Origin: Paenibacillus sp. BIC5C1
Lineage (GTDB): Bacteria; Bacillota; Bacilli; Paenibacillales; Paenibacillaceae
Direction: 5' to 3'
DNA: 64,000 nucleotides
NCBI RefSeq assembly: GCF_032399705.1
Contig: NZ_CP135922.1
Coordinates: forward strand, 372,001 to 436,000
A model generated the notes under the pieces. That model was given only the letters and a program-made list of their open reading frames with translations. It was not told the origin of the DNA and searched no databases. Below are positions 1-64,000 of the stretch, piece after piece. How positions within the stretch are numbered: the first letter of the stretch is position 1; every line of letters starts with the position of its first letter. A program made the position numbers and the translations under genes.

Positions 1-805
1 ATGATCCGGACAGGACAACCTGAGTAGATGCAAATTCGGGATGACGGGCAATCAGCGCCTTGGCGGTATCCGCCAGTTGTGCAGCTTCATCGATGATCAG
101 TGCCCGGGCAGCCTCATCCCCGGATTCAGCTGCTTCTATAGCCAGACGGGCGATGGATGCGGTCTCGGTTTTGCCCCAATTCGACTGATACACCAGCGAC
201 TTTAGCTCCGATATATCCCGAAGTTTAAGTTTCTTTAGAAGAAGCGGGGTTAAACGGGTGGGAGGAAGAACACCGTCATAGCTCTGCATAGCCGCTTGAA
301 GTGCACGCTGTCCAATACGATAGCCGCTCCCCTCATCTCCGAGCAGATGACCCCACCCTCCTGAACGGTACCGCTCTCCTTCCTGCGTAAATCCGTACAC
401 GATGGACCCTGTTCCAGAGATGCACAATACACCGTGAGTATGTCCAAGAGTGGCCATCAGGGCAATCTCTCCTTCGGATACAACCCAGACTGGACAGCCT
501 TCTGGTCCCTGTCGATTGCGGCTCTTCATATAGTTATTTACTGCGTCGGCTATAAGTTGCCGCTCTTGAACTGTATCTACACCTGACATTCCGAGGCATA
601 TACCTTCACAATTTGTCGATAAATCACTTTTTAGATTAAACAGCTGTTCCAGCACTCGTTGCAGTTCGGAAAGGGCCTGTTCCAGTGGTACGCTGTGAGG
701 ATTCGTGGGACCACCGCTGAGCCGGGCGAGAATTTCGCCAGATTCAGAAATGATTGCTGCATCAGTATTGGTACCGCCTCCATCTACGCCAACATATACT
801 CGCAA
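1..805 (-). CDS. BadF/BadG-type N-acetylglucosamine/N-acetylmuramate kinase (3' end outside window)
   Basis: The reading frame on the minus strand starts at a TTG (803-805) preceded by a GAGGTGAG ribosome site and runs off the left edge, so the C terminus is missing. The N terminus reads RVYVGVDGGGTNT, the phosphate-1 loop of the actin-like BadF/BadG ATPase family, and CISGTGSIVYG and GDEGSGYRIG follow, as in amino-sugar kinases. Family knowledge: such enzymes phosphorylate GlcNAc, and MurK of Clostridium also phosphorylates MurNAc. It is divergent from an importer followed by namZ and nagZ, whose products would be exactly these sugars, so a cytoplasmic MurNAc/GlcNAc kinase role is inferred. 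Substrate choice is not visible in the sequence. Confidence 0.85.
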   Translation of the reverse strand, partial: MRVYVGVDGGGTNTDAAIISESGEILARLSGGPTNPHSVPLEQALSELQRVLEQLFNLKSDLSTNCEGICLGMSGVDTVQERQLIADAVNNYMKSRNRQGPEGCPVWVVSEGEIALMATLGHTHGVLCISGTGSIVYGFTQEGERYRSGGWGHLLGDEGSGYRIGQRALQAAMQSYDGVLPPTRLTPLLLKKLKLRDISELKSLVYQSNWGKTETASIARLAIEAAESGDEAARALIIDEAAQLADTAKALIARHPEFASTQVVLSGS

Positions 806-1166
806 AGTGGCTCACCTCGATTGCTTGAGTTTTCTTTTTACATAGTATAGAGGCATAAAATGAAAAAGTAAAATTAAATTTTATAATAAAAAATAATGTT
901 GAATTTTTATTTCATAGCTCATATAATGAACTCAATCTACAATTTTGGAAGGAATTAATACTGTTAATGTCAACTAAGTTGACGTTAATATTGCATTTAA
1001 GAGATTAATCCTGCGTACGTTCAGGTCTAATCCATAAGGGAGGTGCATTTTCCTTACTGTCACGCTCAATAGTCTGTTAAGCCGTTTAAGGATGGATGAT
1101 TTCAAAAGGGGTAGCATGGTTAGGCAATGCAATTATCGGGAGACGACACGCGAAGGAGATGAAGGG
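806..1166. promoter_or_regulatory. Divergent promoter region between the kinase and the ABC importer
   Basis: This 361-base gap is AT-rich (846-1010) and holds no convincing gene. It contains the palindrome listed separately at 964-988 and, at about 1039-1047, an isolated AAGGGAGGTG that looks like a ribosome site but leads only to a nine-codon frame. Both transcription units probably start here. Individual -35/-10 boxes could not be assigned with confidence. Confidence 0.5.
964..988. promoter_or_regulatory. Palindromic operator candidate
   Basis: A perfect inverted repeat GTCAACT-A-AGTTGAC (969-983) is extended by TTAA on the left and right flanks, giving a 25-base near-perfect dyad. It sits between the divergent kinase and importer genes, where a sugar-responsive repressor (GntR, LacI, RpiR/MurR or ROK type) would bind. 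No regulator gene is present on this side of the window, so the cognate factor is unknown. Confidence 0.5.
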
Positions 1167-2519
1167 ATGAAAAAGAAGGGTCTGGTATGGGCAATGTTGT
1201 TGATGATGGTCTGGGTTACTGCCTGCGGGAATGGCGGGGGCGCTGCTTCAGATGATCCCAATGCGGAAGATACGGTGACCGTATGGACTTATCCAGTACA
1301 TGGGACATATGAAGATGAACTGAAGGATCTGATCGTTGATTTCAATAAAGAACACCCGAACATTACCGTGAAGACGGAAATGCTCTCCTGGGCGGAAGGG
1401 CCCAAAAAATTCGATGTCGCTCTGAACGCGGGCAATCCGCCGGATCTTTACTTTCATAGTGTAGACGGCACGTATGTGAATACAGGATTGGCACTTGAGC
1501 TGGACAGCTACCTGACACCTGAGATCAAGGGTGACTATTTGCCAGGTACGCTTGAATTAGGTCAGATCCAAGGGAAACAGTACGGACTACCGTTGTATCA
1601 ATTCCAATGGGCATGGGGTGGCAACAAACGCATTCTGGAGGAAGCGGGTATTGACTGGAAATCCATTCAGCAAAATGGCTGGACTTGGTCCGAATTCAAC
1701 GCTGCCGCAGCAAAGCTGACCAAAACGCTGGATGGCGGGGGGAAACAATATGCACTGGTTACCGACGGAACCTCGCTTGATTTCATTGAAATGCTGTCCC
1801 GAAACAACGGCATGATTGACGTTCTCGACAAAGCTGGCACGTTCCAATGGAATGATGGACGCATTCTGGATACGCTCTCTTTTATCAAAAATCTGATGGA
1901 TCAAGGGTATATGCCGAAGGAAACAGCAGCTCTTGCTCCGGCCAAACGGACGGATATGTTCTATGCGGGTGAAACGGCAATCATCTCCAAAGCGATTCCT
2001 TATTATGATGTGATGATTCAGAACCGCAACAAGGACATCGATGATGGCAAAGTACAGGGTGAGAAAATTGATTTTGTTCTGCTGCCTGTACCGCATAATG
2101 ACGATCAACCTGCGGCAACAACGATGGGCGGCGAAGGGTACGTGGCCTTCAAACAGAAGAAGGATAAAGGCGAACAGCATGCCAAAAATACGTTCCTGGT
2201 TATGGAGGCACTCAGTGGTGCCAAAGCAGGTAACTCGGCCAACGAACTGGCGCTCCCATTCGTAAGACAATCCCAGGTGGATCTGTTTAAAGGAAAAGAA
2301 CTTGGTCAACCGGATAATCTGGCTGCTGCAAAAGTAATGGCAGAGAATATCGCTATGCCGGTCGTACTGGAACTGGATATCGACAAAGCATCACAGCAAA
2401 AACAATTCAAGGAACAAGTTGTGAAGCCTAACATTCAGGCGCTGTTCTCGGGTGAGAAGACACCGGAGCAGATCGCAGAAGACTTCAAGAACAAAGGCCA
2501 GCAGATGTTTGGACAATAA
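1167..2519 (+). CDS. Sugar ABC transporter substrate-binding lipoprotein
   Basis: A 450-residue family 1 extracellular solute-binding protein. The start at 1167 is chosen because AAGGAGATGAAGGG lies just before it and it places a Lys-rich, hydrophobic signal peptide at the N terminus with lipobox VTAC (lipidated Cys20). An upstream in-frame start at 1092 would bury the signal. The mature part begins TVTVWTYPVHG and has the usual length for MalE/UgpB-like proteins. It is first in an operon with two permeases and an ATPase. From the namZ/nagZ genes that follow, the ligand may be MurNAc, GlcNAc or a MurNAc-containing disaccharide released outside the cell. That is inference; the fold alone does not show specificity. 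Confidence 0.9.
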   Translation: MKKKGLVWAMLLMMVWVTACGNGGGAASDDPNAEDTVTVWTYPVHGTYEDELKDLIVDFNKEHPNITVKTEMLSWAEGPKKFDVALNAGNPPDLYFHSVDGTYVNTGLALELDSYLTPEIKGDYLPGTLELGQIQGKQYGLPLYQFQWAWGGNKRILEEAGIDWKSIQQNGWTWSEFNAAAAKLTKTLDGGGKQYALVTDGTSLDFIEMLSRNNGMIDVLDKAGTFQWNDGRILDTLSFIKNLMDQGYMPKETAALAPAKRTDMFYAGETAIISKAIPYYDVMIQNRNKDIDDGKVQGEKIDFVLLPVPHNDDQPAATTMGGEGYVAFKQKKDKGEQHAKNTFLVMEALSGAKAGNSANELALPFVRQSQVDLFKGKELGQPDNLAAAKVMAENIAMPVVLELDIDKASQQKQFKEQVVKPNIQALFSGEKTPEQIAEDFKNKGQQMFGQ

Positions 2520-2574
2520 CTCGGACCATACAACATAACGCAAAACCACACTGATTAGGAGAGGAGGATTCGCC

Positions 2575-3498
2575 ATGCAGACCGCCCTTGCGCCAAAACC
2601 GTCTGTGCCCCGGACTTCCCGGGTTGCCCGGTTTTGGCGAGACTACGGGTGGGCGTATTTGTTTATTTTGGCGCCTGTCCTGCTGTTTCTCATTTTCACA
2701 CTGTATCCCGTTCTGACGGCTCTCGTGATGAGCTTCCAGAAATACAACATTATGAATTCGACGTGGGTTGGATTGGATAACTACGAGCGTTTGGTGAAGG
2801 ATGAGACGTTCTGGAAGTCGATTAAAAATACACTCATCTTTACTGTGGGTACGGTACCGGTCAATATTCTCATTACATTTGTACTGTCCTACTTCATCTT
2901 CCAGATGAAAAGAAAGTGGCAGACGTTCTTCAAAGCAACATTGTACCTGCCTGCGGTAGCATCCGGGGTAACCATCTCCATCGTATGGCTGGCGATCTTT
3001 GACCCGACGGATTCGGGACTGCTGAACCGCTTTCTCGGCCTGTTCGGCCTTGATCCGGTGATCTGGTTGGGCCAGTCGGGAACGGCACTCTTTTCACTTA
3101 TTCTGATGAACTGGCTTGGATCGCACGGAGCGGGCATTATTCTGTATCTGGCAGCCATGGGTGGTATTCCGAAATCGCTGTATGAAGCGGCGGATATTGA
3201 TCATGCCAGCGGCTGGACCCAGTTCAGCAAGATTACATGGCCGCTCCTCAAACCAACGACGCTATATCTGCTCGTGACAGGTGTGATCACGTCTTTCCAG
3301 GTGTTTATCTCGGTATATCTGATGACACAGGGTGGACCGAACTTTGCGACAACAACGATCGCTTATCTGATCTACGAAACGGCATTCAAGTTCTATGAGT
3401 TCGGCTTGGCTTCTGCACAGTCATTCGTATTGGCGATTATCATCATTGTCATCTCCGTCATTCAGTTCAAATACTTCTCCAGCGATATTGAGTATTAA
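2575..3498 (+). CDS. Sugar ABC transporter permease (MalF/UgpA-like)
   Basis: A 307-residue integral membrane protein, preceded by AGGAGAGGAGG. After a basic, Pro-rich N terminus there are six hydrophobic segments. The EAA loop typical of binding-protein-dependent permeases is seen as YEAADIDHASGWTQF (about residues 202-216), which contacts the ATPase. It lies 55 bases after the binding-protein gene and 28 bases before the second permease, consistent with one transcript. Confidence 0.92.
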   Translation: MQTALAPKPSVPRTSRVARFWRDYGWAYLFILAPVLLFLIFTLYPVLTALVMSFQKYNIMNSTWVGLDNYERLVKDETFWKSIKNTLIFTVGTVPVNILITFVLSYFIFQMKRKWQTFFKATLYLPAVASGVTISIVWLAIFDPTDSGLLNRFLGLFGLDPVIWLGQSGTALFSLILMNWLGSHGAGIILYLAAMGGIPKSLYEAADIDHASGWTQFSKITWPLLKPTTLYLLVTGVITSFQVFISVYLMTQGGPNFATTTIAYLIYETAFKFYEFGLASAQSFVLAIIIIVISVIQFKYFSSDIEY

Positions 3499-3526
3499 GC
3501 ATGTTGCATTAAGCATCCGGGGGTGA

Positions 3527-4369
3527 ATGAAATCTATGAAATCAACTCAGAAAAAGACACTGCTTGTCGTTGCATCCATTCTGCTGGTGGCCTGGGCACT
3601 GGTGACGGTCATTCCGATGTACTGGATGTTGGTCGGTTCGGTGCAGGATAGTGCGATGTCAGCGTCCTTCAAACCGCAGATGATCCCGGAGCAGCTGTCG
3701 TTGTCACCATATGAGCGCTTTTTTGCCAAAACTGATGCCTGGCGCTGGCTGTACAACTCGCTGCTCATCTCGGTCATTCTCACCGTGACAAATGTGTTCT
3801 TCGCCTCCCTGGCGGGTTACGCGTTCGCCAAACTGAAATTTCCGGGAAGTCAGGCGGTATTCTGGACCTTGCTGGGCACGATGATGATTCCGGCACAGGT
3901 GACGCTGATTCCTTTGTACATTCTGATGGTCAACGTGTTTGACCTGGGAGATACGTATACGGCCATTATTTTGCCTGCTGCCGTCAGTGTGGGCAACATT
4001 TTCTTGATGAAACAGTTCATGTCAACACTTCCGACATCGCTGATCCATGCGGCACGTATTGATGCATGCAGCGAGTTCGGCATCTTCTGGAAAGTGATTC
4101 TGCCGATGGCGAAGCCAGGGATCGCGGTGCTGGCGATTTTCACGTTTGTAGCTTCGTGGAATGAATTTTTCTGGCCGTTCCTGATCACTAATTCCAACGA
4201 GATGCGCACCGTTCAGGTGGGGCTGGCTTCGTTCGTATTTGCTGAATCAACGGACTTCGGTGCAATGATGGCAGGGGCAACAATTGGTGCACTGCCGATG
4301 ATCATTCTGTTTTTCTCACTGCAACGTTATTTCCTACAGGGTATTACGATCGGTGCAGTTAAAGGTTAA
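3527..4369 (+). CDS. Sugar ABC transporter permease (MalG/UgpE-like)
   Basis: A 280-residue partner permease with six predicted membrane spans and the EAA-loop region HAARIDACSEFGIFW followed by LPMAKPG, characteristic of the MalG branch. Two ATG codons (3527 and 3536) compete: the CGGGGGTG ribosome site is very close to the first and better spaced for the second, so the protein may start three residues later. It forms the heteromeric channel with the preceding permease, energised by the ATPase encoded next. Confidence 0.92.
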   Translation: MKSMKSTQKKTLLVVASILLVAWALVTVIPMYWMLVGSVQDSAMSASFKPQMIPEQLSLSPYERFFAKTDAWRWLYNSLLISVILTVTNVFFASLAGYAFAKLKFPGSQAVFWTLLGTMMIPAQVTLIPLYILMVNVFDLGDTYTAIILPAAVSVGNIFLMKQFMSTLPTSLIHAARIDACSEFGIFWKVILPMAKPGIAVLAIFTFVASWNEFFWPFLITNSNEMRTVQVGLASFVFAESTDFGAMMAGATIGALPMIILFFSLQRYFLQGITIGAVKG

Positions 4370-4412
4370 CTGCTAGTTCAGGACAAGCGACAACGTAAAG
4401 GGGGATCTACCT

Positions 4413-5522
4413 ATGGCACGCGTGGAGTTTCGCCAAGTGCGCAAAGAATTCAAAGACGATCATAAAGGAACGTTCACGGCTGTGGCCGGCTCGGACTTTG
4501 TTATAGAAGATAAGGAATTCGTGGTTTTTGTGGGTCCTTCGGGCTGTGGCAAGACGACGTCTCTGCGGATGATTGCGGGATTGGAAAAACAGACGAGCGG
4601 CGACATTGTCATCGGGGAACGGGTCGTGAACGATCTGCATCCGAAGGATCGCGATATCGCGATGGTATTTCAGGATTATGCACTTTATCCGCACATGACC
4701 ATCCGTGAAAATCTATCCTTTGGCCTGAAAAATCTTAAGAAGCCAAAGTCCTATATTGATGAACAGGTGCAGAATGCTGCTTCCATTCTGGGACTGGAGG
4801 CGATGCTGGAGCGCAAACCGCGCGAGCTGTCCGGTGGTCAGCGCCAACGTGTGGCGGTAGGGCGTGCGATTGTCCGTGATCCACAGGTGTTTCTGTTCGA
4901 TGAGCCGCTTTCCAATCTGGATGCGAAGCTGCGGGTACAGATGCGGGTGGAATTGGGCGAGCTGCATAAGCGGCTCGGTGCCACAATTGTATATGTCACG
5001 CATGATCAGGTAGAGGCCATGACACTTGGGGAGCGAATCGTGGTCATGAATCATGGAGATATACAGCAGGTGGCTTCACCGAAAGAATTATATGCGAGTC
5101 CGCGTAATATGTTTGTTGCCGGTTTTATCGGTTCCCCGGCGATGAACTTCATTGATGCCCGGATTGAAGGCACGCAGGTTGTCGTGGAAGGTGCATCATT
5201 TACCTTGCCAGAGGATGTACTCGCTCGTCTTCAGAGCCATCAGGGCAAGCCGGTGATTATGGGGCTGCGTCCAGAGCATATTTTTGGTGACGACGTCGCT
5301 CCGAATATTCCGACAGACCATATGCTGAAGGCGCGGGTCCAGGTAGTGGAGCACCTGGGTTCCGAGAATCTGGTGTATTTCCATTCGGGTGCCCGTACCG
5401 TCACTGCCAAGGTTCACCCGGAAACACATGCTTATGTAGGCATGGACAAAAATTTTGTATTGGACCTGCGTAAGGCGCACTTTTTTGACCCGGAGACGGA
5501 ACTGGCGATTGGACGGGAATAA
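4413..5522 (+). CDS. Sugar ABC transporter ATP-binding protein (MsmX/UgpC-like)
   Basis: A 369-residue ATPase with Walker A GPSGCGKTT (about residues 44-52), Q-loop in MVFQDYALYPHM, signature LSGGQRQRV, Walker B VFLFDEP and switch His in VTHDQ. The C-terminal ~130 residues form the regulatory OB-fold extension of the MalK/MsmX group (GLRPEHI motif). In many Bacillota one such ATPase serves several sugar importers. The second sugar importer of this window (53202-57236) has no ATPase of its own, so this protein could serve both; that is inference. Confidence 0.93.
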   Translation: MARVEFRQVRKEFKDDHKGTFTAVAGSDFVIEDKEFVVFVGPSGCGKTTSLRMIAGLEKQTSGDIVIGERVVNDLHPKDRDIAMVFQDYALYPHMTIRENLSFGLKNLKKPKSYIDEQVQNAASILGLEAMLERKPRELSGGQRQRVAVGRAIVRDPQVFLFDEPLSNLDAKLRVQMRVELGELHKRLGATIVYVTHDQVEAMTLGERIVVMNHGDIQQVASPKELYASPRNMFVAGFIGSPAMNFIDARIEGTQVVVEGASFTLPEDVLARLQSHQGKPVIMGLRPEHIFGDDVAPNIPTDHMLKARVQVVEHLGSENLVYFHSGARTVTAKVHPETHAYVGMDKNFVLDLRKAHFFDPETELAIGRE

Positions 5523-5552
5523 GAAACGAGCTGCAAGAAAGGGAGTGTGGGG

Positions 5553-6263
5553 ATGCGTAAGCTGAGTGAAGTATTGGTCAAGTCGGGGGCGGAAATCTAT
5601 CGGGATATTATTCCGGTGGCCCTGTACAGTATTGTCAGCTCCATCGTGCTGGTACCCATTCTGATGTTTGCTCCGCTGCCGATTGCGGTGCTGCTTTTGG
5701 CCGTGATTTATATGCCAATCCTGTTCGGTGTCAGTTATGCCGTACATCACAGGCTGGAACGCAAGGAGCGCCGCAATGGGTTTAAGGATATCTGGAACGG
5801 AACGATGAAGGGATTTACCCCGGGAGGGGCAGTAGGTGTGCTTTTCGCCGTGCTTGGCTTCATTCTGTGGTCAACCTGGTGGTATTACGGCGGACAGGGC
5901 GGGATTACAGGTACAGCAGTGAGCATGTTCCAAACGTTCTTCGTCCTCATGGCACTGATGTCACAGTTCTATACGTGGCAGCTTGTTCTGCAAAAGAACA
6001 TGGGTATCATTCAGGCGATGGGGGAAAGTGTGAAGCTATTCTTCCGTCATCCGGGGTACACGATGGGAGCCTGTTTTCAGGCGCTGTGTCTGACGGCTCT
6101 GCTAATGCTGACGGTTGTTGGCTTCGGAGCGTTGTTCGCGGGCATGTTTGCCATCTATCAGCATAAGGTCGCCCTTAATGTGCTTGAACCTGAAGAGGAA
6201 CCAGTCACATCTGGCGGCAATGACCATCAACATACGGGGTGGATCAGCCAGGGGAATGTGTGA
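5553..6263 (+). CDS. DUF624/YesL-like integral membrane protein
   Basis: About 236 residues with five or six hydrophobic segments (for example SIVLVPILMFAPLPIAVLLL near residue 30) and a hydrophilic C-terminal tail. The ATG at 5553 is preferred because GGGAG lies 8 bases upstream; a GTG two codons earlier is possible. DUF624 proteins are membrane proteins of unknown function that often travel with sugar ABC transporters and glycosidases, as here. Its stop codon overlaps the namZ start by one base, so translation is probably coupled. Confidence 0.7.
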   Translation: MRKLSEVLVKSGAEIYRDIIPVALYSIVSSIVLVPILMFAPLPIAVLLLAVIYMPILFGVSYAVHHRLERKERRNGFKDIWNGTMKGFTPGGAVGVLFAVLGFILWSTWWYYGGQGGITGTAVSMFQTFFVLMALMSQFYTWQLVLQKNMGIIQAMGESVKLFFRHPGYTMGACFQALCLTALLMLTVVGFGALFAGMFAIYQHKVALNVLEPEEEPVTSGGNDHQHTGWISQGNV

Positions 6264-7429
6264 TGGGTGTAAAAACTGGAGTGGATCTTCTGTCGGGAGG
6301 ATTTTCCCACCCATGGTTAACGGATACGCGTATTGGGCTGATGACAAACCCTACGGGTATTACGGCCGATTTTGTCTCTACGGTGGATATTTGTGCCGGG
6401 TTGGCAAATGCCAAACTTACAGCGCTATATGCGTGTGAGCACGGATTGGATGGTGAACTTCAAGCAGGTGTTCGATTCGGGCATACGGTGCACCCACGTC
6501 TGGGCATACCTGTGCTCAGCCTTTATGGGGAACACAAGAAGCCTACTCCTGCGATGCTGGCTGAGGTGGATACGGTGCTGTTTGACATCCAGGATGTGGG
6601 CGTCCGTTATTACACGTATGCATCAACCTTGTTCCATATGATGGAGGCCTGTGCCGAAGCAGGCAAACGCCTGCTGGTGCTGGACCGTCCCAATCCGCTC
6701 GGTGGGGATGCGGTAGAGGGAGGCCTGCTGAGCGCAGGGTATGAATCACTCGTTGGCGCTTGGCGTATTCCTGTCCGCACCGGACTGACGGTGGGTGAAC
6801 TGGCTATGTTGGTGAACAGTGAGATGGACGTACCCTGTGAGTTGGATGTAATTACAATGGAAGGATGGCAGCGCTCCATGGAGTTTACGAATTGTGAGCT
6901 TCCCTGGATGCTGCCCTCTCCCAATATGCCCACGCTGGACAGTGTACGGGTGTATGCGGGTACTTGCCTGTTCGAAGGCACCAATGTATCGGAGGGCAGG
7001 GGCACCACCCGCCCATTTGAGTGGATTGGGGCACCCTGGATTGAGGGTGAACGACTGGCGGAACGCTTTCGGGAACACAAACTGGAGGGTGTACATGTGC
7101 ATCCGGTGTACATGTCGCCAACCTTCTCCAAACATGCAGGTGAGCTGTGCGGAGGTGTGAGGATTTTCGTGACGGACAGCAGGGCATTCCGGGCGGTAGA
7201 TACAGGTCTGGTGCTTTTGCATGAACTGGCGTCGCTCTATCCGGAGCAATTTCGCTGGTTGGAGCCGCCACAGTCGGGTTCCCGTTATTTCATTGATCTG
7301 TTGACCGGGGGCAGGAAAGTCAGGGATGTCATTCATGACCGTGAAGAATTAGTACGCTTGATGGAAGATTGGAATGCAGAGGCAGAGGAGTGGAAGGAAC
7401 GGCGGAAGCCGTTTTTGCTATACCCATAA
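6263..7429 (+). CDS. namZ: Exo-beta-N-acetylmuramidase NamZ (DUF1343, GH171)
   Basis: A 388-residue protein. The ATG at 6263 overlaps the previous TGA and is preceded by AGGGGA at the right distance. DUF1343 hallmarks include GLMTNPTGIT, YACEHGLDG, LFDIQDVGVRYYTY (about residues 105-118), DRPNPLGG and NVSEGRGTTRPFE. Family knowledge: Bacillus subtilis NamZ (YbbC) removes MurNAc from the non-reducing end of peptidoglycan fragments and is encoded next to nagZ, as here. No signal peptide is visible at this start, so it either acts in the cytoplasm on imported disaccharides or leaves by another route; the B. subtilis enzyme has a signal peptide, so the difference is worth noting. Confidence 0.88.
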   Translation: MGVKTGVDLLSGGFSHPWLTDTRIGLMTNPTGITADFVSTVDICAGLANAKLTALYACEHGLDGELQAGVRFGHTVHPRLGIPVLSLYGEHKKPTPAMLAEVDTVLFDIQDVGVRYYTYASTLFHMMEACAEAGKRLLVLDRPNPLGGDAVEGGLLSAGYESLVGAWRIPVRTGLTVGELAMLVNSEMDVPCELDVITMEGWQRSMEFTNCELPWMLPSPNMPTLDSVRVYAGTCLFEGTNVSEGRGTTRPFEWIGAPWIEGERLAERFREHKLEGVHVHPVYMSPTFSKHAGELCGGVRIFVTDSRAFRAVDTGLVLLHELASLYPEQFRWLEPPQSGSRYFIDLLTGGRKVRDVIHDREELVRLMEDWNAEAEEWKERRKPFLLYP

Positions 7430-7498
7430 AGAGTGAAATTCATCAATAGAATGCCGCGTAATGTACGGATGATGTTTGTCATGGGGAGGAGGCATGGA

Positions 7499-9196
7499 AT
7501 GAGTAAGCCAAAAGAGATATACGCGTTGAAGCTGACACAGATGACCCTGCGTGAGAAAATTGGACAAATGCTGCTTTGCGGCTTTCATGGCACCGAGGCT
7601 GCCGGGGAAGTGGACGCTTTTCTGCGAAAGTATCCCATTGGCGGCGTAATCTATTTTGCGCGCAACGTCGAGTCGCCGGAGCAGGTGGAGCGGCTATCAT
7701 CAGGGCTGCAACGGATTGCTGTCGATAGCGGAAATGTGCCGCTTTGGATATCCATTGATCAGGAGGGTGGCATGGTGGCCCGGATTACCGAAGGGATCGC
7801 CCTGATGCCGGGACAGATGGCAATTGCGGCAGCAGGTTCCATCGAGGATGCATACCAGGCAGCCTATATCAGTGGGGTGGAGCTGAGATCCATGGGAATT
7901 AACATGAACTTTGCTCCGGTCCTGGATGTAAACAACAACGCTGCCAACCCGGTAATCGGTGTGCGTTCATTTGGGGAATCACCGCAGTCCGTGGCAGCGT
8001 ATGGGGTCAGGAGCATTGCGGGAGTCCAAGATGCTGACATTTCAGCGACAGCCAAACATTTCCCGGGACACGGGGATACGGATACCGATTCACATCTGGA
8101 TCTTCCGGTTATCCCCCATGATCGGGAACGGGTAGAGCGTGTGGAGCTGATTCCGTTCCGTGCTGCCATAGCGGCAGGTGTCGATGCAATGATGTCGGCA
8201 CATATTTATTTTCCGGCTCTGGAACCGGAGCGTCTGCCTGTGACACTATCGCGAGCCGTGTTAAGTGGATTGCTTCGTCAGGAGCTAGGGTATGATGGCA
8301 TGATTGTAACGGATTGTATGGAGATGGACGCAATTGCTGCCAACTATGGCACTGTCGATGCAGCTGTGATGGCGGTAGAGGCCGGCGCAGATCTGGTGTT
8401 GATCAGCCACACAGCTCATCTTCAGGCAGGGGCGTTTGAAGCGCTGCTGGCAGCCGTACAGAGCGGGCGAATCAGCGAGGCCCGCATTGACGAATCTGTA
8501 ACTCGGTTGCTGAAGTACAAGGCCAAACGAGGCCTACTCGAGAATGGAATGGACACTGGTGATGATGAAGTAAACGGTGCTGTGTCGACTTCACTCTCCG
8601 CTGAGGTAACCGATTCAGCTTCATCAAAGCGCCAAGAGCGTAATCAACTGTTACACCAAGAGGTGGCCCGCCGAATCAGTGAGAACAGCATCACGCTGGT
8701 GCGTGATCAACTCAACATGCTGCCTTTGAAGCCAGAACGTACATTGGTCATAACCGTTGCTACATCTGTGACAACAATTGCCGACGAACAGCTGACTCAG
8801 GCGGCTACTCTAGGTTCGGCTTTGTCGCACTGCGGTCTGGATGTGGTCGAGGTAACAGTCACGCCAGAGGAGGTTGCCATTCGTTCTGCCCGTCTGCTTC
8901 AAGCTGCCGAAGAGGATGACGTTCGCCAGATTGTGGTGGGGACTTATAATGCAGGCAGTGCCTCTGGTGATCCACAGTGCAGGTTGATCGGCTGGCTGCA
9001 GCAATTGGGCAAGCCGCTCGCTGTTGTGGCGCTCCGCAGTCCCTATGATCTGCTTGCGATCCCGGAGGTACAGGTGTATGTGGCTGCGTATGAGAGCAGG
9101 TCGCTTGCCATGGATAGCGCCGCTCGGGCGCTAATGGGGCATATTCCTTTTGCCGGGAAACTTCCTGTATCCCTTAAGGGGACAGGCGTTAAATGA
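7499..9196 (+). CDS. nagZ: Beta-N-acetylglucosaminidase NagZ (glycoside hydrolase family 3)
   Basis: The start at 7499 follows GGGGAGGAGG; a 22-residue longer frame exists but lacks a ribosome site. The N-terminal TIM barrel carries the NagZ signature KHFPGHGDTDTDSH (about residues 184-197), with the His/Asp acid-base dyad, and the nucleophile Asp in IVTDCMEMDAI (about residue 271). A C-terminal alpha/beta domain of about 170 residues follows, as in the two-domain Gram-positive enzymes. Family knowledge: removes terminal GlcNAc from GlcNAc-MurNAc(-peptide). With NamZ it would convert cell-wall fragments to monosaccharides for the kinase at the left edge. No signal peptide is seen, suggesting cytoplasmic action after import. 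Confidence 0.9.
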   Translation: MSKPKEIYALKLTQMTLREKIGQMLLCGFHGTEAAGEVDAFLRKYPIGGVIYFARNVESPEQVERLSSGLQRIAVDSGNVPLWISIDQEGGMVARITEGIALMPGQMAIAAAGSIEDAYQAAYISGVELRSMGINMNFAPVLDVNNNAANPVIGVRSFGESPQSVAAYGVRSIAGVQDADISATAKHFPGHGDTDTDSHLDLPVIPHDRERVERVELIPFRAAIAAGVDAMMSAHIYFPALEPERLPVTLSRAVLSGLLRQELGYDGMIVTDCMEMDAIAANYGTVDAAVMAVEAGADLVLISHTAHLQAGAFEALLAAVQSGRISEARIDESVTRLLKYKAKRGLLENGMDTGDDEVNGAVSTSLSAEVTDSASSKRQERNQLLHQEVARRISENSITLVRDQLNMLPLKPERTLVITVATSVTTIADEQLTQAATLGSALSHCGLDVVEVTVTPEEVAIRSARLLQAAEEDDVRQIVVGTYNAGSASGDPQCRLIGWLQQLGKPLAVVALRSPYDLLAIPEVQVYVAAYESRSLAMDSAARALMGHIPFAGKLPVSLKGTGVK

Positions 9197-9243
9197 CGAA
9201 CGAAGCGAAAATATATTAATCCGGATTATGAAGACCGATATAG

Positions 9244-9285
9244 CAGAAGGGACGATCCAGTTAATGGACCGTCCCTTCTGTTATT
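9244..9285 (+). terminator. Rho-independent terminator of the importer-namZ-nagZ operon
   Basis: A 15-base stem with one mismatch (CAGAAGGGACG-TCC paired with GGA-CGTCCCTTCTG, loop AGTTAAT) is followed by TTATTTCT. It lies between nagZ and the convergent hydrolase gene and could act on both strands. Confidence 0.8.
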
Positions 9286-9305
9286 TCTGATAGATTAATG
9301 CATAA

Positions 9306-10739
9306 TTATTGCAAATTCAGTGCCTGAGCTGTCTTAGCCTCGACTTCATCCATAAGCGAAGTCATATCCATACCCGCATGATTACCGAGCAGAATAATGG
9401 TAACATCATCTGATAAATTGCGTGAAAAGGCTGTGGAGAAACCACCGCCGCTACCGTTATGGAAGACGATACGATTCTGATCGTTTTCCTTGAGAATCCA
9501 GGCGTAGCCATAATTTTTATCCGAATATGGCTCATACATCTGTTCAATCGTATCCTGGCTCAGAATTTTGTCCGTGTACAATGCCCGATCCCACTTTAGC
9601 AGATCGTCCAGGGTAGAGTAGATCGTCCCTGAACCTGATTGTGAAACATAATAAGGGGCAGTCACCCACTGTTTACTCTCCGCAACGAATCCGCTATTTG
9701 TATGGACCTTGCGGGAAGCTTCTCCGGAGTTCTTCATGCCGAGCGGCTTCAGGATGGTCTGTTGCACATAATCGGCATAACTCATGCCAGAAACCTGTTC
9801 AATAACATAGGCCAGCAGAACATAACCGCTATTACTGTACAAATAGGCACTACCCGGTTCAAATTTCAATGTTTTGTGCCGGATTTCCTCGACTGTTTCT
9901 TCCAATGAAGTGCCCTCACCCCGGCCAAAGGCGGATGGAAGACCTGAAGTCTGGGATAACAGCATATGAAGCGTGATCTGATCTCCCTTTGGTATACCGG
10001 AGATGTACTTGGATATTGGATCTTGCACATCGAGCTTTCCTTTTTCCACCAAGCTGAGAATGGAGGCTGCGGTGAAGGATTTGCTCAGAGAAGCAATTCT
10101 GGTCTTCTGATCCGGACGATTCAGCGTCTGTTCATCCGCAAGTCCGTAGCCTTGGCGAAGCAGGACCTTTCCATTGCGGGCAATCAGAGCCATACCGGGA
10201 AAATTAATTTCGCGCAAATAGCTGTCTACACTGGTGACTTGACTATTTAATAGGCTTACTTTGTCCGTCTCGATATTAACACTCATCTGCCCTGAGGCTG
10301 TACGTTGTACTTTGATATCCGCCTTGAGTGCATTGGCAAGCGCACGCACAGGTAACATCAGGGTGCCATTGATGGTGCGGGATTGCACACCGGAGGACAG
10401 GCGAACCTGATTAACCTGGATGAAGTCACTGCCAGCCTGATGAACCAGCTTGTCTCGACCAACGGTAATTGTAGCTGTTTTGGTACGAGCTTCCCACTTC
10501 AAGGTGCCATTTACAGAGGTAACAACATCTCGCAATGGAACATACGTTGTACCTTTGTATACAAGGGGAGCATTTTTCCACGATTGCTCTTGACCATTTA
10601 CTTCAATGTGAACTGTTTGCGCCTCTTGTGCTGCAGATGCCGTGAAACTGGCTTGTCCCATAATGGGGCCTGCACAAAGAATGAGGGCTAACAGAATACG
10701 GAACATAGATGAATATAATCTGGTAACAGGTTGTTGCAC
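9306..10739 (-). CDS. Secreted serine hydrolase (class C beta-lactamase/penicillin-binding fold) with copper-amine-oxidase-N-like domain
   Basis: About 477 residues. A signal peptide is followed by a copper amine oxidase N-terminal-like domain (about 45-155, with YVPLRDVV and MLPVRALANAL) and a beta-lactamase-fold domain (165-475). The nucleophile motif is SLSK (Ser217-Lys220), the second motif YSN in YLYSNSGY and the third HNGSGGG instead of KTG. The family includes esterases, D-aminopeptidases and carboxypeptidases, so antibiotic resistance should not be assumed. The start is uncertain: the GTG at 10739 has its AAGGAGAGG box about 24 bases upstream, and ATG at 10706 would still leave a complete signal peptide. 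Confidence 0.85.
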   Translation of the reverse strand: MQQPVTRLYSSMFRILLALILCAGPIMGQASFTASAAQEAQTVHIEVNGQEQSWKNAPLVYKGTTYVPLRDVVTSVNGTLKWEARTKTATITVGRDKLVHQAGSDFIQVNQVRLSSGVQSRTINGTLMLPVRALANALKADIKVQRTASGQMSVNIETDKVSLLNSQVTSVDSYLREINFPGMALIARNGKVLLRQGYGLADEQTLNRPDQKTRIASLSKSFTAASILSLVEKGKLDVQDPISKYISGIPKGDQITLHMLLSQTSGLPSAFGRGEGTSLEETVEEIRHKTLKFEPGSAYLYSNSGYVLLAYVIEQVSGMSYADYVQQTILKPLGMKNSGEASRKVHTNSGFVAESKQWVTAPYYVSQSGSGTIYSTLDDLLKWDRALYTDKILSQDTIEQMYEPYSDKNYGYAWILKENDQNRIVFHNGSGGGFSTAFSRNLSDDVTIILLGNHAGMDMTSLMDEVEAKTAQALNLQ

Positions 10740-10970
10740 ATTTGACTTGCGTAAGATTCGAATCCTCTCCTTCCAGTCGTTTCATGGATAACCAGCTTAT
10801 GAGATATTGTAAACGATCTCGAAGAGGGGGTCAAAACGGGGAATGAGCAACATTTTCTATTATCCTAACAAAAATAATGTAATTTCGATTCATTTTAGTA
10901 TCCATACATAATATTTTTACTACGTTTGTCCGATAAAAGAGGGGTGAAGATGATGATGGGGGATATTTAA

Positions 10971-12944
10971 ATGAAGAAAAGGATTCGTAATTGGCTTACA
11001 TTAACGGTTAAGAAACGTCTGATCGCTTCGTTGCTCTTGTTCCTGATTGTACCGAGCATTAGCGTGGGATGGTTGTCTTATTTAAAAGCAGCAGACCAGG
11101 TCAGGGAAGAAATCATTCATTCTGCACAGGCCAAAACGGAAATGCTCAGTTTGCAGATTACTCAAATGCTGGATATGGAGAAGGATAACGCAGCACAGTT
11201 TGCAGCGGGTATTACTTCAACAGATATTATCAATAAATCACCAGCTGTTCAGAGACAAATGGATCGTATGTCCAAGGCTCACAAAGAATTGGGTGTAATA
11301 ACAGTAGGTGCTGAAGATGGCAGCTGGATGAAATCACCTGATCCCGGACAGCAGATCTATGATCCACGGGAACGCAGCTGGTATACGATGGGCATGTCAC
11401 AGAATGAACCAATTATCTCGGATACGTTCCAGTCGGTAACCACGGGTGAATGGGTTGTCACCGCCGCTGCCAAGCTGGCAGATGGTAAAGGGGTAATTGG
11501 AGCCAATGTAAGCCTCAATCATTTGAAAGAATCCGTCGATAAGATACATATTGGTGAAAAGGGAAAACTGTATATGCTGGATAACGGCGGGAAGTTCCTG
11601 TTCCATTACAATATCGAATCCGGTGTGCAGTCCAATGAGAGCTACATTAATGAGATGTATACAAAAGAACAAGGAACTGTAAAGTACACGTATGATGGAC
11701 AAGAATTGGAAGCCGTATTCTATACGAATCCCGAAACAGGCTGGAAAATTGTCGGTGAGATGGTTCCTTCTGAAGCAGCAGATGCGGTAAGACCGATCTT
11801 GATTCGTGCCTATACTCTGGTAGGGACCTCGTTGATCATTGGTATTATTCTGCTTGTGTTCATTATTCGCAGTATTCATCGTCCATTGTTGCAACTAACG
11901 CAAGCAGCATCCAAAGTAAGCGCGGGTGATCTGACAGTTCGTGTAGGTTTACAGCGCCGTGACGAGTTTGGACAACTCGGGGCAAGTTTCGATACCATGA
12001 CCTCATCGCTACGTAACGTTCTGGGCGAAGTACATGATACATCGAGCCAACTGGCAGCATCCTCTGAGGAGCTGATGGCGAGTTCTGAACAGACATCCAG
12101 AGCGACGGAACAGGTTGCCGAATTGATGCAGGATGCAGCGTCAGGAACGAACAAACAAAACGCCAGTCTTGCTGCAACGGGTCAACTCGTCGGTGAAATG
12201 TCCATAGGTGTCAAAGAAATCTCATCGAGTGCCGAAGACACGGCTCGGATTGCTGTAGAGGCATCTTCCAAGTCCGAAGCGGGTATGATTACGGTGGAAG
12301 AGGCGGTTGCTCATATTCAGAAGGTGAATAATGAGAGTGAGGCCATGGCTGTGGTCATTCAGGATCTTCGAGCGAAAAATGAAGAGATTGTTGAGATTGT
12401 GGCTGAGATCACCAACATCGCTAAACAGACCAATATCCTTGCCTTGAACGCATCCATTGAAGCTTCAAGAGCAGGTGAACAAGGTCGAGGCTTTGCTGTC
12501 GTGGCCAATGAAGTAAAATCGCTAGCCAACAATTCGGGCAGTGCTGCCGAACGTATTAATGAACTTATGCGTGAGATGCAAGAGAAAACAAATGCGGTAC
12601 AGTCTACCTTTGCCCTTACAGGAGAAGGCATGATTAAAGGTACGCAAATGATTACGGAGGCGGGAGAGGCCTTCAAAAATATCCGTAGTGCTGTACAGTT
12701 GGTTGCTGCACAAGCTGGAGAAGTGTCGGCAGCTTCCCGTCAGATTGATGGAGGCATGAGTCATGTGTCCAAGGAAGTGAACGCCACCATTGAATTATCC
12801 AATCAGATTGCTTCAGGAACCGAGGATGGTTCAGCTGCTGCTCAGGAGCAGCTCGCTACAATGGAAGAGGTTGCAGCTTCTTCTGCGGCATTGTCCCGAA
12901 TGGCTGAAGATCTGCAAAGCATGATTGAGAAATTCAAGTTATAG
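10971..12944 (+). CDS. Methyl-accepting chemotaxis protein with extracellular Cache sensor
   Basis: A 657-residue chemoreceptor. It has a membrane segment near residues 17-37, an extracellular dCache-type sensor (about 40-275, with DPRERSWY and TGEWVVTAA motifs), a second span (about 280-300), a HAMP linker (about 300-355) and a long coiled-coil signalling domain. The conserved hairpin tip reads [16 protein letters not shown](S)[12 protein letters not shown], which binds CheA/CheW. The Cache architecture suggests direct sensing of a small organic ligand such as an amino acid or carboxylate. It is a single-gene unit, with an AT-rich promoter region at 10850-10930 and its own terminator. Confidence 0.95.
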
Positions 12945-12965
12945 TTCAATAGTATTTCTTGAAGG

Positions 12966-12997
12966 AGACTGTGGGGGGGACCCTACAGTCTTTTTTT
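12966..12997 (+). terminator. Rho-independent terminator after the chemoreceptor gene
   Basis: AGACTGT and ACAGTCT pair around a G-rich/CCC inner part and are followed directly by seven T residues. Confidence 0.85.
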
Positions 12998-13155
12998 GTG
13001 GGTGTCTTCCTTAATCAACGGCTTATAAAGACTAAAAACAGTTCTGTTCTATAAAAATGAATCTGTCTCTCCCTGAATATCTTATCCTGTGGTATATTTC
13101 TAAATTAAAAGTAATCTGCAAGATGCGGATGACATGGAGAGGGGATGAACCGGAT

Positions 13156-13899
13156 TTGGATAAATCCATACCACTGACATCCGGGCCCGCAAATACCGAA
13201 GAGGTGCTGGATGATGCTTCATTTATGCAAGGGGTTAAAGACTGTATCCCAACACTGCTTGGATATTTGAGTATTGGGTTTGCAGCGGGTGTCATTGAAA
13301 TGACGGCAGGCTTAAGTTTGGCGGAAACGGCTCTGCTCAGTCTGATTGTATACGCTGGATCTGCCCAGTTTATTGCCGCAGGCATGCTTGCCTCGAGTGG
13401 TTCAGCGACAGCTATCATTTTCACCATATTTTTCGTGAATCTTCGCCATCTGCTGCTGAGTGCAGCCGTATCACCGTACTTTCGTCATCTGACGCCGCTT
13501 AAAAATATGTGGATCGGCTCGCTGCTTACCGACGAGTCCTTTGGCGTGGCGATGACGCGAGCGATTGGCCGGAAAACGTTGAGTGAGCGCTGGATGCACG
13601 GTCTGAACATTACAGCATACCTGAACTGGTTTGTGGCGAACATGGCGGGAGCGTACTTTGGACGCTGGATAACCAATCCCGAGCGGCTTGGACTTGATTT
13701 TGCCCTGCCTGCAATGTTTATTGGTCTGGTTGTGCTTCAGTTGATGCAGCGCAAAAATAAAAAATTACACATCAATGTGGCGATCATCGCCGTTGTCTGT
13801 GTAATCTTCGCCAGCATGGCTTCACTTGGCAGCATGAGTGTCATTGTGGCTGCGGTCATTGCGGCAACGATGGGAGTAGTGATGGAACGATGGAAGTAA
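13156..13899 (+). CDS. azlC: Branched-chain amino acid exporter large subunit (AzlC family)
   Basis: A membrane protein of about 247 residues containing the AzlC core: GYLSIGFAAGV, YAGSAQFIAAGML and the NLRHLLLSAA motif. The TTG at 13156 is preferred because GGAGAGGGGA lies 9-10 bases upstream; in-frame ATG codons at 13057, 13123 and 13129 lack a good ribosome site but cannot be excluded. It overlaps azlD by 10 bases. Family knowledge: AzlCD exports branched-chain amino acids and analogues such as azaleucine. Confidence 0.88.
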   Translation: MDKSIPLTSGPANTEEVLDDASFMQGVKDCIPTLLGYLSIGFAAGVIEMTAGLSLAETALLSLIVYAGSAQFIAAGMLASSGSATAIIFTIFFVNLRHLLLSAAVSPYFRHLTPLKNMWIGSLLTDESFGVAMTRAIGRKTLSERWMHGLNITAYLNWFVANMAGAYFGRWITNPERLGLDFALPAMFIGLVVLQLMQRKNKKLHINVAIIAVVCVIFASMASLGSMSVIVAAVIAATMGVVMERWK

Positions 13900-14219
13900 G
13901 ATGGGATGTATTCTGGATTATTATGGGTTCGGCTTTGTTAACGTTCATCCCGCGCGTATTGCCGCTCATGCTGTTCAGTAAAATACAGATTCCGATGTGG
14001 CTGTTACGCTGGCTTGAATATGTACCCGTGGCGGTTATGGCGGCACTGATCGGTCAGGAACTGTTTATGGAGGACAACCAGTTAGTGCCGGTTACACATA
14101 ATCCGGCCCTGTGGGCAGCACTGCCTACGATTGCAGTAGCAATCTGGACACGAAGCCTGCTCGGAACTGTACTTGTCGGTATTGTGGCAATGATGATCTT
14201 GCGGTACTTGATGGGTTAA
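13890..14219 (+). CDS. azlD: Branched-chain amino acid exporter small subunit (AzlD family)
   Basis: A 109-residue protein with three or four hydrophobic segments and the AzlD-typical start (ALLTFIPRVLPLMLF). It begins inside the 3' end of azlC, so translation is coupled, and the two proteins form one transporter. No Lrp-type regulator is adjacent; the nearest Lrp gene is 12 kb away beside a different transporter. Confidence 0.9.
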   Translation: MEVRWDVFWIIMGSALLTFIPRVLPLMLFSKIQIPMWLLRWLEYVPVAVMAALIGQELFMEDNQLVPVTHNPALWAALPTIAVAIWTRSLLGTVLVGIVAMMILRYLMG

Positions 14220-14250
14220 TATGCGGGAGCCTTTATTGGATCAGGTAAAT

Positions 14251-14301
14251 CCTTCGCTCTAACGGTTAATAATGTGCTATAGGATCGTAATAGAGCGAAG
14301 G
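14251..14301 (+). promoter_or_regulatory. Inverted repeat covering the ribosome site of the epimerase gene
   Basis: CCTTCGCTCTA (14251-14261) is perfectly complementary to TAGAGCGAAGG (14291-14301) across a 29-base loop. The right arm overlaps the GAAGGGAG ribosome site of the gene starting at 14313. It could be an RNA stem that hides the ribosome site or a widely spaced operator; it lacks a T-run and so is not a terminator. Confidence 0.5.
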
Positions 14302-14312
14302 GAGCTAAATCC

Positions 14313-15116
14313 ATGAGTAACTCGAAGCACAGAATATTGATTACGGGGGCAGCGGGAGTCATTGGTCGCAGTCTGCTGGAGGGACTGAGGGAAAAGGGCA
14401 AGTATGACATCGTGGCTGCCGATCTTCATGATGATCCTCAAGCAGGCATTGTAGCGATGAATGTGACCGATGGAGAACGACTGAAAGAGCTAATGCAGGG
14501 TGTTCATACGGTGCTGCATATTGCATGGGCCAAGGATGAAGAAGATTTTCTGGGCAAAGTCCTTCCGATCAACGTAACAGGGGCCTACCATGTGTATGAA
14601 GCTGCACGGTTGAACGGTGTACAGCGGGTTATTTTTGCGAGTTCAAATCATGCGACAGGATTCTATCCAACAGGAGAAGATATCGAAGTGGATGATCCAT
14701 ATCGGCCAGACAGTTTCTATGGGCTCAGCAAATGTTATATAGAGCTGCTTGGGCGATATTACGTGGATAAGTATGACTTGTCGTCATTCAATATTCGAAT
14801 AGGCAACTTCTCGGGCGATGCACATCCACACTCTGAGCGTTCCGCACACATCTGGATCTCTCCCAGAGATATGGTGCAGCTTGCCGAGTGCTGCATAGAG
14901 GCGGATTCAAGCATGAAATATGTTAATTTATATGGGACTTCAGCAAATACGGACAATTATTATGATATTGGATATCTGGAACAGAAGATTGGGTACCGCC
15001 CGATGGACGATGCGGCAGAGTTATGGGACGAAGCGAAACGTAAGGGAGCGCCGGATAAGCAGAATGAGACGGAATATCAGGGCGGAGGATATGTCGCGAA
15101 GGACCCGAAATCCTGA
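14313..15116 (+). CDS. NAD-dependent epimerase/dehydratase (uronate dehydrogenase-like)
   Basis: A 267-residue short extended dehydrogenase. The nucleotide-binding GxxGxxG is ITGAAGVIGRSL at residues 7-18, the Ser region is FASSNHATGF, and the catalytic pair is YGLSK (Tyr/Lys about 137-141). Length and the SSNHA motif match uronate dehydrogenases, which oxidise glucuronate or galacturonate to aldarolactones. That would fit the downstream uronic-acid genes, but other sugar epimerases share these motifs. It starts at ATG after GAAGGGAG, which is held in the inverted repeat described at 14251-14301. Confidence 0.8.
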   Translation: MSNSKHRILITGAAGVIGRSLLEGLREKGKYDIVAADLHDDPQAGIVAMNVTDGERLKELMQGVHTVLHIAWAKDEEDFLGKVLPINVTGAYHVYEAARLNGVQRVIFASSNHATGFYPTGEDIEVDDPYRPDSFYGLSKCYIELLGRYYVDKYDLSSFNIRIGNFSGDAHPHSERSAHIWISPRDMVQLAECCIEADSSMKYVNLYGTSANTDNYYDIGYLEQKIGYRPMDDAAELWDEAKRKGAPDKQNETEYQGGGYVAKDPKS

Positions 15117-15314
15117 AATCCTGGAAACTTAAAGACCTGAAACGTCTCATAGACGTAGAGAACTGCGGGTGATCTTGTCAGAAGTACAACGAGGAGAGTT
15201 AACTTAGAGAGTTTCGTCCTGAAAACGCTATTTTCTAATGCGCCCGAAAGGGATAAAATGGAGATTGAAGAGTTGAGGTTTTCATTTTACATACAGGAAG
15301 GAACGGTTTTGATT

Positions 15315-15971
15315 ATGAGTACACATTCATCCGTTATACTTTTTCAGGGAGACTCCATTACAGACGGGGGAAGGTCGCGCAATGATGATCCGAATCATTT
15401 CCTCGGGCATGGCTATGCGTATCTGATCTCAAGCAAACTGGGTGTGGAACTGGCAGCCAAACAGCCGACGTTCTACAACAGAGGCATCAGCGGGGACCGT
15501 GCTTCCGATCTGTATGCACGCTGGAACGAGGACACCTTTAGTCTGAAGCCGAATCTGATCAGCATTCTAATCGGGGTTAATGATGCATGGCGTACCGTGA
15601 ATGACGAACCCAGTGGAGTGACGGATCGTCTTGGACGTGCATATCGTCATTTGCTGGAGGAGACACGTGAGGTGATGCCGAATTCCGGGCTGGTTTTAAT
15701 GGAGCCGTTTATTCTTAAAACCGGAGCCACAGTGGAGCGTTGGGACACTTGGCAGGAGCGTATCGGGCAGTATCAACATCTGGTCCGTGAGCTCGCCAGT
15801 GAGTTCGGCGCGGTCTGGGTACCTTTGCAGCAAACGTTCAACGATGCACTCGAACAAGCTGACGCAGCCTACTGGTTATGGGATGGTGTGCATCCAACCG
15901 CAGCGGGTCATGAGCTGATCGCACGTCAGTGGCTCTCTGTTGTACAAAATTCTCCACTGGCGATTGATTAA
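15315..15971 (+). CDS. SGNH/GDSL-family hydrolase
   Basis: About 218 residues with all four SGNH blocks: FQGDSITDGG (nucleophile Ser in GDS), Gly in NRGISGD, Asn in IGVNDAW and the catalytic Asp/His in DGVHPT near the C terminus. No signal peptide is present, so it is probably cytoplasmic. The family includes carbohydrate acetyl-esterases and lipases; in this setting deacetylation of a glycan fragment is a reasonable guess. AGGAAGGA lies 6 bases before a TTG (15309) and 12 before the ATG (15315), so either start is possible. Confidence 0.85.
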   Translation: MSTHSSVILFQGDSITDGGRSRNDDPNHFLGHGYAYLISSKLGVELAAKQPTFYNRGISGDRASDLYARWNEDTFSLKPNLISILIGVNDAWRTVNDEPSGVTDRLGRAYRHLLEETREVMPNSGLVLMEPFILKTGATVERWDTWQERIGQYQHLVRELASEFGAVWVPLQQTFNDALEQADAAYWLWDGVHPTAAGHELIARQWLSVVQNSPLAID

Positions 15972-16012
15972 TTGAATTAGAAGTATCCAGCTTGCTCTAA
16001 AAAGCTGAATGA

Positions 16013-16046
16013 AACGAGGAACCCAGGTGGGTTCTTCGTTTTTTTA
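16013..16046 (+). terminator. Rho-independent terminator after the SGNH hydrolase gene
   Basis: AACGAGGAACCC pairs with GGGTTCTTCGTT around the loop AGGT with one mismatch, followed by seven T residues. Confidence 0.85.
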
Positions 16047-16183
16047 TATTTGGGGCAGGAATTCTGTGGTTAATTTGGATGGATATGATGGATAACTCTT
16101 CAAATGTACAGCATTATCCGGTAAAATGAAATCGGTTACATATAATGAAGGTTTCGTATTCCATATAGATTAGGGTGAATTCA

Positions 16184-18199
16184 ATGGAAAACACCAATCA
16201 AAGTAAAGTCGATTCCATATCCATGCCGGATTCTATGGCCATTCAACAGGCAGTACATCGGATGGTACAAAACAGAAAGAGAAGTCAGCAGGCTCTGCTT
16301 GCTTCAACACCCTCAATCTGCTCTATCGATGCCATTGGAAAGGCATTATTGCAACCAGAGCTAACTTCTTTTTACACAGATCTGAGCAGCTATGGGGAAC
16401 GTGCCCTGAACGAAAGCTTGCCTTCGCTGTCATTTGGTCTTTATCGGAGGTTTGGGGATACAGGGGAACGAAAGTTGTATGAGGATGCGTACTTTGAACG
16501 CAGGGGACGTCTGGCGGCAATAGCGCTGCTCGCTGTGGATTTGAATGCGCCGAGATGGATAGAGACATTGGAGGCTATGTTGTGGGATGTATGTGGTGAG
16601 TATACATGGTGTTTGCCTGCACATTTGGGTTCGGGGGGAGTGGAACAGGTCACCGGTAATATTGATCTGTTTGCCGCGGAGACGGTGCATATGCTGGCCG
16701 AAATCGTGACGATTCACGCGGATCGACTGGATCCACGTATCATCCAGCGGATTAGGGCTGAGGCCGAGCGACGTATCTTCACACCGCTCTATCGGGAACA
16801 ACGTACCTATCACTGGCAAGATGCAAATCATAACTGGTCTGCTGTGTGCAGCGGATGCTGTGGCATGGCTGGATTATTACTGTTGGAGGAAGAAGTGATT
16901 CTCACAGAATCGGTTGGTCAGACGATTCGTTCCATGCAGGTATTTCTGAGTGGCTATGGTATGGATGGCGGCTGTGCAGAAGGCATTGGTTACTGGGTAT
17001 ATGGGTTCGGTTATTTCGTCTATTATGCCGACATGCTGCGTGAATACAGTGAAGGTAAGTTGGATCTGCTGAATGGTTCGAAAATAGCGGCGATTGCAGC
17101 CTTCCCACTGCGGGTTCATCTGTCGGGAGGAACCTTCGTGAATTATTCGGATAGTGCGGAGCAGCAAGAGATTCCTTCGGGTTTGCTCTCACTTCTAACA
17201 TCTCGTTTTGGTATACAAGTCGATCTGCCGTTTCATATTCCTTTGTTTACCGATGATCCCTGTCGCCGCTGGGCTCACCTGCTGCGCAACGTGATGTGGA
17301 GCAGTCCGGCAATGTACCTTCAAGAAGCTGGGACTGTTCTGGCGGAACGAGTGATCATTTTGGAAGATTTGGGCTGGATGATTGCGAAGGGAGCGCTTGG
17401 TTCTCCAAGCGCAGATCTTACCAAAGATGAACCTCTCGCTATTGCTTTTTCCGTCAAGGCAGGGCATAACGATGAACCCCATAACCATAATGATCTTGGG
17501 CAATTTATGATCCATTGTGGTGGCGAAAACATTCTTTGTGATCCGGGAGCAGGGCTGTATACACAAGCCTATTTTGCTCCGGGCAGAGAGCAGTTGTTTC
17601 ACATCAGTTCGTCCGGGCATAGCGTGCCCCGGATTGAGGGGAAGGAGCAGAGCTCAGGGCGCGAGGCGCAAGCACAGATTCTTGAGACGAAGATTTCGGA
17701 CGATGACCGTAGACTGGATGCCTGTTTGGAACTGACAGCAGCTTATCCTGAAGCAACTTCGCTCGCTCGTTATACACGCCAGTTGCATTGGAGCGGTTCT
17801 GCTAATGATGTCGGGAGCGTGGCAGAACTGCGTCTGAAGGATCGGTTTCAATGGAAAAACAGAGCGGCGTCTTCATCAGGCACATTACATTCGGTGGGTG
17901 AATTGAAACGGCCGAGTGTGACGGAGCGGTTTATGAGTAGAAGGATACCTGAGAAGGCACACGAGGGGCAGATTCAATGGCATGGCGAACAAGCAACGGT
18001 AAGTATGACGTATGATGCAAGCCAATTGCAGGCGGATATAGAGATCATTAATACGGTTGATCATGACCATGTGCCAGTTACATTTTATCGGACATCCCTT
18101 GAATGGCGAGAGCAGTCGGATAACTCCGGTGAGGGAAGTGATGAAACCGATCTGCTGGAGACGGTGTGTGAGCTGAAGTTCACGATTGAACCAAAGTGA
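16184..18199 (+). CDS. Heparinase II/III family protein (putative polysaccharide lyase)
   Basis: About 671 residues. The N-terminal ~350 residues are Trp/Tyr/His-rich and helical, with HWQDANHNWSAVCSG, as expected for an (alpha/alpha) toroid. Residues ~390-640 match the heparinase II/III beta-sandwich, with HNDEPHNHNDLGQFMI and DPGAGLYT. Family knowledge: such enzymes cleave uronate-containing polysaccharides by beta-elimination, giving unsaturated uronyl ends. No signal peptide is seen, so it likely works on imported oligosaccharides. ATG 16184 is favoured over GTG 16175 by AGGGTG spacing. It is co-directional with and 20 bases from the next gene, and the GH88 enzyme two genes on would remove the unsaturated residue. 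Confidence 0.85.
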   Translation: MENTNQSKVDSISMPDSMAIQQAVHRMVQNRKRSQQALLASTPSICSIDAIGKALLQPELTSFYTDLSSYGERALNESLPSLSFGLYRRFGDTGERKLYEDAYFERRGRLAAIALLAVDLNAPRWIETLEAMLWDVCGEYTWCLPAHLGSGGVEQVTGNIDLFAAETVHMLAEIVTIHADRLDPRIIQRIRAEAERRIFTPLYREQRTYHWQDANHNWSAVCSGCCGMAGLLLLEEEVILTESVGQTIRSMQVFLSGYGMDGGCAEGIGYWVYGFGYFVYYADMLREYSEGKLDLLNGSKIAAIAAFPLRVHLSGGTFVNYSDSAEQQEIPSGLLSLLTSRFGIQVDLPFHIPLFTDDPCRRWAHLLRNVMWSSPAMYLQEAGTVLAERVIILEDLGWMIAKGALGSPSADLTKDEPLAIAFSVKAGHNDEPHNHNDLGQFMIHCGGENILCDPGAGLYTQAYFAPGREQLFHISSSGHSVPRIEGKEQSSGREAQAQILETKISDDDRRLDACLELTAAYPEATSLARYTRQLHWSGSANDVGSVAELRLKDRFQWKNRAASSSGTLHSVGELKRPSVTERFMSRRIPEKAHEGQIQWHGEQATVSMTYDASQLQADIEIINTVDHDHVPVTFYRTSLEWREQSDNSGEGSDETDLLETVCELKFTIEPK

Positions 18200-18218
18200 A
18201 AGATGGAGGTGAGCATAC

Positions 18219-20159
18219 GTGAGTAAGTATACAGCCGCATCAACGTATTCATGGAGAGATGCACTCGAGAATTACCGTAAACTGGCTGAAGAGGCGGGGC
18301 CTGCCCCGTCAGATGGTTGGAATCAGGCTCGCAAATTGGCCCTTGTGGAGAGTGTTGTTCGGGCTTATACACCATACCAGGACAGTAGTGGCGCCATTAT
18401 TGATCCGTTCTCGGAGGCGGAGCGATACTATTCCACACCAGCATATGCAATGGCTGCATCGGTTCTTGTTCAGGCGGGACATATGGACCTGCTTGCTTCG
18501 GCCGCATCGGCCCTGTCACACAGCATTGATGTTGTCGTGAAGGGGCGTGCACCGGATCATCATCCTGACTTTTTCCCTGTGTTGATGATGAGAGCTTACA
18601 TACTGTTGAAGCCGCATATGCCTGAGCAAGCAAAGATATGGGCAGAGGCTCTTAAGAAGATACAGCCTGAACAAGATTATGTTTTTACAATGAGCAAAAT
18701 GAACAATCCCAATCGTATGATCAACTGGAACGCCATCATGATCTCTGGAGAATATCTGCGCTTGAGGGAACAGCTTGCCAGTGAGGGTACGGATTGGATG
18801 GACCGTTATCTGAATCGGTATCATCTGCCACGCTTCACACCGCTTGGACTATATCAGGACGGTCCGCTGGATCATCCAAATTGTCCATTTTCCTATGATA
18901 TTGCGACCCGCTATCATCTGGATGTCATGCTAGAAGCGGGATATGACGGGGCCTGCGCTGGTGAGTTGAAGAAACATTTACGTCATGGTGCATTCAGTAC
19001 GCTGCTTACACTGTCACCGCTGGGGGAGATTCCTCCGCGTGGACGCAGCTCCCAACATCAATGGAATGAAGCGGCTGCAGCCTACGTATGTTCTGTCCAT
19101 GCAGCACAGGCCTTACAGGCTGGAGATCGGGTGATGGCTGGCGCGTTCGCTCGTGCGGCCAATCGGTGTTTCGAAGCGGTGGAGCGCTGGAAGATGGAAG
19201 ATGGGCGTCTGAAAATAGTTCGCAACGAATATGCACCTGAGGCACGTCATGGCTACGAAATCTATACGAATCATACGGGTTATAATCTGTGGACGGCAGC
19301 AGCGCTGGCCCATGCCTGCCTTAGCGCTCCTGCTGAAGATGTAACGGAAATATACCTTCCTTCCGAGATAGGCAACCGGGTGTTGCAGGCCGACGGATGG
19401 TTTGAAACGATCATTGCCTCGGTACCAGGTCAACAAATGATTCTGCATACGGCCATGAATGATCCATACACGGTTCCCGGTCTTGTGCGGATACAACAGG
19501 CGGGATTGCCAGGGCTGATCGGTCCTTCCGCTGCTGGACATGTGCAATCCGGATTCACGGAGTTTGCGGAAGGGGAAGTGGGTCCGCTGAGCTATTGTCC
19601 TGCCTGGAAGACGGCAGACGGGAACTGGCACAGTCTTGCCGGGGGCATTCCGTCAGGTGCTGAATATGACCGGGATGCCGGGATTAATCCTGGCGATGGC
19701 GGAGGTTCGATTTTGCTTGAGACGGTAGATCGAGAGGTCCGGAATGATTCAGCTTCTCTGGGGGGAGACGACGGGAAGCATCAGGATCAGGGCAATGCAT
19801 TTACAGTGACATGGCTTGGCCCACTAACCGGGCTCGATTCATTGCAAACCCATTATGTACAGCAGGCGGATTTACTTACTGTAACATATGAATTCGACGG
19901 TGAGCTCGAGGCTGTCGGGGCACTCATTCCATTGATGTTCAGTGACGGCCGCGAGCAGGCTGACATCACGCATTCCAAGCAGGCTGTGCGCAGCGAGTAC
20001 CGGGAAGCTTATGTAGAATCCAATGTGTTGGATGAAGGAGCCACTATTCATCTCAAGGAACAGCCTGTGGCATCCCGCAACGGATTGCTGAAGGAAGCGC
20101 GGATGGAAGTGAGCGAGGGGCGAAGTATCACGTTTACGATCAGATTGGGTATGAATTAG
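18219..20159 (+). CDS. Large protein of unknown function in acidic-glycan operon
   Basis: A 646-residue protein starting at GTG after TGGAGGTGAG. I do not recognise a named family. The first ~370 residues are helical and rich in Trp, Tyr and His (SKMNNPNRMINWNAI, LYQDGPLDHPNCPFSYD, GEIPPRGRSSQHQWNEAAA, YEIYTNHTGYNLWTAAAL). This resembles the (alpha/alpha) toroid of polysaccharide lyases and related hydrolases. The last ~250 residues appear beta-rich, like the beta-sandwich that follows such toroids. No signal peptide or membrane segment is present. It sits between a heparinase-like gene (20 bases) and a GH88 gene (16 bases), so a role in breaking down the same uronic-acid glycan is inferred. 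Confidence 0.75.
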   Translation: MSKYTAASTYSWRDALENYRKLAEEAGPAPSDGWNQARKLALVESVVRAYTPYQDSSGAIIDPFSEAERYYSTPAYAMAASVLVQAGHMDLLASAASALSHSIDVVVKGRAPDHHPDFFPVLMMRAYILLKPHMPEQAKIWAEALKKIQPEQDYVFTMSKMNNPNRMINWNAIMISGEYLRLREQLASEGTDWMDRYLNRYHLPRFTPLGLYQDGPLDHPNCPFSYDIATRYHLDVMLEAGYDGACAGELKKHLRHGAFSTLLTLSPLGEIPPRGRSSQHQWNEAAAAYVCSVHAAQALQAGDRVMAGAFARAANRCFEAVERWKMEDGRLKIVRNEYAPEARHGYEIYTNHTGYNLWTAAALAHACLSAPAEDVTEIYLPSEIGNRVLQADGWFETIIASVPGQQMILHTAMNDPYTVPGLVRIQQAGLPGLIGPSAAGHVQSGFTEFAEGEVGPLSYCPAWKTADGNWHSLAGGIPSGAEYDRDAGINPGDGGGSILLETVDREVRNDSASLGGDDGKHQDQGNAFTVTWLGPLTGLDSLQTHYVQQADLLTVTYEFDGELEAVGALIPLMFSDGREQADITHSKQAVRSEYREAYVESNVLDEGATIHLKEQPVASRNGLLKEARMEVSEGRSITFTIRLGMN

Positions 20160-20174
20160 AGGAGGGATAGGTTT

Positions 20175-21311
20175 ATGAATACATCAACATCAGTGAAATG
20201 GCTGGAGGAAGCATGGCGGCAAGGAGCAGCCAAAACGATTCGCAACGCGCAGCGCATCAAGGATACATTTCCGCACACTGCGCCGCAGGGCATATATGAC
20301 CGAAATGATCCCGAATGGTGGACCGCCGGCTTCTGGCCGGGGCTGTTATGGCTTGTCTATGGCGAGTCGCCGGAAAACGAAGCTGTCGCTCCGTTATCCC
20401 GCATTGCCGAAAGTTGTGAACGGCAATTGGAAGGTTGTCTGAGTGATCCCGAATCGGTGGATCACGATCTCGGGTTCATCTGGCTGCTTAGTGGCGTAGC
20501 CAACTACCGCCAGACCGGCAGCGCAGATGGTCGGCGGCGGGGAATACTCGCCGCCAATCTGCTCGCTGCCCGTTTTAACGTGCGCGGTGAATTCATCCGC
20601 GCCTGGAACTTCAGCTCGTCAACCATGGATACGCGCGGCGTAGCCATCATTGACAGCATGATGAACCTGCCGCTGCTCTACTGGGCATCCGAGCAGAGCG
20701 GCGACCCGCGCTTCCGCTGCCTGGCGGAAGCGCATGCGGACACCGTGGCGCGCGAATTCATCCGCGCTGACGGGTCCATCTGCCACGTGGTGGAGTTCGA
20801 TCCACTCACGGGGCAGAAGCTGCAGGAGCATGGCGGGCAGGGCCATGCGCCAGGTTCAGCCTGGGCGCGGGGTACCGCCTGGGCGTTGCACGGGTTTGCG
20901 CTGTCTTTCCGGTATACGGGCGAAGCCCGCTATCTGGAGACAGCGGAGCGGGCGGCTGATTTCTTCCTCGCCATGCTTGGCGAAGAAATCGTGCCGGTGT
21001 GGGATTTCCGCGCACCTGCCGAGCATCAGGTGGCGTGGGACTCGTCCGCTTCGGCGATTGCCGCAAGCGGACTGTTGGAGCTGGCGAAGCTGTCGCCGCG
21101 CGGCGAAGAATATGCAGCCGCGGCAGAACGTATCCTTCGCGGGCTGCATGAGAACTACAGCTCTGGTGAGACGGCCGCGGAAGAAGGTCTAATCATGCAG
21201 GGCACGGTGCATTATCCAGAGGGTCGCGGCTTGAATGTGCCGATTATATACGGCGATTATTTCTATATGGAGGCGCTGGCGAAGCTGAGTGGCCGCCCGG
21301 GTTTATTTTAG
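20175..21311 (+). CDS. Unsaturated glucuronyl hydrolase (glycoside hydrolase family 88)
   Basis: A 378-residue cytoplasmic enzyme. Motifs match GH88: DPEWWTAGFWPGLLWL at the N terminus, VDHDLGFIW (first catalytic Asp about residue 98) and IIDSMMNLPLLYWA (second Asp about 159), then HAPGSAWARGTAWALHGFAL. Family knowledge: hydrates and releases the 4,5-unsaturated uronic acid left by polysaccharide lyases acting on hyaluronan, chondroitin, heparin or similar glycans. It follows AGGAGGGA 6 bases from its ATG and closes the operon. The coding region from about 20450 to 21250 is much more GC-rich (two 60-base lines counted at about 72% GC) than the upstream genes. Confidence 0.92.
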   Translation: MNTSTSVKWLEEAWRQGAAKTIRNAQRIKDTFPHTAPQGIYDRNDPEWWTAGFWPGLLWLVYGESPENEAVAPLSRIAESCERQLEGCLSDPESVDHDLGFIWLLSGVANYRQTGSADGRRRGILAANLLAARFNVRGEFIRAWNFSSSTMDTRGVAIIDSMMNLPLLYWASEQSGDPRFRCLAEAHADTVAREFIRADGSICHVVEFDPLTGQKLQEHGGQGHAPGSAWARGTAWALHGFALSFRYTGEARYLETAERAADFFLAMLGEEIVPVWDFRAPAEHQVAWDSSASAIAASGLLELAKLSPRGEEYAAAAERILRGLHENYSSGETAAEEGLIMQGTVHYPEGRGLNVPIIYGDYFYMEALAKLSGRPGLF

Positions 21312-21402
21312 AGAAACAAGAATCAGGGAATCAGGAATGTTACACTTCAAGCGGCGAGTATGCGTGAGGGGGCATAAGTATACGACCTACCATACAGCCG
21401 TT

Positions 21403-21465
21403 CGAGTGTGCCTGCCTCCTAATGGGAAAGGGTATTCCTGTTTTGGAGGCGGAGCACACCCTCGG
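21403..21465. terminator. Imperfect hairpin between convergent genes, possible terminator
   Basis: CGAGTGTGC-CTGCCTCC pairs with GGAGGCGGAGCACACCCTCG with small gaps across a 25-base loop, between the GH88 gene and the convergent methyltransferase gene. There is no clear T-run on the plus strand, so function is uncertain. Confidence 0.4.
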
Positions 21466-21467
21466 TA

Positions 21468-22088
21468 TTAATCTGTTTTATTTTCGATGACGGGTGTTCG
21501 TCTTAAGATGACAAAGTCGGCCGAGGACTGGGCGGGATATCGCTGAGGAATAATTTCATGTACTTTGAATTCGGGATAGTTGAACAGATAATCAAAAATA
21601 TTTCGGTCCTGAATGGTGCTAACGCCTGGATTACCGTTTTCTTTCAAACGAGTATACAACACAACCCACCCTGACGAAGCGTGCAGAATGTCGTAGAGTG
21701 TATTGCGAAAATCCGTTTCGTCCGTAATATGATAGAGCACATCCAGACAGACGGTGAGATCAGCTTGCAGGAAACCGCGATTAATCCACAGGCCAGGTGT
21801 ATATAACATGAAACTCTTTGAGGTATCGTTAGCAAACTTGGAAACGCATAAACGCACCGACGAGCCGGCTACATCGAGACCTAGATACGTATTATAATTC
21901 ATATATTGCAGTTGATTGCCATCTCCGCATCCAAATTCAATGACGCTGGAAATACCCTCACGCTGAATCAGCCCATTTACCACCTCTGCCTTGAATTCAG
22001 CGAGTACCCCGTATGAACCCCTTCCGGATGTCTCGCCTGAGCTATACGTTTGTTCCCAATATCCTTTGTAGTCAAAAGGCTGACTCAT
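21468..22088 (-). CDS. Class I SAM-dependent methyltransferase
   Basis: A protein of about 206 residues. The start at 22088 follows GGGGGAG; a start ten codons upstream is possible. Motif I is EFGCGDGNQ, with an acidic end of strand 2 in GLDVAGSSV, and then VCLDVLYHITDE. The family methylates small molecules or macromolecules; the substrate cannot be read from sequence. It stands alone between two convergent or divergent units. Confidence 0.85.
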   Translation of the reverse strand: MSQPFDYKGYWEQTYSSGETSGRGSYGVLAEFKAEVVNGLIQREGISSVIEFGCGDGNQLQYMNYNTYLGLDVAGSSVRLCVSKFANDTSKSFMLYTPGLWINRGFLQADLTVCLDVLYHITDETDFRNTLYDILHASSGWVVLYTRLKENGNPGVSTIQDRNIFDYLFNYPEFKVHEIIPQRYPAQSSADFVILRRTPVIENKTD

Positions 22089-22294
22089 GTGTCTCCCCCG
22101 ATCGATAAATGACTTCAAAATAGTGACTATACATAGGATATGCGTAATATTTGCAGGTATGAATCATTTGGAAATCGATAGATCGGAAGAATGAATCCCC
22201 ACAAATTCCCCTGAAAATTCCCTGAAAGTCTAAACATCTGGAAAGAACTTACCGACATTAAACTAAGGAACAAAATGATAAGAATCGGGGGGAA

Positions 22295-24670
22295 ATGATG
22301 TTAAAGCCAAGATTGACCAAGTACATGGTGATGATGCTGGTATTGGTGCTGAGTATTTCCAACGTAGGCTTGGCCGCTGCGGCAGATAAAGAACTGTCCA
22401 AAATTGTAGTTTCCAAAAATGAGCTGTCGCTCGAAGTGGGTGATTCCAGTTCGGTTACGGTGACAGGAGTATATACCGATAATACATCGGCTAACGTAAC
22501 CATCAGTTCTTCCTGGAGTAGCAGTGATACTTCGATAGCGACTGTATATAATGGTGCCATTACTGCCAAAAAGGAAGGTACGGCAACCATTACAACTTCG
22601 TATCTGTCTCAGAGTCAAACGGTTCAGGTGAATGTGACCAAAAAGGTCAAAGCCCTTTCCAAAAACGTGCAGTCGCTGGACTTGCGCACAGGGGATAGCA
22701 AAGACATTATTTTGACAGCAACTTACAGTGATAATACGACGAATGCAGATGCATCCAAAGTAGCTGAGTGGTCATCCGATGACGAGAAAGTGGCAACGGT
22801 TGTGAATGGTAAAGTTACTGGACAAAGCGCCGGTACAGCTGTCATCACAGGTAAAGTCGGCAGTCAAAGTGTGACTGTGGATGTTAACGTTGAGGTTGTT
22901 AAACGTGTGGATGTGGACAAGAAGCAGGTCAATCTGCTCTTGAACAAAAGCGAAACTGTAAAATTGACAGCCACCTATCCAGATGGCACAACCAAAGATG
23001 TAACGGATCTGGCAGAGTGGACGTCAAGTAATGAAAAAGTAGCAGATGCATTAAAAGGTGAAATTACAGGATACTCCGCAGGTTCTGCTAAGATCACTGC
23101 CAAATACGGAACGAAGTCCGTATCGGTAGATGTGGATGTTGATCTGACAAGCAAACTGAGTGTGGAGAAACAGAGCATTTTCTTCCGTTTGAGTGAATCC
23201 AATAAAACAGCAAATGTAGTATTGACTGCTTCTTACCCGAACAGTGCTGATGTAAATGTAACGGATCAAGCAACATGGACATCCAGCAACGAGAAGGTAG
23301 CGACGGTATTCAAGGGACAAGTCACAGCGATTGGCGCGGGTTCTACGACAATCAAAGCAACGTATAGCGGCAAAACAGTGGAAATCACGGTTGACGTTGA
23401 TACGGCAAGATATCTGGATATTGCGGGTGTCGAAGATAAACTGGCTATGAGTGTTACAGGTGATAACAAAACCAAGAAATTGGTAGCCAATGCGGAATAT
23501 ATTGATGCAAGTACAGAAGACGTAACATCCAAAGCAACTTGGACATCCAGCAATGCGGATGTTGTATATGTATCTGGCGGCGAGCTGATCGCCTATAAAT
23601 CGGGAACAGCAACCATCACTGCGGCATACGGCGGCAAAACCGTTAAATTCACAGTGAATGTAGATGTTCCGGACAAGTATGAAATGGACAAGAAAAAAGG
23701 TTCTGTAGCCGTTGGTGGTACATTATCTGTGAAAGTATTGGCCGTATACGGTGATACATCCAAAGATGTGTCCGAAGATGCGGATTGGAGCAGCAGCAGT
23801 GAGAAACTCGCTGAAGTGGACAGCAAAGGTGTCGTGACGGGTATTGCAACAGGTAAAGTGACCATCACAGCCAAAATTGAAGGTAAAACGTTAACTCTGC
23901 CTGTTGAAGTAGGCATGGCTAGTGGGCTGGAGGCAGATGTGAACTTTGTGGTGTTGTCCTCCAAGGAAACACAACAAATCGTACTCACAGCTACGGATGA
24001 AGATGGCTTGACCAAGGATGTTTCATCCGATGCAACATGGAAATCAAGCAACTCCCGCGTAGCCGATGTGAAAAAAGGGGTTATCACTGCCAACAGCAGC
24101 GGTAAAGCCAATATCACGGCTGAATATGGTTCCAACAAAGTGACCATTCAGGTTGAAGTGGACGTTATTTCACGCATTGAAGCATCCGAACCGGCTCTTT
24201 CCCTGAAAACTGGTGATTCCGCTGATCTTACGGTTACTGCATATCTGAGCGATGGCAGTGAGCGTGATGTCACGGACAAAGCAGAATGGAAAACCAACAG
24301 CTACAAAGTAGCTCAGGTAACCAAAGGTAAAGTAAAAGCGACAGGTTCAGGTAAAGCAAAAATTACAGCGAAGTACGGCAGCAAGACGGTAACCATTGCA
24401 GTCGATGTAGATACACTGAAATATTTGCAAACCGATAAAGTAACCCTGACCATGAAGCCTGGTGACAAAGCAACCCTGGTTGCTACAGCAACGTATGCCG
24501 ATGGCAGCGAAGCGAACGTATCCAAGCCGGCACTGTGGAAATCTTCCCGTATTGCGACAGCATCGGTGAAAGATGGCATCATTCAGGCCAATGGTAAGGG
24601 TAAAGCAACCATTACCGTGACTTATGCAGGTGTGAAAACCAAAGTGACTATAGTCGTTGAAGCGAAATAA
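22295..24670 (+). CDS. Secreted protein of nine bacterial Ig-like (BIG2) repeats
   Basis: A 791-residue protein: a signal peptide (about 1-28, ending LAAAADKEL), then nine tandem BIG2-type domains of about 84 residues each and nothing else. Each repeat has the pattern ATYxDGTxKDVT, then WTSSNxKVA, then GxxTAxxxGxATITAxYGxKT, then VDV. No S-layer homology, LysM, sortase or catalytic segment is visible, so it is either released or a rod-like partner of another surface protein. Composition is Lys/Asp/Thr/Ser rich with no Cys. The start follows GGGGGGAA; ATG 22298 is an alternative. It is a single-gene unit with its own terminator. Confidence 0.92.
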   Translation: MMLKPRLTKYMVMMLVLVLSISNVGLAAAADKELSKIVVSKNELSLEVGDSSSVTVTGVYTDNTSANVTISSSWSSSDTSIATVYNGAITAKKEGTATITTSYLSQSQTVQVNVTKKVKALSKNVQSLDLRTGDSKDIILTATYSDNTTNADASKVAEWSSDDEKVATVVNGKVTGQSAGTAVITGKVGSQSVTVDVNVEVVKRVDVDKKQVNLLLNKSETVKLTATYPDGTTKDVTDLAEWTSSNEKVADALKGEITGYSAGSAKITAKYGTKSVSVDVDVDLTSKLSVEKQSIFFRLSESNKTANVVLTASYPNSADVNVTDQATWTSSNEKVATVFKGQVTAIGAGSTTIKATYSGKTVEITVDVDTARYLDIAGVEDKLAMSVTGDNKTKKLVANAEYIDASTEDVTSKATWTSSNADVVYVSGGELIAYKSGTATITAAYGGKTVKFTVNVDVPDKYEMDKKKGSVAVGGTLSVKVLAVYGDTSKDVSEDADWSSSSEKLAEVDSKGVVTGIATGKVTITAKIEGKTLTLPVEVGMASGLEADVNFVVLSSKETQQIVLTATDEDGLTKDVSSDATWKSSNSRVADVKKGVITANSSGKANITAEYGSNKVTIQVEVDVISRIEASEPALSLKTGDSADLTVTAYLSDGSERDVTDKAEWKTNSYKVAQVTKGKVKATGSGKAKITAKYGSKTVTIAVDVDTLKYLQTDKVTLTMKPGDKATLVATATYADGSEANVSKPALWKSSRIATASVKDGIIQANGKGKATITVTYAGVKTKVTIVVEAK

Positions 24671-24709
24671 TATCTTCAAGTATGAAGGTAAAACAAGCAA
24701 TTCTATGTG

Positions 24710-24748
24710 CGGTGATGACAGCTTAAATGCTGACATCACCGTTTTTTT
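24710..24748 (+). terminator. Rho-independent terminator of the BIG2 gene
   Basis: CGGTGATG-A-CAGC pairs with GCTG-A-CATCACCG around TTAAAT, followed by seven T residues. Confidence 0.9.
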
Positions 24749-24785
24749 AATGGGAAAATACATAGAAACTAACAATACAAAAAAA

Positions 24786-24850
24786 GAAACGCCCTGAAAC
24801 ATGTGCATATATCCGCTTTGGATATAAAAACACGTTGTTCCAAGACGTTC
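24786..24850 (-). terminator. Long hairpin, probable terminator of the chromate transporter operon
   Basis: On the minus strand GAACG...CGTTTC arms enclose an inner hairpin TATATCC-AAAGC-GGATATA, and the outer arm is followed by CTTTTTTTG. The stem has several gaps. Confidence 0.6.
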
Positions 24851-24873
24851 CCTGAACCTAAATAATCAATGAA

Positions 24874-25419
24874 TTACATCGTATGAGACAAAACCAGCGC
24901 TCCGTATGCAAAAGCAATGACGATGAGGATGGCTGGATGCAGTTTGGTCTTGGTCATGACCCAAAGCGAGATCCCTGCAATGATCAGTGTCTGCCAAATG
25001 CCGATGGAATTGGTGGATACCTGACCGAATTCCCATGTAAGCAAGATCATAAGTACAGCAATAACCGGTTGTACGAGCAAGGTCATCCCTTTCACCTTTG
25101 GAGAATTACGATGCTTGTTCAGTAAACGAAGCAGCAGAATTAACGCAACAGCGGAAGGTACAACGGTGGCAAAACTGGCGATGAAAGCGCCAAACCAGCC
25201 AGCTACCTGATAACCGACAAATGCGGCAATTTTGGTCGCGATTGGACCGGGAAGTGCATTGCCGATGGCGAGTACATCACCGAATTGCTCGGTGGTCATC
25301 CACTTGTAGTGGTTGACGACTTCCTCCTGCATTAATGGAATGGAGGCAGGGCCGCCTCCGTATCCCAAGATATTGGCTACAAAAAATCCCCAAAACAATT
25401 CCCACCATGTCTGAAGCAT
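24874..25419 (-). CDS. Chromate transporter family half-protein (second subunit)
   Basis: A 181-residue membrane protein with the CHR-family signature LGYGGGPASIPLM and GNALPGPIATKIAAFVGYQ. It is one of a tandem pair of short CHR proteins; family knowledge says two short, oppositely oriented halves form a transporter equivalent to full-length ChrA, and several act in anion efflux. It starts 3 bases after the stop of the upstream half, so the two are co-translated. Chromate as the real substrate is not proven. Confidence 0.9.
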   Translation of the reverse strand: MLQTWWELFWGFFVANILGYGGGPASIPLMQEEVVNHYKWMTTEQFGDVLAIGNALPGPIATKIAAFVGYQVAGWFGAFIASFATVVPSAVALILLLRLLNKHRNSPKVKGMTLLVQPVIAVLMILLTWEFGQVSTNSIGIWQTLIIAGISLWVMTKTKLHPAILIVIAFAYGALVLSHTM

Positions 25420-25422
25420 CGC

Positions 25423-26010
25423 TTAGGACACCCCCTTGTCGGAATTGCGTTTGGATTTGAAACGTTGAACCACATCCAGATGGAAGACGCCATATCCGAG
25501 GAAGACGGCAATCACAATACCGGGGTGAATATCCAACAGCTGCAGCAGTACAAATGCAAGGACACCGAACAGGGCGGCAAAGGTTGTACCGAGTCCCTTC
25601 CACGCTTTCTTGGCGAATTCGTATGCCATCATGCCGAGCATAACAAAAATGACCGGGCGAACAGCTGCCACCATGCCTGCTACGATTTTCGATTCGCGGA
25701 GTGCGTACATGGAACCAAGCAGCGCAATGATAGCGATGCTCGTCGGCAAAATATGGGCCAGGACAGACACAATAGCGCCCAGCACGCCCTTCGTTTTATA
25801 CCCGAGATACGCGGCCATCTTGGTTGCAATGGGACCAGGAAGGGCGTTGGCAATGGCCAAAATCTCGCCAAACTCATCATCGCTCACCCACTTATAGCGG
25901 GTAACGGCTTCATAACGGATCAGCGGAATAACCGAGGGGCCACCGCCATATCCCAAAATTCCGGTTCGTACCATCCCAATGACGAGACCGTTGTAATCTT
26001 TCCAACTCAT
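25423..26010 (-). CDS. Chromate transporter family half-protein (first subunit)
   Basis: A 195-residue membrane protein with the same signature (LGYGGGPSVIPLI and ANALPGPIATKMAAYLGYK). It is clearly paralogous to the gene that follows it on the minus strand. The ATG is preceded by AGGAGGAAATCAGC. It lies 12 bases downstream of the Lrp-type regulator gene, so regulator and transporter form one operon. Confidence 0.9.
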   Translation of the reverse strand: MSWKDYNGLVIGMVRTGILGYGGGPSVIPLIRYEAVTRYKWVSDDEFGEILAIANALPGPIATKMAAYLGYKTKGVLGAIVSVLAHILPTSIAIIALLGSMYALRESKIVAGMVAAVRPVIFVMLGMMAYEFAKKAWKGLGTTFAALFGVLAFVLLQLLDIHPGIVIAVFLGYGVFHLDVVQRFKSKRNSDKGVS

Positions 26011-26022
26011 GCTGATTTCCTC

Positions 26023-26517
26023 CTAGAGTCTCATGCCCATTCGGCTTTTATATCGTTTTAACAACAGCTGTGATTCTACCTTGACGATGCCTGGCATCTT
26101 GTAGAGCTTCTCCAGCAGGAACTGCTCCATCTCTTCCATATCTGCAAAAATACCATGCATGTGCAGGGTACTCGGGCCTGTCATATGATAGAGGCTTGTT
26201 ACTGCGGGTTCTTCGTCCAGTTTCGCGGCCACTTCATCCAGGAATAGCGGTTCTACATCCACATTGAAAAAGGCAGAGACCTGTAGTCCAACTTTGCCCG
26301 GATTGATGACCACGGTGAATCGTTCAATGATTCCCTTTTCGGATAAAGCATTGATGCGGGCCTGAACGGCCACACGGGACAAACCGATCTGTGCACCCAG
26401 ATCGGTGTAGGATATCCGGCTATTTTGGTGAAGGGCGGCAATGATTTTACGATCGATTGCATCCAGATTGTGCATTTGCGGGATTTCTCCCCCTTTGGAG
26501 GAGCGTTTTTCTGACAT
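26023..26517 (-). CDS. Lrp/AsnC family transcriptional regulator
   Basis: A 164-residue protein: an N-terminal winged helix-turn-helix ([19 protein letters not shown], then [19 protein letters not shown]) and a C-terminal RAM ligand-binding domain. The start at 26517 uses GGATGG seven bases upstream; ATG 26475, after AAAGGGGGAG, is an alternative that would remove 14 residues. As first gene of the operon with the two CHR genes it probably controls them, in the way Lrp-like ChrS/YwrC proteins do in Bacillus. That link rests on position only. Confidence 0.88.
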
Positions 26518-26726
26518 GATTGACCATCCTTTTTTTTAACTATATAGAATAAAAAATATGATAGGATCTACGTACAATTTGTATGCAGCATTCATATTTT
26601 AATGACGAATCGTAATTGGAGTCAATATATTTATTGTAAATATTGAATTTATCCGATTCAGAGCTTTCATTTTGTTATTTTTACTAATCAGAGATGATAA
26701 ATGGGAGCAGGATGCAGGCATGGATC

Positions 26727-26766
26727 GAAAAAGAGACTGTTCACGGAACACATCCGTAAACAGTCT
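26727..26766 (-). terminator. Rho-independent terminator of the kinase/response-regulator operon
   Basis: On the minus strand AGACTGTTTACGG pairs with CCGTGAACAGTCT (one mismatch), followed by CTTTTTC. It lies 28 bases after the histidine kinase stop. Confidence 0.8.
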
Positions 26767-26793
26767 TCTATATAAAGTACAGGTTAAACCGAC

Positions 26794-27906
26794 TTAATGA
26801 ACAGTTTTGGGTAGACAAAAGGTAACTACAGTTCCTTTGCCAGGCTCCGAAGATACTACAAGTGTACCTCCGGCTCCGCGGGCTCGCTCCTCCATGCTAA
26901 ATAGACCAACGCCGTTACCGGCCGTCGTACTGTTGAACCCTGCGCCTCGGTCCTCGATTTTCACAACGGTTGCCTCTTCCGAATCTTCCACCGTCACATG
27001 CGCCTCTGACACATCGGCGTACTTGGCCACATTGGTTAACGCCTCCTGGATAATGCGGTACATGGCGATCTCCCGGTTCATCTCAAGCCGTTTTCGCAGA
27101 TTACATTCCAGATCCACTTCAATTCCGTAGTGCCGGGTATAGTTCTCGATATACGTACGAATGGCTGGAACGACACCAAGGTCATCCAGTACGGAGGGTC
27201 TCAGCTCCCATGCCATGCCGCGTACATCCTCCATAATACCCGTAACTTGTTTTCGGAGTGCTTCCACACCAGATTGAGGTTGGTCCGCCAGCAGACGATC
27301 CATCTGAATGACGAGGGAGAAGAGACTCTGTCCAATGCCGTCATGCAGCTCACGGGAGATACGCCGCCGCTCCTCTTCCTGAATGTTCATAACCTGGGTC
27401 ATCATCGTCTGTAACTCGGCTTCGACCCGCTTCAACTTGGTTACCTCACTACGAACAGCCAAATACTGATAGGGCTCACCATCGTTATCGAGAAAAGGCA
27501 CAATCGTTGTATTCACCCAATAATGGCTGCCATCTCTGGCACGGTTGCGAATCTCTCCGTTCCACACTCTTCCGGAAGAGATAGTTTCCCACAGGTTTTT
27601 CATAAAGTTCTTGCCGTGATAACCCGAATTAATGATCCGATGATCCTGACCGATCAATTCTTCCCGATTATATTGTGAAATTTCGCAGAATTTATCATTT
27701 ACATACTGTATCTTTCCTTTGCGGTCCGTGAGGGCTACAATGGACGACTCATCCAGGGCAAACTTCAGATCACTGAGCTGGTGCAGAGAACCTTTCAGTC
27801 TACTGCGGAATTCAGTATCTGTAATGTGACTGTCGATCTCCTCTAATAACTGACGCACAGGTTGATCGGCAAATCCGCTAAGTCTGTTTTCACGTGCGCT
27901 ACTCAA
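26794..27906 (-). CDS. Cytoplasmic PAS-domain sensor histidine kinase (NarL/DegS type)
   Basis: A 370-residue soluble kinase. A PAS domain with its C-terminal extension spans about 50-165 (SSIVALTDRKGKIQYVNDKF, NRARDGSHYWVNTT). The HisKA_3 box is RRRISRELHDGIGQSL with the phospho-accepting His, and the ATPase domain shows NVAKYADVS and DRGAGFN. It begins at a TTG (27904-27906) inside the last codons of the response regulator (8-base overlap), so translation is coupled. No membrane segment exists, so the signal is intracellular, perhaps redox or a bound cofactor in PAS. The target genes are unknown. Confidence 0.92.
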   Translation of the reverse strand: MSSARENRLSGFADQPVRQLLEEIDSHITDTEFRSRLKGSLHQLSDLKFALDESSIVALTDRKGKIQYVNDKFCEISQYNREELIGQDHRIINSGYHGKNFMKNLWETISSGRVWNGEIRNRARDGSHYWVNTTIVPFLDNDGEPYQYLAVRSEVTKLKRVEAELQTMMTQVMNIQEEERRRISRELHDGIGQSLFSLVIQMDRLLADQPQSGVEALRKQVTGIMEDVRGMAWELRPSVLDDLGVVPAIRTYIENYTRHYGIEVDLECNLRKRLEMNREIAMYRIIQEALTNVAKYADVSEAHVTVEDSEEATVVKIEDRGAGFNSTTAGNGVGLFSMEERARGAGGTLVVSSEPGKGTVVTFCLPKTVH

Positions 27907-28549
27907 AGTTAAGCAACCCCTTTTTCATCGCAAACTTTACCAGTTCCGGTCTGGTTCGAAGGCCGAGCTTCTCCATCAGATTGCTTTTGTGGGATTCGAC
28001 CGTTTTGACACTGATCACCAGATGTTCAGCGATTTCCTTGTTGGCGTAACCCTTGGCAATCCAGGACAAGATCTCTTTCTCCCGCTCGGATAACGTGTCA
28101 TACGGTCCGGCGTTCTCGTGTTTCGCTTTGTCCAGGTATTCACTCATCAGCCGCTTGGTCGCACTTGGGTACAGATAGGCGCTACCCTCTGCTACGGAAC
28201 GAATAGCGGCAAGTAATTCTTCATGCGGCGCGCTCTTGAGAATATATCCGGACGCTCCCGCGTGGATGGCGCGGAACAGATATTCTTCATCGTCATGCAT
28301 GGTCAGGATCAAAATGGAGACATCCGGCATCAATTTCTTCAGTTCAGCAGTAGCGGTCAGACCATCTTTGCCTGGCGGCATGCTGAAATCCATTAAGACC
28401 ACATCCGGCTTCAGTTCTTGTGCCTTGGCAATAGCTTCATCCCCATCGGCCGCGTCTCCAACAATATGTATATCATTCTTTCCGTCGAGCAGGGCAATCA
28501 GCCCAGAGCGTACAACTACATGATCATCGACAACCAATAATTGAATCAC
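27899..28549 (-). CDS. NarL/LuxR-family response regulator
   Basis: A 216-residue regulator starting at GTG after AGGAGG. The receiver domain has the acidic pair VVDDH, the phosphorylatable Asp in DVVLMDFSMP and the switch Lys in ILKSAP. The LuxR-type helix-turn-helix at the C terminus reads LSEREKEILSWIAKGY, then KEIAEHLVISVKTVESHKS. It is cotranscribed with, and upstream of, its kinase. Confidence 0.94.
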   Translation of the reverse strand: MIQLLVVDDHVVVRSGLIALLDGKNDIHIVGDAADGDEAIAKAQELKPDVVLMDFSMPPGKDGLTATAELKKLMPDVSILILTMHDDEEYLFRAIHAGASGYILKSAPHEELLAAIRSVAEGSAYLYPSATKRLMSEYLDKAKHENAGPYDTLSEREKEILSWIAKGYANKEIAEHLVISVKTVESHKSNLMEKLGLRTRPELVKFAMKKGLLNFE

Positions 28550-28596
28550 ATCATTTTCCTCCTGTCCGGTTCCACAGTTCTGTCTTTATCATACCA

Positions 28597-28636
28597 AAAA
28601 AGAAAGCCATTCAGATGGGAATCTCTGAATAGCTTC
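28597..28636 (-). terminator. Rho-independent terminator of the siderophore-binding protein gene
   Basis: On the minus strand GAAGCTATTCAGA pairs with TCTGAATGGCTTTC, followed by TTTTTTGG. Confidence 0.82.
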
Positions 28637-28670
28637 TTTTCTCTGTATATCGGACAAGAGGAATTAAACT

Positions 28671-29669
28671 TTAGTTCTCTGTTTTACCGAAACGCTCCTT
28701 AATCATGTCTGCAATTTCCTGAACCTGTGCTTCCACGGCAAGTGGATCATAGGGCCAGAAGCGTTCTCCGTCAAGCTTGAACACGCGATTGTTCTTCACG
28801 GCATCCAGGGATGACCAGACCGCTGAACCCTCATCCAGTGAACCTCCGTTGGACAAATCCAGGAAGATATAATCACCTGCGTAATCTGCCAGCTTTTCCT
28901 CGGATATCGCTACGGTATCTTTATCCTGATCAATGAGCTCTTTCTGTACAATGTCTGGTGCTTTCAGTCCGAGCTGTTGATAGATGGCCTGTCCACCGCG
29001 ATTGACACCATCCCCATTGATGTACCATTCTTTGCCGAACAGACTGAAGTTGGAGAAGGTTGTGCCTTCTTTGACCAGTCCTTGAATGGACTCTTTGGCG
29101 GCCTTCACTTTTACTTCGAATTGGGATAACCAATCTTTGGCTTCCTTCTGTTTGTTAATGATTTCACCAAAAGCGGTGATCTCCTCATGGACATTGTCGT
29201 ATGTTCCGTAAGGGATGATGAGTGTGGGTGCGATTTTACGATATTGCTCATTCAGTTTCTCATCTCCACCTACAGTAACGATCAGGTCAGGTTGAAGTGC
29301 CAAAATTTTCTCCACCGATCCGCCGTCAATCCGGCCAATGTCTGCCACGCCCTCAACGAGATCAAGCACATAAGGGCTTTCCAGCTCATAATCTGGCGCA
29401 CCTACAGGCTTGATGCCAAGTGCCAGAAAATCAGCAAGGTAACCTTGCGTAACGATACGCTGAGGATTCACGGGGATTTCAACGTCTCCGTGAACCGTCG
29501 ATATGACCTGTGTTTCTGCCTCGCTGGTCGCTGGTTGTTCTTCTGTTACGGCAGGTGCGGAAGCATTATTTTCTGTCGTTTCTTCCGCTTGGCCTGAGCA
29601 GCCAATAATTCCTATCACGAGTATAAGGATTATGAGCCCTGCCCACCATTTTGATTTAACCCCTGTCAT
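28671..29669 (-). CDS. Iron-siderophore ABC transporter substrate-binding lipoprotein (FecB/FhuD-like)
   Basis: About 332 residues. The start at 29669 follows GGGGAG; a TTG five codons upstream is possible. The signal peptide ends in a lipobox with Cys24 (IIGC), followed by an acidic/Thr-rich linker and a TroA-like two-lobed domain (TQGYLADFLALGIKPVGAP, LQPDLIVTVGG). A Fur-box-like site lies 18-36 bases upstream. No permease or ATPase genes are adjacent, so the partner importer must be elsewhere. The neighbouring AraC-type regulator carries a related binding domain, which supports a ferric-siderophore ligand. Confidence 0.9.
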   Translation of the reverse strand: MTGVKSKWWAGLIILILVIGIIGCSGQAEETTENNASAPAVTEEQPATSEAETQVISTVHGDVEIPVNPQRIVTQGYLADFLALGIKPVGAPDYELESPYVLDLVEGVADIGRIDGGSVEKILALQPDLIVTVGGDEKLNEQYRKIAPTLIIPYGTYDNVHEEITAFGEIINKQKEAKDWLSQFEVKVKAAKESIQGLVKEGTTFSNFSLFGKEWYINGDGVNRGGQAIYQQLGLKAPDIVQKELIDQDKDTVAISEEKLADYAGDYIFLDLSNGGSLDEGSAVWSSLDAVKNNRVFKLDGERFWPYDPLAVEAQVQEIADMIKERFGKTEN

Positions 29670-29686
29670 TCTGCTTCTCCCCAATC

Positions 29687-29705
29687 AATAATGATTATCT
29701 TTCTC
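29687..29705 (-). promoter_or_regulatory. Fur box upstream of the siderophore-binding gene
   Basis: The minus strand reads GAGAAAGATAATCATTATT, 16 of 19 matches to the classical Fur consensus GATAATGATAATCATTATC. It lies just upstream of the lipoprotein start, so iron-dependent repression is expected. Confidence 0.8.
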
Positions 29706-29786
29706 AATAAAACCTCCTATGTATCGTAGCTTTTGTGCACAAGTATCGTCTATCTCAAAATGTGACCCATTGAGTATGGACAAATG

Positions 29787-31397
29787 TTACCTGTCCTTAA
29801 CGCTATTCTCCCGAATCAGAATGTCTACCATAATTTCAAGTTGCTTCTCCAGAGACAAGGCATCATTACACCAGAATTGTTCCAGTTGCAGAGGGTATAT
29901 GCGACGATTTCCGTTATTCATAAACTTGCGCCAGCCCGGGCGCTCGCTAAGTTTATCTGGTGAATCGTGATACAAGCCACCTTCGTGTGCCGGAAGAACA
30001 AGAAACATATGATCTGCTGCATATTCTGCCAATTGGTCTTCTTTAATGTATTGATGATTGTCAGGTTCCAGAACATCACGGAGGATATTGGGGTGAGGAG
30101 TAAGATGAAGTCCATAATACACGTTATAAGCTGCTCTGGCAGTTGCATTCCAGATACAAATGGTCCCGTCTTCCCACAGTTCATACAGACCAACGGTTTC
30201 TCCAGGTTTTATAAAATCTTTTAATCGATCAGATTCGGTTCTGGCCCGTATTGTGTAATGTTCAATCCAATCCTCGGCTGCCTGTTCTCGTCCTACAATT
30301 CGGCCAATCAGACGAACCGTTTCCAGTCGATCCAGTTGGTTCCAAGGGAGAACAATAACCTGGGATATACGTTCAAGTTGTTCAAGCTTGTGCGGCAAGT
30401 AGTACAGATAATCCGGTGCGATGATCAAATCAATCGGTTCAACGCTCAATAATTGTTCCACGCCATGTTCATCCAGATCAATTACGTCATGCAGCTCATC
30501 CTGAATTAATGGAGACAGGGCCCAGGGGAGAAAGGAGGCCGCAACGGGTTGAACGCCGAGGGCAAGTAGATCCCCTGTATATTGAACAGTGGCAATCCGT
30601 CTCGCACGTGGCTGCAATCGATACTCACTTGGGCTGATCCCGGTGAACTGCTTAAACTTGCGGCTTAAATATAAACCGTCAGCATAGCCTACGAGCAGGG
30701 CGATTTCATTCAATGTGGCCTGTGTCGATAGGAGGTATTGCTTAGCCTTATCCATCCGAACTCGGGTCAGATGAGCCTGGAAGCTGCGCCCCACCTGTTT
30801 TTGAAAAAATCTAGAGAAATAGCTTGCGTTAAATCCAGTCATGCGGGCAATGTCTTCCCGGGTGAGATGATCGCCATAGTGGTGATTGATATAGTAAAGG
30901 GCATCCCGAATTACACTGTCCACCATTTCTGTGGCGGGCTTAACCGCCAGATTGAACAACTCAAGCAGCTCACTCAGCAGAAAATGGGATCGGGCTTCTT
31001 CAGTCATGCTGCTGCCTGAACGTTTGTCGGTAAGTTCCTGGATAATGGCAAGAATCCGTAACCCTTGTGAACTGGCTCCAGTCTTTGACCCATGTGCAGG
31101 CAGGTTCTCTGATGTAAGTTCATAGACACGCTTCTCATGGGACTCTTTCGTTAATCCGTATTCCAGAAAGCCGATATGATATACCGTGAAGGCAGAAGCC
31201 GGAGTATGTATAAGCTCCAGGGAACATGGGGGATACAGGAAAAGGGTTTGGCCTTTATGTAAAACGCCATGTACCTGCCCAAATTGAAAGCTCACCGTGG
31301 CTGTACAAGTCACCAGGGAAGGAGATGCTATGGAAATAGATCCAGTTTGCTGTGCAGCTTCCCAAGGAATCACACTGGCATTTGTCAGTACAAGCAT
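29787..31397 (-). CDS. AraC-family regulator fused to a siderophore-binding domain (Btr-like)
   Basis: A 536-residue protein with an N-terminal cupin-like segment (1-150), two AraC helix-turn-helix motifs (about 165-265; LTREDIARMTGFNASYFSRF and LNEIALLVGYADGLYLSRKF) and a C-terminal TroA/FecB-type ligand domain (about 270-530; DLLALGVQPVAASFLPW). Family knowledge: B. subtilis Btr has this layout, binds bacillibactin in the cytoplasm and activates the feuABC uptake genes. By analogy it should activate the adjacent lipoprotein gene, which lies downstream on the same strand, when a ferric siderophore enters. ATG is preceded by AGGAGG. Confidence 0.9.
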   Translation of the reverse strand: MLVLTNASVIPWEAAQQTGSISIASPSLVTCTATVSFQFGQVHGVLHKGQTLFLYPPCSLELIHTPASAFTVYHIGFLEYGLTKESHEKRVYELTSENLPAHGSKTGASSQGLRILAIIQELTDKRSGSSMTEEARSHFLLSELLELFNLAVKPATEMVDSVIRDALYYINHHYGDHLTREDIARMTGFNASYFSRFFQKQVGRSFQAHLTRVRMDKAKQYLLSTQATLNEIALLVGYADGLYLSRKFKQFTGISPSEYRLQPRARRIATVQYTGDLLALGVQPVAASFLPWALSPLIQDELHDVIDLDEHGVEQLLSVEPIDLIIAPDYLYYLPHKLEQLERISQVIVLPWNQLDRLETVRLIGRIVGREQAAEDWIEHYTIRARTESDRLKDFIKPGETVGLYELWEDGTICIWNATARAAYNVYYGLHLTPHPNILRDVLEPDNHQYIKEDQLAEYAADHMFLVLPAHEGGLYHDSPDKLSERPGWRKFMNNGNRRIYPLQLEQFWCNDALSLEKQLEIMVDILIRENSVKDR

Positions 31398-31546
31398 ATC
31401 TGTAGCCTCCTAGCCGTATGTTCTATCTTGAACATATCGATGTATGGACTCGATTATATCAATCTGTGAGACAGACGTCGACGTTCACAGAGGAGTGATG
31501 GCAATGTGACTAATTACGCTTGTCCAACTAAGAAATAAACCATAAT

Positions 31547-31588
31547 CCAAAAAAGTCTTGTTACTCCCATAAGGAAATAACAAGACTT
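31547..31588 (-). terminator. Rho-independent terminator of the GAF gene
   Basis: On the minus strand AAGTCTTGTTA pairs perfectly with TAACAAGACTT, followed by TTTTGG. It lies 26 bases past the GAF gene stop. The rest of the 31398-31613 gap shows no gene and presumably carries the promoter of the AraC regulator. Confidence 0.85.
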
Positions 31589-31613
31589 CTTGGCGTATTC
31601 CAGACAGCTGTCT

Positions 31614-32045
31614 TTATCCGTACACTTTTGGTTGCAGCTGTATAGCGACCTGTTCGGTCTGACGGACCATCTCGGGTGAGAACGTGCAGGGTAATCTGTT
31701 GCCAAGGAGCAACACGGCGCCAGGAACACTTCCTTGCTGGAAGACAGGCACTGCTATGGCACATACCAACCGCTCCGCAAGCATTAACGGGCAACGGGCG
31801 GGTGTATGCTCCCCGGTGGATTGTGCATCAGATAGAGCGGTGCGTCCAGTTCGAAGCGCTGTGCCAACCAGATCTTGTCCGGGACGCATCTCCATGCGTT
31901 TCACCCGTTCGTTGCTGGCGCCGGATGTATAACTCCAGCGCAGCATCGTGCCGGACAGACAGGCCAGTCCGCAAAAATCGCTGGAGGTACTCAGGCGCAG
32001 GCCGTCGATCATCTCCTGAATGCCAGATGGCAGTTCATCATGCAT
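31614..32045 (-). CDS. GAF-domain protein (NreA-like)
   Basis: A 143-residue protein that is a single GAF domain (FCGLACL...ALRTGRTALSDA...VCAIAVPVF...VPGAVLLLGNR). Family knowledge: small stand-alone GAF proteins such as NreA of staphylococci bind nitrate and tune an anaerobic two-component system. Here the gene diverges from an Fnr-type regulator gene across a shared promoter with an Fnr site. A nitrate or redox sensor role is inferred from length and context; the nitrate-binding residues were not checked. The weak AAAGGAAGTG ribosome site is 8-16 bases upstream of ATG. Confidence 0.78.
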   Translation of the reverse strand: MHDELPSGIQEMIDGLRLSTSSDFCGLACLSGTMLRWSYTSGASNERVKRMEMRPGQDLVGTALRTGRTALSDAQSTGEHTPARCPLMLAERLVCAIAVPVFQQGSVPGAVLLLGNRLPCTFSPEMVRQTEQVAIQLQPKVYG

Positions 32046-32423
32046 GAGAGGACACTTCCTTTTTTGGAATCATACTGTATGTTACGGTGTATTCAATATC
32101 GTTAACCTGTGGTCAGGGAACATCTTAAAATAAGGGTATTTCGCCACTGCTTCTATTGTAGCCCCTTTCTTCCGTGTTGTAATTCAGGGAAAACCCCTAT
32201 TTCCGTTCTACAATTTGCTGATCCTATGTATGGACAGGCATTCAGGCCAGGAACAGCAAGGCTTTTTTTAATTGCGGAGCCTTAAAGGTACCTCTTAAGT
32301 GTGATTTATCTCACAGCAAATTCAGGGAGTTTCCCGGTGAGGTTCAGGTGATCCCCCGATAACCTCCACGCTAAATTCGCGATATGATGGATACATAAGG
32401 AAACACCGAGGGGGACGATGGTA
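32046..32423. promoter_or_regulatory. Divergent promoter region between GAF gene and fnr
   Basis: A 378-base gap with no convincing gene. It holds the Fnr/Crp site at 32300-32315 and AT-rich stretches. Transcription of both genes must start here. Confidence 0.55.
32300..32315. promoter_or_regulatory. Fnr/Crp-type binding site
   Basis: TGTGA-TTTATC-TCACA is a perfect match to the TGTGA-N6-TCACA consensus used by Crp and B. subtilis Fnr. It lies about 110 bases before the fnr start and 255 before the GAF gene start, compatible with autoregulation. Confidence 0.85.
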
Positions 32424-33200
32424 ATGGGTACGGTATTCACAGAAAGAACAACCCAGGCGACACAACAAGAACAGACGGAGGCGAGCAAGATGACACGGGA
32501 GACAGGTGGAATCCTTTCGTTCGTGACAGCTGAACAATGGGGCTTGATCGAGGCAAAGATGCAGCCTAAACGGGTAAAGTCGGGGTACAGTCTCTTTCTG
32601 GAAGGCGATGAAGCCGGATACTTGTACTACATTCGCTCGGGAAGAGTGAAGCTGACCAAGTCGACTGAGGATGGGAAAGAAATCATTTTATCGATTCAGC
32701 AAACCGGGGATCTGATTGGAGAGTTTGGCGGCATCGGCGGATTATCCCATAGCTACAGTGCTGAGATGGCAGAAAAAGGGGAGCTCGGGATCATCTCGCT
32801 CAGCGACTTGGAAAGTGTGCTCAGCAAACACGGTGACCTTGCCTTGAAATTCCTGCAATGGATGGCGCTCGCCCAACGTATCACCCAGTCGCGTTTCCGT
32901 GATCTCTTGCTCTATGGCAAGGCAGGTGCACTCGCATCGACGCTCATTCGTGCCAGCAACTCGTATGGCAGAATTACGCCGGATGGCATCGTGCTCGACA
33001 TGAAGCTGAATCATACCGAGTTGTCGGAAATGATTGGTGCCACGCGGGAGAGTGTAACGCGCATGTTGGGAGCCTGGAAAGAACAGGGGACGCTGGACAC
33101 CGTGGATGGAAAGCTGATGATTCGTGACCTGGCAGCCTTGCGCTGCATGTGCGGTTGTCCTACATTTCCAAGCTGCCCGGTAGAGTTGTGCCGATTGTAA
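32424..33200 (+). CDS. fnr: Crp/Fnr-family regulator with C-terminal cysteine cluster (Fnr)
   Basis: About 258 residues: a cyclic-nucleotide-fold domain (30-145), a dimer helix and a helix-turn-helix (LSEMIGATRESVTRMLGAW, about 190-208). The last 18 residues carry Cys241, 243, 245, 251 and 256 (CMCGCPTFPSC). Family knowledge: Bacillus Fnr binds its oxygen-labile 4Fe-4S cluster through C-terminal cysteines, unlike the enterobacterial N-terminal arrangement. It should activate anaerobic genes when oxygen is absent. ATG 32424 fits the GAGGGGG box better than ATG 32418. Its terminator has been split by an insertion sequence (see findings). Confidence 0.88.
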   Translation: MGTVFTERTTQATQQEQTEASKMTRETGGILSFVTAEQWGLIEAKMQPKRVKSGYSLFLEGDEAGYLYYIRSGRVKLTKSTEDGKEIILSIQQTGDLIGEFGGIGGLSHSYSAEMAEKGELGIISLSDLESVLSKHGDLALKFLQWMALAQRITQSRFRDLLLYGKAGALASTLIRASNSYGRITPDGIVLDMKLNHTELSEMIGATRESVTRMLGAWKEQGTLDTVDGKLMIRDLAALRCMCGCPTFPSCPVELCRL

Positions 33201-33261
33201 TGAAAGCAAGTTGAATAGGGTGGTACCTTCGATGGGCGATTGGGGTCGTTACGGAGAATTC

Positions 33262-33272
33262 AAAAAAGCTGA
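33262..33272 (+). terminator. Left half of the fnr terminator, interrupted by the IS
   Basis: AAAAAAGCTGA here is the exact complement of TCAGCTTTTTT at 34596-34606. Removing the IS and one copy of its AGTC target duplication restores a complete hairpin (inner stem CCGA/TCGG, loop TTTAC) with T-runs on both strands. Confidence 0.8.
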
Positions 33273-33360
33273 AGTCTGGTATTATCCCCTTTAAGTAGAC
33301 ACTTAAAAAAACCTTCATGTTATCATGAGGGTTCAAGTGACACTTGGAGGGGATATTTTT

Positions 33361-33681
33361 ATGGCCAAAAAAGGACAAACATTTCAGACGTATACCGAAG
33401 AGTTTAAATTGAATGCAGTTAGATCCTATGTCGAAGGTTCTTCAAGTTACAAAGTGGTCGCTGATCGCGAAGGAATTCGAAACTGTTCACAACTGAAGGT
33501 GTGGGTAAAAAAATGGAAAAACGGGGAAGTGTTTGATGAGCGAAAAAACAATGTTCCGAATCCAATGAAAGGACGTCCTCGTACTGCCTTTAGCAGTGTA
33601 GAAGAAGAACGGGATTACCTTCAAGCACAGGTGGATTATTTAAAAAAGCGGTATCCAAATCTAGTAAAGGAGAAGCGCTGA
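33361..33681 (+). CDS. IS3-family transposase OrfA (helix-turn-helix subunit)
   Basis: 106 residues beginning at ATG after TTGGAGGGG. A helix-turn-helix (YTEEFKLNAVRSYVEG, then SYKVVADREGI) is followed by a leucine-zipper-like tail (VEEERDYLQAQVDYLKK). It binds the terminal repeats. Ribosomes can slip at A-AAA-AAG (33642-33648) near the 3' end into the orfB frame. Confidence 0.92.
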   Translation: MAKKGQTFQTYTEEFKLNAVRSYVEGSSSYKVVADREGIRNCSQLKVWVKKWKNGEVFDERKNNVPNPMKGRPRTAFSSVEEERDYLQAQVDYLKKRYPNLVKEKR

Positions 33682-34541
33682 GCCAACGGGAGAACTACGA
33701 TATCATAGACGAATTGCGCTGCTCGCATGGCATTACACGCCTATTATCGATTACAGGAATACCCCGTTCCAGTTACTACAAATGGCGAGCAACACAGCCG
33801 CAGCGAGACGCAAGACAAGACCGTGAGCGTGAGATCAAAGAACACATGATGGCTATTCATTTTGCAAACCGAGAGTTTGGTTATCCTCGCATGACAACGG
33901 CGTTGTGGGAGGCTGGTCTGAACGTTAATCACAAGAAAGTATGGCGAATCATGCGGGAACTATCGATCCAATCGGTAATTCGTAAGAAGCGGAAGAAGTC
34001 CAGCTATACGCCATCTGTGATTTATCCGAATCGCCTGAAGCGCCAGTTTCATGCGACAGCACCCCAGCAAAAAATGGTGACGGATATTACCTATATTCCG
34101 AATGGAAGTACATTTGTTTACCTGTCCGTGATTCAAGACCTGTTCAACAATGAGATTGTAGCTTGGCAGTTGTCTAAACGGAACGATGTTCAGCTCGTAT
34201 TGGATACGGTGGAACAATGGACACAAAAAAGAGACGTTTCAGAAGCCGTGCTCCATTCGGATCAGGGCTTCCAATACACGTCTCAGGCGTACAACACACG
34301 ATTAGAAGCATTCGGCGTGAAGGGCAGCCACTCTCGCAAAGCAACCTGCCTAGATAACGCATGCATCGAATCCTTCTTTTCGCATCTCAAGACAGAGAAG
34401 CTGTACCTTAACCAGTGTAATTCAGAAGTAGAGATTCGACAAGCCGTGGAAGATTATATGTACAATTACAACTACCGACGCTTTCAAGCCAAACTCAAAC
34501 AGCGCGCACCGATTGAATATCGATGCGCACTGGCAGCATAG
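33648..34541 (+). CDS. IS3-family transposase OrfB (DDE integrase), made by -1 frameshift
   Basis: This is the -1 frame after the slippery site at 33642-33648; no stop separates the site from the integrase, so an OrfAB fusion of about 393 residues results. An HTH_21-like region (GIPRSSYYKW) precedes an rve core with catalytic Asp in VTDITYIP, Asp in LHSDQGFQYTS and Glu in NACIESFFSHLK, all in place. A TTG at 33714 could allow separate OrfB translation. Confidence 0.9.
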   Translation, partial: AVSKSSKGEALSQRENYDIIDELRCSHGITRLLSITGIPRSSYYKWRATQPQRDARQDREREIKEHMMAIHFANREFGYPRMTTALWEAGLNVNHKKVWRIMRELSIQSVIRKKRKKSSYTPSVIYPNRLKRQFHATAPQQKMVTDITYIPNGSTFVYLSVIQDLFNNEIVAWQLSKRNDVQLVLDTVEQWTQKRDVSEAVLHSDQGFQYTSQAYNTRLEAFGVKGSHSRKATCLDNACIESFFSHLKTEKLYLNQCNSEVEIRQAVEDYMYNYNYRRFQAKLKQRAPIEYRCALAA

Positions 34542-34581
34542 CTTTTTTTATCTGTCTACTTGACAGGGGTAAGACCAAGTC

Positions 34582-34606
34582 CGATTTACTCGGGATCAGC
34601 TTTTTT
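34582..34606 (+). terminator. Right half of the fnr terminator, interrupted by the IS
   Basis: CGA-TTTAC-TCGG-GA then TCAGCTTTTTT, complementary to the half at 33262-33272. By itself it lacks its partner arm, so termination at this place is probably lost. Confidence 0.75.
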
Positions 34607-34666
34607 GGCGTGATGGAGGGCTTGCGGTTAGCGGTTCTCATCCAAGATAGCTAGTATAGGATGTAA

Positions 34667-34690
34667 AGGAGGGCCCGTTAACGCCCTCCT
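34667..34690 (-). terminator. Hairpin downstream of the acetyltransferase gene
   Basis: AGGAGGGC and GCCCTCCT are perfect arms around an 8-base loop, 19 bases past the minus-strand stop. The following T-run is weak (TTTACAT). Confidence 0.65.
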
Positions 34691-34709
34691 GCATCATATC
34701 AGGAATTCA

Positions 34710-35240
34710 TCACTCACCTATATATTCCTTTGCTAGAATCGAATATAGACACGAATCATGATATTCCCCTTTATAAAACCAATGCTCTCGCATCAAACCT
34801 TCACGCTGCATACCTATCTTTTGCATAACGTTCTCTGAAGCCTTGTTGTTCGGGCGACATTTCGCGTAAATGCGGTGTACGCCAAGTGTATTGAAGCCAA
34901 AGCCAAGCATGGCTCGGGCTGCTTCGGCAGCATACCCTTTTCCCTGATAAACGGGATTGAGCACATAACCGATTTCTGCGTTTGTCTTTTCGATGTGAAG
35001 GCCAACACCACCGATCAGGATGCCCTCCTTTTTCAAGCATATCGCCAGTTCGAAGCCCTCTCGTGGTTGTGTTTGCTGTGAATTTAGCACAAATTCCACA
35101 TAATCTCGCGTATCTTCTTCTGTATTCGGTCCCCATGCCGTATGCTGAGTAACTTCTGTCATGGATGTGTAGTTATGTATGCTCTCCCAGTCTGTCTCCA
35201 GAATATCCCGGATAATGAGTCGTTCGGTCTCCAATTGCAT
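34710..35240 (-). CDS. GNAT-family N-acetyltransferase (RimJ/RimL type)
   Basis: A 176-residue protein starting at ATG after GGGAGGGAA. It shows ETERLIIRDI at the N terminus, GGVGLHIEKTNAEIGYVLNP in the central strands and the acetyl-CoA loop region YQGKGYAAEAARAML, then the C-terminal NNKASENVMQKIGMQREG of the RimJ/RimL subgroup. The substrate (a protein N terminus, aminoglycoside or small amine) cannot be told from sequence. The upstream region is occupied by the repeat at 35261-35483. Confidence 0.9.
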   Translation of the reverse strand: MQLETERLIIRDILETDWESIHNYTSMTEVTQHTAWGPNTEEDTRDYVEFVLNSQQTQPREGFELAICLKKEGILIGGVGLHIEKTNAEIGYVLNPVYQGKGYAAEAARAMLGFGFNTLGVHRIYAKCRPNNKASENVMQKIGMQREGLMREHWFYKGEYHDSCLYSILAKEYIGE

Positions 35241-35260
35241 CGCTATTCCCTCCCAATATA

Positions 35261-35483
35261 AATTGAACTAAAGAATATTTACACTTGCCACTCCGATGAC
35301 AGAACAACCTTCCGATCGCTGTTATCCCCAGATTTTTTTTGAATCCCTTATTTAAAGGGGGAAATCCGGGGATAAAGGCGAAGTGTATGCTTTCGATGCA
35401 GCTTTCTTTTAGAAAGCTTTTAGCTCCGCTTCTTCAGGTTATTTCTGTCCTCTCCGTTTCTCGTGTAAATGTTAAGTTCAATT
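35261..35483. repeat. MITE-like dispersed repeat, copy 1 (223 bp)
   Basis: Ends in a perfect 9-base terminal inverted repeat AATTGAACT...AGTTCAATT, followed inward by TTTACAC-like sequence on both sides. The interior can fold into several hairpins, among them TTATCCCC/GGGGATAA and GCTTTCT/AGAAAGC. A second copy lies inverted at 55237-55451 with long identical runs (for example GGACAGAAATAACCTGAAGA). There is no open reading frame. The 35241-35558 gap contains nothing else recognisable. Confidence 0.85.
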
Positions 35484-35558
35484 ATATAGTAAAACAAAAA
35501 TAGCCCAATAACCGATTCATGTAAAGAATGGGTTACGAGCTATGTAAGTATAAGCATG

Positions 35559-35714
35559 CTATTGTGGTTGTTTACATTCAACTGCGGGATAAGTATAAGC
35601 CAGCTTGCGGATAATTTCCTTTTGCCATTTGGTGTCACCCAGGTTGGTTGCCAGGTTCAGAAGATCCAAATAATCGTCAAGCTGCAGATCAGCCTTTTGC
35701 AGAGTTGTATTCAT
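35559..35714 (-). CDS. 51-residue protein behind a Fur-controlled promoter
   Basis: The reading frame starts at ATG (35712-35714), ends TAG, and encodes 51 residues starting MNTTLQKADLQLDDYLDLLN. It is predicted largely helical, near neutral (about 6 basic, 7 acidic), with one Cys near the C terminus and no signal peptide. A GGGGAACG ribosome-like box lies about 12 bases upstream. A -35/-10 promoter overlapped by a near-consensus Fur box is 86-114 bases upstream on the same strand, and no other gene lies between. I do not recognise the family. Small iron-starvation proteins (FbpA/B/C of B. subtilis) are a functional parallel but are basic, so homology is not claimed. Confidence 0.65.
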   Translation of the reverse strand: MNTTLQKADLQLDDYLDLLNLATNLGDTKWQKEIIRKLAYTYPAVECKQPQ

Positions 35715-35786
35715 TCGATGTTCGTTCCCCTTTATCTATAAAATCGTTAAGTCATGTACAGTAGACAGAAGACTTGAGACAGGCTC

Positions 35787-35805
35787 AAGAATGATAATCA
35801 TTATC
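35787..35805 (-). promoter_or_regulatory. Fur box
   Basis: AAGAATGATAATCATTATC on the plus strand matches 17 of 19 positions of the Fur consensus. It covers the -10 element of a minus-strand promoter (35800-35828) that points at the 51-residue gene. Confidence 0.85.
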
Positions 35806-35828
35806 ACAGTTATATTATCATTATGCAA
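35800..35828 (-). promoter_or_regulatory. Sigma-A-type promoter overlapped by the Fur box
   Basis: On the minus strand TTGCAT (35828-35823), a 17-base spacer and GATAAT (35805-35800, preceded by TGT) form a good vegetative promoter. Confidence 0.7.
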
Positions 35829-35867
35829 TGAACGATGGCAAAATGCAATGCCAAGGCTCGAATGTAC

Positions 35868-36158
35868 TCAACTTTTTTTCGAAAAAAGGCTCATCCACAG
35901 CAGATAGGGAACGTACACACCCAGGTATGCAGACGGATAAAGGAACCATCCATTTAACAGGAAATGGTGAATTTCTGTGGTGAATGTTGTCATATGGGCA
36001 TTCGTTGCGTACACATCACCGGCAATGACAGTGGCAGCACTATAGAAACATAACAGGGCAAGTACATGGAAAATGCGGGTCACCATCCGGGAGCGAATCG
36101 CAACAAAAACCATAATGAGTGGAACAATCAGTAGGAGTAGAAGAAATAGAAACTTCAT
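35868..36158 (-). CDS. Small integral membrane protein, function unknown
   Basis: A 96-residue protein starting at ATG after AAAGGAG (the longer in-frame start lacks a ribosome site). Three hydrophobic segments (FLFLLLLLIVPLIMVFVAI, then VLALLCFYSAATVIAG, then YPSAYLGVYVPYLLWMSLF) end in a basic Lys-Lys tail. I do not recognise the family. It precedes, on the same strand, the Fur-box promoter of the 51-residue gene but has its own unit. Confidence 0.65.
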   Translation of the reverse strand: MKFLFLLLLLIVPLIMVFVAIRSRMVTRIFHVLALLCFYSAATVIAGDVYATNAHMTTFTTEIHHFLLNGWFLYPSAYLGVYVPYLLWMSLFSKKS

Positions 36159-36327
36159 GATACAGGTCTCCTTTGGGATACTTTTGTTAACCAGTATGGG
36201 CAATTGGTGGAATTTCCAAAAGTTTTTGCAAACATTTTACAAAAAGAAAGAGGAATTCATCATATGAACGATTAAATTAAAGGTGGATAACCCATTATCA
36301 GGTAATTATGAGGAGGAGAAGGCAAGT

Positions 36328-37890
36328 ATGAAGAAAGCGATATGGCAGCATTGGATCGGGGGATTCCTGATCTTCATCATGATGGCGACGGCATTGCTTC
36401 AACCTGATTCACAAGGTCCGGTACAGGCCGCTGCAGCACCTATTACGGTATCGCAGGCCATCGCTGCCCAGAGTGGCGGAGCAACGGCAACGGTGGAAGG
36501 ATATATTGTTGGACATGCCACCGGCTCGCTTACAGCCAAATTTACATCTCCTTACGCCAATGATTTCAACTTCCTGATTGCAGATTCAGCGACAGAGAAG
36601 ACGAACGCGAAACTGCTTGACGTGCAGATTCCAGCGTCGTACCGTTCGCAATATGGACTGGCTTCCAACCCGAATCTTGTGGGGCAGAAGGTTATCGTAA
36701 CCGGAACGCTTGGCGCATATAACAGTTATGCCGGAGTTAAGAATCCTACCTCAATCACACTCTCCTCTGGAACAACCAATCCTGATCCTGATCCAGGCAC
36801 AACGCTGCCAGATGGTACAGGGAAGAAAGTATTGTTCGACAACACGCATGCTCAGACAGCCGGGGCTGCGGACTGGGTTATTGATGGGGCATTTTCGGAC
36901 TTTGCGAATGGTTTGCGAAACGCAGGCTTTACCGTGGATCAGCTGAATCGTAGCATCCCGTATACCTTCGGTGAGCAAGCCTTCACCTTTAATAAATTGA
37001 AAGATTATGATGTCTTCGTTATCGGCGAAGCGAACGTGCCTTTCAAAGCGACAGAGCAGGCTGCGCTGCTGCAATATGTACAGAATGGTGGCAGTGTCTT
37101 CTTCATTGCCGACCACTATAACGCAGACCGGAACAAAAACCGCTGGGATTCCTCTGAAGTATTCAATGGCTATCGCCGGGGTGCATTCTTGAATCCAGCC
37201 AAAGGCATGTCGTCAGCAGAAGCCGAATCTCCAGCCATGCAAGGCGTGACCAGTTCAGACTGGTTGGCATCCAACTTCGGTATTCGTTTCCGCTACAATG
37301 CACTGGGAGATGTTAATGCCACGGATATCGTTGCACCTTCGCAGTCGTTCGGCATTACAACTGGAGTGAGCGCAGTGGCCATGCATGCTGGTTCCACACT
37401 CGCTATTATTGACCCGAACAAAGCCAAAGGTCTGGTGTATGTGCCTAGTGGTGTATCCAAATGGGGCAACGCGGTAGATCAGGGCGTATACAATGGCGGC
37501 GGACGAGCGGAAGGAGCCTATGCAGCGATCGCTAAGGTCGGGGCAGGTAAAGCAGCATTTATCGGTGACTCCTCACCTGTTGAGGATGCCACGCCAAAAT
37601 ATCTACGTGAAGAAACAGGCGCTGCCAAAACAACGTATGATGGCTTCAAAGAAGTGAATGACGGTGTATTCCTTGTGAATACCGTGAAATGGCTTGCAGT
37701 AAAAGAAAGCTACACAAGTCTGTCTCAGGTGTCTGGACTGACATTGGATGCGCCGACAAGTCTGCTCGCGATTGAAGCGCCGGCTTCTTCCACCGAGCCG
37801 CAAACCGAGCCATGGGCTACACCTGCTGCAGGCTACAAATGGTATGATCCTACAACGTTTAAGACAGGTTCGTACGGCAAAGCGCAGTAA
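36328..37890 (+). CDS. Secreted protein with N-terminal OB-fold (DUF6359-like) and Rossmann-like C-terminal domain
   Basis: 520 residues from ATG after GAGGAGGAGAAGG. A signal peptide ends near AAAAPIT. An OB-fold domain (about 40-140, ITVSQAIAAQSG, TVEGYIVGHATG, GQKVIVTGTLG) resembles the YhcR-type nucleic-acid or sugar-binding OB domain. A Pro/Asp linker (NPDPDPGTTLPDG) leads to an alpha/beta domain (about 165-480, VLFDNTHAQTAGAADW, YDVFVIGEANVPF, GGSVFFIADHYNAD) that looks like a DUF4350/GATase-like fold. It is exported, with no anchor visible. The enzymatic role is unknown. Confidence 0.8.
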   Translation: MKKAIWQHWIGGFLIFIMMATALLQPDSQGPVQAAAAPITVSQAIAAQSGGATATVEGYIVGHATGSLTAKFTSPYANDFNFLIADSATEKTNAKLLDVQIPASYRSQYGLASNPNLVGQKVIVTGTLGAYNSYAGVKNPTSITLSSGTTNPDPDPGTTLPDGTGKKVLFDNTHAQTAGAADWVIDGAFSDFANGLRNAGFTVDQLNRSIPYTFGEQAFTFNKLKDYDVFVIGEANVPFKATEQAALLQYVQNGGSVFFIADHYNADRNKNRWDSSEVFNGYRRGAFLNPAKGMSSAEAESPAMQGVTSSDWLASNFGIRFRYNALGDVNATDIVAPSQSFGITTGVSAVAMHAGSTLAIIDPNKAKGLVYVPSGVSKWGNAVDQGVYNGGGRAEGAYAAIAKVGAGKAAFIGDSSPVEDATPKYLREETGAAKTTYDGFKEVNDGVFLVNTVKWLAVKESYTSLSQVSGLTLDAPTSLLAIEAPASSTEPQTEPWATPAAGYKWYDPTTFKTGSYGKAQ

Positions 37891-37922
37891 GATAAGCAGT
37901 AAGAGAAATATACGGAAAATCG

Positions 37923-37956
37923 GCCTGTCCGCAATCGTTGCGGATAGGCTTTATTT
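37923..37956 (+). terminator. Rho-independent terminator
   Basis: GCCTGTCCGCAA pairs with TTGCGGATAGGC (one G-T type mismatch) around TCG, followed by TTTATTTT. Confidence 0.88.
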
Positions 37957-38035
37957 TGTATAAATGCCCGGAGCAGAGGGAAACGTATGGGTAATTATGA
38001 ATGTTGAGTGAGATGCCAAGGTGAGGAGGAAGACC

Positions 38036-38665
38036 ATGATGAATCGGCAAGCAGACTGCGACAGCTCGACCATGAGACAGAAACTCAAAGGAGATCTTCA
38101 TCGTGTGGCAGATCGAATGAACCAGACGTTGTCTACCTTTGATCATGACAGTGTGTGTCTGCTGGGTCAATTTGCGGAGATTCGGGCCGAGATCAAGCAG
38201 ATCGAGGTACTGGCGTCTTCCTTTTATCTGGATTGTTATCTGTCTCCCTTCACGGAGAAATTTGCCGAGCTGACTGCCAGTGTACAGCATTTGTCGGATC
38301 GCAGATATGGTGCGCTCATTGTAATTGAACGGGAAATACCGCTTGAACCGATTATCCACTCAGGGGTTGCAGTGGATGCCAGAGTCACTCATGCATTGCT
38401 GGAATCGCTGTTTATACCGGGTGCACCTCTGCATGATGGGGCAGTGCTGATTCGGGGCAATCAGATAGTATCCGCGGGCAATGTATTGCCTTTGTCACAG
38501 GCCATTGCACATGAACGGAAGATTGGCACAAGGCATAGGGCTGCTCTTGGATTGAGTGAGCTGACGGATGCGGTTGTGCTGGTTGTCTCGGAAGAGACTG
38601 GTCAAGCTTCGTTCGCCGTGGGTGGGGATCTGCATCCCATCAACGTGGTTGAAACTTTGCCATGA
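38036..38665 (+). CDS. cdaS: Sporulation-type diadenylate cyclase CdaS
   Basis: About 209 residues starting at ATG after GAGGAGGAAG. The N-terminal ~60 residues form two amphipathic helices like the autoinhibitory YojJ segment. The DAC domain follows, with both catalytic motifs: DGA in APLHDGAVLI (about residue 133) and RHR in GTRHRAALG (about residue 166). Family knowledge: CdaS makes c-di-AMP from two ATP in the developing spore, and lacks the membrane spans of CdaA and the DNA-binding part of DisA, as here. It indicates an endospore former. It stands alone with its own terminator. Confidence 0.9.
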   Translation: MMNRQADCDSSTMRQKLKGDLHRVADRMNQTLSTFDHDSVCLLGQFAEIRAEIKQIEVLASSFYLDCYLSPFTEKFAELTASVQHLSDRRYGALIVIEREIPLEPIIHSGVAVDARVTHALLESLFIPGAPLHDGAVLIRGNQIVSAGNVLPLSQAIAHERKIGTRHRAALGLSELTDAVVLVVSEETGQASFAVGGDLHPINVVETLP

Positions 38666-38712
38666 TCACTCGTTGCTAGATTTTTTTACCGATTCCATGC
38701 TGGAGTAAATGA

Positions 38713-38746
38713 ACCTTTTTCCCTGTGAAGAGAGAAAGGTCTTTTT
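38713..38746 (+). terminator. Rho-independent terminator of cdaS
   Basis: ACCTTT...AAAGGT arms with a partly paired interior, followed by CTTTTTG. Confidence 0.75.
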
Positions 38747-38765
38747 GTTATATCGTGATGTGGTT

Positions 38766-38795
38766 TTGCACAAACTTGATAATCATGGGTACAAT
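38766..38795 (+). promoter_or_regulatory. Promoter of the leucine dehydrogenase gene
   Basis: TTGCAC, an 18-base spacer and TACAAT, 67 bases upstream of the start codon. Confidence 0.7.
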
Positions 38796-38862
38796 AGAGG
38801 ATGGAAGACGAACTGAAGAAGGCGATTTGATCGCAAAAATGGTTGGAGGAGACGGTTAACAC

Positions 38863-39969
38863 ATGAGCTGGTTTGAAGCAATGGAACATCACGATTATGA
38901 GGAACTGGTACTGTGCCAGGATAGAGCCTCTGGTTTAAAAGCAATTATTGCTATTCACGATACAACACTCGGTCCTGCGCTGGGAGGCACACGGATGTGG
39001 ACCTATGCTTCGGAGGAAGCTGCCATTGAAGATGCCTTGCGCCTTGCGCGGGGAATGACATATAAACATGCTGTATCCGGACTGAATCTGGGCGGAGGCA
39101 AAGCCGTCATTATCGGGGATCCGCGCCGTGACAAAAATGAAGCGATGTTCCGGGCCTTTGGCCGATACATTCAGGGACTGAACGGACGTTATGTCACCGC
39201 GGAGGATGTGGGAACGACAGAAGAGGATATGAATCTGATCTATCAGGAAACAGACTATGTTACAGGCATATCGCCAAGCTACGGCTCCTCCGGCAATCCT
39301 TCCCCGGCAACAGCCTATGGCGTATATCAGGGCATGAAGGCCGCGGCGAAGGAAGCATTCGGCACAGATCTGCTGGAAGGCAAAACTGTAGCTGTACAGG
39401 GTGTAGGCAACGTGGCGATGCGTCTGTGCAAATATTTGTACGAAGAAGGTGCGCATCTGATCGTTACCGATATCCATAAGGATTCCGTGAAACAGGCTGT
39501 GGATCAATTCGGTGCAAAAGCGGTAGACCCTGCCGACATTACTGGAGTGGATTGTGATATTTATGCTCCATGTGCATTGGGAGGTACAATTAATGACGAT
39601 ACGTTGAAACAGCTCAAGGCTAAGGTTGTGGCAGGCTGTGCCAACAACCAGCTGCTTGAGCCGCGTCATGGTGACAAGCTGCATGAGATGGGAATCGTAT
39701 ACGCACCCGACTATGTGATCAATGCAGGTGGCGTAATTAATATTGCGGATGAGCTGAACGGCTATAACGCAGATCGTGCGTGGAGCAAGGTTGGGGAGAT
39801 CTACAATAATCTGGAGAAAATCTTCGACACATCGCGTACCGAAGGCATCGCAACGTATATTGCTGCGGATCGTCTGGCTGAACGCCGCATTGAACTGATG
39901 AAGAATACACGTAGCACGTTCCTGCAAAATGGTCATCACGCGCTGAGCTCCCGCAGACTGCGCGGGTAA
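38863..39969 (+). CDS. Leucine (branched-chain amino acid) dehydrogenase
   Basis: A 368-residue enzyme starting at ATG after GGAGGAGACGG. Motifs of the Glu/Leu/Phe/Val dehydrogenase superfamily are [24 protein letters not shown] (catalytic Lys about residue 80), the Asp region TAEDVGTT, and the NAD-binding [13 protein letters not shown]. Length and the N-terminal [14 protein letters not shown] fit octameric leucine dehydrogenase, which converts Leu, Ile or Val to the 2-oxo acids that prime branched-chain fatty acids. It is monocistronic here, separate from a branched-chain ketoacid operon. Confidence 0.92.
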
Positions 39970-40009
39970 ATTTAAAGGATTCACATTACAATAAAATGTA
40001 AAACAGCTA

Positions 40010-40082
40010 AAGGCAGGCATCCCCATGGTGAACTGCACCCCATTTGTTAGAGAGGAGGTGCAGTGCAATGGATGCCTGCCTT
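40010..40082. other. Large two-stem hairpin with an internal ribosome site
   Basis: The outer arms AAGGCAGGCATCC/GGATGCCTGCCTT (13 perfect pairs) and inner arms ACTGCACC/GGTGCAGT (8 perfect pairs) enclose a loop with AGAGGAGG. It lies between convergent genes. It could be a bidirectional terminator together with 40083-40107, but it also contains a ribosome site and ATG of a mini-ORF. Confidence 0.6.
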
Positions 40083-40136
40083 CTCTTTGAGTTTAAAGAG
40101 TTTTTTTGTAAGGAGATCATCATATGGTTCGGCTAA
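40068..40136 (+). CDS. 22-codon mini-ORF with strong ribosome site (doubtful)
   Basis: ATG at 40068 stands 9 bases after AGGAGGTG and opens a frame for 22 residues (MDACLLFEFKEFF...). Both the ribosome site and start codon are inside the hairpin at 40010-40082, and the frame reads through the following terminator. It may be a chance frame. Confidence 0.25.
   Translation: MDACLLFEFKEFFCKEIIIWFG
40083..40107 (+). terminator. Rho-independent terminator after leucine dehydrogenase
   Basis: CTCTTT pairs with AAAGAG around GAGTTT and is followed by seven T residues. Confidence 0.75.
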
Positions 40137-40178
40137 TATTAGAATAATCCTATAACCCGAGAGGAACGAAATGATATT

Positions 40179-41042
40179 TCAAAATGTAATACACTTCTGA
40201 TTCAGCAGCTTCACAAATCGATCCAGCGCGCTGCTGACGTATCGATCTTCACCCCGGACAAAGGTTGTTGTGGTATGTGTGAATCGTTCGGCCAGATCAT
40301 GTACCGAGAACTCATCCGGTTTCTTGTGAATAACGCTGCAAGGCATAATGGTAAAAGCAATCCCCGACTCCACACAGCTGAGCAAGTTATCCATCGTGCT
40401 GACTTCAATCATATTGCGAGCAGACAAACCTTCTTCCTGCAAATATTCCTCCGTAATTTCACGGTATGGGCAGCCCTTTGGGAAAACGACCCACGAAACC
40501 TGACACAGGCTTTCAGGTGGAACGTCCATCCGTTTGGAGATGATATGCACCGTGTCTTGCATTTCATATTCCACCTTCAGGCCCTCTTTCACACACGCAC
40601 CACTAATAAAAGCACCGTCGATCTCATACTCCTGTATTTTCTTGCGAAGGACTTTGGGTGAAGTGGCATTAACAAGTGAGATGGAGACCTCGGGATAGGT
40701 CACCTGGTATTCATTGAGAATTTCCATGAATCGGCTGGATGCTGCCGTCTCCACAATCCCGATTTTTAACGTACCTGAAGGCTCACCGGGATCAGTCATA
40801 TCCTGCTCCAGATCGTTTAACAGGTCACGGATGCGTGTTGCATACTGGACAAACTGTTCTCCTTTGGAAGTCAGCACCACCCCTTTGGGAAAGCGGTTGA
40901 ACAACTGCACCTGATATTCCTGCTCCAGTTTTTTGATACGTGTAGTGACGTTGGATTGAGCGTAATTCAGTTCTTTGGCGGCCTGTGAGATTTTGCCGGA
41001 CCGTGCCACCGCGAGAATAATATCGATATCCGAGAGTTCCAT
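40179..41042 (-). CDS. LysR-family transcriptional regulator
   Basis: A 287-residue regulator starting at ATG after AGGAGG. The N-terminal winged helix-turn-helix (IILAVARSGKISQAAKELNY, then SNVTTRIKKLEQEY) precedes a two-lobed effector domain. It is transcribed divergently from an old-yellow-enzyme-type reductase gene with a dyad operator between them. Control of the reductase in response to its substrate is the usual arrangement. Confidence 0.92.
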   Translation of the reverse strand: MELSDIDIILAVARSGKISQAAKELNYAQSNVTTRIKKLEQEYQVQLFNRFPKGVVLTSKGEQFVQYATRIRDLLNDLEQDMTDPGEPSGTLKIGIVETAASSRFMEILNEYQVTYPEVSISLVNATSPKVLRKKIQEYEIDGAFISGACVKEGLKVEYEMQDTVHIISKRMDVPPESLCQVSWVVFPKGCPYREITEEYLQEEGLSARNMIEVSTMDNLLSCVESGIAFTIMPCSVIHKKPDEFSVHDLAERFTHTTTTFVRGEDRYVSSALDRFVKLLNQKCITF

Positions 41043-41082
41043 GGTTCTGGCCTCCTGAGTTGTAATGAAATGAGGTGTTAGG

Positions 41083-41099
41083 TATCTCTATGAGAGATA
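41083..41099. promoter_or_regulatory. Dyad operator candidate for the LysR regulator
   Basis: TATCTCT-ATG-AGAGATA is a perfect 7+3+7 inverted repeat located 41 bases from the LysR start and 117 from the reductase start. LysR sites are typically dyads of this size. Confidence 0.55.
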
Positions 41100-41215
41100 T
41101 ATCTATATATTTCAATCATTTTACGATATATACATGCCAGCTTACAATATCATTATCAAAAGCTTCTACAGCGCATGGAATTATGCAAAACGCTGAAAAT
41201 GGAGAAGGAGTTGTG

Positions 41216-42268
41216 GTGAAAAATATGTCTACATTACTGAGCCCGGTGACGATCAACGAGTGGCATTTGAGAAACAGATTGGTGATGGCACCTCTTACCC
41301 GAGGATTTGCCAGTGATCAGGATGGGACCGCGACGGAAGAGATGGTGGCGTATTATGAGCGACGTGCCCAGGATGGAGTGGGACTGATCATTACAGAGGG
41401 GATCAACCCCTCGCTGGCAGGTAAAGGAACCTATGGCATCCCCGGATTATATACGGCTGAACAGACCGACTCATGGAAGAAAGTAACGAATGCCGTCCAT
41501 AAACACGGAGGGACCATCATCGCTCAGCTGTGGCATGTGGGCAGACTGTCTCACTCCGATCTGATCGGTACCCAGCCACTGGCACCTTCAAGCATTCCTG
41601 CTCAAGGAAGAGTCCATAAATTGCATAAGCCATATCAGATACCACAAGCCATGAGTACGCAAGATATCCGGGAAAGCATTCAACAATTTCAAACGGCTGC
41701 CCGCAATGCGGTACTGGCTGGATTCGACGGAATTGAGCTGCATGCAGCACATGGTTATCTGATCGACCAGTTTATCAATGAGAAGACGAACCACAGAACA
41801 GACGAATACGGAGGCGATATCCAGGGACGATTGCGTTTTCTGAAGGAGATCATTATTGCAGTTCAAAAAGAAATCAGCGTGGATCGCATATCGGTACGAT
41901 TTTCCGAGAAAAAAGATGATGACCCTTCCTATGTCTGGTCAGACAAGGCTGGAGTGCTGAACGCCTATCTGAGTCTGTTCCGCGAGACAGGCATTACAAT
42001 CCTACATCCTTCAACAGATCTGTACACCACAGTCTGGGATGGGGAACAAAATTTCCATGAGGCGATTCGCGAGCAGTGGGATGGAATCATCATTGGCGTA
42101 GGCGATCTTGAGGTAAACACAGCAGAACAGGCTGTGCAAGATCGGAGCATTGATTTGGCAGCGTTCGGCAGACCGTTTATCGCCAATCCTGATCTGGTGC
42201 AAAAATTGCGTACGGGGCAGCAGTTGATCGAGTATGATGCCAATGCACATCTGACTGTGTTGGTGTGA
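41216..42268 (+). CDS. Old yellow enzyme family NADH:flavin oxidoreductase
   Basis: A protein of about 350 residues. The GTG at 41216 lies 5 bases after AGAAGGAG and is preferred; ATG 41225 is the alternative. FMN-barrel motifs are NRLVMAPLTRGFA, QLWHVGRLSH, the substrate-anion-binding pair in ELHAAHGYLIDQF and NHRTDEYGGD. Family knowledge: reduces activated alkenes, nitroesters or quinones with NAD(P)H (NemA/YqjM group). Regulated probably by the divergent LysR protein. Confidence 0.92.
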   Translation: MKNMSTLLSPVTINEWHLRNRLVMAPLTRGFASDQDGTATEEMVAYYERRAQDGVGLIITEGINPSLAGKGTYGIPGLYTAEQTDSWKKVTNAVHKHGGTIIAQLWHVGRLSHSDLIGTQPLAPSSIPAQGRVHKLHKPYQIPQAMSTQDIRESIQQFQTAARNAVLAGFDGIELHAAHGYLIDQFINEKTNHRTDEYGGDIQGRLRFLKEIIIAVQKEISVDRISVRFSEKKDDDPSYVWSDKAGVLNAYLSLFRETGITILHPSTDLYTTVWDGEQNFHEAIREQWDGIIIGVGDLEVNTAEQAVQDRSIDLAAFGRPFIANPDLVQKLRTGQQLIEYDANAHLTVLV

Positions 42269-42279
42269 ATGTAGCAAGA

Positions 42280-42318
42280 AAAGGGCAGAAGCTGATCCTA
42301 AAGATCATTCTGCCCTTT
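42280..42318. terminator. Bidirectional terminator between convergent genes
   Basis: AAAGGGCAG...CTGCCCTTT with an inner GATC/GATC pair; A-run on the left, T-rich GTTTA on the right. Confidence 0.8.
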
Positions 42319-42338
42319 GTTTACGTATGGAAGGATGG

Positions 42339-43544
42339 TTACGGGTTACTGACGACGGTGACTTTCTTTTCCGTTAAGTAGTATACGAGTGCCAGCAGAG
42401 GCATTAACAGACCAATCAATGTAGTGAGACTCCAACCTCCATGCGCGTAGGACCAACTGCCAAGAGATGATCCAATTGCGCCCCCTACAAAAAAGATCGA
42501 CATAAATATCCCGTTTACGCGTCCTCTTGCTTCGCTCAACGAATAGATAATGCGCTGTCCCAGTACCAGATTACCCGAAACCGCCATATCCAGTGTGATG
42601 GCAACAACCACAAGCAGAATAAGGGTAGCGGTAGAATGACCCTGGAACAGATAGGCAAGCCCAAAAGATGCAGCCGCGATGACCATGGCGAGTCCGGTTA
42701 ATATACGGGTTAAACCTTTATCTGCCCATCTTCCGGCAATAGGTGCTGCGATGGCACCCCCAACACCAGCCAGTGCAAACCAGGCAATTCCCTGTTGGGA
42801 CATGCCATACTCATTGGCGAGCTGCAAGGGAACTGTAGTCCAGAACAAGCTGAAGGCGCCAAACAGACTGGCCTGATAGAGGGCTCGGCGGCGAAGCAAA
42901 GGAAATGTTTTGAGCAGGGAACCCAATGACAGAATTAATTGTCCGTACTTCATCGCAGGTTGTGGCTGACGTGCAGGAAGTGCGCGTGACAGGAGCAGTG
43001 TAAGCAATAAGATAATGATTGCAGAGAAGACAAAAACTGCTTGCCAGCCGAGCAGGCTCGTAATAAAACTTGCGACTGGCCGAGCCAGCATGATGCCCAG
43101 CAGCAGACCACTCATCACGTTGCCGACAACCCGACCGCGTTGCTCCTCAGAAGTGAGGTAGGTGGCATAAGGAACCAGAATTTGCGCAACGACGGAACTG
43201 ATACCGATGACAAGGGAAGCCGTCAGAAATAATACGGCATGGGAAGAGAAGGCGGCTCCAATCAATGCAACGACTAGAATGATGAGGAAAAAAGTTACCA
43301 GTCGCTTATTCTCCAAAATGTCACTGAGCGGAACGATAAACAGCAGGCCAATAACATACCCGATCTGTGTTAACGTCACAATCAGTCCAGCAGCAGCGGA
43401 GGAAAGCCCTGTTGTAACGCTGATAGGCCCTATAACGGTCTGAGCATAATACAGGTTTGCAACAATCAGCCCGCACGCCGCAGCCAAAAGTAAAATCAAC
43501 CAGCTTGGAACTGAATTTGCCTTCACATCAGGTTGCATATCCAT
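42339..43544 (-). CDS. MFS transporter (drug/efflux type)
   Basis: A 401-residue protein with 12 predicted spans. The start follows GGAGGG by 8 bases. MFS signature A appears after TM2 as PLSDILENKRLV, and the TM5 motif GIMLARPVASFI fits multidrug or metabolite exporters of the AraJ/YfcJ-like group. It is divergent from a TetR-type regulator across an intergenic region with two related dyads, the typical layout of a repressor-controlled efflux pump. Confidence 0.9.
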   Translation of the reverse strand: MDMQPDVKANSVPSWLILLLAAACGLIVANLYYAQTVIGPISVTTGLSSAAAGLIVTLTQIGYVIGLLFIVPLSDILENKRLVTFFLIILVVALIGAAFSSHAVLFLTASLVIGISSVVAQILVPYATYLTSEEQRGRVVGNVMSGLLLGIMLARPVASFITSLLGWQAVFVFSAIIILLLTLLLSRALPARQPQPAMKYGQLILSLGSLLKTFPLLRRRALYQASLFGAFSLFWTTVPLQLANEYGMSQQGIAWFALAGVGGAIAAPIAGRWADKGLTRILTGLAMVIAAASFGLAYLFQGHSTATLILLVVVAITLDMAVSGNLVLGQRIIYSLSEARGRVNGIFMSIFFVGGAIGSSLGSWSYAHGGWSLTTLIGLLMPLLALVYYLTEKKVTVVSNP

Positions 43545-43614
43545 AAGTTTAACCCTCCACTTGTTCTCAAATTATTTTTTATTAAAGTACACTTGTATTG
43601 AATTTATTAATTCC

Positions 43615-43664
43615 TAAACGGTGCGTTTACTAATTACAAGTATATAATAAACTAAACGTTTAGT
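43615..43664. promoter_or_regulatory. Two dyad operators for the TetR regulator
   Basis: TAAACG-GTG-CGTTTA (43615-43629) and ACTAAACGTTTAGT (43651-43664) share the half-site TAAACG in inverted arrangement with different spacing. They lie between the divergent MFS and TetR genes. Confidence 0.7.
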
Positions 43665-43801
43665 ATTGTAAATGGACGTGGGGATTTTTGTTGTCAAAGT
43701 AAGGTAAGCACAAAATTGTTTAATGGATTGGTGTTTTAGTATAATGAACGTATAGTTTTTATGAATTACAGATGCATTTGTTACACCAAGGAGGGTTTAT
43801 G

Positions 43802-44383
43802 ATGACAGCCAAAAGAGGGCGTCCCCGCAATGTGGAAACCCAGAATGCGATTCTTGCAGCTTCCTATGAATTATTACTGGAACATGGCTTCGGAGTGGTT
43901 ACGATCGAAAAAATTGCTGAACGTGCTAAGGTGAGCAAAGCAACGATATATAAATGGTGGCCCAATAAAGGTGCTGTCATTATGGATGGGTACATGTCTG
44001 CGGCAAAGGCAAGATTGCCTGTACCGGATACAGGATCGGTATTTGAGGATGTGCGCATTCATGCGAGCAATCTGGTTGATTTTTTGAGCAGCCGGGAAGG
44101 AAAAGTGATCACACAGATTGTCGGAGAGGGACAGTCTGATCCAGGACTTGCAGAAGAATACCGAACTAGATACATTCAGCCTCGTCGGCGCGAAGCGTGG
44201 GGGATTTTTGAAAAAGGTATAGAACGGGGACAGTTGAAAAAAGATTGTGACATCGGACTGTGCATAGACCTCGTCTATGGAGCGATGTTCTATCGCATGT
44301 TGGTGACTGGCGAACCGTTAGATACTGAATTTGTACAGCGTTCGTTGGTTTCCTTGTTTGAAGGTATTAAATCTGGATCATAG
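43802..44383 (+). CDS. TetR/AcrR-family transcriptional regulator
   Basis: A protein of about 193 residues following CAAGGAGGG; the neighbouring ATG (43799) is an alternative. The N-terminal helix-turn-helix reads IEKIAERAKVSKATIYKWWP, with the TetR-typical GRPRNVETQNAILAA just before it. The C-terminal ligand domain (TetR_C_11-like) contains HASNLVDFLSSREGK. Probably represses the divergent MFS exporter gene and itself. Confidence 0.92.
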   Translation: MTAKRGRPRNVETQNAILAASYELLLEHGFGVVTIEKIAERAKVSKATIYKWWPNKGAVIMDGYMSAAKARLPVPDTGSVFEDVRIHASNLVDFLSSREGKVITQIVGEGQSDPGLAEEYRTRYIQPRRREAWGIFEKGIERGQLKKDCDIGLCIDLVYGAMFYRMLVTGEPLDTEFVQRSLVSLFEGIKSGS

Positions 44384-44407
44384 AAAAAGACATCTTGGGG
44401 GAGGGAT

Positions 44408-44431
44408 AGGGCGATTCGCAAGAATCACCCT
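44408..44431 (+). terminator. Short hairpin after the TetR gene
   Basis: AGGG-C-GATTC pairs with GAATC-A-CCCT around GCAA (one mismatch); the T-run is weak (TGTTGC). Confidence 0.45.
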
Positions 44432-44480
44432 TGTTGCAAAAGGCTTGTTGATGAATGGGGAACGTGTGGAGAATTGCGAA

Positions 44481-45605
44481 CTACACCTGGAAGATCGGTG
44501 AGATGGCAGGGGGCCATGAATCGGGAGAAGGCGAAGTGGAAGAGGGAAGAGACTCGTTCAAGAGTGGGGGCTCGTTCCATATGAAACTAGGTATCTCGCG
44601 TCGTAACACTGGCGCTACATCCTGGGCAAAGCGTTCTACCTGCTCCAACTGCTCCGCATGGCTGAGTCCATCGACGCTGATACTCAGTACCTGATGTCCA
44701 TATGCGGCATGGTAGTTCAGGATCTTCTCAATGACCTGCTCTGGACTACCAATCAGTACAGGGCCATGCGCAATGTTATCCTCCAGGTCCTTAAAAGGCG
44801 ACTGGTTGTGCTGCGCAGCGGCCGTAGCATGAAAGGCCTCATAATAAGGCGTATAACGCCGGATCGCTTCTTCGCGTGTATTCGCGAGGTATAGGCTTCC
44901 TGCTCCGGAGCCAACCACCGCTCGGTTCGCATCATGACCATAATAGTCGAGACGCTCCCGGTAATGGTCAATTAACGCTTTGTATTTGGCCTGCGGGTGG
45001 AAGGAATTCGAGCTAAATATCGGTTCGCCATACTTGGCTGCAAGCTCGGTAGAGCGGGTGCTCGATGCGCTGCCATGCCAGATCGGAATGGATTGCTGGA
45101 GTGGTCTCGGCTGAGTGGTAACCTCTTGAAGGGGAGGGCGATACTTTCCCTGCCAGGTTACATTCTCTTCAGTCCACAGTCGTTTCAGCAGTTCGTAGCG
45201 CTCACCGAGCGAATCCCATTGTTCCTCTTCGCTAATGCCAAATAGGGGATAGTGCCGAGGATCATTGCCTTTCCCGATGATCATCTCCAGCCGCCCGCCC
45301 GATAATTGATCCAGCGTGGCATAATCCTCGGCAACTCGTACCGGATCAAGTATACTGAGAACAGTGACCGTTGTTAGCAACCGGATACGTGAAGTCGCAG
45401 CAGCGACGGCGGTTAGCACAACGGGAGGCGAGGAAGACAGAAAAGGTGCACCATGCCGCTCGCCGATCCCGTATGCATCGAATCCCAGCCGTTCGGCCAG
45501 TTTGGCTTGTTCCAAAATATTGTGGAACTTCTGTTGTGTTGTTAGTGATTCACCAGTTACGGCATTTGGAAGATTCATCATGAGACTAAATAGGGCAAAT
45601 TTCAT
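44481..45605 (-). CDS. LLM-class flavin-dependent oxidoreductase (luciferase-like)
   Basis: A 374-residue enzyme with the bacterial luciferase-like TIM barrel: FDAYGIGERHG, PPVVLTAVAAATSRIRL, DQLSGGRLEMIIGKG and a C-terminal GSPEQVIEKIL. Family knowledge: FMN-dependent monooxygenases using a partner reductase; substrates vary widely (alkanesulfonates, xenobiotics). The last ~20 residues are Ser/Pro-rich and look like an unstructured tail. No partner reductase is adjacent; the OYE-type reductase 2.2 kb away is a different class. Confidence 0.9.
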   Translation of the reverse strand: MKFALFSLMMNLPNAVTGESLTTQQKFHNILEQAKLAERLGFDAYGIGERHGAPFLSSSPPVVLTAVAAATSRIRLLTTVTVLSILDPVRVAEDYATLDQLSGGRLEMIIGKGNDPRHYPLFGISEEEQWDSLGERYELLKRLWTEENVTWQGKYRPPLQEVTTQPRPLQQSIPIWHGSASSTRSTELAAKYGEPIFSSNSFHPQAKYKALIDHYRERLDYYGHDANRAVVGSGAGSLYLANTREEAIRRYTPYYEAFHATAAAQHNQSPFKDLEDNIAHGPVLIGSPEQVIEKILNYHAAYGHQVLSISVDGLSHAEQLEQVERFAQDVAPVLRREIPSFIWNEPPLLNESLPSSTSPSPDSWPPAISPIFQV

Positions 45606-45791
45606 CTAACCATCCCCTTGGATTGGATTGGAAAAGCACCTGGGTTGTCTATTCCCATGGAAATAGTAGGATATTCAAGCTGAAGCTAACTTTACCATGT
45701 TGCCAGGCATTCTTCTAATGGATTTTTTCTATAAGGCGGATTAAAGCTGCTTAAACCTAAACATATAGGCAGGAAATTGCCACGATTTTTA

Positions 45792-45826
45792 TTGACCGCT
45801 GTAAAATTTAGGATTAAAATTGTACA
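45792..45826 (+). promoter_or_regulatory. Promoter and dyad of the first peptide-regulator gene
   Basis: TTGACC (45792-45797), a 17-base spacer and TAAAAT (45815-45820). A dyad TGTAAAATT...AATTGTACA (45800-45826, one mismatch) spans the spacer and -10. Almost the same sequence precedes the second paralog (47434-47462), so it is probably a conserved, self-controlled promoter. Confidence 0.7.
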
Positions 45827-45874
45827 TATCATATAAATTCAAATTTATGGATTTTCATTGTGGAGGTGGGAGAC

Positions 45875-47260
45875 ATGGAACCTACAACTACGATACGCTC
45901 CTTTATTGAGGACTACATCAGGAAACAGGGCTATACCCTGCAATACTTTGCCGATATATCGGGTGTGAACGCTGGAACGTTAAGTGCGATCATCAAAGGG
46001 ACGCGGCCAATCGCCATGGCTCAACTGGATCTGATTACCCAAGGCATGAAGCTGGAAGAGGGGCATTTCTACGAAATTTACGGCGCTGAGTGTTTTGTGG
46101 AGTCTGCACCGCATTGGAGGAGACTGGAACCTTTTCTGCAACGTTGCGCCGAGCTGGACAAGCTCGAATGTATTCAGAGGGTAATCCAGCAAGTGACGGA
46201 TGATCGATCCTATATTTCCGAATTGTTCGAGATGGCAGAAGGCATGCTTGAGCGAGGACAAAAGAAAGCGGCCCGCATGTTATATGAATGCGTTGCAGAG
46301 TGTGAGAAGTACCAACACTCGGAACGTCTCGCGTTGTGCCAGTATCGTATTTTCACATTATCTCTGGGTCAGGATCAGCATGAAAATCTCAGGGCGGCCG
46401 TGCACTTCGAGCCATATATTAATCGGCTGGATGAAGAGCGGCAACTGGATGCGATCAAGGATCTGGCGAATACATATTTGGCTTTGAGATATTGGGACAA
46501 GTTATTTTCCCTTTCTGATGAGTTGGATCAGAAAACGAAAATTTTACAATCGTATACAAAGAAAATAACGGATAAAAGTAATCGATTAACCGCTTATCCC
46601 TTATTTGTATATAGAGCATATTCAAATTTACTTAAATCCTCCGCATGTGAGAGGCAAGGAAAATATGCAGAGGCACTACATTATACAGAGATCTATGGAG
46701 ATCTCATGAAAATTTCTGAACCTGATGAGGAAGATCAGATCTATATTGATAAATTTGCAGGATGGACAGAAGCAAATACCTATCTGTACAGGCTGATGAT
46801 GGGTGACTTAAATATCTTGCCAGCTTATATTAATTTCATTGAAAATAACGAAACTGAACTTTTGCCAGCAATGATTAATATTTTAGAAGCTGCTAATAAA
46901 TTCGATAATAATATCGATGACATCCTTTACATGTATAACGCCCGAATTAATTCAGAAATCACTCAATTAAAGGGTTACACTGAACAGGTCAATTCGGATA
47001 TGTATATCACATTTTTACTTGAACGGACAATTTATCACCTCAATCGTAAACAATATACTGAGGGATTCAAGCAACTGGTCTATTGTCTGAAAGAATCTGT
47101 AAAGCTAAACAATCAAACTGATATTATTCGCTGTGTGGCGTTATATGAAAAATATAGGAATATAGCTACTGCGGATATTGAATATCAGTATAAATTAATA
47201 ATAATGGAGGTACAGAATTATTATGATAAAAAAGAGAATCCTATATTTAATCTTGCTTAG
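45875..47260 (+). CDS. Helix-turn-helix/TPR-like regulator, RRNPP type, paralog 1
   Basis: 461 residues from ATG 8 bases after GGAGG. An XRE-type helix-turn-helix occupies residues ~1-70 (YTLQYFADISGVNAGTLSAI). The rest is all helical, with repeat-like pairs (HSERLALCQYRIF, LDAIKDLANTYLALRYWDK, YRAYSNLLKSSACERQGKY) as in TPR peptide receptors (Rap, PlcR, NprR, AimR and the Paenibacillus Alo group). A pre-pro-peptide gene overlaps its last 38 bases in another frame, matching receptor/peptide pairs. Composition changes from about 50% GC in the first half to about one-third GC after ~46500. The regulated genes are unknown; the Spo0E-like genes downstream are candidates. Confidence 0.8.
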   Translation: MEPTTTIRSFIEDYIRKQGYTLQYFADISGVNAGTLSAIIKGTRPIAMAQLDLITQGMKLEEGHFYEIYGAECFVESAPHWRRLEPFLQRCAELDKLECIQRVIQQVTDDRSYISELFEMAEGMLERGQKKAARMLYECVAECEKYQHSERLALCQYRIFTLSLGQDQHENLRAAVHFEPYINRLDEERQLDAIKDLANTYLALRYWDKLFSLSDELDQKTKILQSYTKKITDKSNRLTAYPLFVYRAYSNLLKSSACERQGKYAEALHYTEIYGDLMKISEPDEEDQIYIDKFAGWTEANTYLYRLMMGDLNILPAYINFIENNETELLPAMINILEAANKFDNNIDDILYMYNARINSEITQLKGYTEQVNSDMYITFLLERTIYHLNRKQYTEGFKQLVYCLKESVKLNNQTDIIRCVALYEKYRNIATADIEYQYKLIIMEVQNYYDKKENPIFNLA

Positions 47261-47354
47261 TTTTATTCTTATAAATGTTGGTCAATTAGGTTCATATAAT
47301 AATTGGTTTCCTATTGAAACACTTCTTACTGTACATGGTGGTGGAGGATTGTAG
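47223..47354 (+). CDS. Pre-pro signalling peptide (Phr/PapR/AloP-like), 43 residues
   Basis: A 43-residue frame starting at ATG 47223 and ending TAG 47352-47354. It has a basic N terminus (MIKKR), a hydrophobic core (ILYLILLSFILINVG) typical of a secretion signal, and a polar C-terminal part ending TVHGGGGL. GGAGG lies 12 bases upstream, inside the regulator gene, and the frame overlaps the regulator 3' end by 38 bases, the layout of phr genes. A terminator follows 28 bases later. A secreted pro-peptide processed to a short C-terminal signal, re-imported by an oligopeptide permease and bound by the upstream regulator, is inferred. Gly-rich HG-containing ends recall AloP-type peptides, from memory only. 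Confidence 0.7.
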   Translation: MIKKRILYLILLSFILINVGQLGSYNNWFPIETLLTVHGGGGL

Positions 47355-47382
47355 TAACCAAGCAATGAGGTTGATATATTTT

Positions 47383-47418
47383 AAAAGGTTTATTTCCGTA
47401 ATCGGAAGTAAACCTTTT
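47383..47418 (+). terminator. Terminator of the regulator/peptide operon
   Basis: AAAAGGTTTATTTCCG pairs with CGGAAGTAAACCTTTT (one mismatch) around TAAT, followed by GTAATTTT. Confidence 0.85.
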
Positions 47419-47433
47419 GTAATTTTGCGCACA

Positions 47434-47462
47434 TTGACCATTGTAAAATTCAGGATTAAAAA
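47434..47462 (+). promoter_or_regulatory. Promoter of the second peptide-regulator gene
   Basis: TTGACC, a 17-base spacer containing TGTAAAATT, and TAAAAA. It matches the promoter of paralog 1 almost base for base, including the TGTAAAATT half-site. Confidence 0.65.
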
Positions 47463-47520
47463 TACATTTATTAAGAACTGATGAATCCTTAAGTTAGTTT
47501 GGTTGATGGGGGTGGGAGAA

Positions 47521-48906
47521 TTGAAACTTGCACCTACGATACGCACATATATAGAGAATCACATAAGAGAAAGAGGATATAAACTACAGCAATTCTCAGA
47601 TGTCACGGGTGTCAACGGTGGTACATTAAGTGCCATCCTCAAGGGCAGCAGATCTCTAGCTATGAATCAGTTGGATCAAATTACATCTGGTATGGGGTTG
47701 GAGAAGGGATACTTCTACGAAATGTACGGTGTGGAATGTTTTGTTGAGGCCGCACCTCATTGGAGGCGTTTGGAACCGTTCCTGTATCGCTGCGCTGAAC
47801 TTAACAAGCTAGGCTGTATTAAAAAGGTAGTCTATCAGGTAACAGATGATCGATCCTATATTTCAGAACTGTTTGAAATGGCAGAAAATCTGTATTCCAA
47901 AGAAATGAAGGAAGCGGCGCTTATTTTATATGAATGCGTAGCCGCAGGTGAGAAATATCAGCACTCGGAACGGTTGGCGTTATGCCAGTACCGTATTTTT
48001 TTGCTTCATAAAACAATGAGCAAATTCGATAATCTGGCAGCAGCGGTCCAATTGGAACCCTATATTGAGAAATTGGATGAAGAAATACAACTGGATGCTG
48101 TTAAAGATTTGGCGAATGTTTATAATACAATACATCATTGGGATAAGGTCTATGAATTGGCCGAAGAACTGGAACGAAAAGTTGATTTTCAACTTGAACT
48201 TCAATCTCGAAGACGTAAAAATAGAAAAAGAACCGCCTTTTACCCCATATTTACATATAAGGCATATGCGAATTTATTGAAGGCAAGTGTCTGTGAAGCG
48301 TGTAAGCAATATGAAAAAGCTCTGGAATATACAGATGTTTACGTGACTGTTATTGAAATCTCTAATCCAACAGAAGAAGAGCAAGAATTAATAGAACGTT
48401 TCAAAGGATGGGCGGAGGGAAATCGGTATTTATACCATTTGATGAATGGGAACCATGAGGTTATTGAACCTTATCTGAATTACCTGGAGGCTAATCCACA
48501 TGAGATTTTAATAGCATTCGTAAATATTGTGCAAGCAGCTAACCAGCACTCACTGGATATTGATTATGCCTTGGATAGATTCGATCCTTATATTAAACAA
48601 TTCAACACGGATATGCATTTAAAAGGGACGTACAATATGCAAATGTTGAATCATAGATATATACGTTTTTATTATGAATTAGCGAAGTACAGACTCAACC
48701 AACAAAGATACGCAACGGGGATTGACAAGTTACTCAAGAGCCTGGAGCTATCATCATCAAGTAACGATGACCTAATGTCTATTAAATCTATTGATTTGTA
48801 CGGGAAATTCAGAATGCATGTAACGAACCAGCAGGACGAGCAGTACACTGGGTTAATAGAGGGCCTGAGCTCACAACATTTTGGAATTAGAACTAAAAGT
48901 GTATAA
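47521..48906 (+). CDS. Helix-turn-helix/TPR-like regulator, RRNPP type, paralog 2
   Basis: About 461 residues. The TTG at 47521 is chosen because GGGGGTGGGAG lies at the same distance as in paralog 1 and alignment begins there; ATG 47506 is possible. The N-terminal half is highly similar to paralog 1 (FVEAAPHWRRLEPFLYRCAE, QVTDDRSYISELFEMAE, KYQHSERLALCQYRIF), while the C-terminal half, the presumed peptide-binding part, has diverged. No signal-peptide-like ORF overlaps or follows it. It may respond to the peptide of paralog 1, to another peptide, or be an orphan. The 3' half is AT-rich like that of paralog 1. Confidence 0.8.
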   Translation: MKLAPTIRTYIENHIRERGYKLQQFSDVTGVNGGTLSAILKGSRSLAMNQLDQITSGMGLEKGYFYEMYGVECFVEAAPHWRRLEPFLYRCAELNKLGCIKKVVYQVTDDRSYISELFEMAENLYSKEMKEAALILYECVAAGEKYQHSERLALCQYRIFLLHKTMSKFDNLAAAVQLEPYIEKLDEEIQLDAVKDLANVYNTIHHWDKVYELAEELERKVDFQLELQSRRRKNRKRTAFYPIFTYKAYANLLKASVCEACKQYEKALEYTDVYVTVIEISNPTEEEQELIERFKGWAEGNRYLYHLMNGNHEVIEPYLNYLEANPHEILIAFVNIVQAANQHSLDIDYALDRFDPYIKQFNTDMHLKGTYNMQMLNHRYIRFYYELAKYRLNQQRYATGIDKLLKSLELSSSSNDDLMSIKSIDLYGKFRMHVTNQQDEQYTGLIEGLSSQHFGIRTKSV

Positions 48907-49026
48907 TTACTGGGAGCTAATCTTGCTTGGCCACCTTTTCAAAAAGACCTAAAATTTTGCAAAGCATTACATTATGAATTTTTAGATAAATGCACCCTAA
49001 AATAGGTTGAAAAAGGGGTGCATGCT

Positions 49027-49185
49027 GTGAGAGAAATCAAGCAGATCAAAGATCAAATCGAGCAGAATCGGCAACATTTGCGTCGGTTGGTGGAGAAACA
49101 TGGCATGCATGATGATAAGGTCCTCAAGCAGTCTATGGTGCTGGATGAACTAATTAATAAATATATTCGACTAAGAGAGAAATAA
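49027..49185 (+). CDS. Spo0E-like aspartyl-phosphate phosphatase, copy 1
   Basis: 52 residues from GTG about 9 bases after AAAGGGG (an in-frame GTG at 49018 is also possible). The pattern of an N-terminal helix (IKQIKDQIEQNRQHLRRLV), a HGM turn and a second helix with SMVLDELINKY corresponds to the Spo0E family, whose signature SQELD is here SMVLD. Family knowledge: such proteins dephosphorylate Spo0A-P or related regulators and delay sporulation. Copy 2 at 50083 is about 60-65% identical and shares its leader sequence. It directly follows the peptide-regulator genes. Confidence 0.8.
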   Translation: MREIKQIKDQIEQNRQHLRRLVEKHGMHDDKVLKQSMVLDELINKYIRLREK

Positions 49186-49325
49186 CTAATTATTAATGCT
49201 GGTACCCTCTTCTAAAATCCACCTATAGGTGGACCTCTTTATCCACCCGGTTGTGGACGCTAGAGCGACGTTCTCCCTGCTATGCTTAAAGCATCAAATC
49301 AAGCAAATTACAGGGGGAACAACGT

Positions 49326-49835
49326 ATGACGACGAGCATGTGGGTTCAGATGATCATCATGTTTGCAGTTTTAGTAATCACTTCAATTGGGCGAAAGCCA
49401 GTACGTTATTATCGTTTATTGCTGCCTTTCGTTATTATGGGTTATTATGCATTCAAATTCCTTAAAGATATGACTTTTACAGGCAATAATGTACTGTTTT
49501 TGTTGGTGGCCGTGATTGTAGGGGCGTTATTTGGAATGATTGTGCTGGGAATAACACGTATGGAATTCGATGCAACGGCAGGTAAGTGGTATACCCGAGT
49601 GGGGATAGGTAGTGTGGTCGTTTGGGCGGCGGCATTCCTGCTACGCATTCTGCCGGTGGAATGGATTACGCATCATCCGCAGCAAGCATATCAGTATGCA
49701 ACTGAGCATCAACTGGATCTTCAGAATATCGGTCCTGCATTTATATTAATGACTGCTGCTATGGTGTTGGTGCGTGTAGCAGGGATTCTATTCCGCTCCA
49801 GAGTGAGTAAAGTTCAGCATACGATTGGAACATAA
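49326..49835 (+). CDS. Integral membrane protein (CcdC/DUF1453-like)
   Basis: A 169-residue protein from ATG after CAGGGGGAAC. It has four or five hydrophobic segments (MIIMFAVLVITSIG, YYRLLLPFVIMGYYAFKFL, VLFLLVAVIVGALFGMIVLG, SVVVWAAAFLLRILP, PAFILMTAAMVLVRVAGIL). The layout resembles CcdC-like DUF1453 proteins; function unknown. It lies between the two Spo0E-like genes and has its own leader. Confidence 0.7.
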   Translation: MTTSMWVQMIIMFAVLVITSIGRKPVRYYRLLLPFVIMGYYAFKFLKDMTFTGNNVLFLLVAVIVGALFGMIVLGITRMEFDATAGKWYTRVGIGSVVVWAAAFLLRILPVEWITHHPQQAYQYATEHQLDLQNIGPAFILMTAAMVLVRVAGILFRSRVSKVQHTIGT

Positions 49836-50082
49836 TTTATAACGTGTTTCTGTCTTTTGCTTCTGGGTTAAGATTCTCTATTTTTTCGAGAGTTCGATAT
49901 GTAGCTGAATGTGAGGAATACACATCTATATATTGTAGTTGTGACAATTTTCACGGATTAATGCAAAATGTTGTGTTATGAAAGTATTCCTCTGTAAATA
50001 AACATTTTATTTTGCAAAGGAATAAAATATGAATTTTTTGGCAATGTATCCTAAAATGTTTTAAAAAGAGGGGGTGCATGCT

Positions 50083-50271
50083 GTGAGAGAACCGAAGCAG
50101 ATTAGAGACCAAATCGAACAGAACAGGCATGAGTTAAGTCGTTTGGCGGAATATCATGGCATGCAAGACTACAAAGTCCTTCAACAATCGATGGTATTAG
50201 ACGAGTTAATTAATGAATATAATCGCTTCAAATATAAAAAACACTTTATGAAAAGACAGCCGATTGCATAA
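50083..50271 (+). CDS. Spo0E-like aspartyl-phosphate phosphatase, copy 2
   Basis: 62 residues from GTG about 8 bases after GAGGGGG (GTG 50074 possible). It contains PKQIRDQIEQNRHELSRLAE, a HGM turn and SMVLDELINEY, the Spo0E-family two-helix hairpin. It has a longer basic tail (KYKKHFMKRQ) than copy 1. The ~85 bases upstream are also homologous to those of copy 1 (TTTTGCAAAG, ATGAATTTTT, CCTAAAAT, GGGGTGCATGCTGTGAGAGAA), showing that gene and promoter were duplicated together. Confidence 0.82.
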   Translation: MREPKQIRDQIEQNRHELSRLAEYHGMQDYKVLQQSMVLDELINEYNRFKYKKHFMKRQPIA

Positions 50272-50287
50272 TGCAGTCGGTTTTTTT
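50260..50287 (+). terminator. Terminator overlapping the end of Spo0E-like copy 2
   Basis: CCGATTGCA and TGCAGTCGG pair (one mismatch) around TAA, followed by seven T residues; the left arm is coding sequence. Confidence 0.85.
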
Positions 50288-50305
50288 GTGCAATAGAAGA
50301 GAAGT

Positions 50306-50333
50306 CGACTGTAGCGATACAGTCGGCTTTTTT
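50306..50333 (+). terminator. Second, tandem terminator
   Basis: CGACTGT pairs with ACAGTCG around AGCGAT, followed by GCTTTTTTTG. It is similar in sequence to the preceding terminator, so probably a local duplication. Confidence 0.85.
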
Positions 50334-50492
50334 GTGTTTCCCGGAAGACCAGCACTTCAATCTTGAAATTCCGTACCAATCCCATGATTGGCAGGATAGC
50401 CAATGATCAATAAAACTGGATATGATGACCCCAGTTATATCCAGCTTGATCTGTGAAGGGGGATCATACAATGATCGGAGGGGGAGGGATGA

Positions 50493-52325
50493 ATGGAAAT
50501 GATGGACAAGGTACAGGATTATTTTGGAAGAAACATGAACCTGCGCACCAAGCTGCTCCTATTGTTCCTGGGGATGACCTTGCTGCCGCTAAGCTTGCAG
50601 GGCGTGGTGAATTACCTGCATTTCTCGCAAACGATTGATCGCAAGACAGAGCAGTTCACCATTGATATGGTTCGCCAGATTAATACCAATCTGAATCGGC
50701 TGCTCAAGGACTTCGAGCGGTTGTCGCTCTTGCCGCTCTACGATCAGATGGTGCTCGGCATTCTGGGCAAATACAATGCTCCGATGGGATCGGGTACATG
50801 GGCGAGGTCCGATGACTATCTGAAAATGAAGCTCTACACGTCCGGTCAAGCGTATGACCGACCGGAAATTCGTGGCATCCATCTGATCAGCAACAGCGGT
50901 ATTTTGTTCTCCAATCTGGATTCGCTGGCAGTAAATCCGGTATGGGACAGCAGGCAGGATGACTGGTTTGCAGAGCTTAACGGCTCGGATGGGGAATGGC
51001 GTCTGCTTCCTCCGCACGATCCAAGCTATTACACGGGCAGTCATGAAGAGCCGTATATATCAGTTGCCCGTGAGATACGTGATCCGGGTACTCTCCAGCG
51101 ACTGGGTTATATTCTGATCGACATCCGGCTGGAAGCCTTCGGCCAACTCTTGTCCAATCTGAATTTTGAGCAAAATGCGAGCCTGATGATTGTCGACGGC
51201 AAGCAGCGTCTCCTGTTCGAACGCACCTCAGCAGGGGGTCTGTCTGCATACGACCAACTGTTAACGCATGGCCAGCTTCAAGGCTACGCAGGCAACCAAA
51301 AGGTTGTCCTTGATGGGAAGTCCTATCTGTACGTACAGCACCATTCCAGTTATTCAGGACTTTCGGTGATCAGCCTTACACCTATTGCCGTTATTCAGAA
51401 GGAGTCGGGCGAGATGCTCACGTTTACGTTTGGGTTCGCTGTGTTATGTATGGCGGCCGTAGCAGTTCTCGCTGTTCTCTTACCCTATCGTATAACGAGA
51501 CCATTAATTCGACTGAAACACAATATGATTCGAGTAGAGCAGGGAGATTTTAGCCAGCGCGTAGCGCACTTCAGCAATGATGAGTTCGGGCAGATTAGCC
51601 GGGGTTTTAACCGAATGATGGAAGAGATTAACCGACTGTTTAACGAAGTATTTCTGCTGGGCATTCAAGAGCGAGAAGCGGAGTTGTCAGCATTGCAGAG
51701 CCAGATTAATCCCCATTTTATATACAACACATTGGAGTCCATCAACATGATGGCGGTGCGCCAGAAGCACGCTGAAGTGTCTGATATGGTGACGGCACTT
51801 GGCAAGCTGCTGCGTTATACGATTGATAAGGTGGACCGGAGGGTTCCGCTTCAGGAAGAACTGGCTTTTGTACAATCCTATGTACGCATTCAACAGGTAC
51901 GTTATGATGGCAAGCTGGAAGTAATCTATGACATCGATGAAGCCATTACAGAGTGTCTGATTCCCAAGCTGATATTGCAACCGCTGGTGGAGAACGCTGT
52001 CTACCATGGCATTGAAGGGCAGGCCGGTGGCGGAGTGATCTGGGTGTCTGCATTGAAATTTGATGATGAGCTGCTGCTGATTATTGTGCGTGATAATGGC
52101 AAAGGCATGGCTCAGGTAGAGATTGATGAATTAAATGAATCCATTGCTCGGCAGCCTTCCAATGAGGCATTGCGCTGTCATGCGGGGGACAGGCTGGGAC
52201 TTAACAATATCGCCCAAAGGCTCCGCCTCATGTATGGGGAAGGTGGCAGCCTGAGCGTGGATGGCAGTCCTGGGCAGGGCCTGGCGGTCACGATATCCAT
52301 TCAATTTCAACCGAAAGGGGAATGA
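50493..52325 (+). CDS. YesM-type sensor histidine kinase
   Basis: A 610-residue kinase from ATG just after GGAGGGGGAGGGATGA. Two membrane spans (about 22-42 and 300-325) enclose an extracellular Cache-like sensor. A HAMP domain (about 325-375) leads to the His_kinase domain with the phospho-acceptor motif SQINPHFIYNTLESI (about residue 405) and an ATPase domain (ILQPLVENAVYHGIEG, DNGKGM, GLNNIAQRLRLMYG). YesM/YesN pairs in Paenibacillus usually sense a sugar and control an adjacent ABC importer, which follows here. Its stop overlaps the next start by 4 bases. Confidence 0.94.
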   Translation: MEMMDKVQDYFGRNMNLRTKLLLLFLGMTLLPLSLQGVVNYLHFSQTIDRKTEQFTIDMVRQINTNLNRLLKDFERLSLLPLYDQMVLGILGKYNAPMGSGTWARSDDYLKMKLYTSGQAYDRPEIRGIHLISNSGILFSNLDSLAVNPVWDSRQDDWFAELNGSDGEWRLLPPHDPSYYTGSHEEPYISVAREIRDPGTLQRLGYILIDIRLEAFGQLLSNLNFEQNASLMIVDGKQRLLFERTSAGGLSAYDQLLTHGQLQGYAGNQKVVLDGKSYLYVQHHSSYSGLSVISLTPIAVIQKESGEMLTFTFGFAVLCMAAVAVLAVLLPYRITRPLIRLKHNMIRVEQGDFSQRVAHFSNDEFGQISRGFNRMMEEINRLFNEVFLLGIQEREAELSALQSQINPHFIYNTLESINMMAVRQKHAEVSDMVTALGKLLRYTIDKVDRRVPLQEELAFVQSYVRIQQVRYDGKLEVIYDIDEAITECLIPKLILQPLVENAVYHGIEGQAGGGVIWVSALKFDDELLLIIVRDNGKGMAQVEIDELNESIARQPSNEALRCHAGDRLGLNNIAQRLRLMYGEGGSLSVDGSPGQGLAVTISIQFQPKGE

Positions 52326-53098
52326 AGCGCATGTATAAAGTATTGCTTGTGGAGGATGAGACGGTCATCCGTCAGGGGCTGAGAGAGCTGATTGTACAGG
52401 CAGCTCCTCAGTTCGAGGTAACAGGTGAAGCTTCGAGCGGAATCGAGGCACTGGATTTTCTGAGATGTGAAGTACCGGATGTGTTGATCACGGATATTCG
52501 CATGCGTGAAATGGACGGGCTGACACTGGTATCCAAAGCAAGAGATATGTACCCTGAATTGCTGATGATCATCATTAGCGGCTACGGCGAGTTTGAATAT
52601 GCACGCAAGGCAATGGAATACGGGGTGTTGAACTATCTGCTGAAGCCGATTGAACGTCATGAACTGGCATTATGCATCCAAAAAATTCAATTGCTGCTGG
52701 ACCGCAGGTACGGCATTTCAACCCTTCCAGTCACGGAGTTATCTGGGAAAGCAGAGCACTCTGCAGGAGATACGCGGAAGATTATCCGCGATGTGAAGGA
52801 GCACATCAAGCAGCATCCCGATGGGGATCTGCGACTTCAGACCATAGCAGCTCTGGTTAATCTGAACCCAACCTATCTGAGCCAGCTGTTCAAGAGCGAA
52901 ACAGGAACCAATTACTCCGAATACATCGCTGAGTCTCGTATGGAACGGGCCAAGTGGCTGCTGGTTAACACAGGGCTCAAAATCTATGATGTTGCAAGGT
53001 TATCCGGGCATCAGAGTCCCAAGCACTTCATGCTGGTGTTCAAGCAGCAGGTGGGATGGACAGCAGGAGAATATCGTGACCGATTCAGTATTTCTTGA
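52322..53098 (+). CDS. YesN-type response regulator with AraC DNA-binding domain
   Basis: A 258-residue regulator. The receiver has VEDE near the N terminus, Asp in DVLITDIRM (about residue 58) and Lys in LLKPIE. The C-terminal AraC domain has two helix-turn-helix motifs (LQTIAALVNLNPTYLSQLF, and YDVARLSGHQSPKHFMLVF). It starts 4 bases inside the kinase gene. The probable target is the ABC importer operon 103 bases downstream. Confidence 0.94.
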   Translation: MKRMYKVLLVEDETVIRQGLRELIVQAAPQFEVTGEASSGIEALDFLRCEVPDVLITDIRMREMDGLTLVSKARDMYPELLMIIISGYGEFEYARKAMEYGVLNYLLKPIERHELALCIQKIQLLLDRRYGISTLPVTELSGKAEHSAGDTRKIIRDVKEHIKQHPDGDLRLQTIAALVNLNPTYLSQLFKSETGTNYSEYIAESRMERAKWLLVNTGLKIYDVARLSGHQSPKHFMLVFKQQVGWTAGEYRDRFSIS

Positions 53099-53201
53099 AA
53101 AACCATACCATTTCTATAATTGACGTGATTTATGAGAGGCCGATGCCTTCGTTATACTTTGGTTGCACATGTATACCACTAAGTCCATAAGGGGGATTTT
53201 C

Positions 53202-54497
53202 ATGAAAAAAGCAGGACTGATATTGATACTCTTACTCATGATGATTGCTTCAATCGGGTGCACAAGCTCCAAATCCGGAAGTGATCCTGGGCAAGCAGCC
53301 GGGGAGAATGGAGAGGTTGAGCTGAAATTCATGATGTGGGGCAATCAGGCACATATGGATGTATACAACAAGCTGATCGATGGCTTCACGCAGGAAAATC
53401 CAGGCATCAAGGTGACGATGGAATCCGTCCCTTTCGCGGAATACCAGCAAAAAATTTCGGTGCTTGCCGCTGGCGGCTCTCTCCCGGATATCGCCTGGGT
53501 ATCGGAGCGGATGGTGCCCCAGTTCAAATCCAATCACATTCTGGCTGATGTATCCGAGTTCAAGGATGATGCACAGTTCAAGCTGGATGATTATATACCA
53601 AGTACATTGGATTTGTTCCGTGATGGAGATCAACTGCTAGGGCTGCCTTTCTCCACACCTCCAGTGGTCATGTTCTACAATAAAACGCTGTTCGACAAAG
53701 CAGGCCTGACCGACCCCAATACACTTGCCAGCCAAGGACAATGGACATGGGAACAGTTCGAGAATTCTGCCAAGGCGATTACCAGCAAGGAGGCGACCAA
53801 CCGGATCTATGGCGCCAACTTCTTTCGCGATTGGAAGACCTGGGCTGTGCTCTCCTCGTATTCCTGGTCCAATGGCAGCGGCCCGTTCGACGAAGGCATG
53901 ACGAAGTTCACCTGGAACGATGCCTATGGCGTACAGACCTTTGAACTGCTGGAGCGCATGATGTTCACCGATGAATCGCATCCAAAAGCAGGTGAGCAGG
54001 TCAGCTTCGATGCTGGCAATGTAGGCATGTTCTTTGATAACTACAGCTATGTCTCCAAAGCAAGAGAGATTACCGATTTTGAGTGGAGTATCGCTCCCAT
54101 GCCTTCCGGCTCACAGGGCAGCGTACCGATGCTGGGGCAGGCTGGATATGCCATGTTCAACGACAGCAAACATCCGGAGGAAACCAAGAAGCTGTTGAAG
54201 TATTTTGCCAGCGAGCAGGGCATTCAGGCGACGGCCACCTATTTTGTGCCTCCGCGTACCTCTGTGCTGAACTCCGATGCGTTCATTAATCAGCCGAATA
54301 ATCCGAGCAAGGAGCATATTGTGCAGGCGGTGATTAATGAAATGCCAAAAGCGCGCTTGATTCCCGGTCATATCCGTTGGCAGGATATCGATAATGCGGT
54401 GTTGCAGGGATTTGACCGACTGTTCGCCCGTTCAGCGACACCTGAGGATAATCTGAAGCAAATGCAGGAAGAGATCCAAAGCGTACTGCAGCAATAA
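53202..54497 (+). CDS. Sugar ABC transporter substrate-binding lipoprotein
   Basis: A protein of about 431 residues. The start at 53202 follows GGGGGATTTTC and gives a signal peptide with lipobox SIGC (Cys20); the longer frame from 53163 would not. The mature domain is a family 1 solute-binding protein (ELKFMMWGNQAHMDVYNKL, LPDIAWVSERM, PRTSVLNSDAF). Aromatic-rich central segments fit an oligosaccharide ligand. It heads the operon controlled, by position, by YesMN. Confidence 0.92.
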   Translation: MKKAGLILILLLMMIASIGCTSSKSGSDPGQAAGENGEVELKFMMWGNQAHMDVYNKLIDGFTQENPGIKVTMESVPFAEYQQKISVLAAGGSLPDIAWVSERMVPQFKSNHILADVSEFKDDAQFKLDDYIPSTLDLFRDGDQLLGLPFSTPPVVMFYNKTLFDKAGLTDPNTLASQGQWTWEQFENSAKAITSKEATNRIYGANFFRDWKTWAVLSSYSWSNGSGPFDEGMTKFTWNDAYGVQTFELLERMMFTDESHPKAGEQVSFDAGNVGMFFDNYSYVSKAREITDFEWSIAPMPSGSQGSVPMLGQAGYAMFNDSKHPEETKKLLKYFASEQGIQATATYFVPPRTSVLNSDAFINQPNNPSKEHIVQAVINEMPKARLIPGHIRWQDIDNAVLQGFDRLFARSATPEDNLKQMQEEIQSVLQQ

Positions 54498-54527
54498 ATC
54501 ATTTTATTGAAACAGGAGGTGGTGAAC

Positions 54528-55241
54528 ATGATGGGCAAATTCAAGGAATTGCTTGATCGGAAATCTCTATCACTTGTGGTCAGCTTACCCGAGAACGATC
54601 TATCTTTGGCCCGGGCAGCAATGGAAGAGGGCGCTGATGCACTGAAGGTGCATTATAATGTCGGCCATCGTGCCAGTGGGAATCATTTTGGTCCACTGGA
54701 TAACTATGCCGAAGTTTTTCAGGTGATCCGTAGCGAGTTTGGCGGCCCGCTTGGGGTCGTGCCGTCCGGCAGTATTGATGGAGCAAGGCGGGAGGATGTG
54801 GAGCGCCTTTCGGGGATGGGCTTTGACTTCTATTCCATCTATGCACATCACTTGCCGTCCTTCATGCTGAATGACCTGGGGTTGGACCCCACGTTTGCAA
54901 TTAATGACGAATATGAACCTTCCCTCGTAACGTCAGCGGCTCATTACGGCTTCGCAGCCCTGGAGGCATCCATTGTGCCTGGGAATGAATATGGTACACC
55001 GCTAAGCTTTGCGGATGTGCTCAAATATCGCCGCCTGGTCTTGCAGGGACAGATTCCGGTATTGGTTCCTTCCCAGCGTAAGCTGGTGCCAGAGGATGTT
55101 CGGGTGCTGCACGATACTGGGGTCAAGGCGATCATGCTTGGAGCGGTCGTAACAGGCAAAACGGAGGATCAGCTTCGAAGGGCTGTTCACGGGTTCCGCA
55201 ATGCGGTGGACAGTCTGAACCGTCCGGACCATATAAGTTGA
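54528..55241 (+). CDS. TIM-barrel protein of unknown function (NanE-like)
   Basis: A protein of about 237 residues; ATG 54528 follows CAGGAGGTGGTGAAC. Beta/alpha-barrel pattern: SLVVSLPENDLSLARAAMEE, EEGADALKVHYNVGHR, LGVVPSGSIDG, and a phosphate-loop-like GVKAIMLGAVVTGKT at the C-terminal end. This resembles the N-acetylmannosamine-6-phosphate epimerase and related phosphate-binding barrels, but I cannot assign a reaction. It lies between the binding protein and the permeases of a sugar importer, so it may act on the imported sugar. Its stop codon TGA (55239-55241) lies inside the repeat at 55237-55451. Confidence 0.72.
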   Translation: MMGKFKELLDRKSLSLVVSLPENDLSLARAAMEEGADALKVHYNVGHRASGNHFGPLDNYAEVFQVIRSEFGGPLGVVPSGSIDGARREDVERLSGMGFDFYSIYAHHLPSFMLNDLGLDPTFAINDEYEPSLVTSAAHYGFAALEASIVPGNEYGTPLSFADVLKYRRLVLQGQIPVLVPSQRKLVPEDVRVLHDTGVKAIMLGAVVTGKTEDQLRRAVHGFRNAVDSLNRPDHIS

Positions 55242-55451
55242 ACTAAACATGTACAAGAGAACGTAGAGGACAGAAATAACCTGAAGAAACGGAGCTACAA
55301 GCTTTCTGAAGGAAAGCTGCATCGGAAGCATACACTTCGCCTTTATCCCCGGATTTCCCCCTTTGTAAAATTGAATCAAAAAAATCTGGGGATAACAGCG
55401 ATCGGAAGGTTGTTCTGTCATCGGAGTGGCAAGTGTAAATATTCGTTTCAG
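55237..55451. repeat. MITE-like dispersed repeat, copy 2 (about 215 bp, inverted relative to copy 1)
   Basis: Begins AGTTGAACTAAACATGTAC and is collinear with the reverse complement of 35261-35483 over its full length, with long identical runs such as GGACAGAAATAACCTGAAGA and GATCGGAAGGTTGTTCTGTC. The far end (ATTCGTTTCA) has lost the clean terminal repeat. It sits inside the sugar importer operon between two co-directional genes and contains stable hairpins, so it could change expression of the permeases. Confidence 0.85.
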
Positions 55452-55483
55452 GGAAGAAATTTGATAAAGGGGAGGGCCTAACT

Positions 55484-56398
55484 GTGACCCATTCACGCAA
55501 GCGTACAGGAAGAGGTCCGCTCGCCAGAGAGGCCCAGATCGCGGGATGGCTGTTTGTATCACCTATGGTGCTCGGGTTTACCCTGCTGCTGCTGTTTCCC
55601 ATGGGTTTGGCGCTATACATGAGCCTGACCGACTGGCCGCTGCTGGGGGATCATCATTTTATTGGACTGGAGAATTACCGGAATGTGATGACAGACGCCA
55701 TGTTCTGGAAGGTGCTTGCCAATACGGTCTATTTCACTGCGGGGCTTGTGCCGCTTAATATTGTGCTCGCGCTGCTGCTTGCGTTGCTGCTATCCAGAAG
55801 TTTGCGCGGCATCGGGATTTTTCGAACAGCTATCTTCGTTCCGGTCATGACCTCGCTGATTGTATGGTCCATCGTGTGGAAGCTGATGTATGCCACAGAG
55901 TCGGGACTGATCAATCAGCTTCTGTTGATGATCGGTATCAAGGGTCCGGCATGGCTCTACAACCAGGATCTGGCGATGCCTGCAGTTATTGTGACGAGTG
56001 TACTGAAAAATGTGGGCCTCAATATGGTGCTGTTCATTGCAGCCATTCAGCAAGTACCGCGTTCACTTTACGAAGCGGCAACACTGGACGGCGCGGGCAG
56101 AAGGGGAACCTTCTTTCATGTCACGCTGCCCATGATTACGCCAACGGTGTTTTTAACCATGGTCATGACTGTGATTGGCTCGCTTAAGGTGTTTGGACAG
56201 ATCTACGTCATGACACAGGGAGGGCCGAGCAACAGCACGAAGGTATTGGTCTATTATATCTGGGAAAAAGCATTCAAATTATTTCAGTTCGGCTACGCCT
56301 CTTCGCTTGCCTATGTGCTTTTCTTTATCGTGCTAATTCTGACGCTGCTGCAATGGCAGCTTCGAAAGAGGTGGGTATTCAATGAAGGCGATGCCTAA
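55484..56398 (+). CDS. Sugar ABC transporter permease (MalF/UgpA-like)
   Basis: A 304-residue permease from GTG after AAGGGGAGGGCC. Six spans and the EAA loop YEAATLDGAGRRGTFFHVTLP. Pairs with the next gene product, whose start lies 17 bases before its stop. No ATPase gene follows, so the channel must borrow an ATPase such as the MsmX-like protein at 4413-5522. Confidence 0.93.
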   Translation: MTHSRKRTGRGPLAREAQIAGWLFVSPMVLGFTLLLLFPMGLALYMSLTDWPLLGDHHFIGLENYRNVMTDAMFWKVLANTVYFTAGLVPLNIVLALLLALLLSRSLRGIGIFRTAIFVPVMTSLIVWSIVWKLMYATESGLINQLLLMIGIKGPAWLYNQDLAMPAVIVTSVLKNVGLNMVLFIAAIQQVPRSLYEAATLDGAGRRGTFFHVTLPMITPTVFLTMVMTVIGSLKVFGQIYVMTQGGPSNSTKVLVYYIWEKAFKLFQFGYASSLAYVLFFIVLILTLLQWQLRKRWVFNEGDA

Positions 56399-57236
56399 TC
56401 CTTCGATTCGCAAGACTGGCAGTGCCCTGGGGACGTACTTGCTGCTGACACTGATCTCGCTGATCATGATTGTTCCATTTATCTGGATGATATCGACGTC
56501 ATTCAAGGAGCCTCAGAGCATATTTACCTATCCACCCCAATGGATACCGGATACCTTCCGATTTCAGAACTACATCGATGTCTTTCGATTGATTCCGTTT
56601 CATCGTTTTTATTTTAACAGTGTATATATTGCTGCTGTGGTTGTGCTGGGTACGGTGTTCTTTGCATCTCTCGCCGGGTACGCATTTGCCAAAATTCCGT
56701 TCAAGGGACGTAATGTGGTATTTCTCATCCTGCTGAGTGCGATGATGATTCCCCATGAGGTGACGGCAATCCCGATGTTTCTGTTCATGCGGCAGCTGGG
56801 GTGGATTGATACACATCTTCCGCTGATTTTACTGCCGATATTTGGGGCGGGCGGTGTGTTTGGCATCTTTGTGATGCGGCAGTTCTTCATTACGGTACCC
56901 ACCGAGCTGGAAGAAGCGGCGATGATTGACGGTTGCAACCGATTCCGGATCTATGCTCGTATTATGCTCCCCATTGCCAAGCCCGGCATGGCAACGCTGA
57001 CGATCTTTACTTTTGTGACGATCTGGAATGAGTTTTTCGATCCGTTGATTTTCATTAACTCGCGAGAATTAATGACGCTGCCGCTTGGGTTATCCTTGTT
57101 CACGGATGAAGTGGGTACGGCCTGGCAATATCTGATGAGCGCCACCGTCATGGCGACTTTGCCGCTGCTGATTGTCTTTTTCCTGGCACAACGGCGCTTC
57201 ATTGAGGGGGTTGCCATGACAGGACTGAAAGAGTAG
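56382..57236 (+). CDS. Sugar ABC transporter permease (MalG/UgpE-like)
   Basis: A 284-residue permease overlapping the previous gene. Six spans and the EAA region EEAAMIDGCNRFRIYARIMLP. The N terminus could also start three codons later at ATG 56391. Preceded by AGAGGTGGG within the upstream coding sequence. Confidence 0.93.
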   Translation: MKAMPNPSIRKTGSALGTYLLLTLISLIMIVPFIWMISTSFKEPQSIFTYPPQWIPDTFRFQNYIDVFRLIPFHRFYFNSVYIAAVVVLGTVFFASLAGYAFAKIPFKGRNVVFLILLSAMMIPHEVTAIPMFLFMRQLGWIDTHLPLILLPIFGAGGVFGIFVMRQFFITVPTELEEAAMIDGCNRFRIYARIMLPIAKPGMATLTIFTFVTIWNEFFDPLIFINSRELMTLPLGLSLFTDEVGTAWQYLMSATVMATLPLLIVFFLAQRRFIEGVAMTGLKE

Positions 57237-57266
57237 TCCATGCAATAGAACGGAAGGAGTGATAAC

Positions 57267-58628
57267 TTGAGTGAACGGATAAGGATGAGTATGAAAAAGG
57301 AAGAAGCGGATGTGGTTGTTGTGGGAGGGGGTCCGGCGGGTATAGCGGCAGCCATCGCTGCTGGACGACAAGGTGTTCGAGTAGTACTTGTGGAGCGGTA
57401 CGGGTTCGTTGGAGGAATGTCGACTGCCGCCATGGTCTATCCTTGGATGACTTTCCATACGGAGAGTGGTGAACAGGTGATTCGGGGTATCGCCCAGGAA
57501 ATCGTTGACCGACTTCAGGCGCGCGGCGGCTCTCCGGGGCATCTTCGTGATACGGTTGGATTTGTGCACACCGTTACGCCTTATCATCCGGCGATCTATC
57601 AAGTGGTTGCGGCGGAGATGCTGCAGGAGGCAGGTGTGCGGCTGTTATTGCACAGCTTCGTAGATGAAGTGGTTATGTTGGATGATCGGATAGAGGCGGT
57701 ACGTCTGACGAACAAGTCTGGCCGAATGGAGCTCAGAGCGAACGTATTCGTGGATGCCAGCGGTGATGCGGATGCGGCTTATCTTGCGGGCGCTTCTATT
57801 GCAAAGGGGCGAGATGGCGATAACCAATCACAGCCGATGACCATGAAATTTCGAATGCGTGGTGTGGACCTTGGACGAGTAAAACAATATATGCAGGAGC
57901 ACCCTGAGGATTTCTATGCCAAAACCCCCTTCTCCGAACTGGACAGTATTCCGTTAACCGGGGTGAGTGGCTTCTATTCCCAATGGAAAAAAGCAGGTGT
58001 GCCGATTAATCGTGATCAGGTATTGTTTTTTACCGGTCCTGCTGAAGATGAAGTATTGATTAACTGCACCCGGGTACAGGGGTTGGATGCTACAGATGCA
58101 GAAGATCTGACCTCTGCTGAACAGGAAGGCAGGAAGCAGGTGCTGATGATCGCTGAGTTTTTGCAGCGTGACGTGCCTGGATTCGAGCGGGCTTCGATCT
58201 CAGCAGTAGCACCTCAGATCGGTATCCGTGAATCCAGGCGAATCATGGGACACTATGCATTGACCAAGGACGATGTGGTTGCAGGGCGAAAATTTGACGA
58301 TGTAATCGCCAGAAGTGGCTATCCGATTGATATTCATGATCCCTCCGGTCAAGGCGTCGTAGCGGCCTTTATAGAAGGAGACGGAGCATACGATATTCCG
58401 TACCGCTCTCTGATCTCCCGTAATATTCGTAATCTGCTGGCGGCAGGTCGATGTATCTCTACCACACATGAGGCTCACGCAACGACAAGGCTGACTCCAA
58501 GCTGCATGGCTACGGGGCAGGCGGCGGGAACAGCATCTGCTTTAGCTGTTCAGATGAAGCTAGATCCGTTGGAACTGCCGGTAGCGGTGCTGCAAAAGGA
58601 ACTACGTTGTAACGGAGCAGCGATTTGA
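57267..58628 (+). CDS. FAD-dependent oxidoreductase (FAD_oxidored family)
   Basis: A 453-residue flavoprotein from TTG after GGAAGGAGTGATAAC. The FAD-binding motif VVVVGGGPAGIAAAIAAG is at residues ~12-29 and the second flavin contact is VDASGDADAAYLAG. The C-terminal LLAAGRCISTTHEAHATTR, then CMATGQAAGTASALA, is typical of the FAD_oxidored family found in carbohydrate loci. No signal peptide. As last gene of the sugar importer operon it may oxidise the imported sugar or a derivative; the substrate is unknown. Confidence 0.88.
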   Translation: MSERIRMSMKKEEADVVVVGGGPAGIAAAIAAGRQGVRVVLVERYGFVGGMSTAAMVYPWMTFHTESGEQVIRGIAQEIVDRLQARGGSPGHLRDTVGFVHTVTPYHPAIYQVVAAEMLQEAGVRLLLHSFVDEVVMLDDRIEAVRLTNKSGRMELRANVFVDASGDADAAYLAGASIAKGRDGDNQSQPMTMKFRMRGVDLGRVKQYMQEHPEDFYAKTPFSELDSIPLTGVSGFYSQWKKAGVPINRDQVLFFTGPAEDEVLINCTRVQGLDATDAEDLTSAEQEGRKQVLMIAEFLQRDVPGFERASISAVAPQIGIRESRRIMGHYALTKDDVVAGRKFDDVIARSGYPIDIHDPSGQGVVAAFIEGDGAYDIPYRSLISRNIRNLLAAGRCISTTHEAHATTRLTPSCMATGQAAGTASALAVQMKLDPLELPVAVLQKELRCNGAAI

Positions 58629-58663
58629 GGGATGATTCCTGTGCGAGCAGACTATGATGAAAT

Positions 58664-58714
58664 CCAAATAAGACTCCAAAACCACTATTGAAGTGGAGCT
58701 GGAGTCTTATTTGG
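58664..58714. terminator. Bidirectional terminator
   Basis: CCAAATAAGACTCCA pairs perfectly with TGGAGTCTTATTTGG, with an inner CCACT/AGTGG stem; it separates the convergent flavoprotein and amino acid transporter operons. Confidence 0.85.
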
Positions 58715-58756
58715 GTTGTAATGGGGGTTGCAATGGAAGCGTCAATCATCTGATCA

Positions 58757-59407
58757 TCAAGTCATTCGTGCTTCAAGCCGCCGCGCCACAATGGACAACG
58801 TGTAGTTGATGACGAAGTACAATACGGCTGCGAGCAGCAGGGCAGGGATGACGTAATCGAAGCTCTGACCACCGAGGATCTGCACATTGTGCATCAGTTC
58901 CGGCAAGGAGATGATGATCGCCAGTGAAGTATCCTTCAACAAAGAGATGAACTGGCTCACCATCGGTGGCGACATACGTCGCAAAGCCTGGGGCATGATG
59001 ATGCCGCCAAGTGTCTGCATATAGCTCAGGCCGGAGGAGCGGGCGGCTTCCACCTGTCCGCGCTCGATCGATTTGAGTCCGCTGCGGACGATCTCTGCGA
59101 TCATGGCGCCTTCGAACAGACTTAGTCCAACAACCGTGGACCAGAAGACGGACATTTTGATCCCGAGCTGGGGAAGTACGATATGAATGAAGAAAATGAT
59201 CAGCAGCAGCGGCAGATTCCGGATCGTATCCACGATGACGGCCACAATCTGTGACAGGACCGGAATTCGGGTGTATCGAACGGTACCGAGCACGGTACCG
59301 AGAACAAAGCTGAATACAATCGACAACCCTGCCACTTGCAGGGTAATCAGGAATCCGTGCAGCAGGAAACGAAGGTTGGGCCAGGCGTAGGCCCCGCTAA
59401 AGTCCAT
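58757..59407 (-). CDS. Polar amino acid ABC transporter permease (GlnP/HisM type)
   Basis: A 216-residue permease from ATG after AGGAGG. It has the His/Glu/Gln permease signature (TIRNLPLLLIIFFIHIVLP) and EAA loop EAARSSGLSYMQTLGGIIMPQ. Last gene of a four-gene minus-strand operon; pairs with the paralogous permease immediately upstream. Confidence 0.93.
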   Translation of the reverse strand: MDFSGAYAWPNLRFLLHGFLITLQVAGLSIVFSFVLGTVLGTVRYTRIPVLSQIVAVIVDTIRNLPLLLIIFFIHIVLPQLGIKMSVFWSTVVGLSLFEGAMIAEIVRSGLKSIERGQVEAARSSGLSYMQTLGGIIMPQALRRMSPPMVSQFISLLKDTSLAIIISLPELMHNVQILGGQSFDYVIPALLLAAVLYFVINYTLSIVARRLEARMT

Positions 59408-59460
59408 GGATCATCGGCCTCCTTCTGTGAGTTGGACAAGGGTTAGAATGACTGTCTGTT

Positions 59461-60183
59461 TTACATGGTGACCTGACCCGTTGGTTTGTTCTTTTTTGGT
59501 TTGCCTTTGGCGCGGCTGGCATCCGCATCACTTTGTCCTAAACGGCGCTCCATATAGTGAACCAGGAAGCTGAGCGGCAAAGTCAGCACCAGGTAGAACA
59601 GTGCAACAATGGTGTAGACGCTCAGCGGCAGGAACGTATCCGAGTTGATCAGATCGGCAAAATACATCAGATCCATGCCTGCTACAACCGCTAGGATGGA
59701 TGAGTTTTTGACCAGATTGATAAACTGGTTGCCAATGGACGGCAATACAATCTTGATCGCTTGTGGCAAAATGATCAGGTTCATGGCCTGTACGTAGGAC
59801 AGACCGGAAGATCTCGCAGCCTCTAACTGCCCGCGAGGGACTGTCTGAATGCCCGCCCGGATCGCTTCGGCAATGAAAGCGGCCGTATAGATGGTAAGAC
59901 CGAGTGTACCCGAGATGAAGCCATCCAATGAAATGCCGAGTGCCGGCAATCCTAGATAGAAGAAAAACACGACAAGCAGCAGCGGGATGTTACGGATAAA
60001 CTCCACAAAAGCCGTGCCGATCCAGTTGAGTGGTTTGATGGGGGATATCCGAAAGATAGCCATGATTGCACCCAGAATAAAGCTGCCAATCAAGGCCATG
60101 ATGCTCACCTGGATGGTATTGAGGAACCCTTCCAGGAATCGATCCGAATGTTTAATCAGTACGCTGAAGTCCAATTTGCCCAT
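59461..60183 (-). CDS. Polar amino acid ABC transporter permease (GlnM type)
   Basis: A protein of about 241 residues; the start at 60183 follows GGAGAACGGAGG, while a 21-residue longer frame lacks a better site. The signature FIRNIPLLLVVFFFYLGLP and the EAA loop EAARSSGLSYVQAMNLIILPQ are nearly the same as in its partner. The C-terminal tail is long and Lys-rich (AKGKPKKNKP). Confidence 0.92.
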   Translation of the reverse strand: MGKLDFSVLIKHSDRFLEGFLNTIQVSIMALIGSFILGAIMAIFRISPIKPLNWIGTAFVEFIRNIPLLLVVFFFYLGLPALGISLDGFISGTLGLTIYTAAFIAEAIRAGIQTVPRGQLEAARSSGLSYVQAMNLIILPQAIKIVLPSIGNQFINLVKNSSILAVVAGMDLMYFADLINSDTFLPLSVYTIVALFYLVLTLPLSFLVHYMERRLGQSDADASRAKGKPKKNKPTGQVTM

Positions 60184-60286
60184 GTAGGCAAAGCCTCCGT
60201 TCTCCAGATGTAGAAGCGACGATTGCATCCTGCTCATGCATTGCATATTACAGGCGAGGTCGCCGCTTAACCATCATTAATCGGGG

Positions 60287-61120
60287 TTACTCTGGCTTGC
60301 TGCCCAGCCATTTTTCATGCAACGTATCATATTCACCGCTGTCTTTCATGCTTTTGAGCAGGCTGTTTACTTCTTCGACGAAGGCTGTGTCGCCTTTGCG
60401 AATCGCTATGCCGTAAGGTTCGCTCGTGAAATTGCCACCAACCAGCTTGTAGTTGTTATCTGTCTGCTGCATGCCGATCAGGATGATGTTATCGGTCGTC
60501 AGAGCTTCGCCTTTGCCCGCTTTGAGGGCTGTGAAGGCATCCTGATAGTTATCGAATTCCAGCACCTCGGCATTTGGGGCTTTTTCGCGAATGTTTTGCG
60601 CAGAGGTCGAGCCTTTGACGGCAAGAACCTTCACACCGTCGAGACTTTCCAGACCGGTAATCGCGCTATCATTTTTCACAAGTAGGGACTGCCCGGCTTC
60701 AAAATAGACATCACTGAAATCGACTTGTTCCTTGCGTTCATCTGTAATCGTCATCGTAGCGATGATGAGATCAATATCGCCGTTTTGTAGCATCGGAATG
60801 CGAGTTTTGGACGTTACTTCCTTCAGTTCTACCTTTGTTTCGTCTCCAAGAATTTGTTTGGCGAGTGCTTTGGCGATATCAATATCGAATCCTTCGACTT
60901 CGCCACTTGCAGGGTCCTTCAAACCGAACAATTTGGTGTCATATTTCACGCCGGCAATGAGCTTGCCGCGCTCTTTAATCTGTTCAATCGTGCCTTTGGC
61001 TTCTGCATTCCCACCAGAACCACCGCTGCTGCTACTTTCCTCTCCCGTGCTACAACCGGACAAGACAAGGGATAGAATCAGAACAAGCATAAACGACGGC
61101 CACTTTAATACATTTTTCAT
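60287..61120 (-). CDS. Polar amino acid (glutamine/glutamate-type) binding lipoprotein
   Basis: 277 residues with a signal peptide and lipobox LSGC (Cys23), followed by a Ser/Gly linker. The family 3 solute-binding fold is evident (RGKLIAGVKYDTKLFGLKDP, GFDIDIAKALAKQI, TSKTRIPMLQNGDIDLIIA, ERKEQVDFSDVYFEAGQSLL). An arginine/acidic pair typical for amino acid carboxylate binding is in the TSKTRIP region. Glutamate, glutamine or aspartate is the probable ligand. Confidence 0.93.
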   Translation of the reverse strand: MKNVLKWPSFMLVLILSLVLSGCSTGEESSSSGGSGGNAEAKGTIEQIKERGKLIAGVKYDTKLFGLKDPASGEVEGFDIDIAKALAKQILGDETKVELKEVTSKTRIPMLQNGDIDLIIATMTITDERKEQVDFSDVYFEAGQSLLVKNDSAITGLESLDGVKVLAVKGSTSAQNIREKAPNAEVLEFDNYQDAFTALKAGKGEALTTDNIILIGMQQTDNNYKLVGGNFTSEPYGIAIRKGDTAFVEEVNSLLKSMKDSGEYDTLHEKWLGSKPE

Positions 61121-61152
61121 TTGGTAAAGACCCCTTTCAAAATGGATTATTC

Positions 61153-61881
61153 TCAGTGGTGAATCAGACGACTCAGAAATTGCTTGGCCCGTTCTTCTCT
61201 CGGGTTGTCGAAAAATTCAGCGGCGGAGGCTTCTTCCACAATTCGGCCTTCATCCATAAAGATGACTCGGTCTGCGACCTCGCGGGCAAAGCCCATCTCA
61301 TGTGTAACGACGACCATTGTCATCCCGTTATGGGCAAGAGACCGCATGACATCCAGAACTTCCCCGATCATTTCGGGATCCAGTGCAGAGGTGGGTTCAT
61401 CAAAAAGCATGATTTTGGGCTCCATGGCAAGACCTCTTGCAATGGCTACACGCTGCTGTTGTCCACCGGACAATTGGGAAGGATAACTGTCTGCCTTGTC
61501 GGCAATGCCTACACGGGTCAGATACTTCATTGCCGTAGAGGCTGCCTGTGCTTTGGGCTGTTTACGCACCTTCATGGGTGCAAGGGTAATGTTATCGATG
61601 ACTTTTTTGTGAGGGTAGAGATTGAAGTGTTGAAATACCATGCCGATGTCACGGCGGAAGAGGTTGATGTCCACCTTTTTCTGATGTAAAGGGACACCAC
61701 TGACGACAAGTTCACCTTCAGTAATCGTCTCCAGACGATTGATGCAGCGGAGCAATGTACTTTTGCCTGAGCCGGAAGGGCCGATAATGACAACGACTTC
61801 TCCTTCTTCGATGTGAAGATGAATATCTTTGAGGACATGAAAATGGCCAAAATGTTTCTGGACACCCCTAAATTCAATCAA
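61153..61881 (-). CDS. Polar amino acid ABC transporter ATP-binding protein (GlnQ type)
   Basis: About 242 residues from TTG 61881, nine bases after AAGGA and matching the normal GlnQ length; ATG 61905 would add eight residues. Walker [10 protein letters not shown], signature [13 protein letters not shown], Walker [15 protein letters not shown] and switch His in VVTHEMGFA. First gene of the operon ATPase, binding protein, permease, permease. Confidence 0.94.
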
Positions 61882-62342
61882 GAGACCCCATCCTTTCTGC
61901 AACATCTGTTTGTAAAAGGAATAATAAGGAATAAATTGAAACTAGTTATTTAATCATACATACTCATCCTGCTAAAGGCAATTGGTTTGTGATAAAACAT
62001 GACATAAGTAATGGGTTTTATAGGGCTATAGCCAGTAATTATGTTATATGTTTGTTATATTGGTAGCCTCTTTGTGACGAATCCTGACTGAAAAATGAAT
62101 CCATTCTCCTAGTTGTTTTACAACCATTGGAATAGATGTATAGAGTATACTGGAAGGGATGTTTACTTTATGACTCTGATCATGAAAACAAATAACATCA
62201 AATTCTGAATCGTACATGGCAAAAAAGCTCAACCTTATGCCCTATGGCATTGATATGATGGAGCGAGAATGCGCTTTCCAATAAGCGATGCAATACTAAA
62301 AATAGTCCGATCCAATTATAGGTAGAGAGGATGTTCTGAACG
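61882..62342. other. Intergenic region between divergent amino acid transporter and GH28 gene
   Basis: A 461-base AT-rich region. It must contain promoters for both directions. A 62-codon minus-strand frame (62044-62232) and a 22-codon plus frame at 62215 exist but neither has a ribosome site or a recognisable product. No terminator or clear operator was found. Confidence 0.4.
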
Positions 62343-63956
62343 ATGAATACATATTACTCCCCACTTGATACAGGAGAAGGTGTTAAATCCGATACGAAAG
62401 CTTATGAAGTGAGTTTACCTGTCATCCCTGCACAGGATTTTCAGATTACGGATTATGGTGCGGTAGGGGATGGATTGACGGATAATACCGAGATGTTTCG
62501 ACTGGCTATAGCAGCTTGTGCAGAAGCGGGAGGTGGCCGACTTGTCATTCCAGCGGGTGTTTGGTTAACGGGTCCGATTGTTCTCCGCAGTCGAATTGAG
62601 CTTCATGCTCAGGCGGGTGCTCTGGTAACGTTCATCCGTAATTTCGATCAATATCCCCTGATTGCGTCCAGCTTCGAGGGTTGGAAGGCAGTGCGGTGTC
62701 AGTCCCCTATTGATGGTGAGCAGTTGGAGGATATTGCGATCACGGGTGAGGGGGTTTGGGATGGCGGTGGAGAGGCATGGCGTCCGGTGAAACGATCGAA
62801 GATGACTGCCTCGCAGTGGAATCGACTGGTCTCTTCGGGTGGTGTAGTGGAGCATGCTGGCGGAGACGAAGCCATTTGGTGGCCGTCGACTTCTGCTCTT
62901 GAAGGTGGTGCGGTTGCGAATCGTCTGCATCTGGAGCAAGTGTATGATGTGGCTGCTTATGAGGAAGTCAGAGACTTTTTGCGTCCTAACATGGTCAGCT
63001 TGCGTCAATGTAAACGAGTGCTTTTGGACGGTCCGACGTTCCAGAACTCGCCTGCATGGAATCTGCATCCGTGGGCATCCGAGCATGTCACAATTCGTAA
63101 CGTAAGTGTACGGAATCCATGGTTTTCCCAGAATGGTGATGGGCTTGATATCGAATCCTGCCGTCATGTCCTTGTGGAGCAAAGTGTATTCGATGTTGGT
63201 GATGATGCGATCTGTCTGAAATCCGGCAAGGATGCAGAAGGTCGTGAACTTGGTCTGCCTTCGGAATATATTACAATCCGCGATTGCACCGTGTATCACG
63301 GTCATGGCGGTTTTGTCATTGGCAGTGAAATGTCCGGTGGCGTGCGGCATGTCCGGGTCTCGGATTGTACGTTTATTGGAACGGATATTGGGCTTCGCTT
63401 CAAAAGCGCGCGTGGGCGCGGCGGGGTCGTTGAGGATATTCAGGTGGAGCGCATTTATATGAAGGATATCATAATGGAGGCTATCTCGTTTTCCTTTTTC
63501 TATGCCAATCAGGAGGGTTCCGCTCGTGGTAGCGACTTGGCTCAGGAGGTCAGTGAGGAGACACCGGTGTTCCGGGATATTCGAATATCGCAGGTGGTCT
63601 GCGCAGGGGCAGAAACCGCGTTATTGGTGAGTGCTCTGCCGGAAATGCCATTGGATGGTCTGGTCATTCAGGGATATACGGTGACGGCTCGTAACGGGGT
63701 GCAATGCGCTCATGCGAAGCACCTGCGAATCGCCGATATGAACGCATATATTACCGAAGGATCGTTAATTCATTTGCACCAGTGTAAGGGGGCGGAGCTG
63801 GAAGCGATTGAGGGCATGGGCGCAGACGGTCGGCTTCTAATGGTGACAGGACATGAATCGGCAGGGATCGTATGCCGGGAAAGTGATGCAGATACGGAGG
63901 GACGCCAAATCTCGGTTGGTCCTGAAGTAAGAAGTGGTGTAATTATCCGCAGGTAA
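62343..63956 (+). CDS. Glycoside hydrolase family 28 protein (polygalacturonase-like)
   Basis: A 537-residue right-handed beta-helix enzyme. The N-terminal cap FQITDYGAVGDGLTDNTEMF is the pectate-lyase-3/GH28 opening. Catalytic GH28 motifs are present in variant form: NGDGLDIES for NTDG, FDVGDDAICLK with the Asp pair, HGHGGFVIGSE for the GHG, and LRFKSARGRGG for the RIK. No signal peptide, so it probably cleaves imported galacturonate oligomers (exo-type) in the cytoplasm. The protein ends 44 bases before the window edge. Confidence 0.92.
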   Translation: MNTYYSPLDTGEGVKSDTKAYEVSLPVIPAQDFQITDYGAVGDGLTDNTEMFRLAIAACAEAGGGRLVIPAGVWLTGPIVLRSRIELHAQAGALVTFIRNFDQYPLIASSFEGWKAVRCQSPIDGEQLEDIAITGEGVWDGGGEAWRPVKRSKMTASQWNRLVSSGGVVEHAGGDEAIWWPSTSALEGGAVANRLHLEQVYDVAAYEEVRDFLRPNMVSLRQCKRVLLDGPTFQNSPAWNLHPWASEHVTIRNVSVRNPWFSQNGDGLDIESCRHVLVEQSVFDVGDDAICLKSGKDAEGRELGLPSEYITIRDCTVYHGHGGFVIGSEMSGGVRHVRVSDCTFIGTDIGLRFKSARGRGGVVEDIQVERIYMKDIIMEAISFSFFYANQEGSARGSDLAQEVSEETPVFRDIRISQVVCAGAETALLVSALPEMPLDGLVIQGYTVTARNGVQCAHAKHLRIADMNAYITEGSLIHLHQCKGAELEAIEGMGADGRLLMVTGHESAGIVCRESDADTEGRQISVGPEVRSGVIIRR

Positions 63957-64000
63957 AAAGGGGCCAAACTAGTATACGTTTAGCATATCACCGCGGGCAT

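Follow-up and report, generated by a model that had tools for sequence, protein, structure and literature searches.

In Paenibacillus, the sensor half of a peptide receptor seems to have been exchanged repeatedly among related strains together with the gene for its signal peptide, while the DNA-binding half of the receptor was kept. The locus lies in the window, that is, the entire 64,000-nucleotide stretch analyzed here (G000:C1:372001-436000 of a 7.08 Mb single-contig genome), and occupies a conserved position on the chromosome in the Paenibacillus pabuli/amylolyticus/taichungensis group. All 32 named loci with relatives of the receptor are titled Paenibacillus, and the receptor encoded at the P. 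taichungensis NC1 locus is 99.8% identical to that of the window. Taken as a whole, the best explanation, which we consider highly probable, is an AloR-AloP pair with inferred Spo0E-linked signaling, in which the sensor half and aloP have been exchanged repeatedly as a cassette. The pair family is already known, and what appears new is that the sensor half is swapped together with the pheromone gene while the DNA-binding half stays constant; this exchange, a second receptor and the adjacent Spo0E-like genes go beyond what the initial annotation had described.

Receptor A, the AloR-type regulator (45875..47260, forward strand, as are all features of the window given below; 461 amino acids), was delineated from the ORF list, the Pfam HTH_3 match, homology and a predicted model, and its ATG at 45875 is preceded by GGAGGTGGGAG. 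The initial annotation had described this protein as an XRE helix-turn-helix (HTH) followed by an all-helical, repeat-like part. The HTH_3 match is above the curated cut-off (E = 8.6e-6), and the predicted model is a TPR-like superhelix with an HTH (mean pLDDT 86.8), for which the matches of a single VIA-align job include Rap, NprR and AimR, the receptor of the phage-borne AimR-AimP arbitrium system, interspersed with unrelated TPR proteins. NCBIfam assigned receptor A to no family, the PHROGs search yielded weak matches, mostly to transcriptional-regulator families, and the PDB sequence search with a receptor A profile recovered HTH proteins and chance matches alone, with neither AimR nor NprR. 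The AloR-AloP option, one of several raised initially, is borne out by homology: an alignment of 435 residues with the SHGRGG-linked receptor of G025 (P. polymyxa group) shows 35% identity (E = 4e-95). This reference stands in for AloR13 of ATCC 842 and was identified by the adjacent SHGRGG, a second receptor upstream and a Spo0E-like gene downstream.

The aloP-like pro-peptide gene (47223..47354; 43 codons; MIKKRILYLILLSFILINVGQLGSYNNWFPIETLLTVHGGGGL), delineated from the sequence and orthologue comparison, starts with an ATG at 47223 and ends with a stop at 47354, with the tail TVHGGGGL. The observation of an overlapping regulator and small ORF is confirmed, given that the receptor stop ends at 47260, so that 38 bases are shared in different frames. 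The GGAGG assigned to the small ORF is present at 47206-47210, 12 nt before the ATG, a rather long spacing, and the orthologues also have a similar purine-rich motif before the small ORF. The hydrophobic signal is indicated by a hydropathy maximum of 3.1 over 12 residues, and the terminator said to close the unit corresponds to a hairpin of 17 pairs 3' of aloP (47382..47419), albeit with a weak T tract. What did not hold is the notion that the peptide is too short for gene callers, as the database already lists it among the predicted proteins (3 members, 4 contigs). A protein-database search with AloP retrieved no match besides itself, probably because short divergent peptides have few exact words in common.

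An ORF overlaps the receptor end in all 45 full-length receptor A orthologues, a set that is part of the receptor A genomes found and excludes the truncated G005 and G055 (coordinates of L031). Because the overlap is kept in 45 of 45 receptors that differ from that of the window by up to 38%, the small ORF is beyond chance. The C termini vary, as the initial annotation had proposed to check: the 45 loci contain 25 different heptapeptides, all of the form.HG.(G/A)... Across a broader set of 58 loci (with L076 repeating the contig of L028), 49 have an overlapping ORF with an HG-x-G tail, which in 45 of these 49 starts at -37 from the receptor stop. Of the nine others, four are P. polymyxa-group loci, where SHG-(M/L)-GGW is internal, three are receptor A orthologues in which the ORF ends in HGGAGL, and the last two are the broken L031 and L070, the latter without the motif. 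For the aloP codons outside the overlap, the median dN/dS is 0.33 among 26 pairs, which were chosen by 3-30% divergence, leave out the three HGGAGL loci and are non-independent (sequences recur). A frame-disrupted aloP was seen at one locus, L031 (6001-7553; Paenibacillus sp. OVF10), where receptor A is broken too; given that both frames are disrupted and the tail, HGTGGY, still resembles sensor class C2 (defined below), decay of the peptide gene seems to have accompanied that of the receptor.

The small ORF might instead encode some other secreted or membrane peptide, toxin-like or bacteriocin-like, that is translationally coupled to the receptor without being its signal, and indeed, 43 residues with one hydrophobic helix fit many functions. 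We nevertheless consider this very unlikely, because the overlap is conserved, the HG-x-G tail is common to the AloP13 peptide SHGRGG, the receptor is homologous to the Alo family, and the small ORF co-varies with the sensor half of the receptor (see below). The reading of the locus as a candidate RRNPP quorum-sensing pair is supported. Two of the outcomes named initially as refuting it, loss or disruption of the small ORF in orthologous loci and lack of a TPR fold, were not borne out by the full-length orthologues and the predicted model, respectively.

The pair is a further member of the published Alo family, that is, the AloR-AloP systems of Paenibacillaceae, including alo13-alo14 of P. polymyxa, with SHGRGG as the mature AloP13 peptide (Voichek 2020, PMC7425212). 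The locus combines an HTH, a TPR-like C-terminal domain in the predicted model, homology to AloR and a short downstream ORF, in a member of the Paenibacillaceae. Judging from the available text of the Alo study, it resembles AloR-AloP systems in the HTH-TPR receptor with an overlapping or adjacent pro-peptide of 32-50 amino acids, and alo13-alo14, in particular, in the HG-x-G motif, the adjoining peptide-less receptor and the downstream Spo0E-like gene (PMC7425212). If processing is as in AloP13 (PMC7425212), the predicted mature end of AloP is VHGGGGL or HGGGGL. The pair differs from alo13 in lying at a different locus, with 35% identity to the SHGRGG-linked receptor. A positional counterpart of alo13 was considered and rejected because the flanking genes differ, with presumably uvrB-like and motor-like ORFs involved. 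The closest P. polymyxa-group receptor (46%) is distinct from the SHGRGG-linked one, and its peptide has an internal SHGMGGW or SHGLGGW. At the P. polymyxa-group loci L066-L069, this internal HG-x-G of the AloP-like peptide is followed by about 9 residues, so that a second cut would be needed. Two matches to the SHGRGG pattern, L093 and L094, were dismissed as chance, given that they encode THGSGG and have no AloR-like receptor nearby.

Within receptor A, conservation is partitioned between two halves. The frequency of the majority residue among the 45 orthologues, in 20-codon blocks, is 0.93-1.00 before codon 200 and 0.51-0.75 after it, and we denote codons 1-200 (45875..46474), encompassing the HTH and the first TPR-like helices, the fixed half. 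The drop near codon 200 reflects more than protein constraint because synonymous divergence jumps as well: in the comparison with locus L030, whose AloP ends in THGGAGL, the three blocks that cover codons 6-200 have dS values of 0.05, 0.13 and 0.10, but in the four blocks covering codons 201-448 the values run from 1.0 up to saturation, where dS is undefined. Identity profiles were obtained for the window against 17 loci. Nucleotide identity to L030 is 97% in the flanking gene, which we take to encode an LLM-type oxidoreductase and which is the same beside receptor A in 36 of the 45 loci, 98% in codons 1-200, 78% in codons 201-220, 54-62% in codons 221-448, 53% in aloP and 47% in the terminator stretch, and then recovers to 96% past the terminator (47431-47500). 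Given this fall after codon ~200 and return past the terminator, the sensor half and aloP can be regarded as a cassette, which we place at 46475..47422, from about codon 200-210 of receptor A through aloP and the terminator; these bounds rest on fitted breakpoints against L030, L014 and L064, together with the identity profile and synonymous divergence. The profiles against L027, L023, L019 and L014 are similar in shape, with 88-99% identity in the flanking gene and codons 1-180, 50-66% in codons 221-448, and recovery to 74-94% after the terminator. There is little or no fall against L006, L007 and L009, whose sensor halves are of the window's kind. Exchange within the species was not seen, as the same-species genome L005 is 99-100% identical throughout and has the same allele as the window.

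Fitting three segments (a simple high-low-high model of identity) to nine pairs hand-picked as discordant placed the left breakpoint at codons 195-222 in all nine, a position that the predicted model puts close to the loop joining helix 187-203 to helix 207-228. The right breakpoint is 11-71 nt past the aloP stop in five of these pairs and about 1 kb or more further out in the other four, where receptor B differs or the fetched stretch ends. These alignments show the putative unit of exchange to span the receptor from about codon 200 onward together with aloP, with its limit directly beyond the terminator where the case is clearest, and show recombination between strains and species as its likely route, with the HTH half, promoter and flanking gene staying in place.

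An ordinary AloR-AloP pair in which the sensor half evolves fast, under relaxed or positive selection and without recombination, is the alternative suggested by the divergence itself, a behavior to be expected of the sensing part of a signal receptor. Median dN divided by median dS is, indeed, 0.16-0.31 in the C-terminal part of the receptor (C-part) compared to 0.01-0.03 in the N-terminal part (N-part), when calculated by block with saturated pairs left out (84 to 679 of 990 per block). However, fast evolution fails to account for the jump of dS at codon ~200 in close pairs and for the recovery of identity to L030 past the terminator. Furthermore, it is at odds with the conflict, in the class trees and AU tests, between the N-part and flanking gene and the C-part, with the existence of pairs in which sensor halves are closer than N-parts, and with the lack of anything of such size in the second Alo system of this genome (see below for each). 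We therefore find this explanation highly improbable. The mirror pattern, with the likeness of the C-part exceeding that of the N-part by at least 5 points, occurs in 10 of the 990 pairs. An example is L057/L017, where the N-part is 82% identical (third positions, 53%) and the C-part 93% (third positions, 87%), the respective AloP tails being GHGAGVL and GHGAGAL.

The scale of the discordance is apparent from pairwise comparisons, in which pairs of loci are not independent. For receptor A, N-part identity reaches 0.95 or more in 64 pairs, and in 41 of these the C-parts are less than 60% identical in protein. The corresponding count is 0 of 13 for receptor B at an N-part threshold of at least 0.90, a weak control because one pair alone reaches 0.95, and 0 of 65 (N-part at least 0.95), or 0 of 210 overall, for the second Alo system. 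In some pairs of the second system with N-parts of at least 0.95, the nucleotide identity of the C-part is as low as 0.78, so that milder exchange is conceivable and may have occurred there as well.

The phylogenies of the parts of the locus conflict. We defined four sensor classes by single linkage at 55% identity (29, 10, 5 and 1 loci), of which class C1 is heterogeneous, with identities down to 41%. The C-part tree requires 3 changes of the sensor class, compared to 12 each for the N-part tree and the tree of the flanking gene, which serves as a stand-in for the species tree and is found in 36 of the 45 loci. The recurrence of this gene beside receptor A also favors a chromosomal location of the pair. 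In AU tests, both the N-part and the flanking gene reject trees that keep class C2 together (p-AU 1e-29 and 4e-58, respectively) or class C3 together (7e-4 and 6e-52). A nine-row N-part clade that includes the window is rejected by the C-part (5e-44), whereas the flanking gene does not reject it (0.44). These p-values are indicative at best because the groups were named after the trees were seen. The notion that the N-terminal half is the part that moves or is homogenized by gene conversion, with the sensor half inherited vertically, would likewise produce conflicting trees but is extremely unlikely, given that the N-part resembles the flanking gene, with the same 12 class changes on each tree, and that its nine-row clade is rejected by the C-part and not by the flanking gene.

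Exchange of the sensor half and aloP as a unit is also reflected in the peptides. Among the 45 loci, AloP distance correlates with the C-part distance (r = 0.84) but hardly with the N-part distance (r = 0.20; partial r = 0.04). This correlation is partly due to physical linkage, as adjacent, overlapping genes travel together anyway; linkage does not explain, however, why this locus has diversified and the second Alo system has not.

Downstream of the cassette lies receptor B (47503..48906, start possibly a TTG at 47521), a peptide-less (orphan) paralogue that is 51% identical to receptor A and has no overlapping small ORF like aloP. Receptors A and B form sister clades in a tree of 88 receptors, with 45 rows in A, all peptide-bearing, and 26 in B, all peptide-less; support is 100/99 for each clade and 100/97 for the two jointly (midpoint root; L091_5486p, L092_2977m and L070_3139p were labeled peptide-bearing by hand, and none of these belongs to the A or B clade). 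The simplest reading of this topology is a single duplication yielding A and B, with a single early loss of the peptide in B. Receptor B might respond to the signal of receptor A or to signals from elsewhere. The number of B copies varies from 0 to 3 per locus: L005, the closest relative of the window, keeps a partial match alone, and L007, L010 and L016 (about 7600-11800) carry up to three tandem peptide-less B receptors, of which the later copies are without the promoter element described next. Just 3' of receptor B in the window, CTAATCTTGCTTGG (48917-48930) resembles TTAATCTTGCTTAG of aloP and may be what is left of a former peptide gene, although it could be a chance similarity.

Receptor A is preceded by a promoter- or operator-like element (45792..45820), TTGACC-N17-TAAAAT with the conserved spacer TGTAAAATNNAGGAT, recognized by its conservation in the orthologues. 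A genome scan and comparison of upstream regions revealed the same element, with 1 mismatch, before receptor B (47434..47462), the part common to the promoters of A and first-copy B receptors being TTGACC-N2-TGTAAAAT-N2-AGGATTAAAAT. It is present with at most 1 mismatch in all 39 distinct upstream regions of receptor A orthologues and absent from 5 upstream regions of more distant receptors (L032-L036). Among the receptor B regions, 24 of 36 contain the element with at most 3 mismatches, and 7 of the other 12 belong to named second or third copies. In the entire 7.08 Mb genome, just two sites have at most 3 mismatches, those before receptors A and B, which makes the TTGACC element a candidate operator. 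A palindromic reading of the element, made by eye, was dropped because the right arm is not conserved. An operator common to the receptor and Spo0E promoters was likewise rejected: none of 41 Spo0E upstream regions contains the element within 7 mismatches, so that direct control of Spo0E gains no support from a common site.

Two Spo0E-like genes follow in the window, at 49018..49185 (Pfam PF09388, E = 9.3e-13) and 50074..50271 (PF09388, E = 3.9e-12). Within the fetched stretches, a Spo0E-like ORF lies downstream in 31 of the 33 intact A loci (including L076, which repeats L028), the exceptions being L015 and L020, of which the latter stretch ends 1.1 kb after the receptor; the same queries found none at L031-L036. 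Three of the six Spo0E-like genes of the genome adjoin Alo receptors. Rfam searches of the window gave nothing at or above gathering scores.

By analogy with alo13 and RRNPP biology, a mode of action can be proposed. The receptor and pro-peptide would be made from one message, and AloP would be exported via its N-terminal signal sequence and then cut. Its last 6-7 residues (HGGGGL or VHGGGGL) would be taken up again by the cell and bind to the receptor in its TPR-like C-terminal half, altering receptor activity at nearby promoters, by analogy with alo13 most likely those of the Spo0E-like genes. Cell density would thereby tune the phosphorylation of Spo0A. Under this scheme, cassette exchange would swap the pherotype, that is, the signal and the matching sensor, while keeping the regulon. 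We lean slightly towards the broader possibility of a modular language switch, in which a fixed transcription factor half and regulon, probably including Spo0E phosphatases, would be combined with interchangeable sensor and pheromone cassettes through homologous recombination, with diversity kept by selection (25 tail forms among 45 loci in one species group).

Comparable behavior is familiar from other signaling systems. In comQXPA of B. subtilis and agr of S. aureus, pherotype groups exist in which the signal and sensing part co-vary beside conserved parts, but the receptors are membrane histidine kinases and the peptides are modified or cyclic, whereas the receptor here is a cytoplasmic RRNPP-type transcription factor. 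Rap is a TPR protein without an HTH or DNA-binding domain, unlike receptor A, which has an HTH. As described in the available text of Even-Tov 2016 (PMC5199041), the Rap-Phr systems are strongly diversified, with whole-allele horizontal transfer and anciently fixed orphan receptors, and there is no evidence for Rap divergence through recombination of different Rap homologues. The present locus is similar to these systems in its diversified receptor-peptide pairs and orphan receptors and different in that intragenic recombination is its main feature (PMC5199041, same portion of text). If our interpretation is true, intragenic recombination within a receptor of the RRNPP type is how pherotypes are exchanged here, a mechanism for which Rap-Phr has offered no evidence. 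Exchange of a sensor half with the peptide gene is not described in the available text of PMC7425212 and was not found in the portions consulted of PMC10075063, PMC9765709 and PMC12700828, nor in titles and abstracts from a literature search (subscription papers being outside its scope). Should the proposed function hold, an intracellular RRNPP-type system would change its signal by swapping the sensor half and the pheromone gene together, which bears on the origins of kind discrimination and signal diversity and ties a diversifying signal to probable control of sporulation, via Spo0E, in soil- and plant-associated bacteria. The natural combinations of receptor halves and peptides, several of these in near-identical backgrounds, would also make the AloR peptide code directly readable.

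The genome contains further Alo-related sequences. The second Alo system (L088, G000:C1:6915790-6917154, reverse strand) consists of a receptor 42% identical to receptor A and a peptide ending in NDHGLGT, followed by a terminator-like hairpin (by eye), with a Spo0E-like gene directly downstream; its peptides have 3 tail forms in 21 loci, that of the window's own genome included. At L089 (G000:C1:6977419-6977880, reverse strand), a 181-residue ORF matches the middle of AloR alone (about 25%) and is adjoined on the opposite strand by an HTH-like ORF, and from these sequence features looks like a remnant of another AloR. Finally, the AloP spacer of the second system at L117 carries an in-frame duplication (ESPNPESPNPE).
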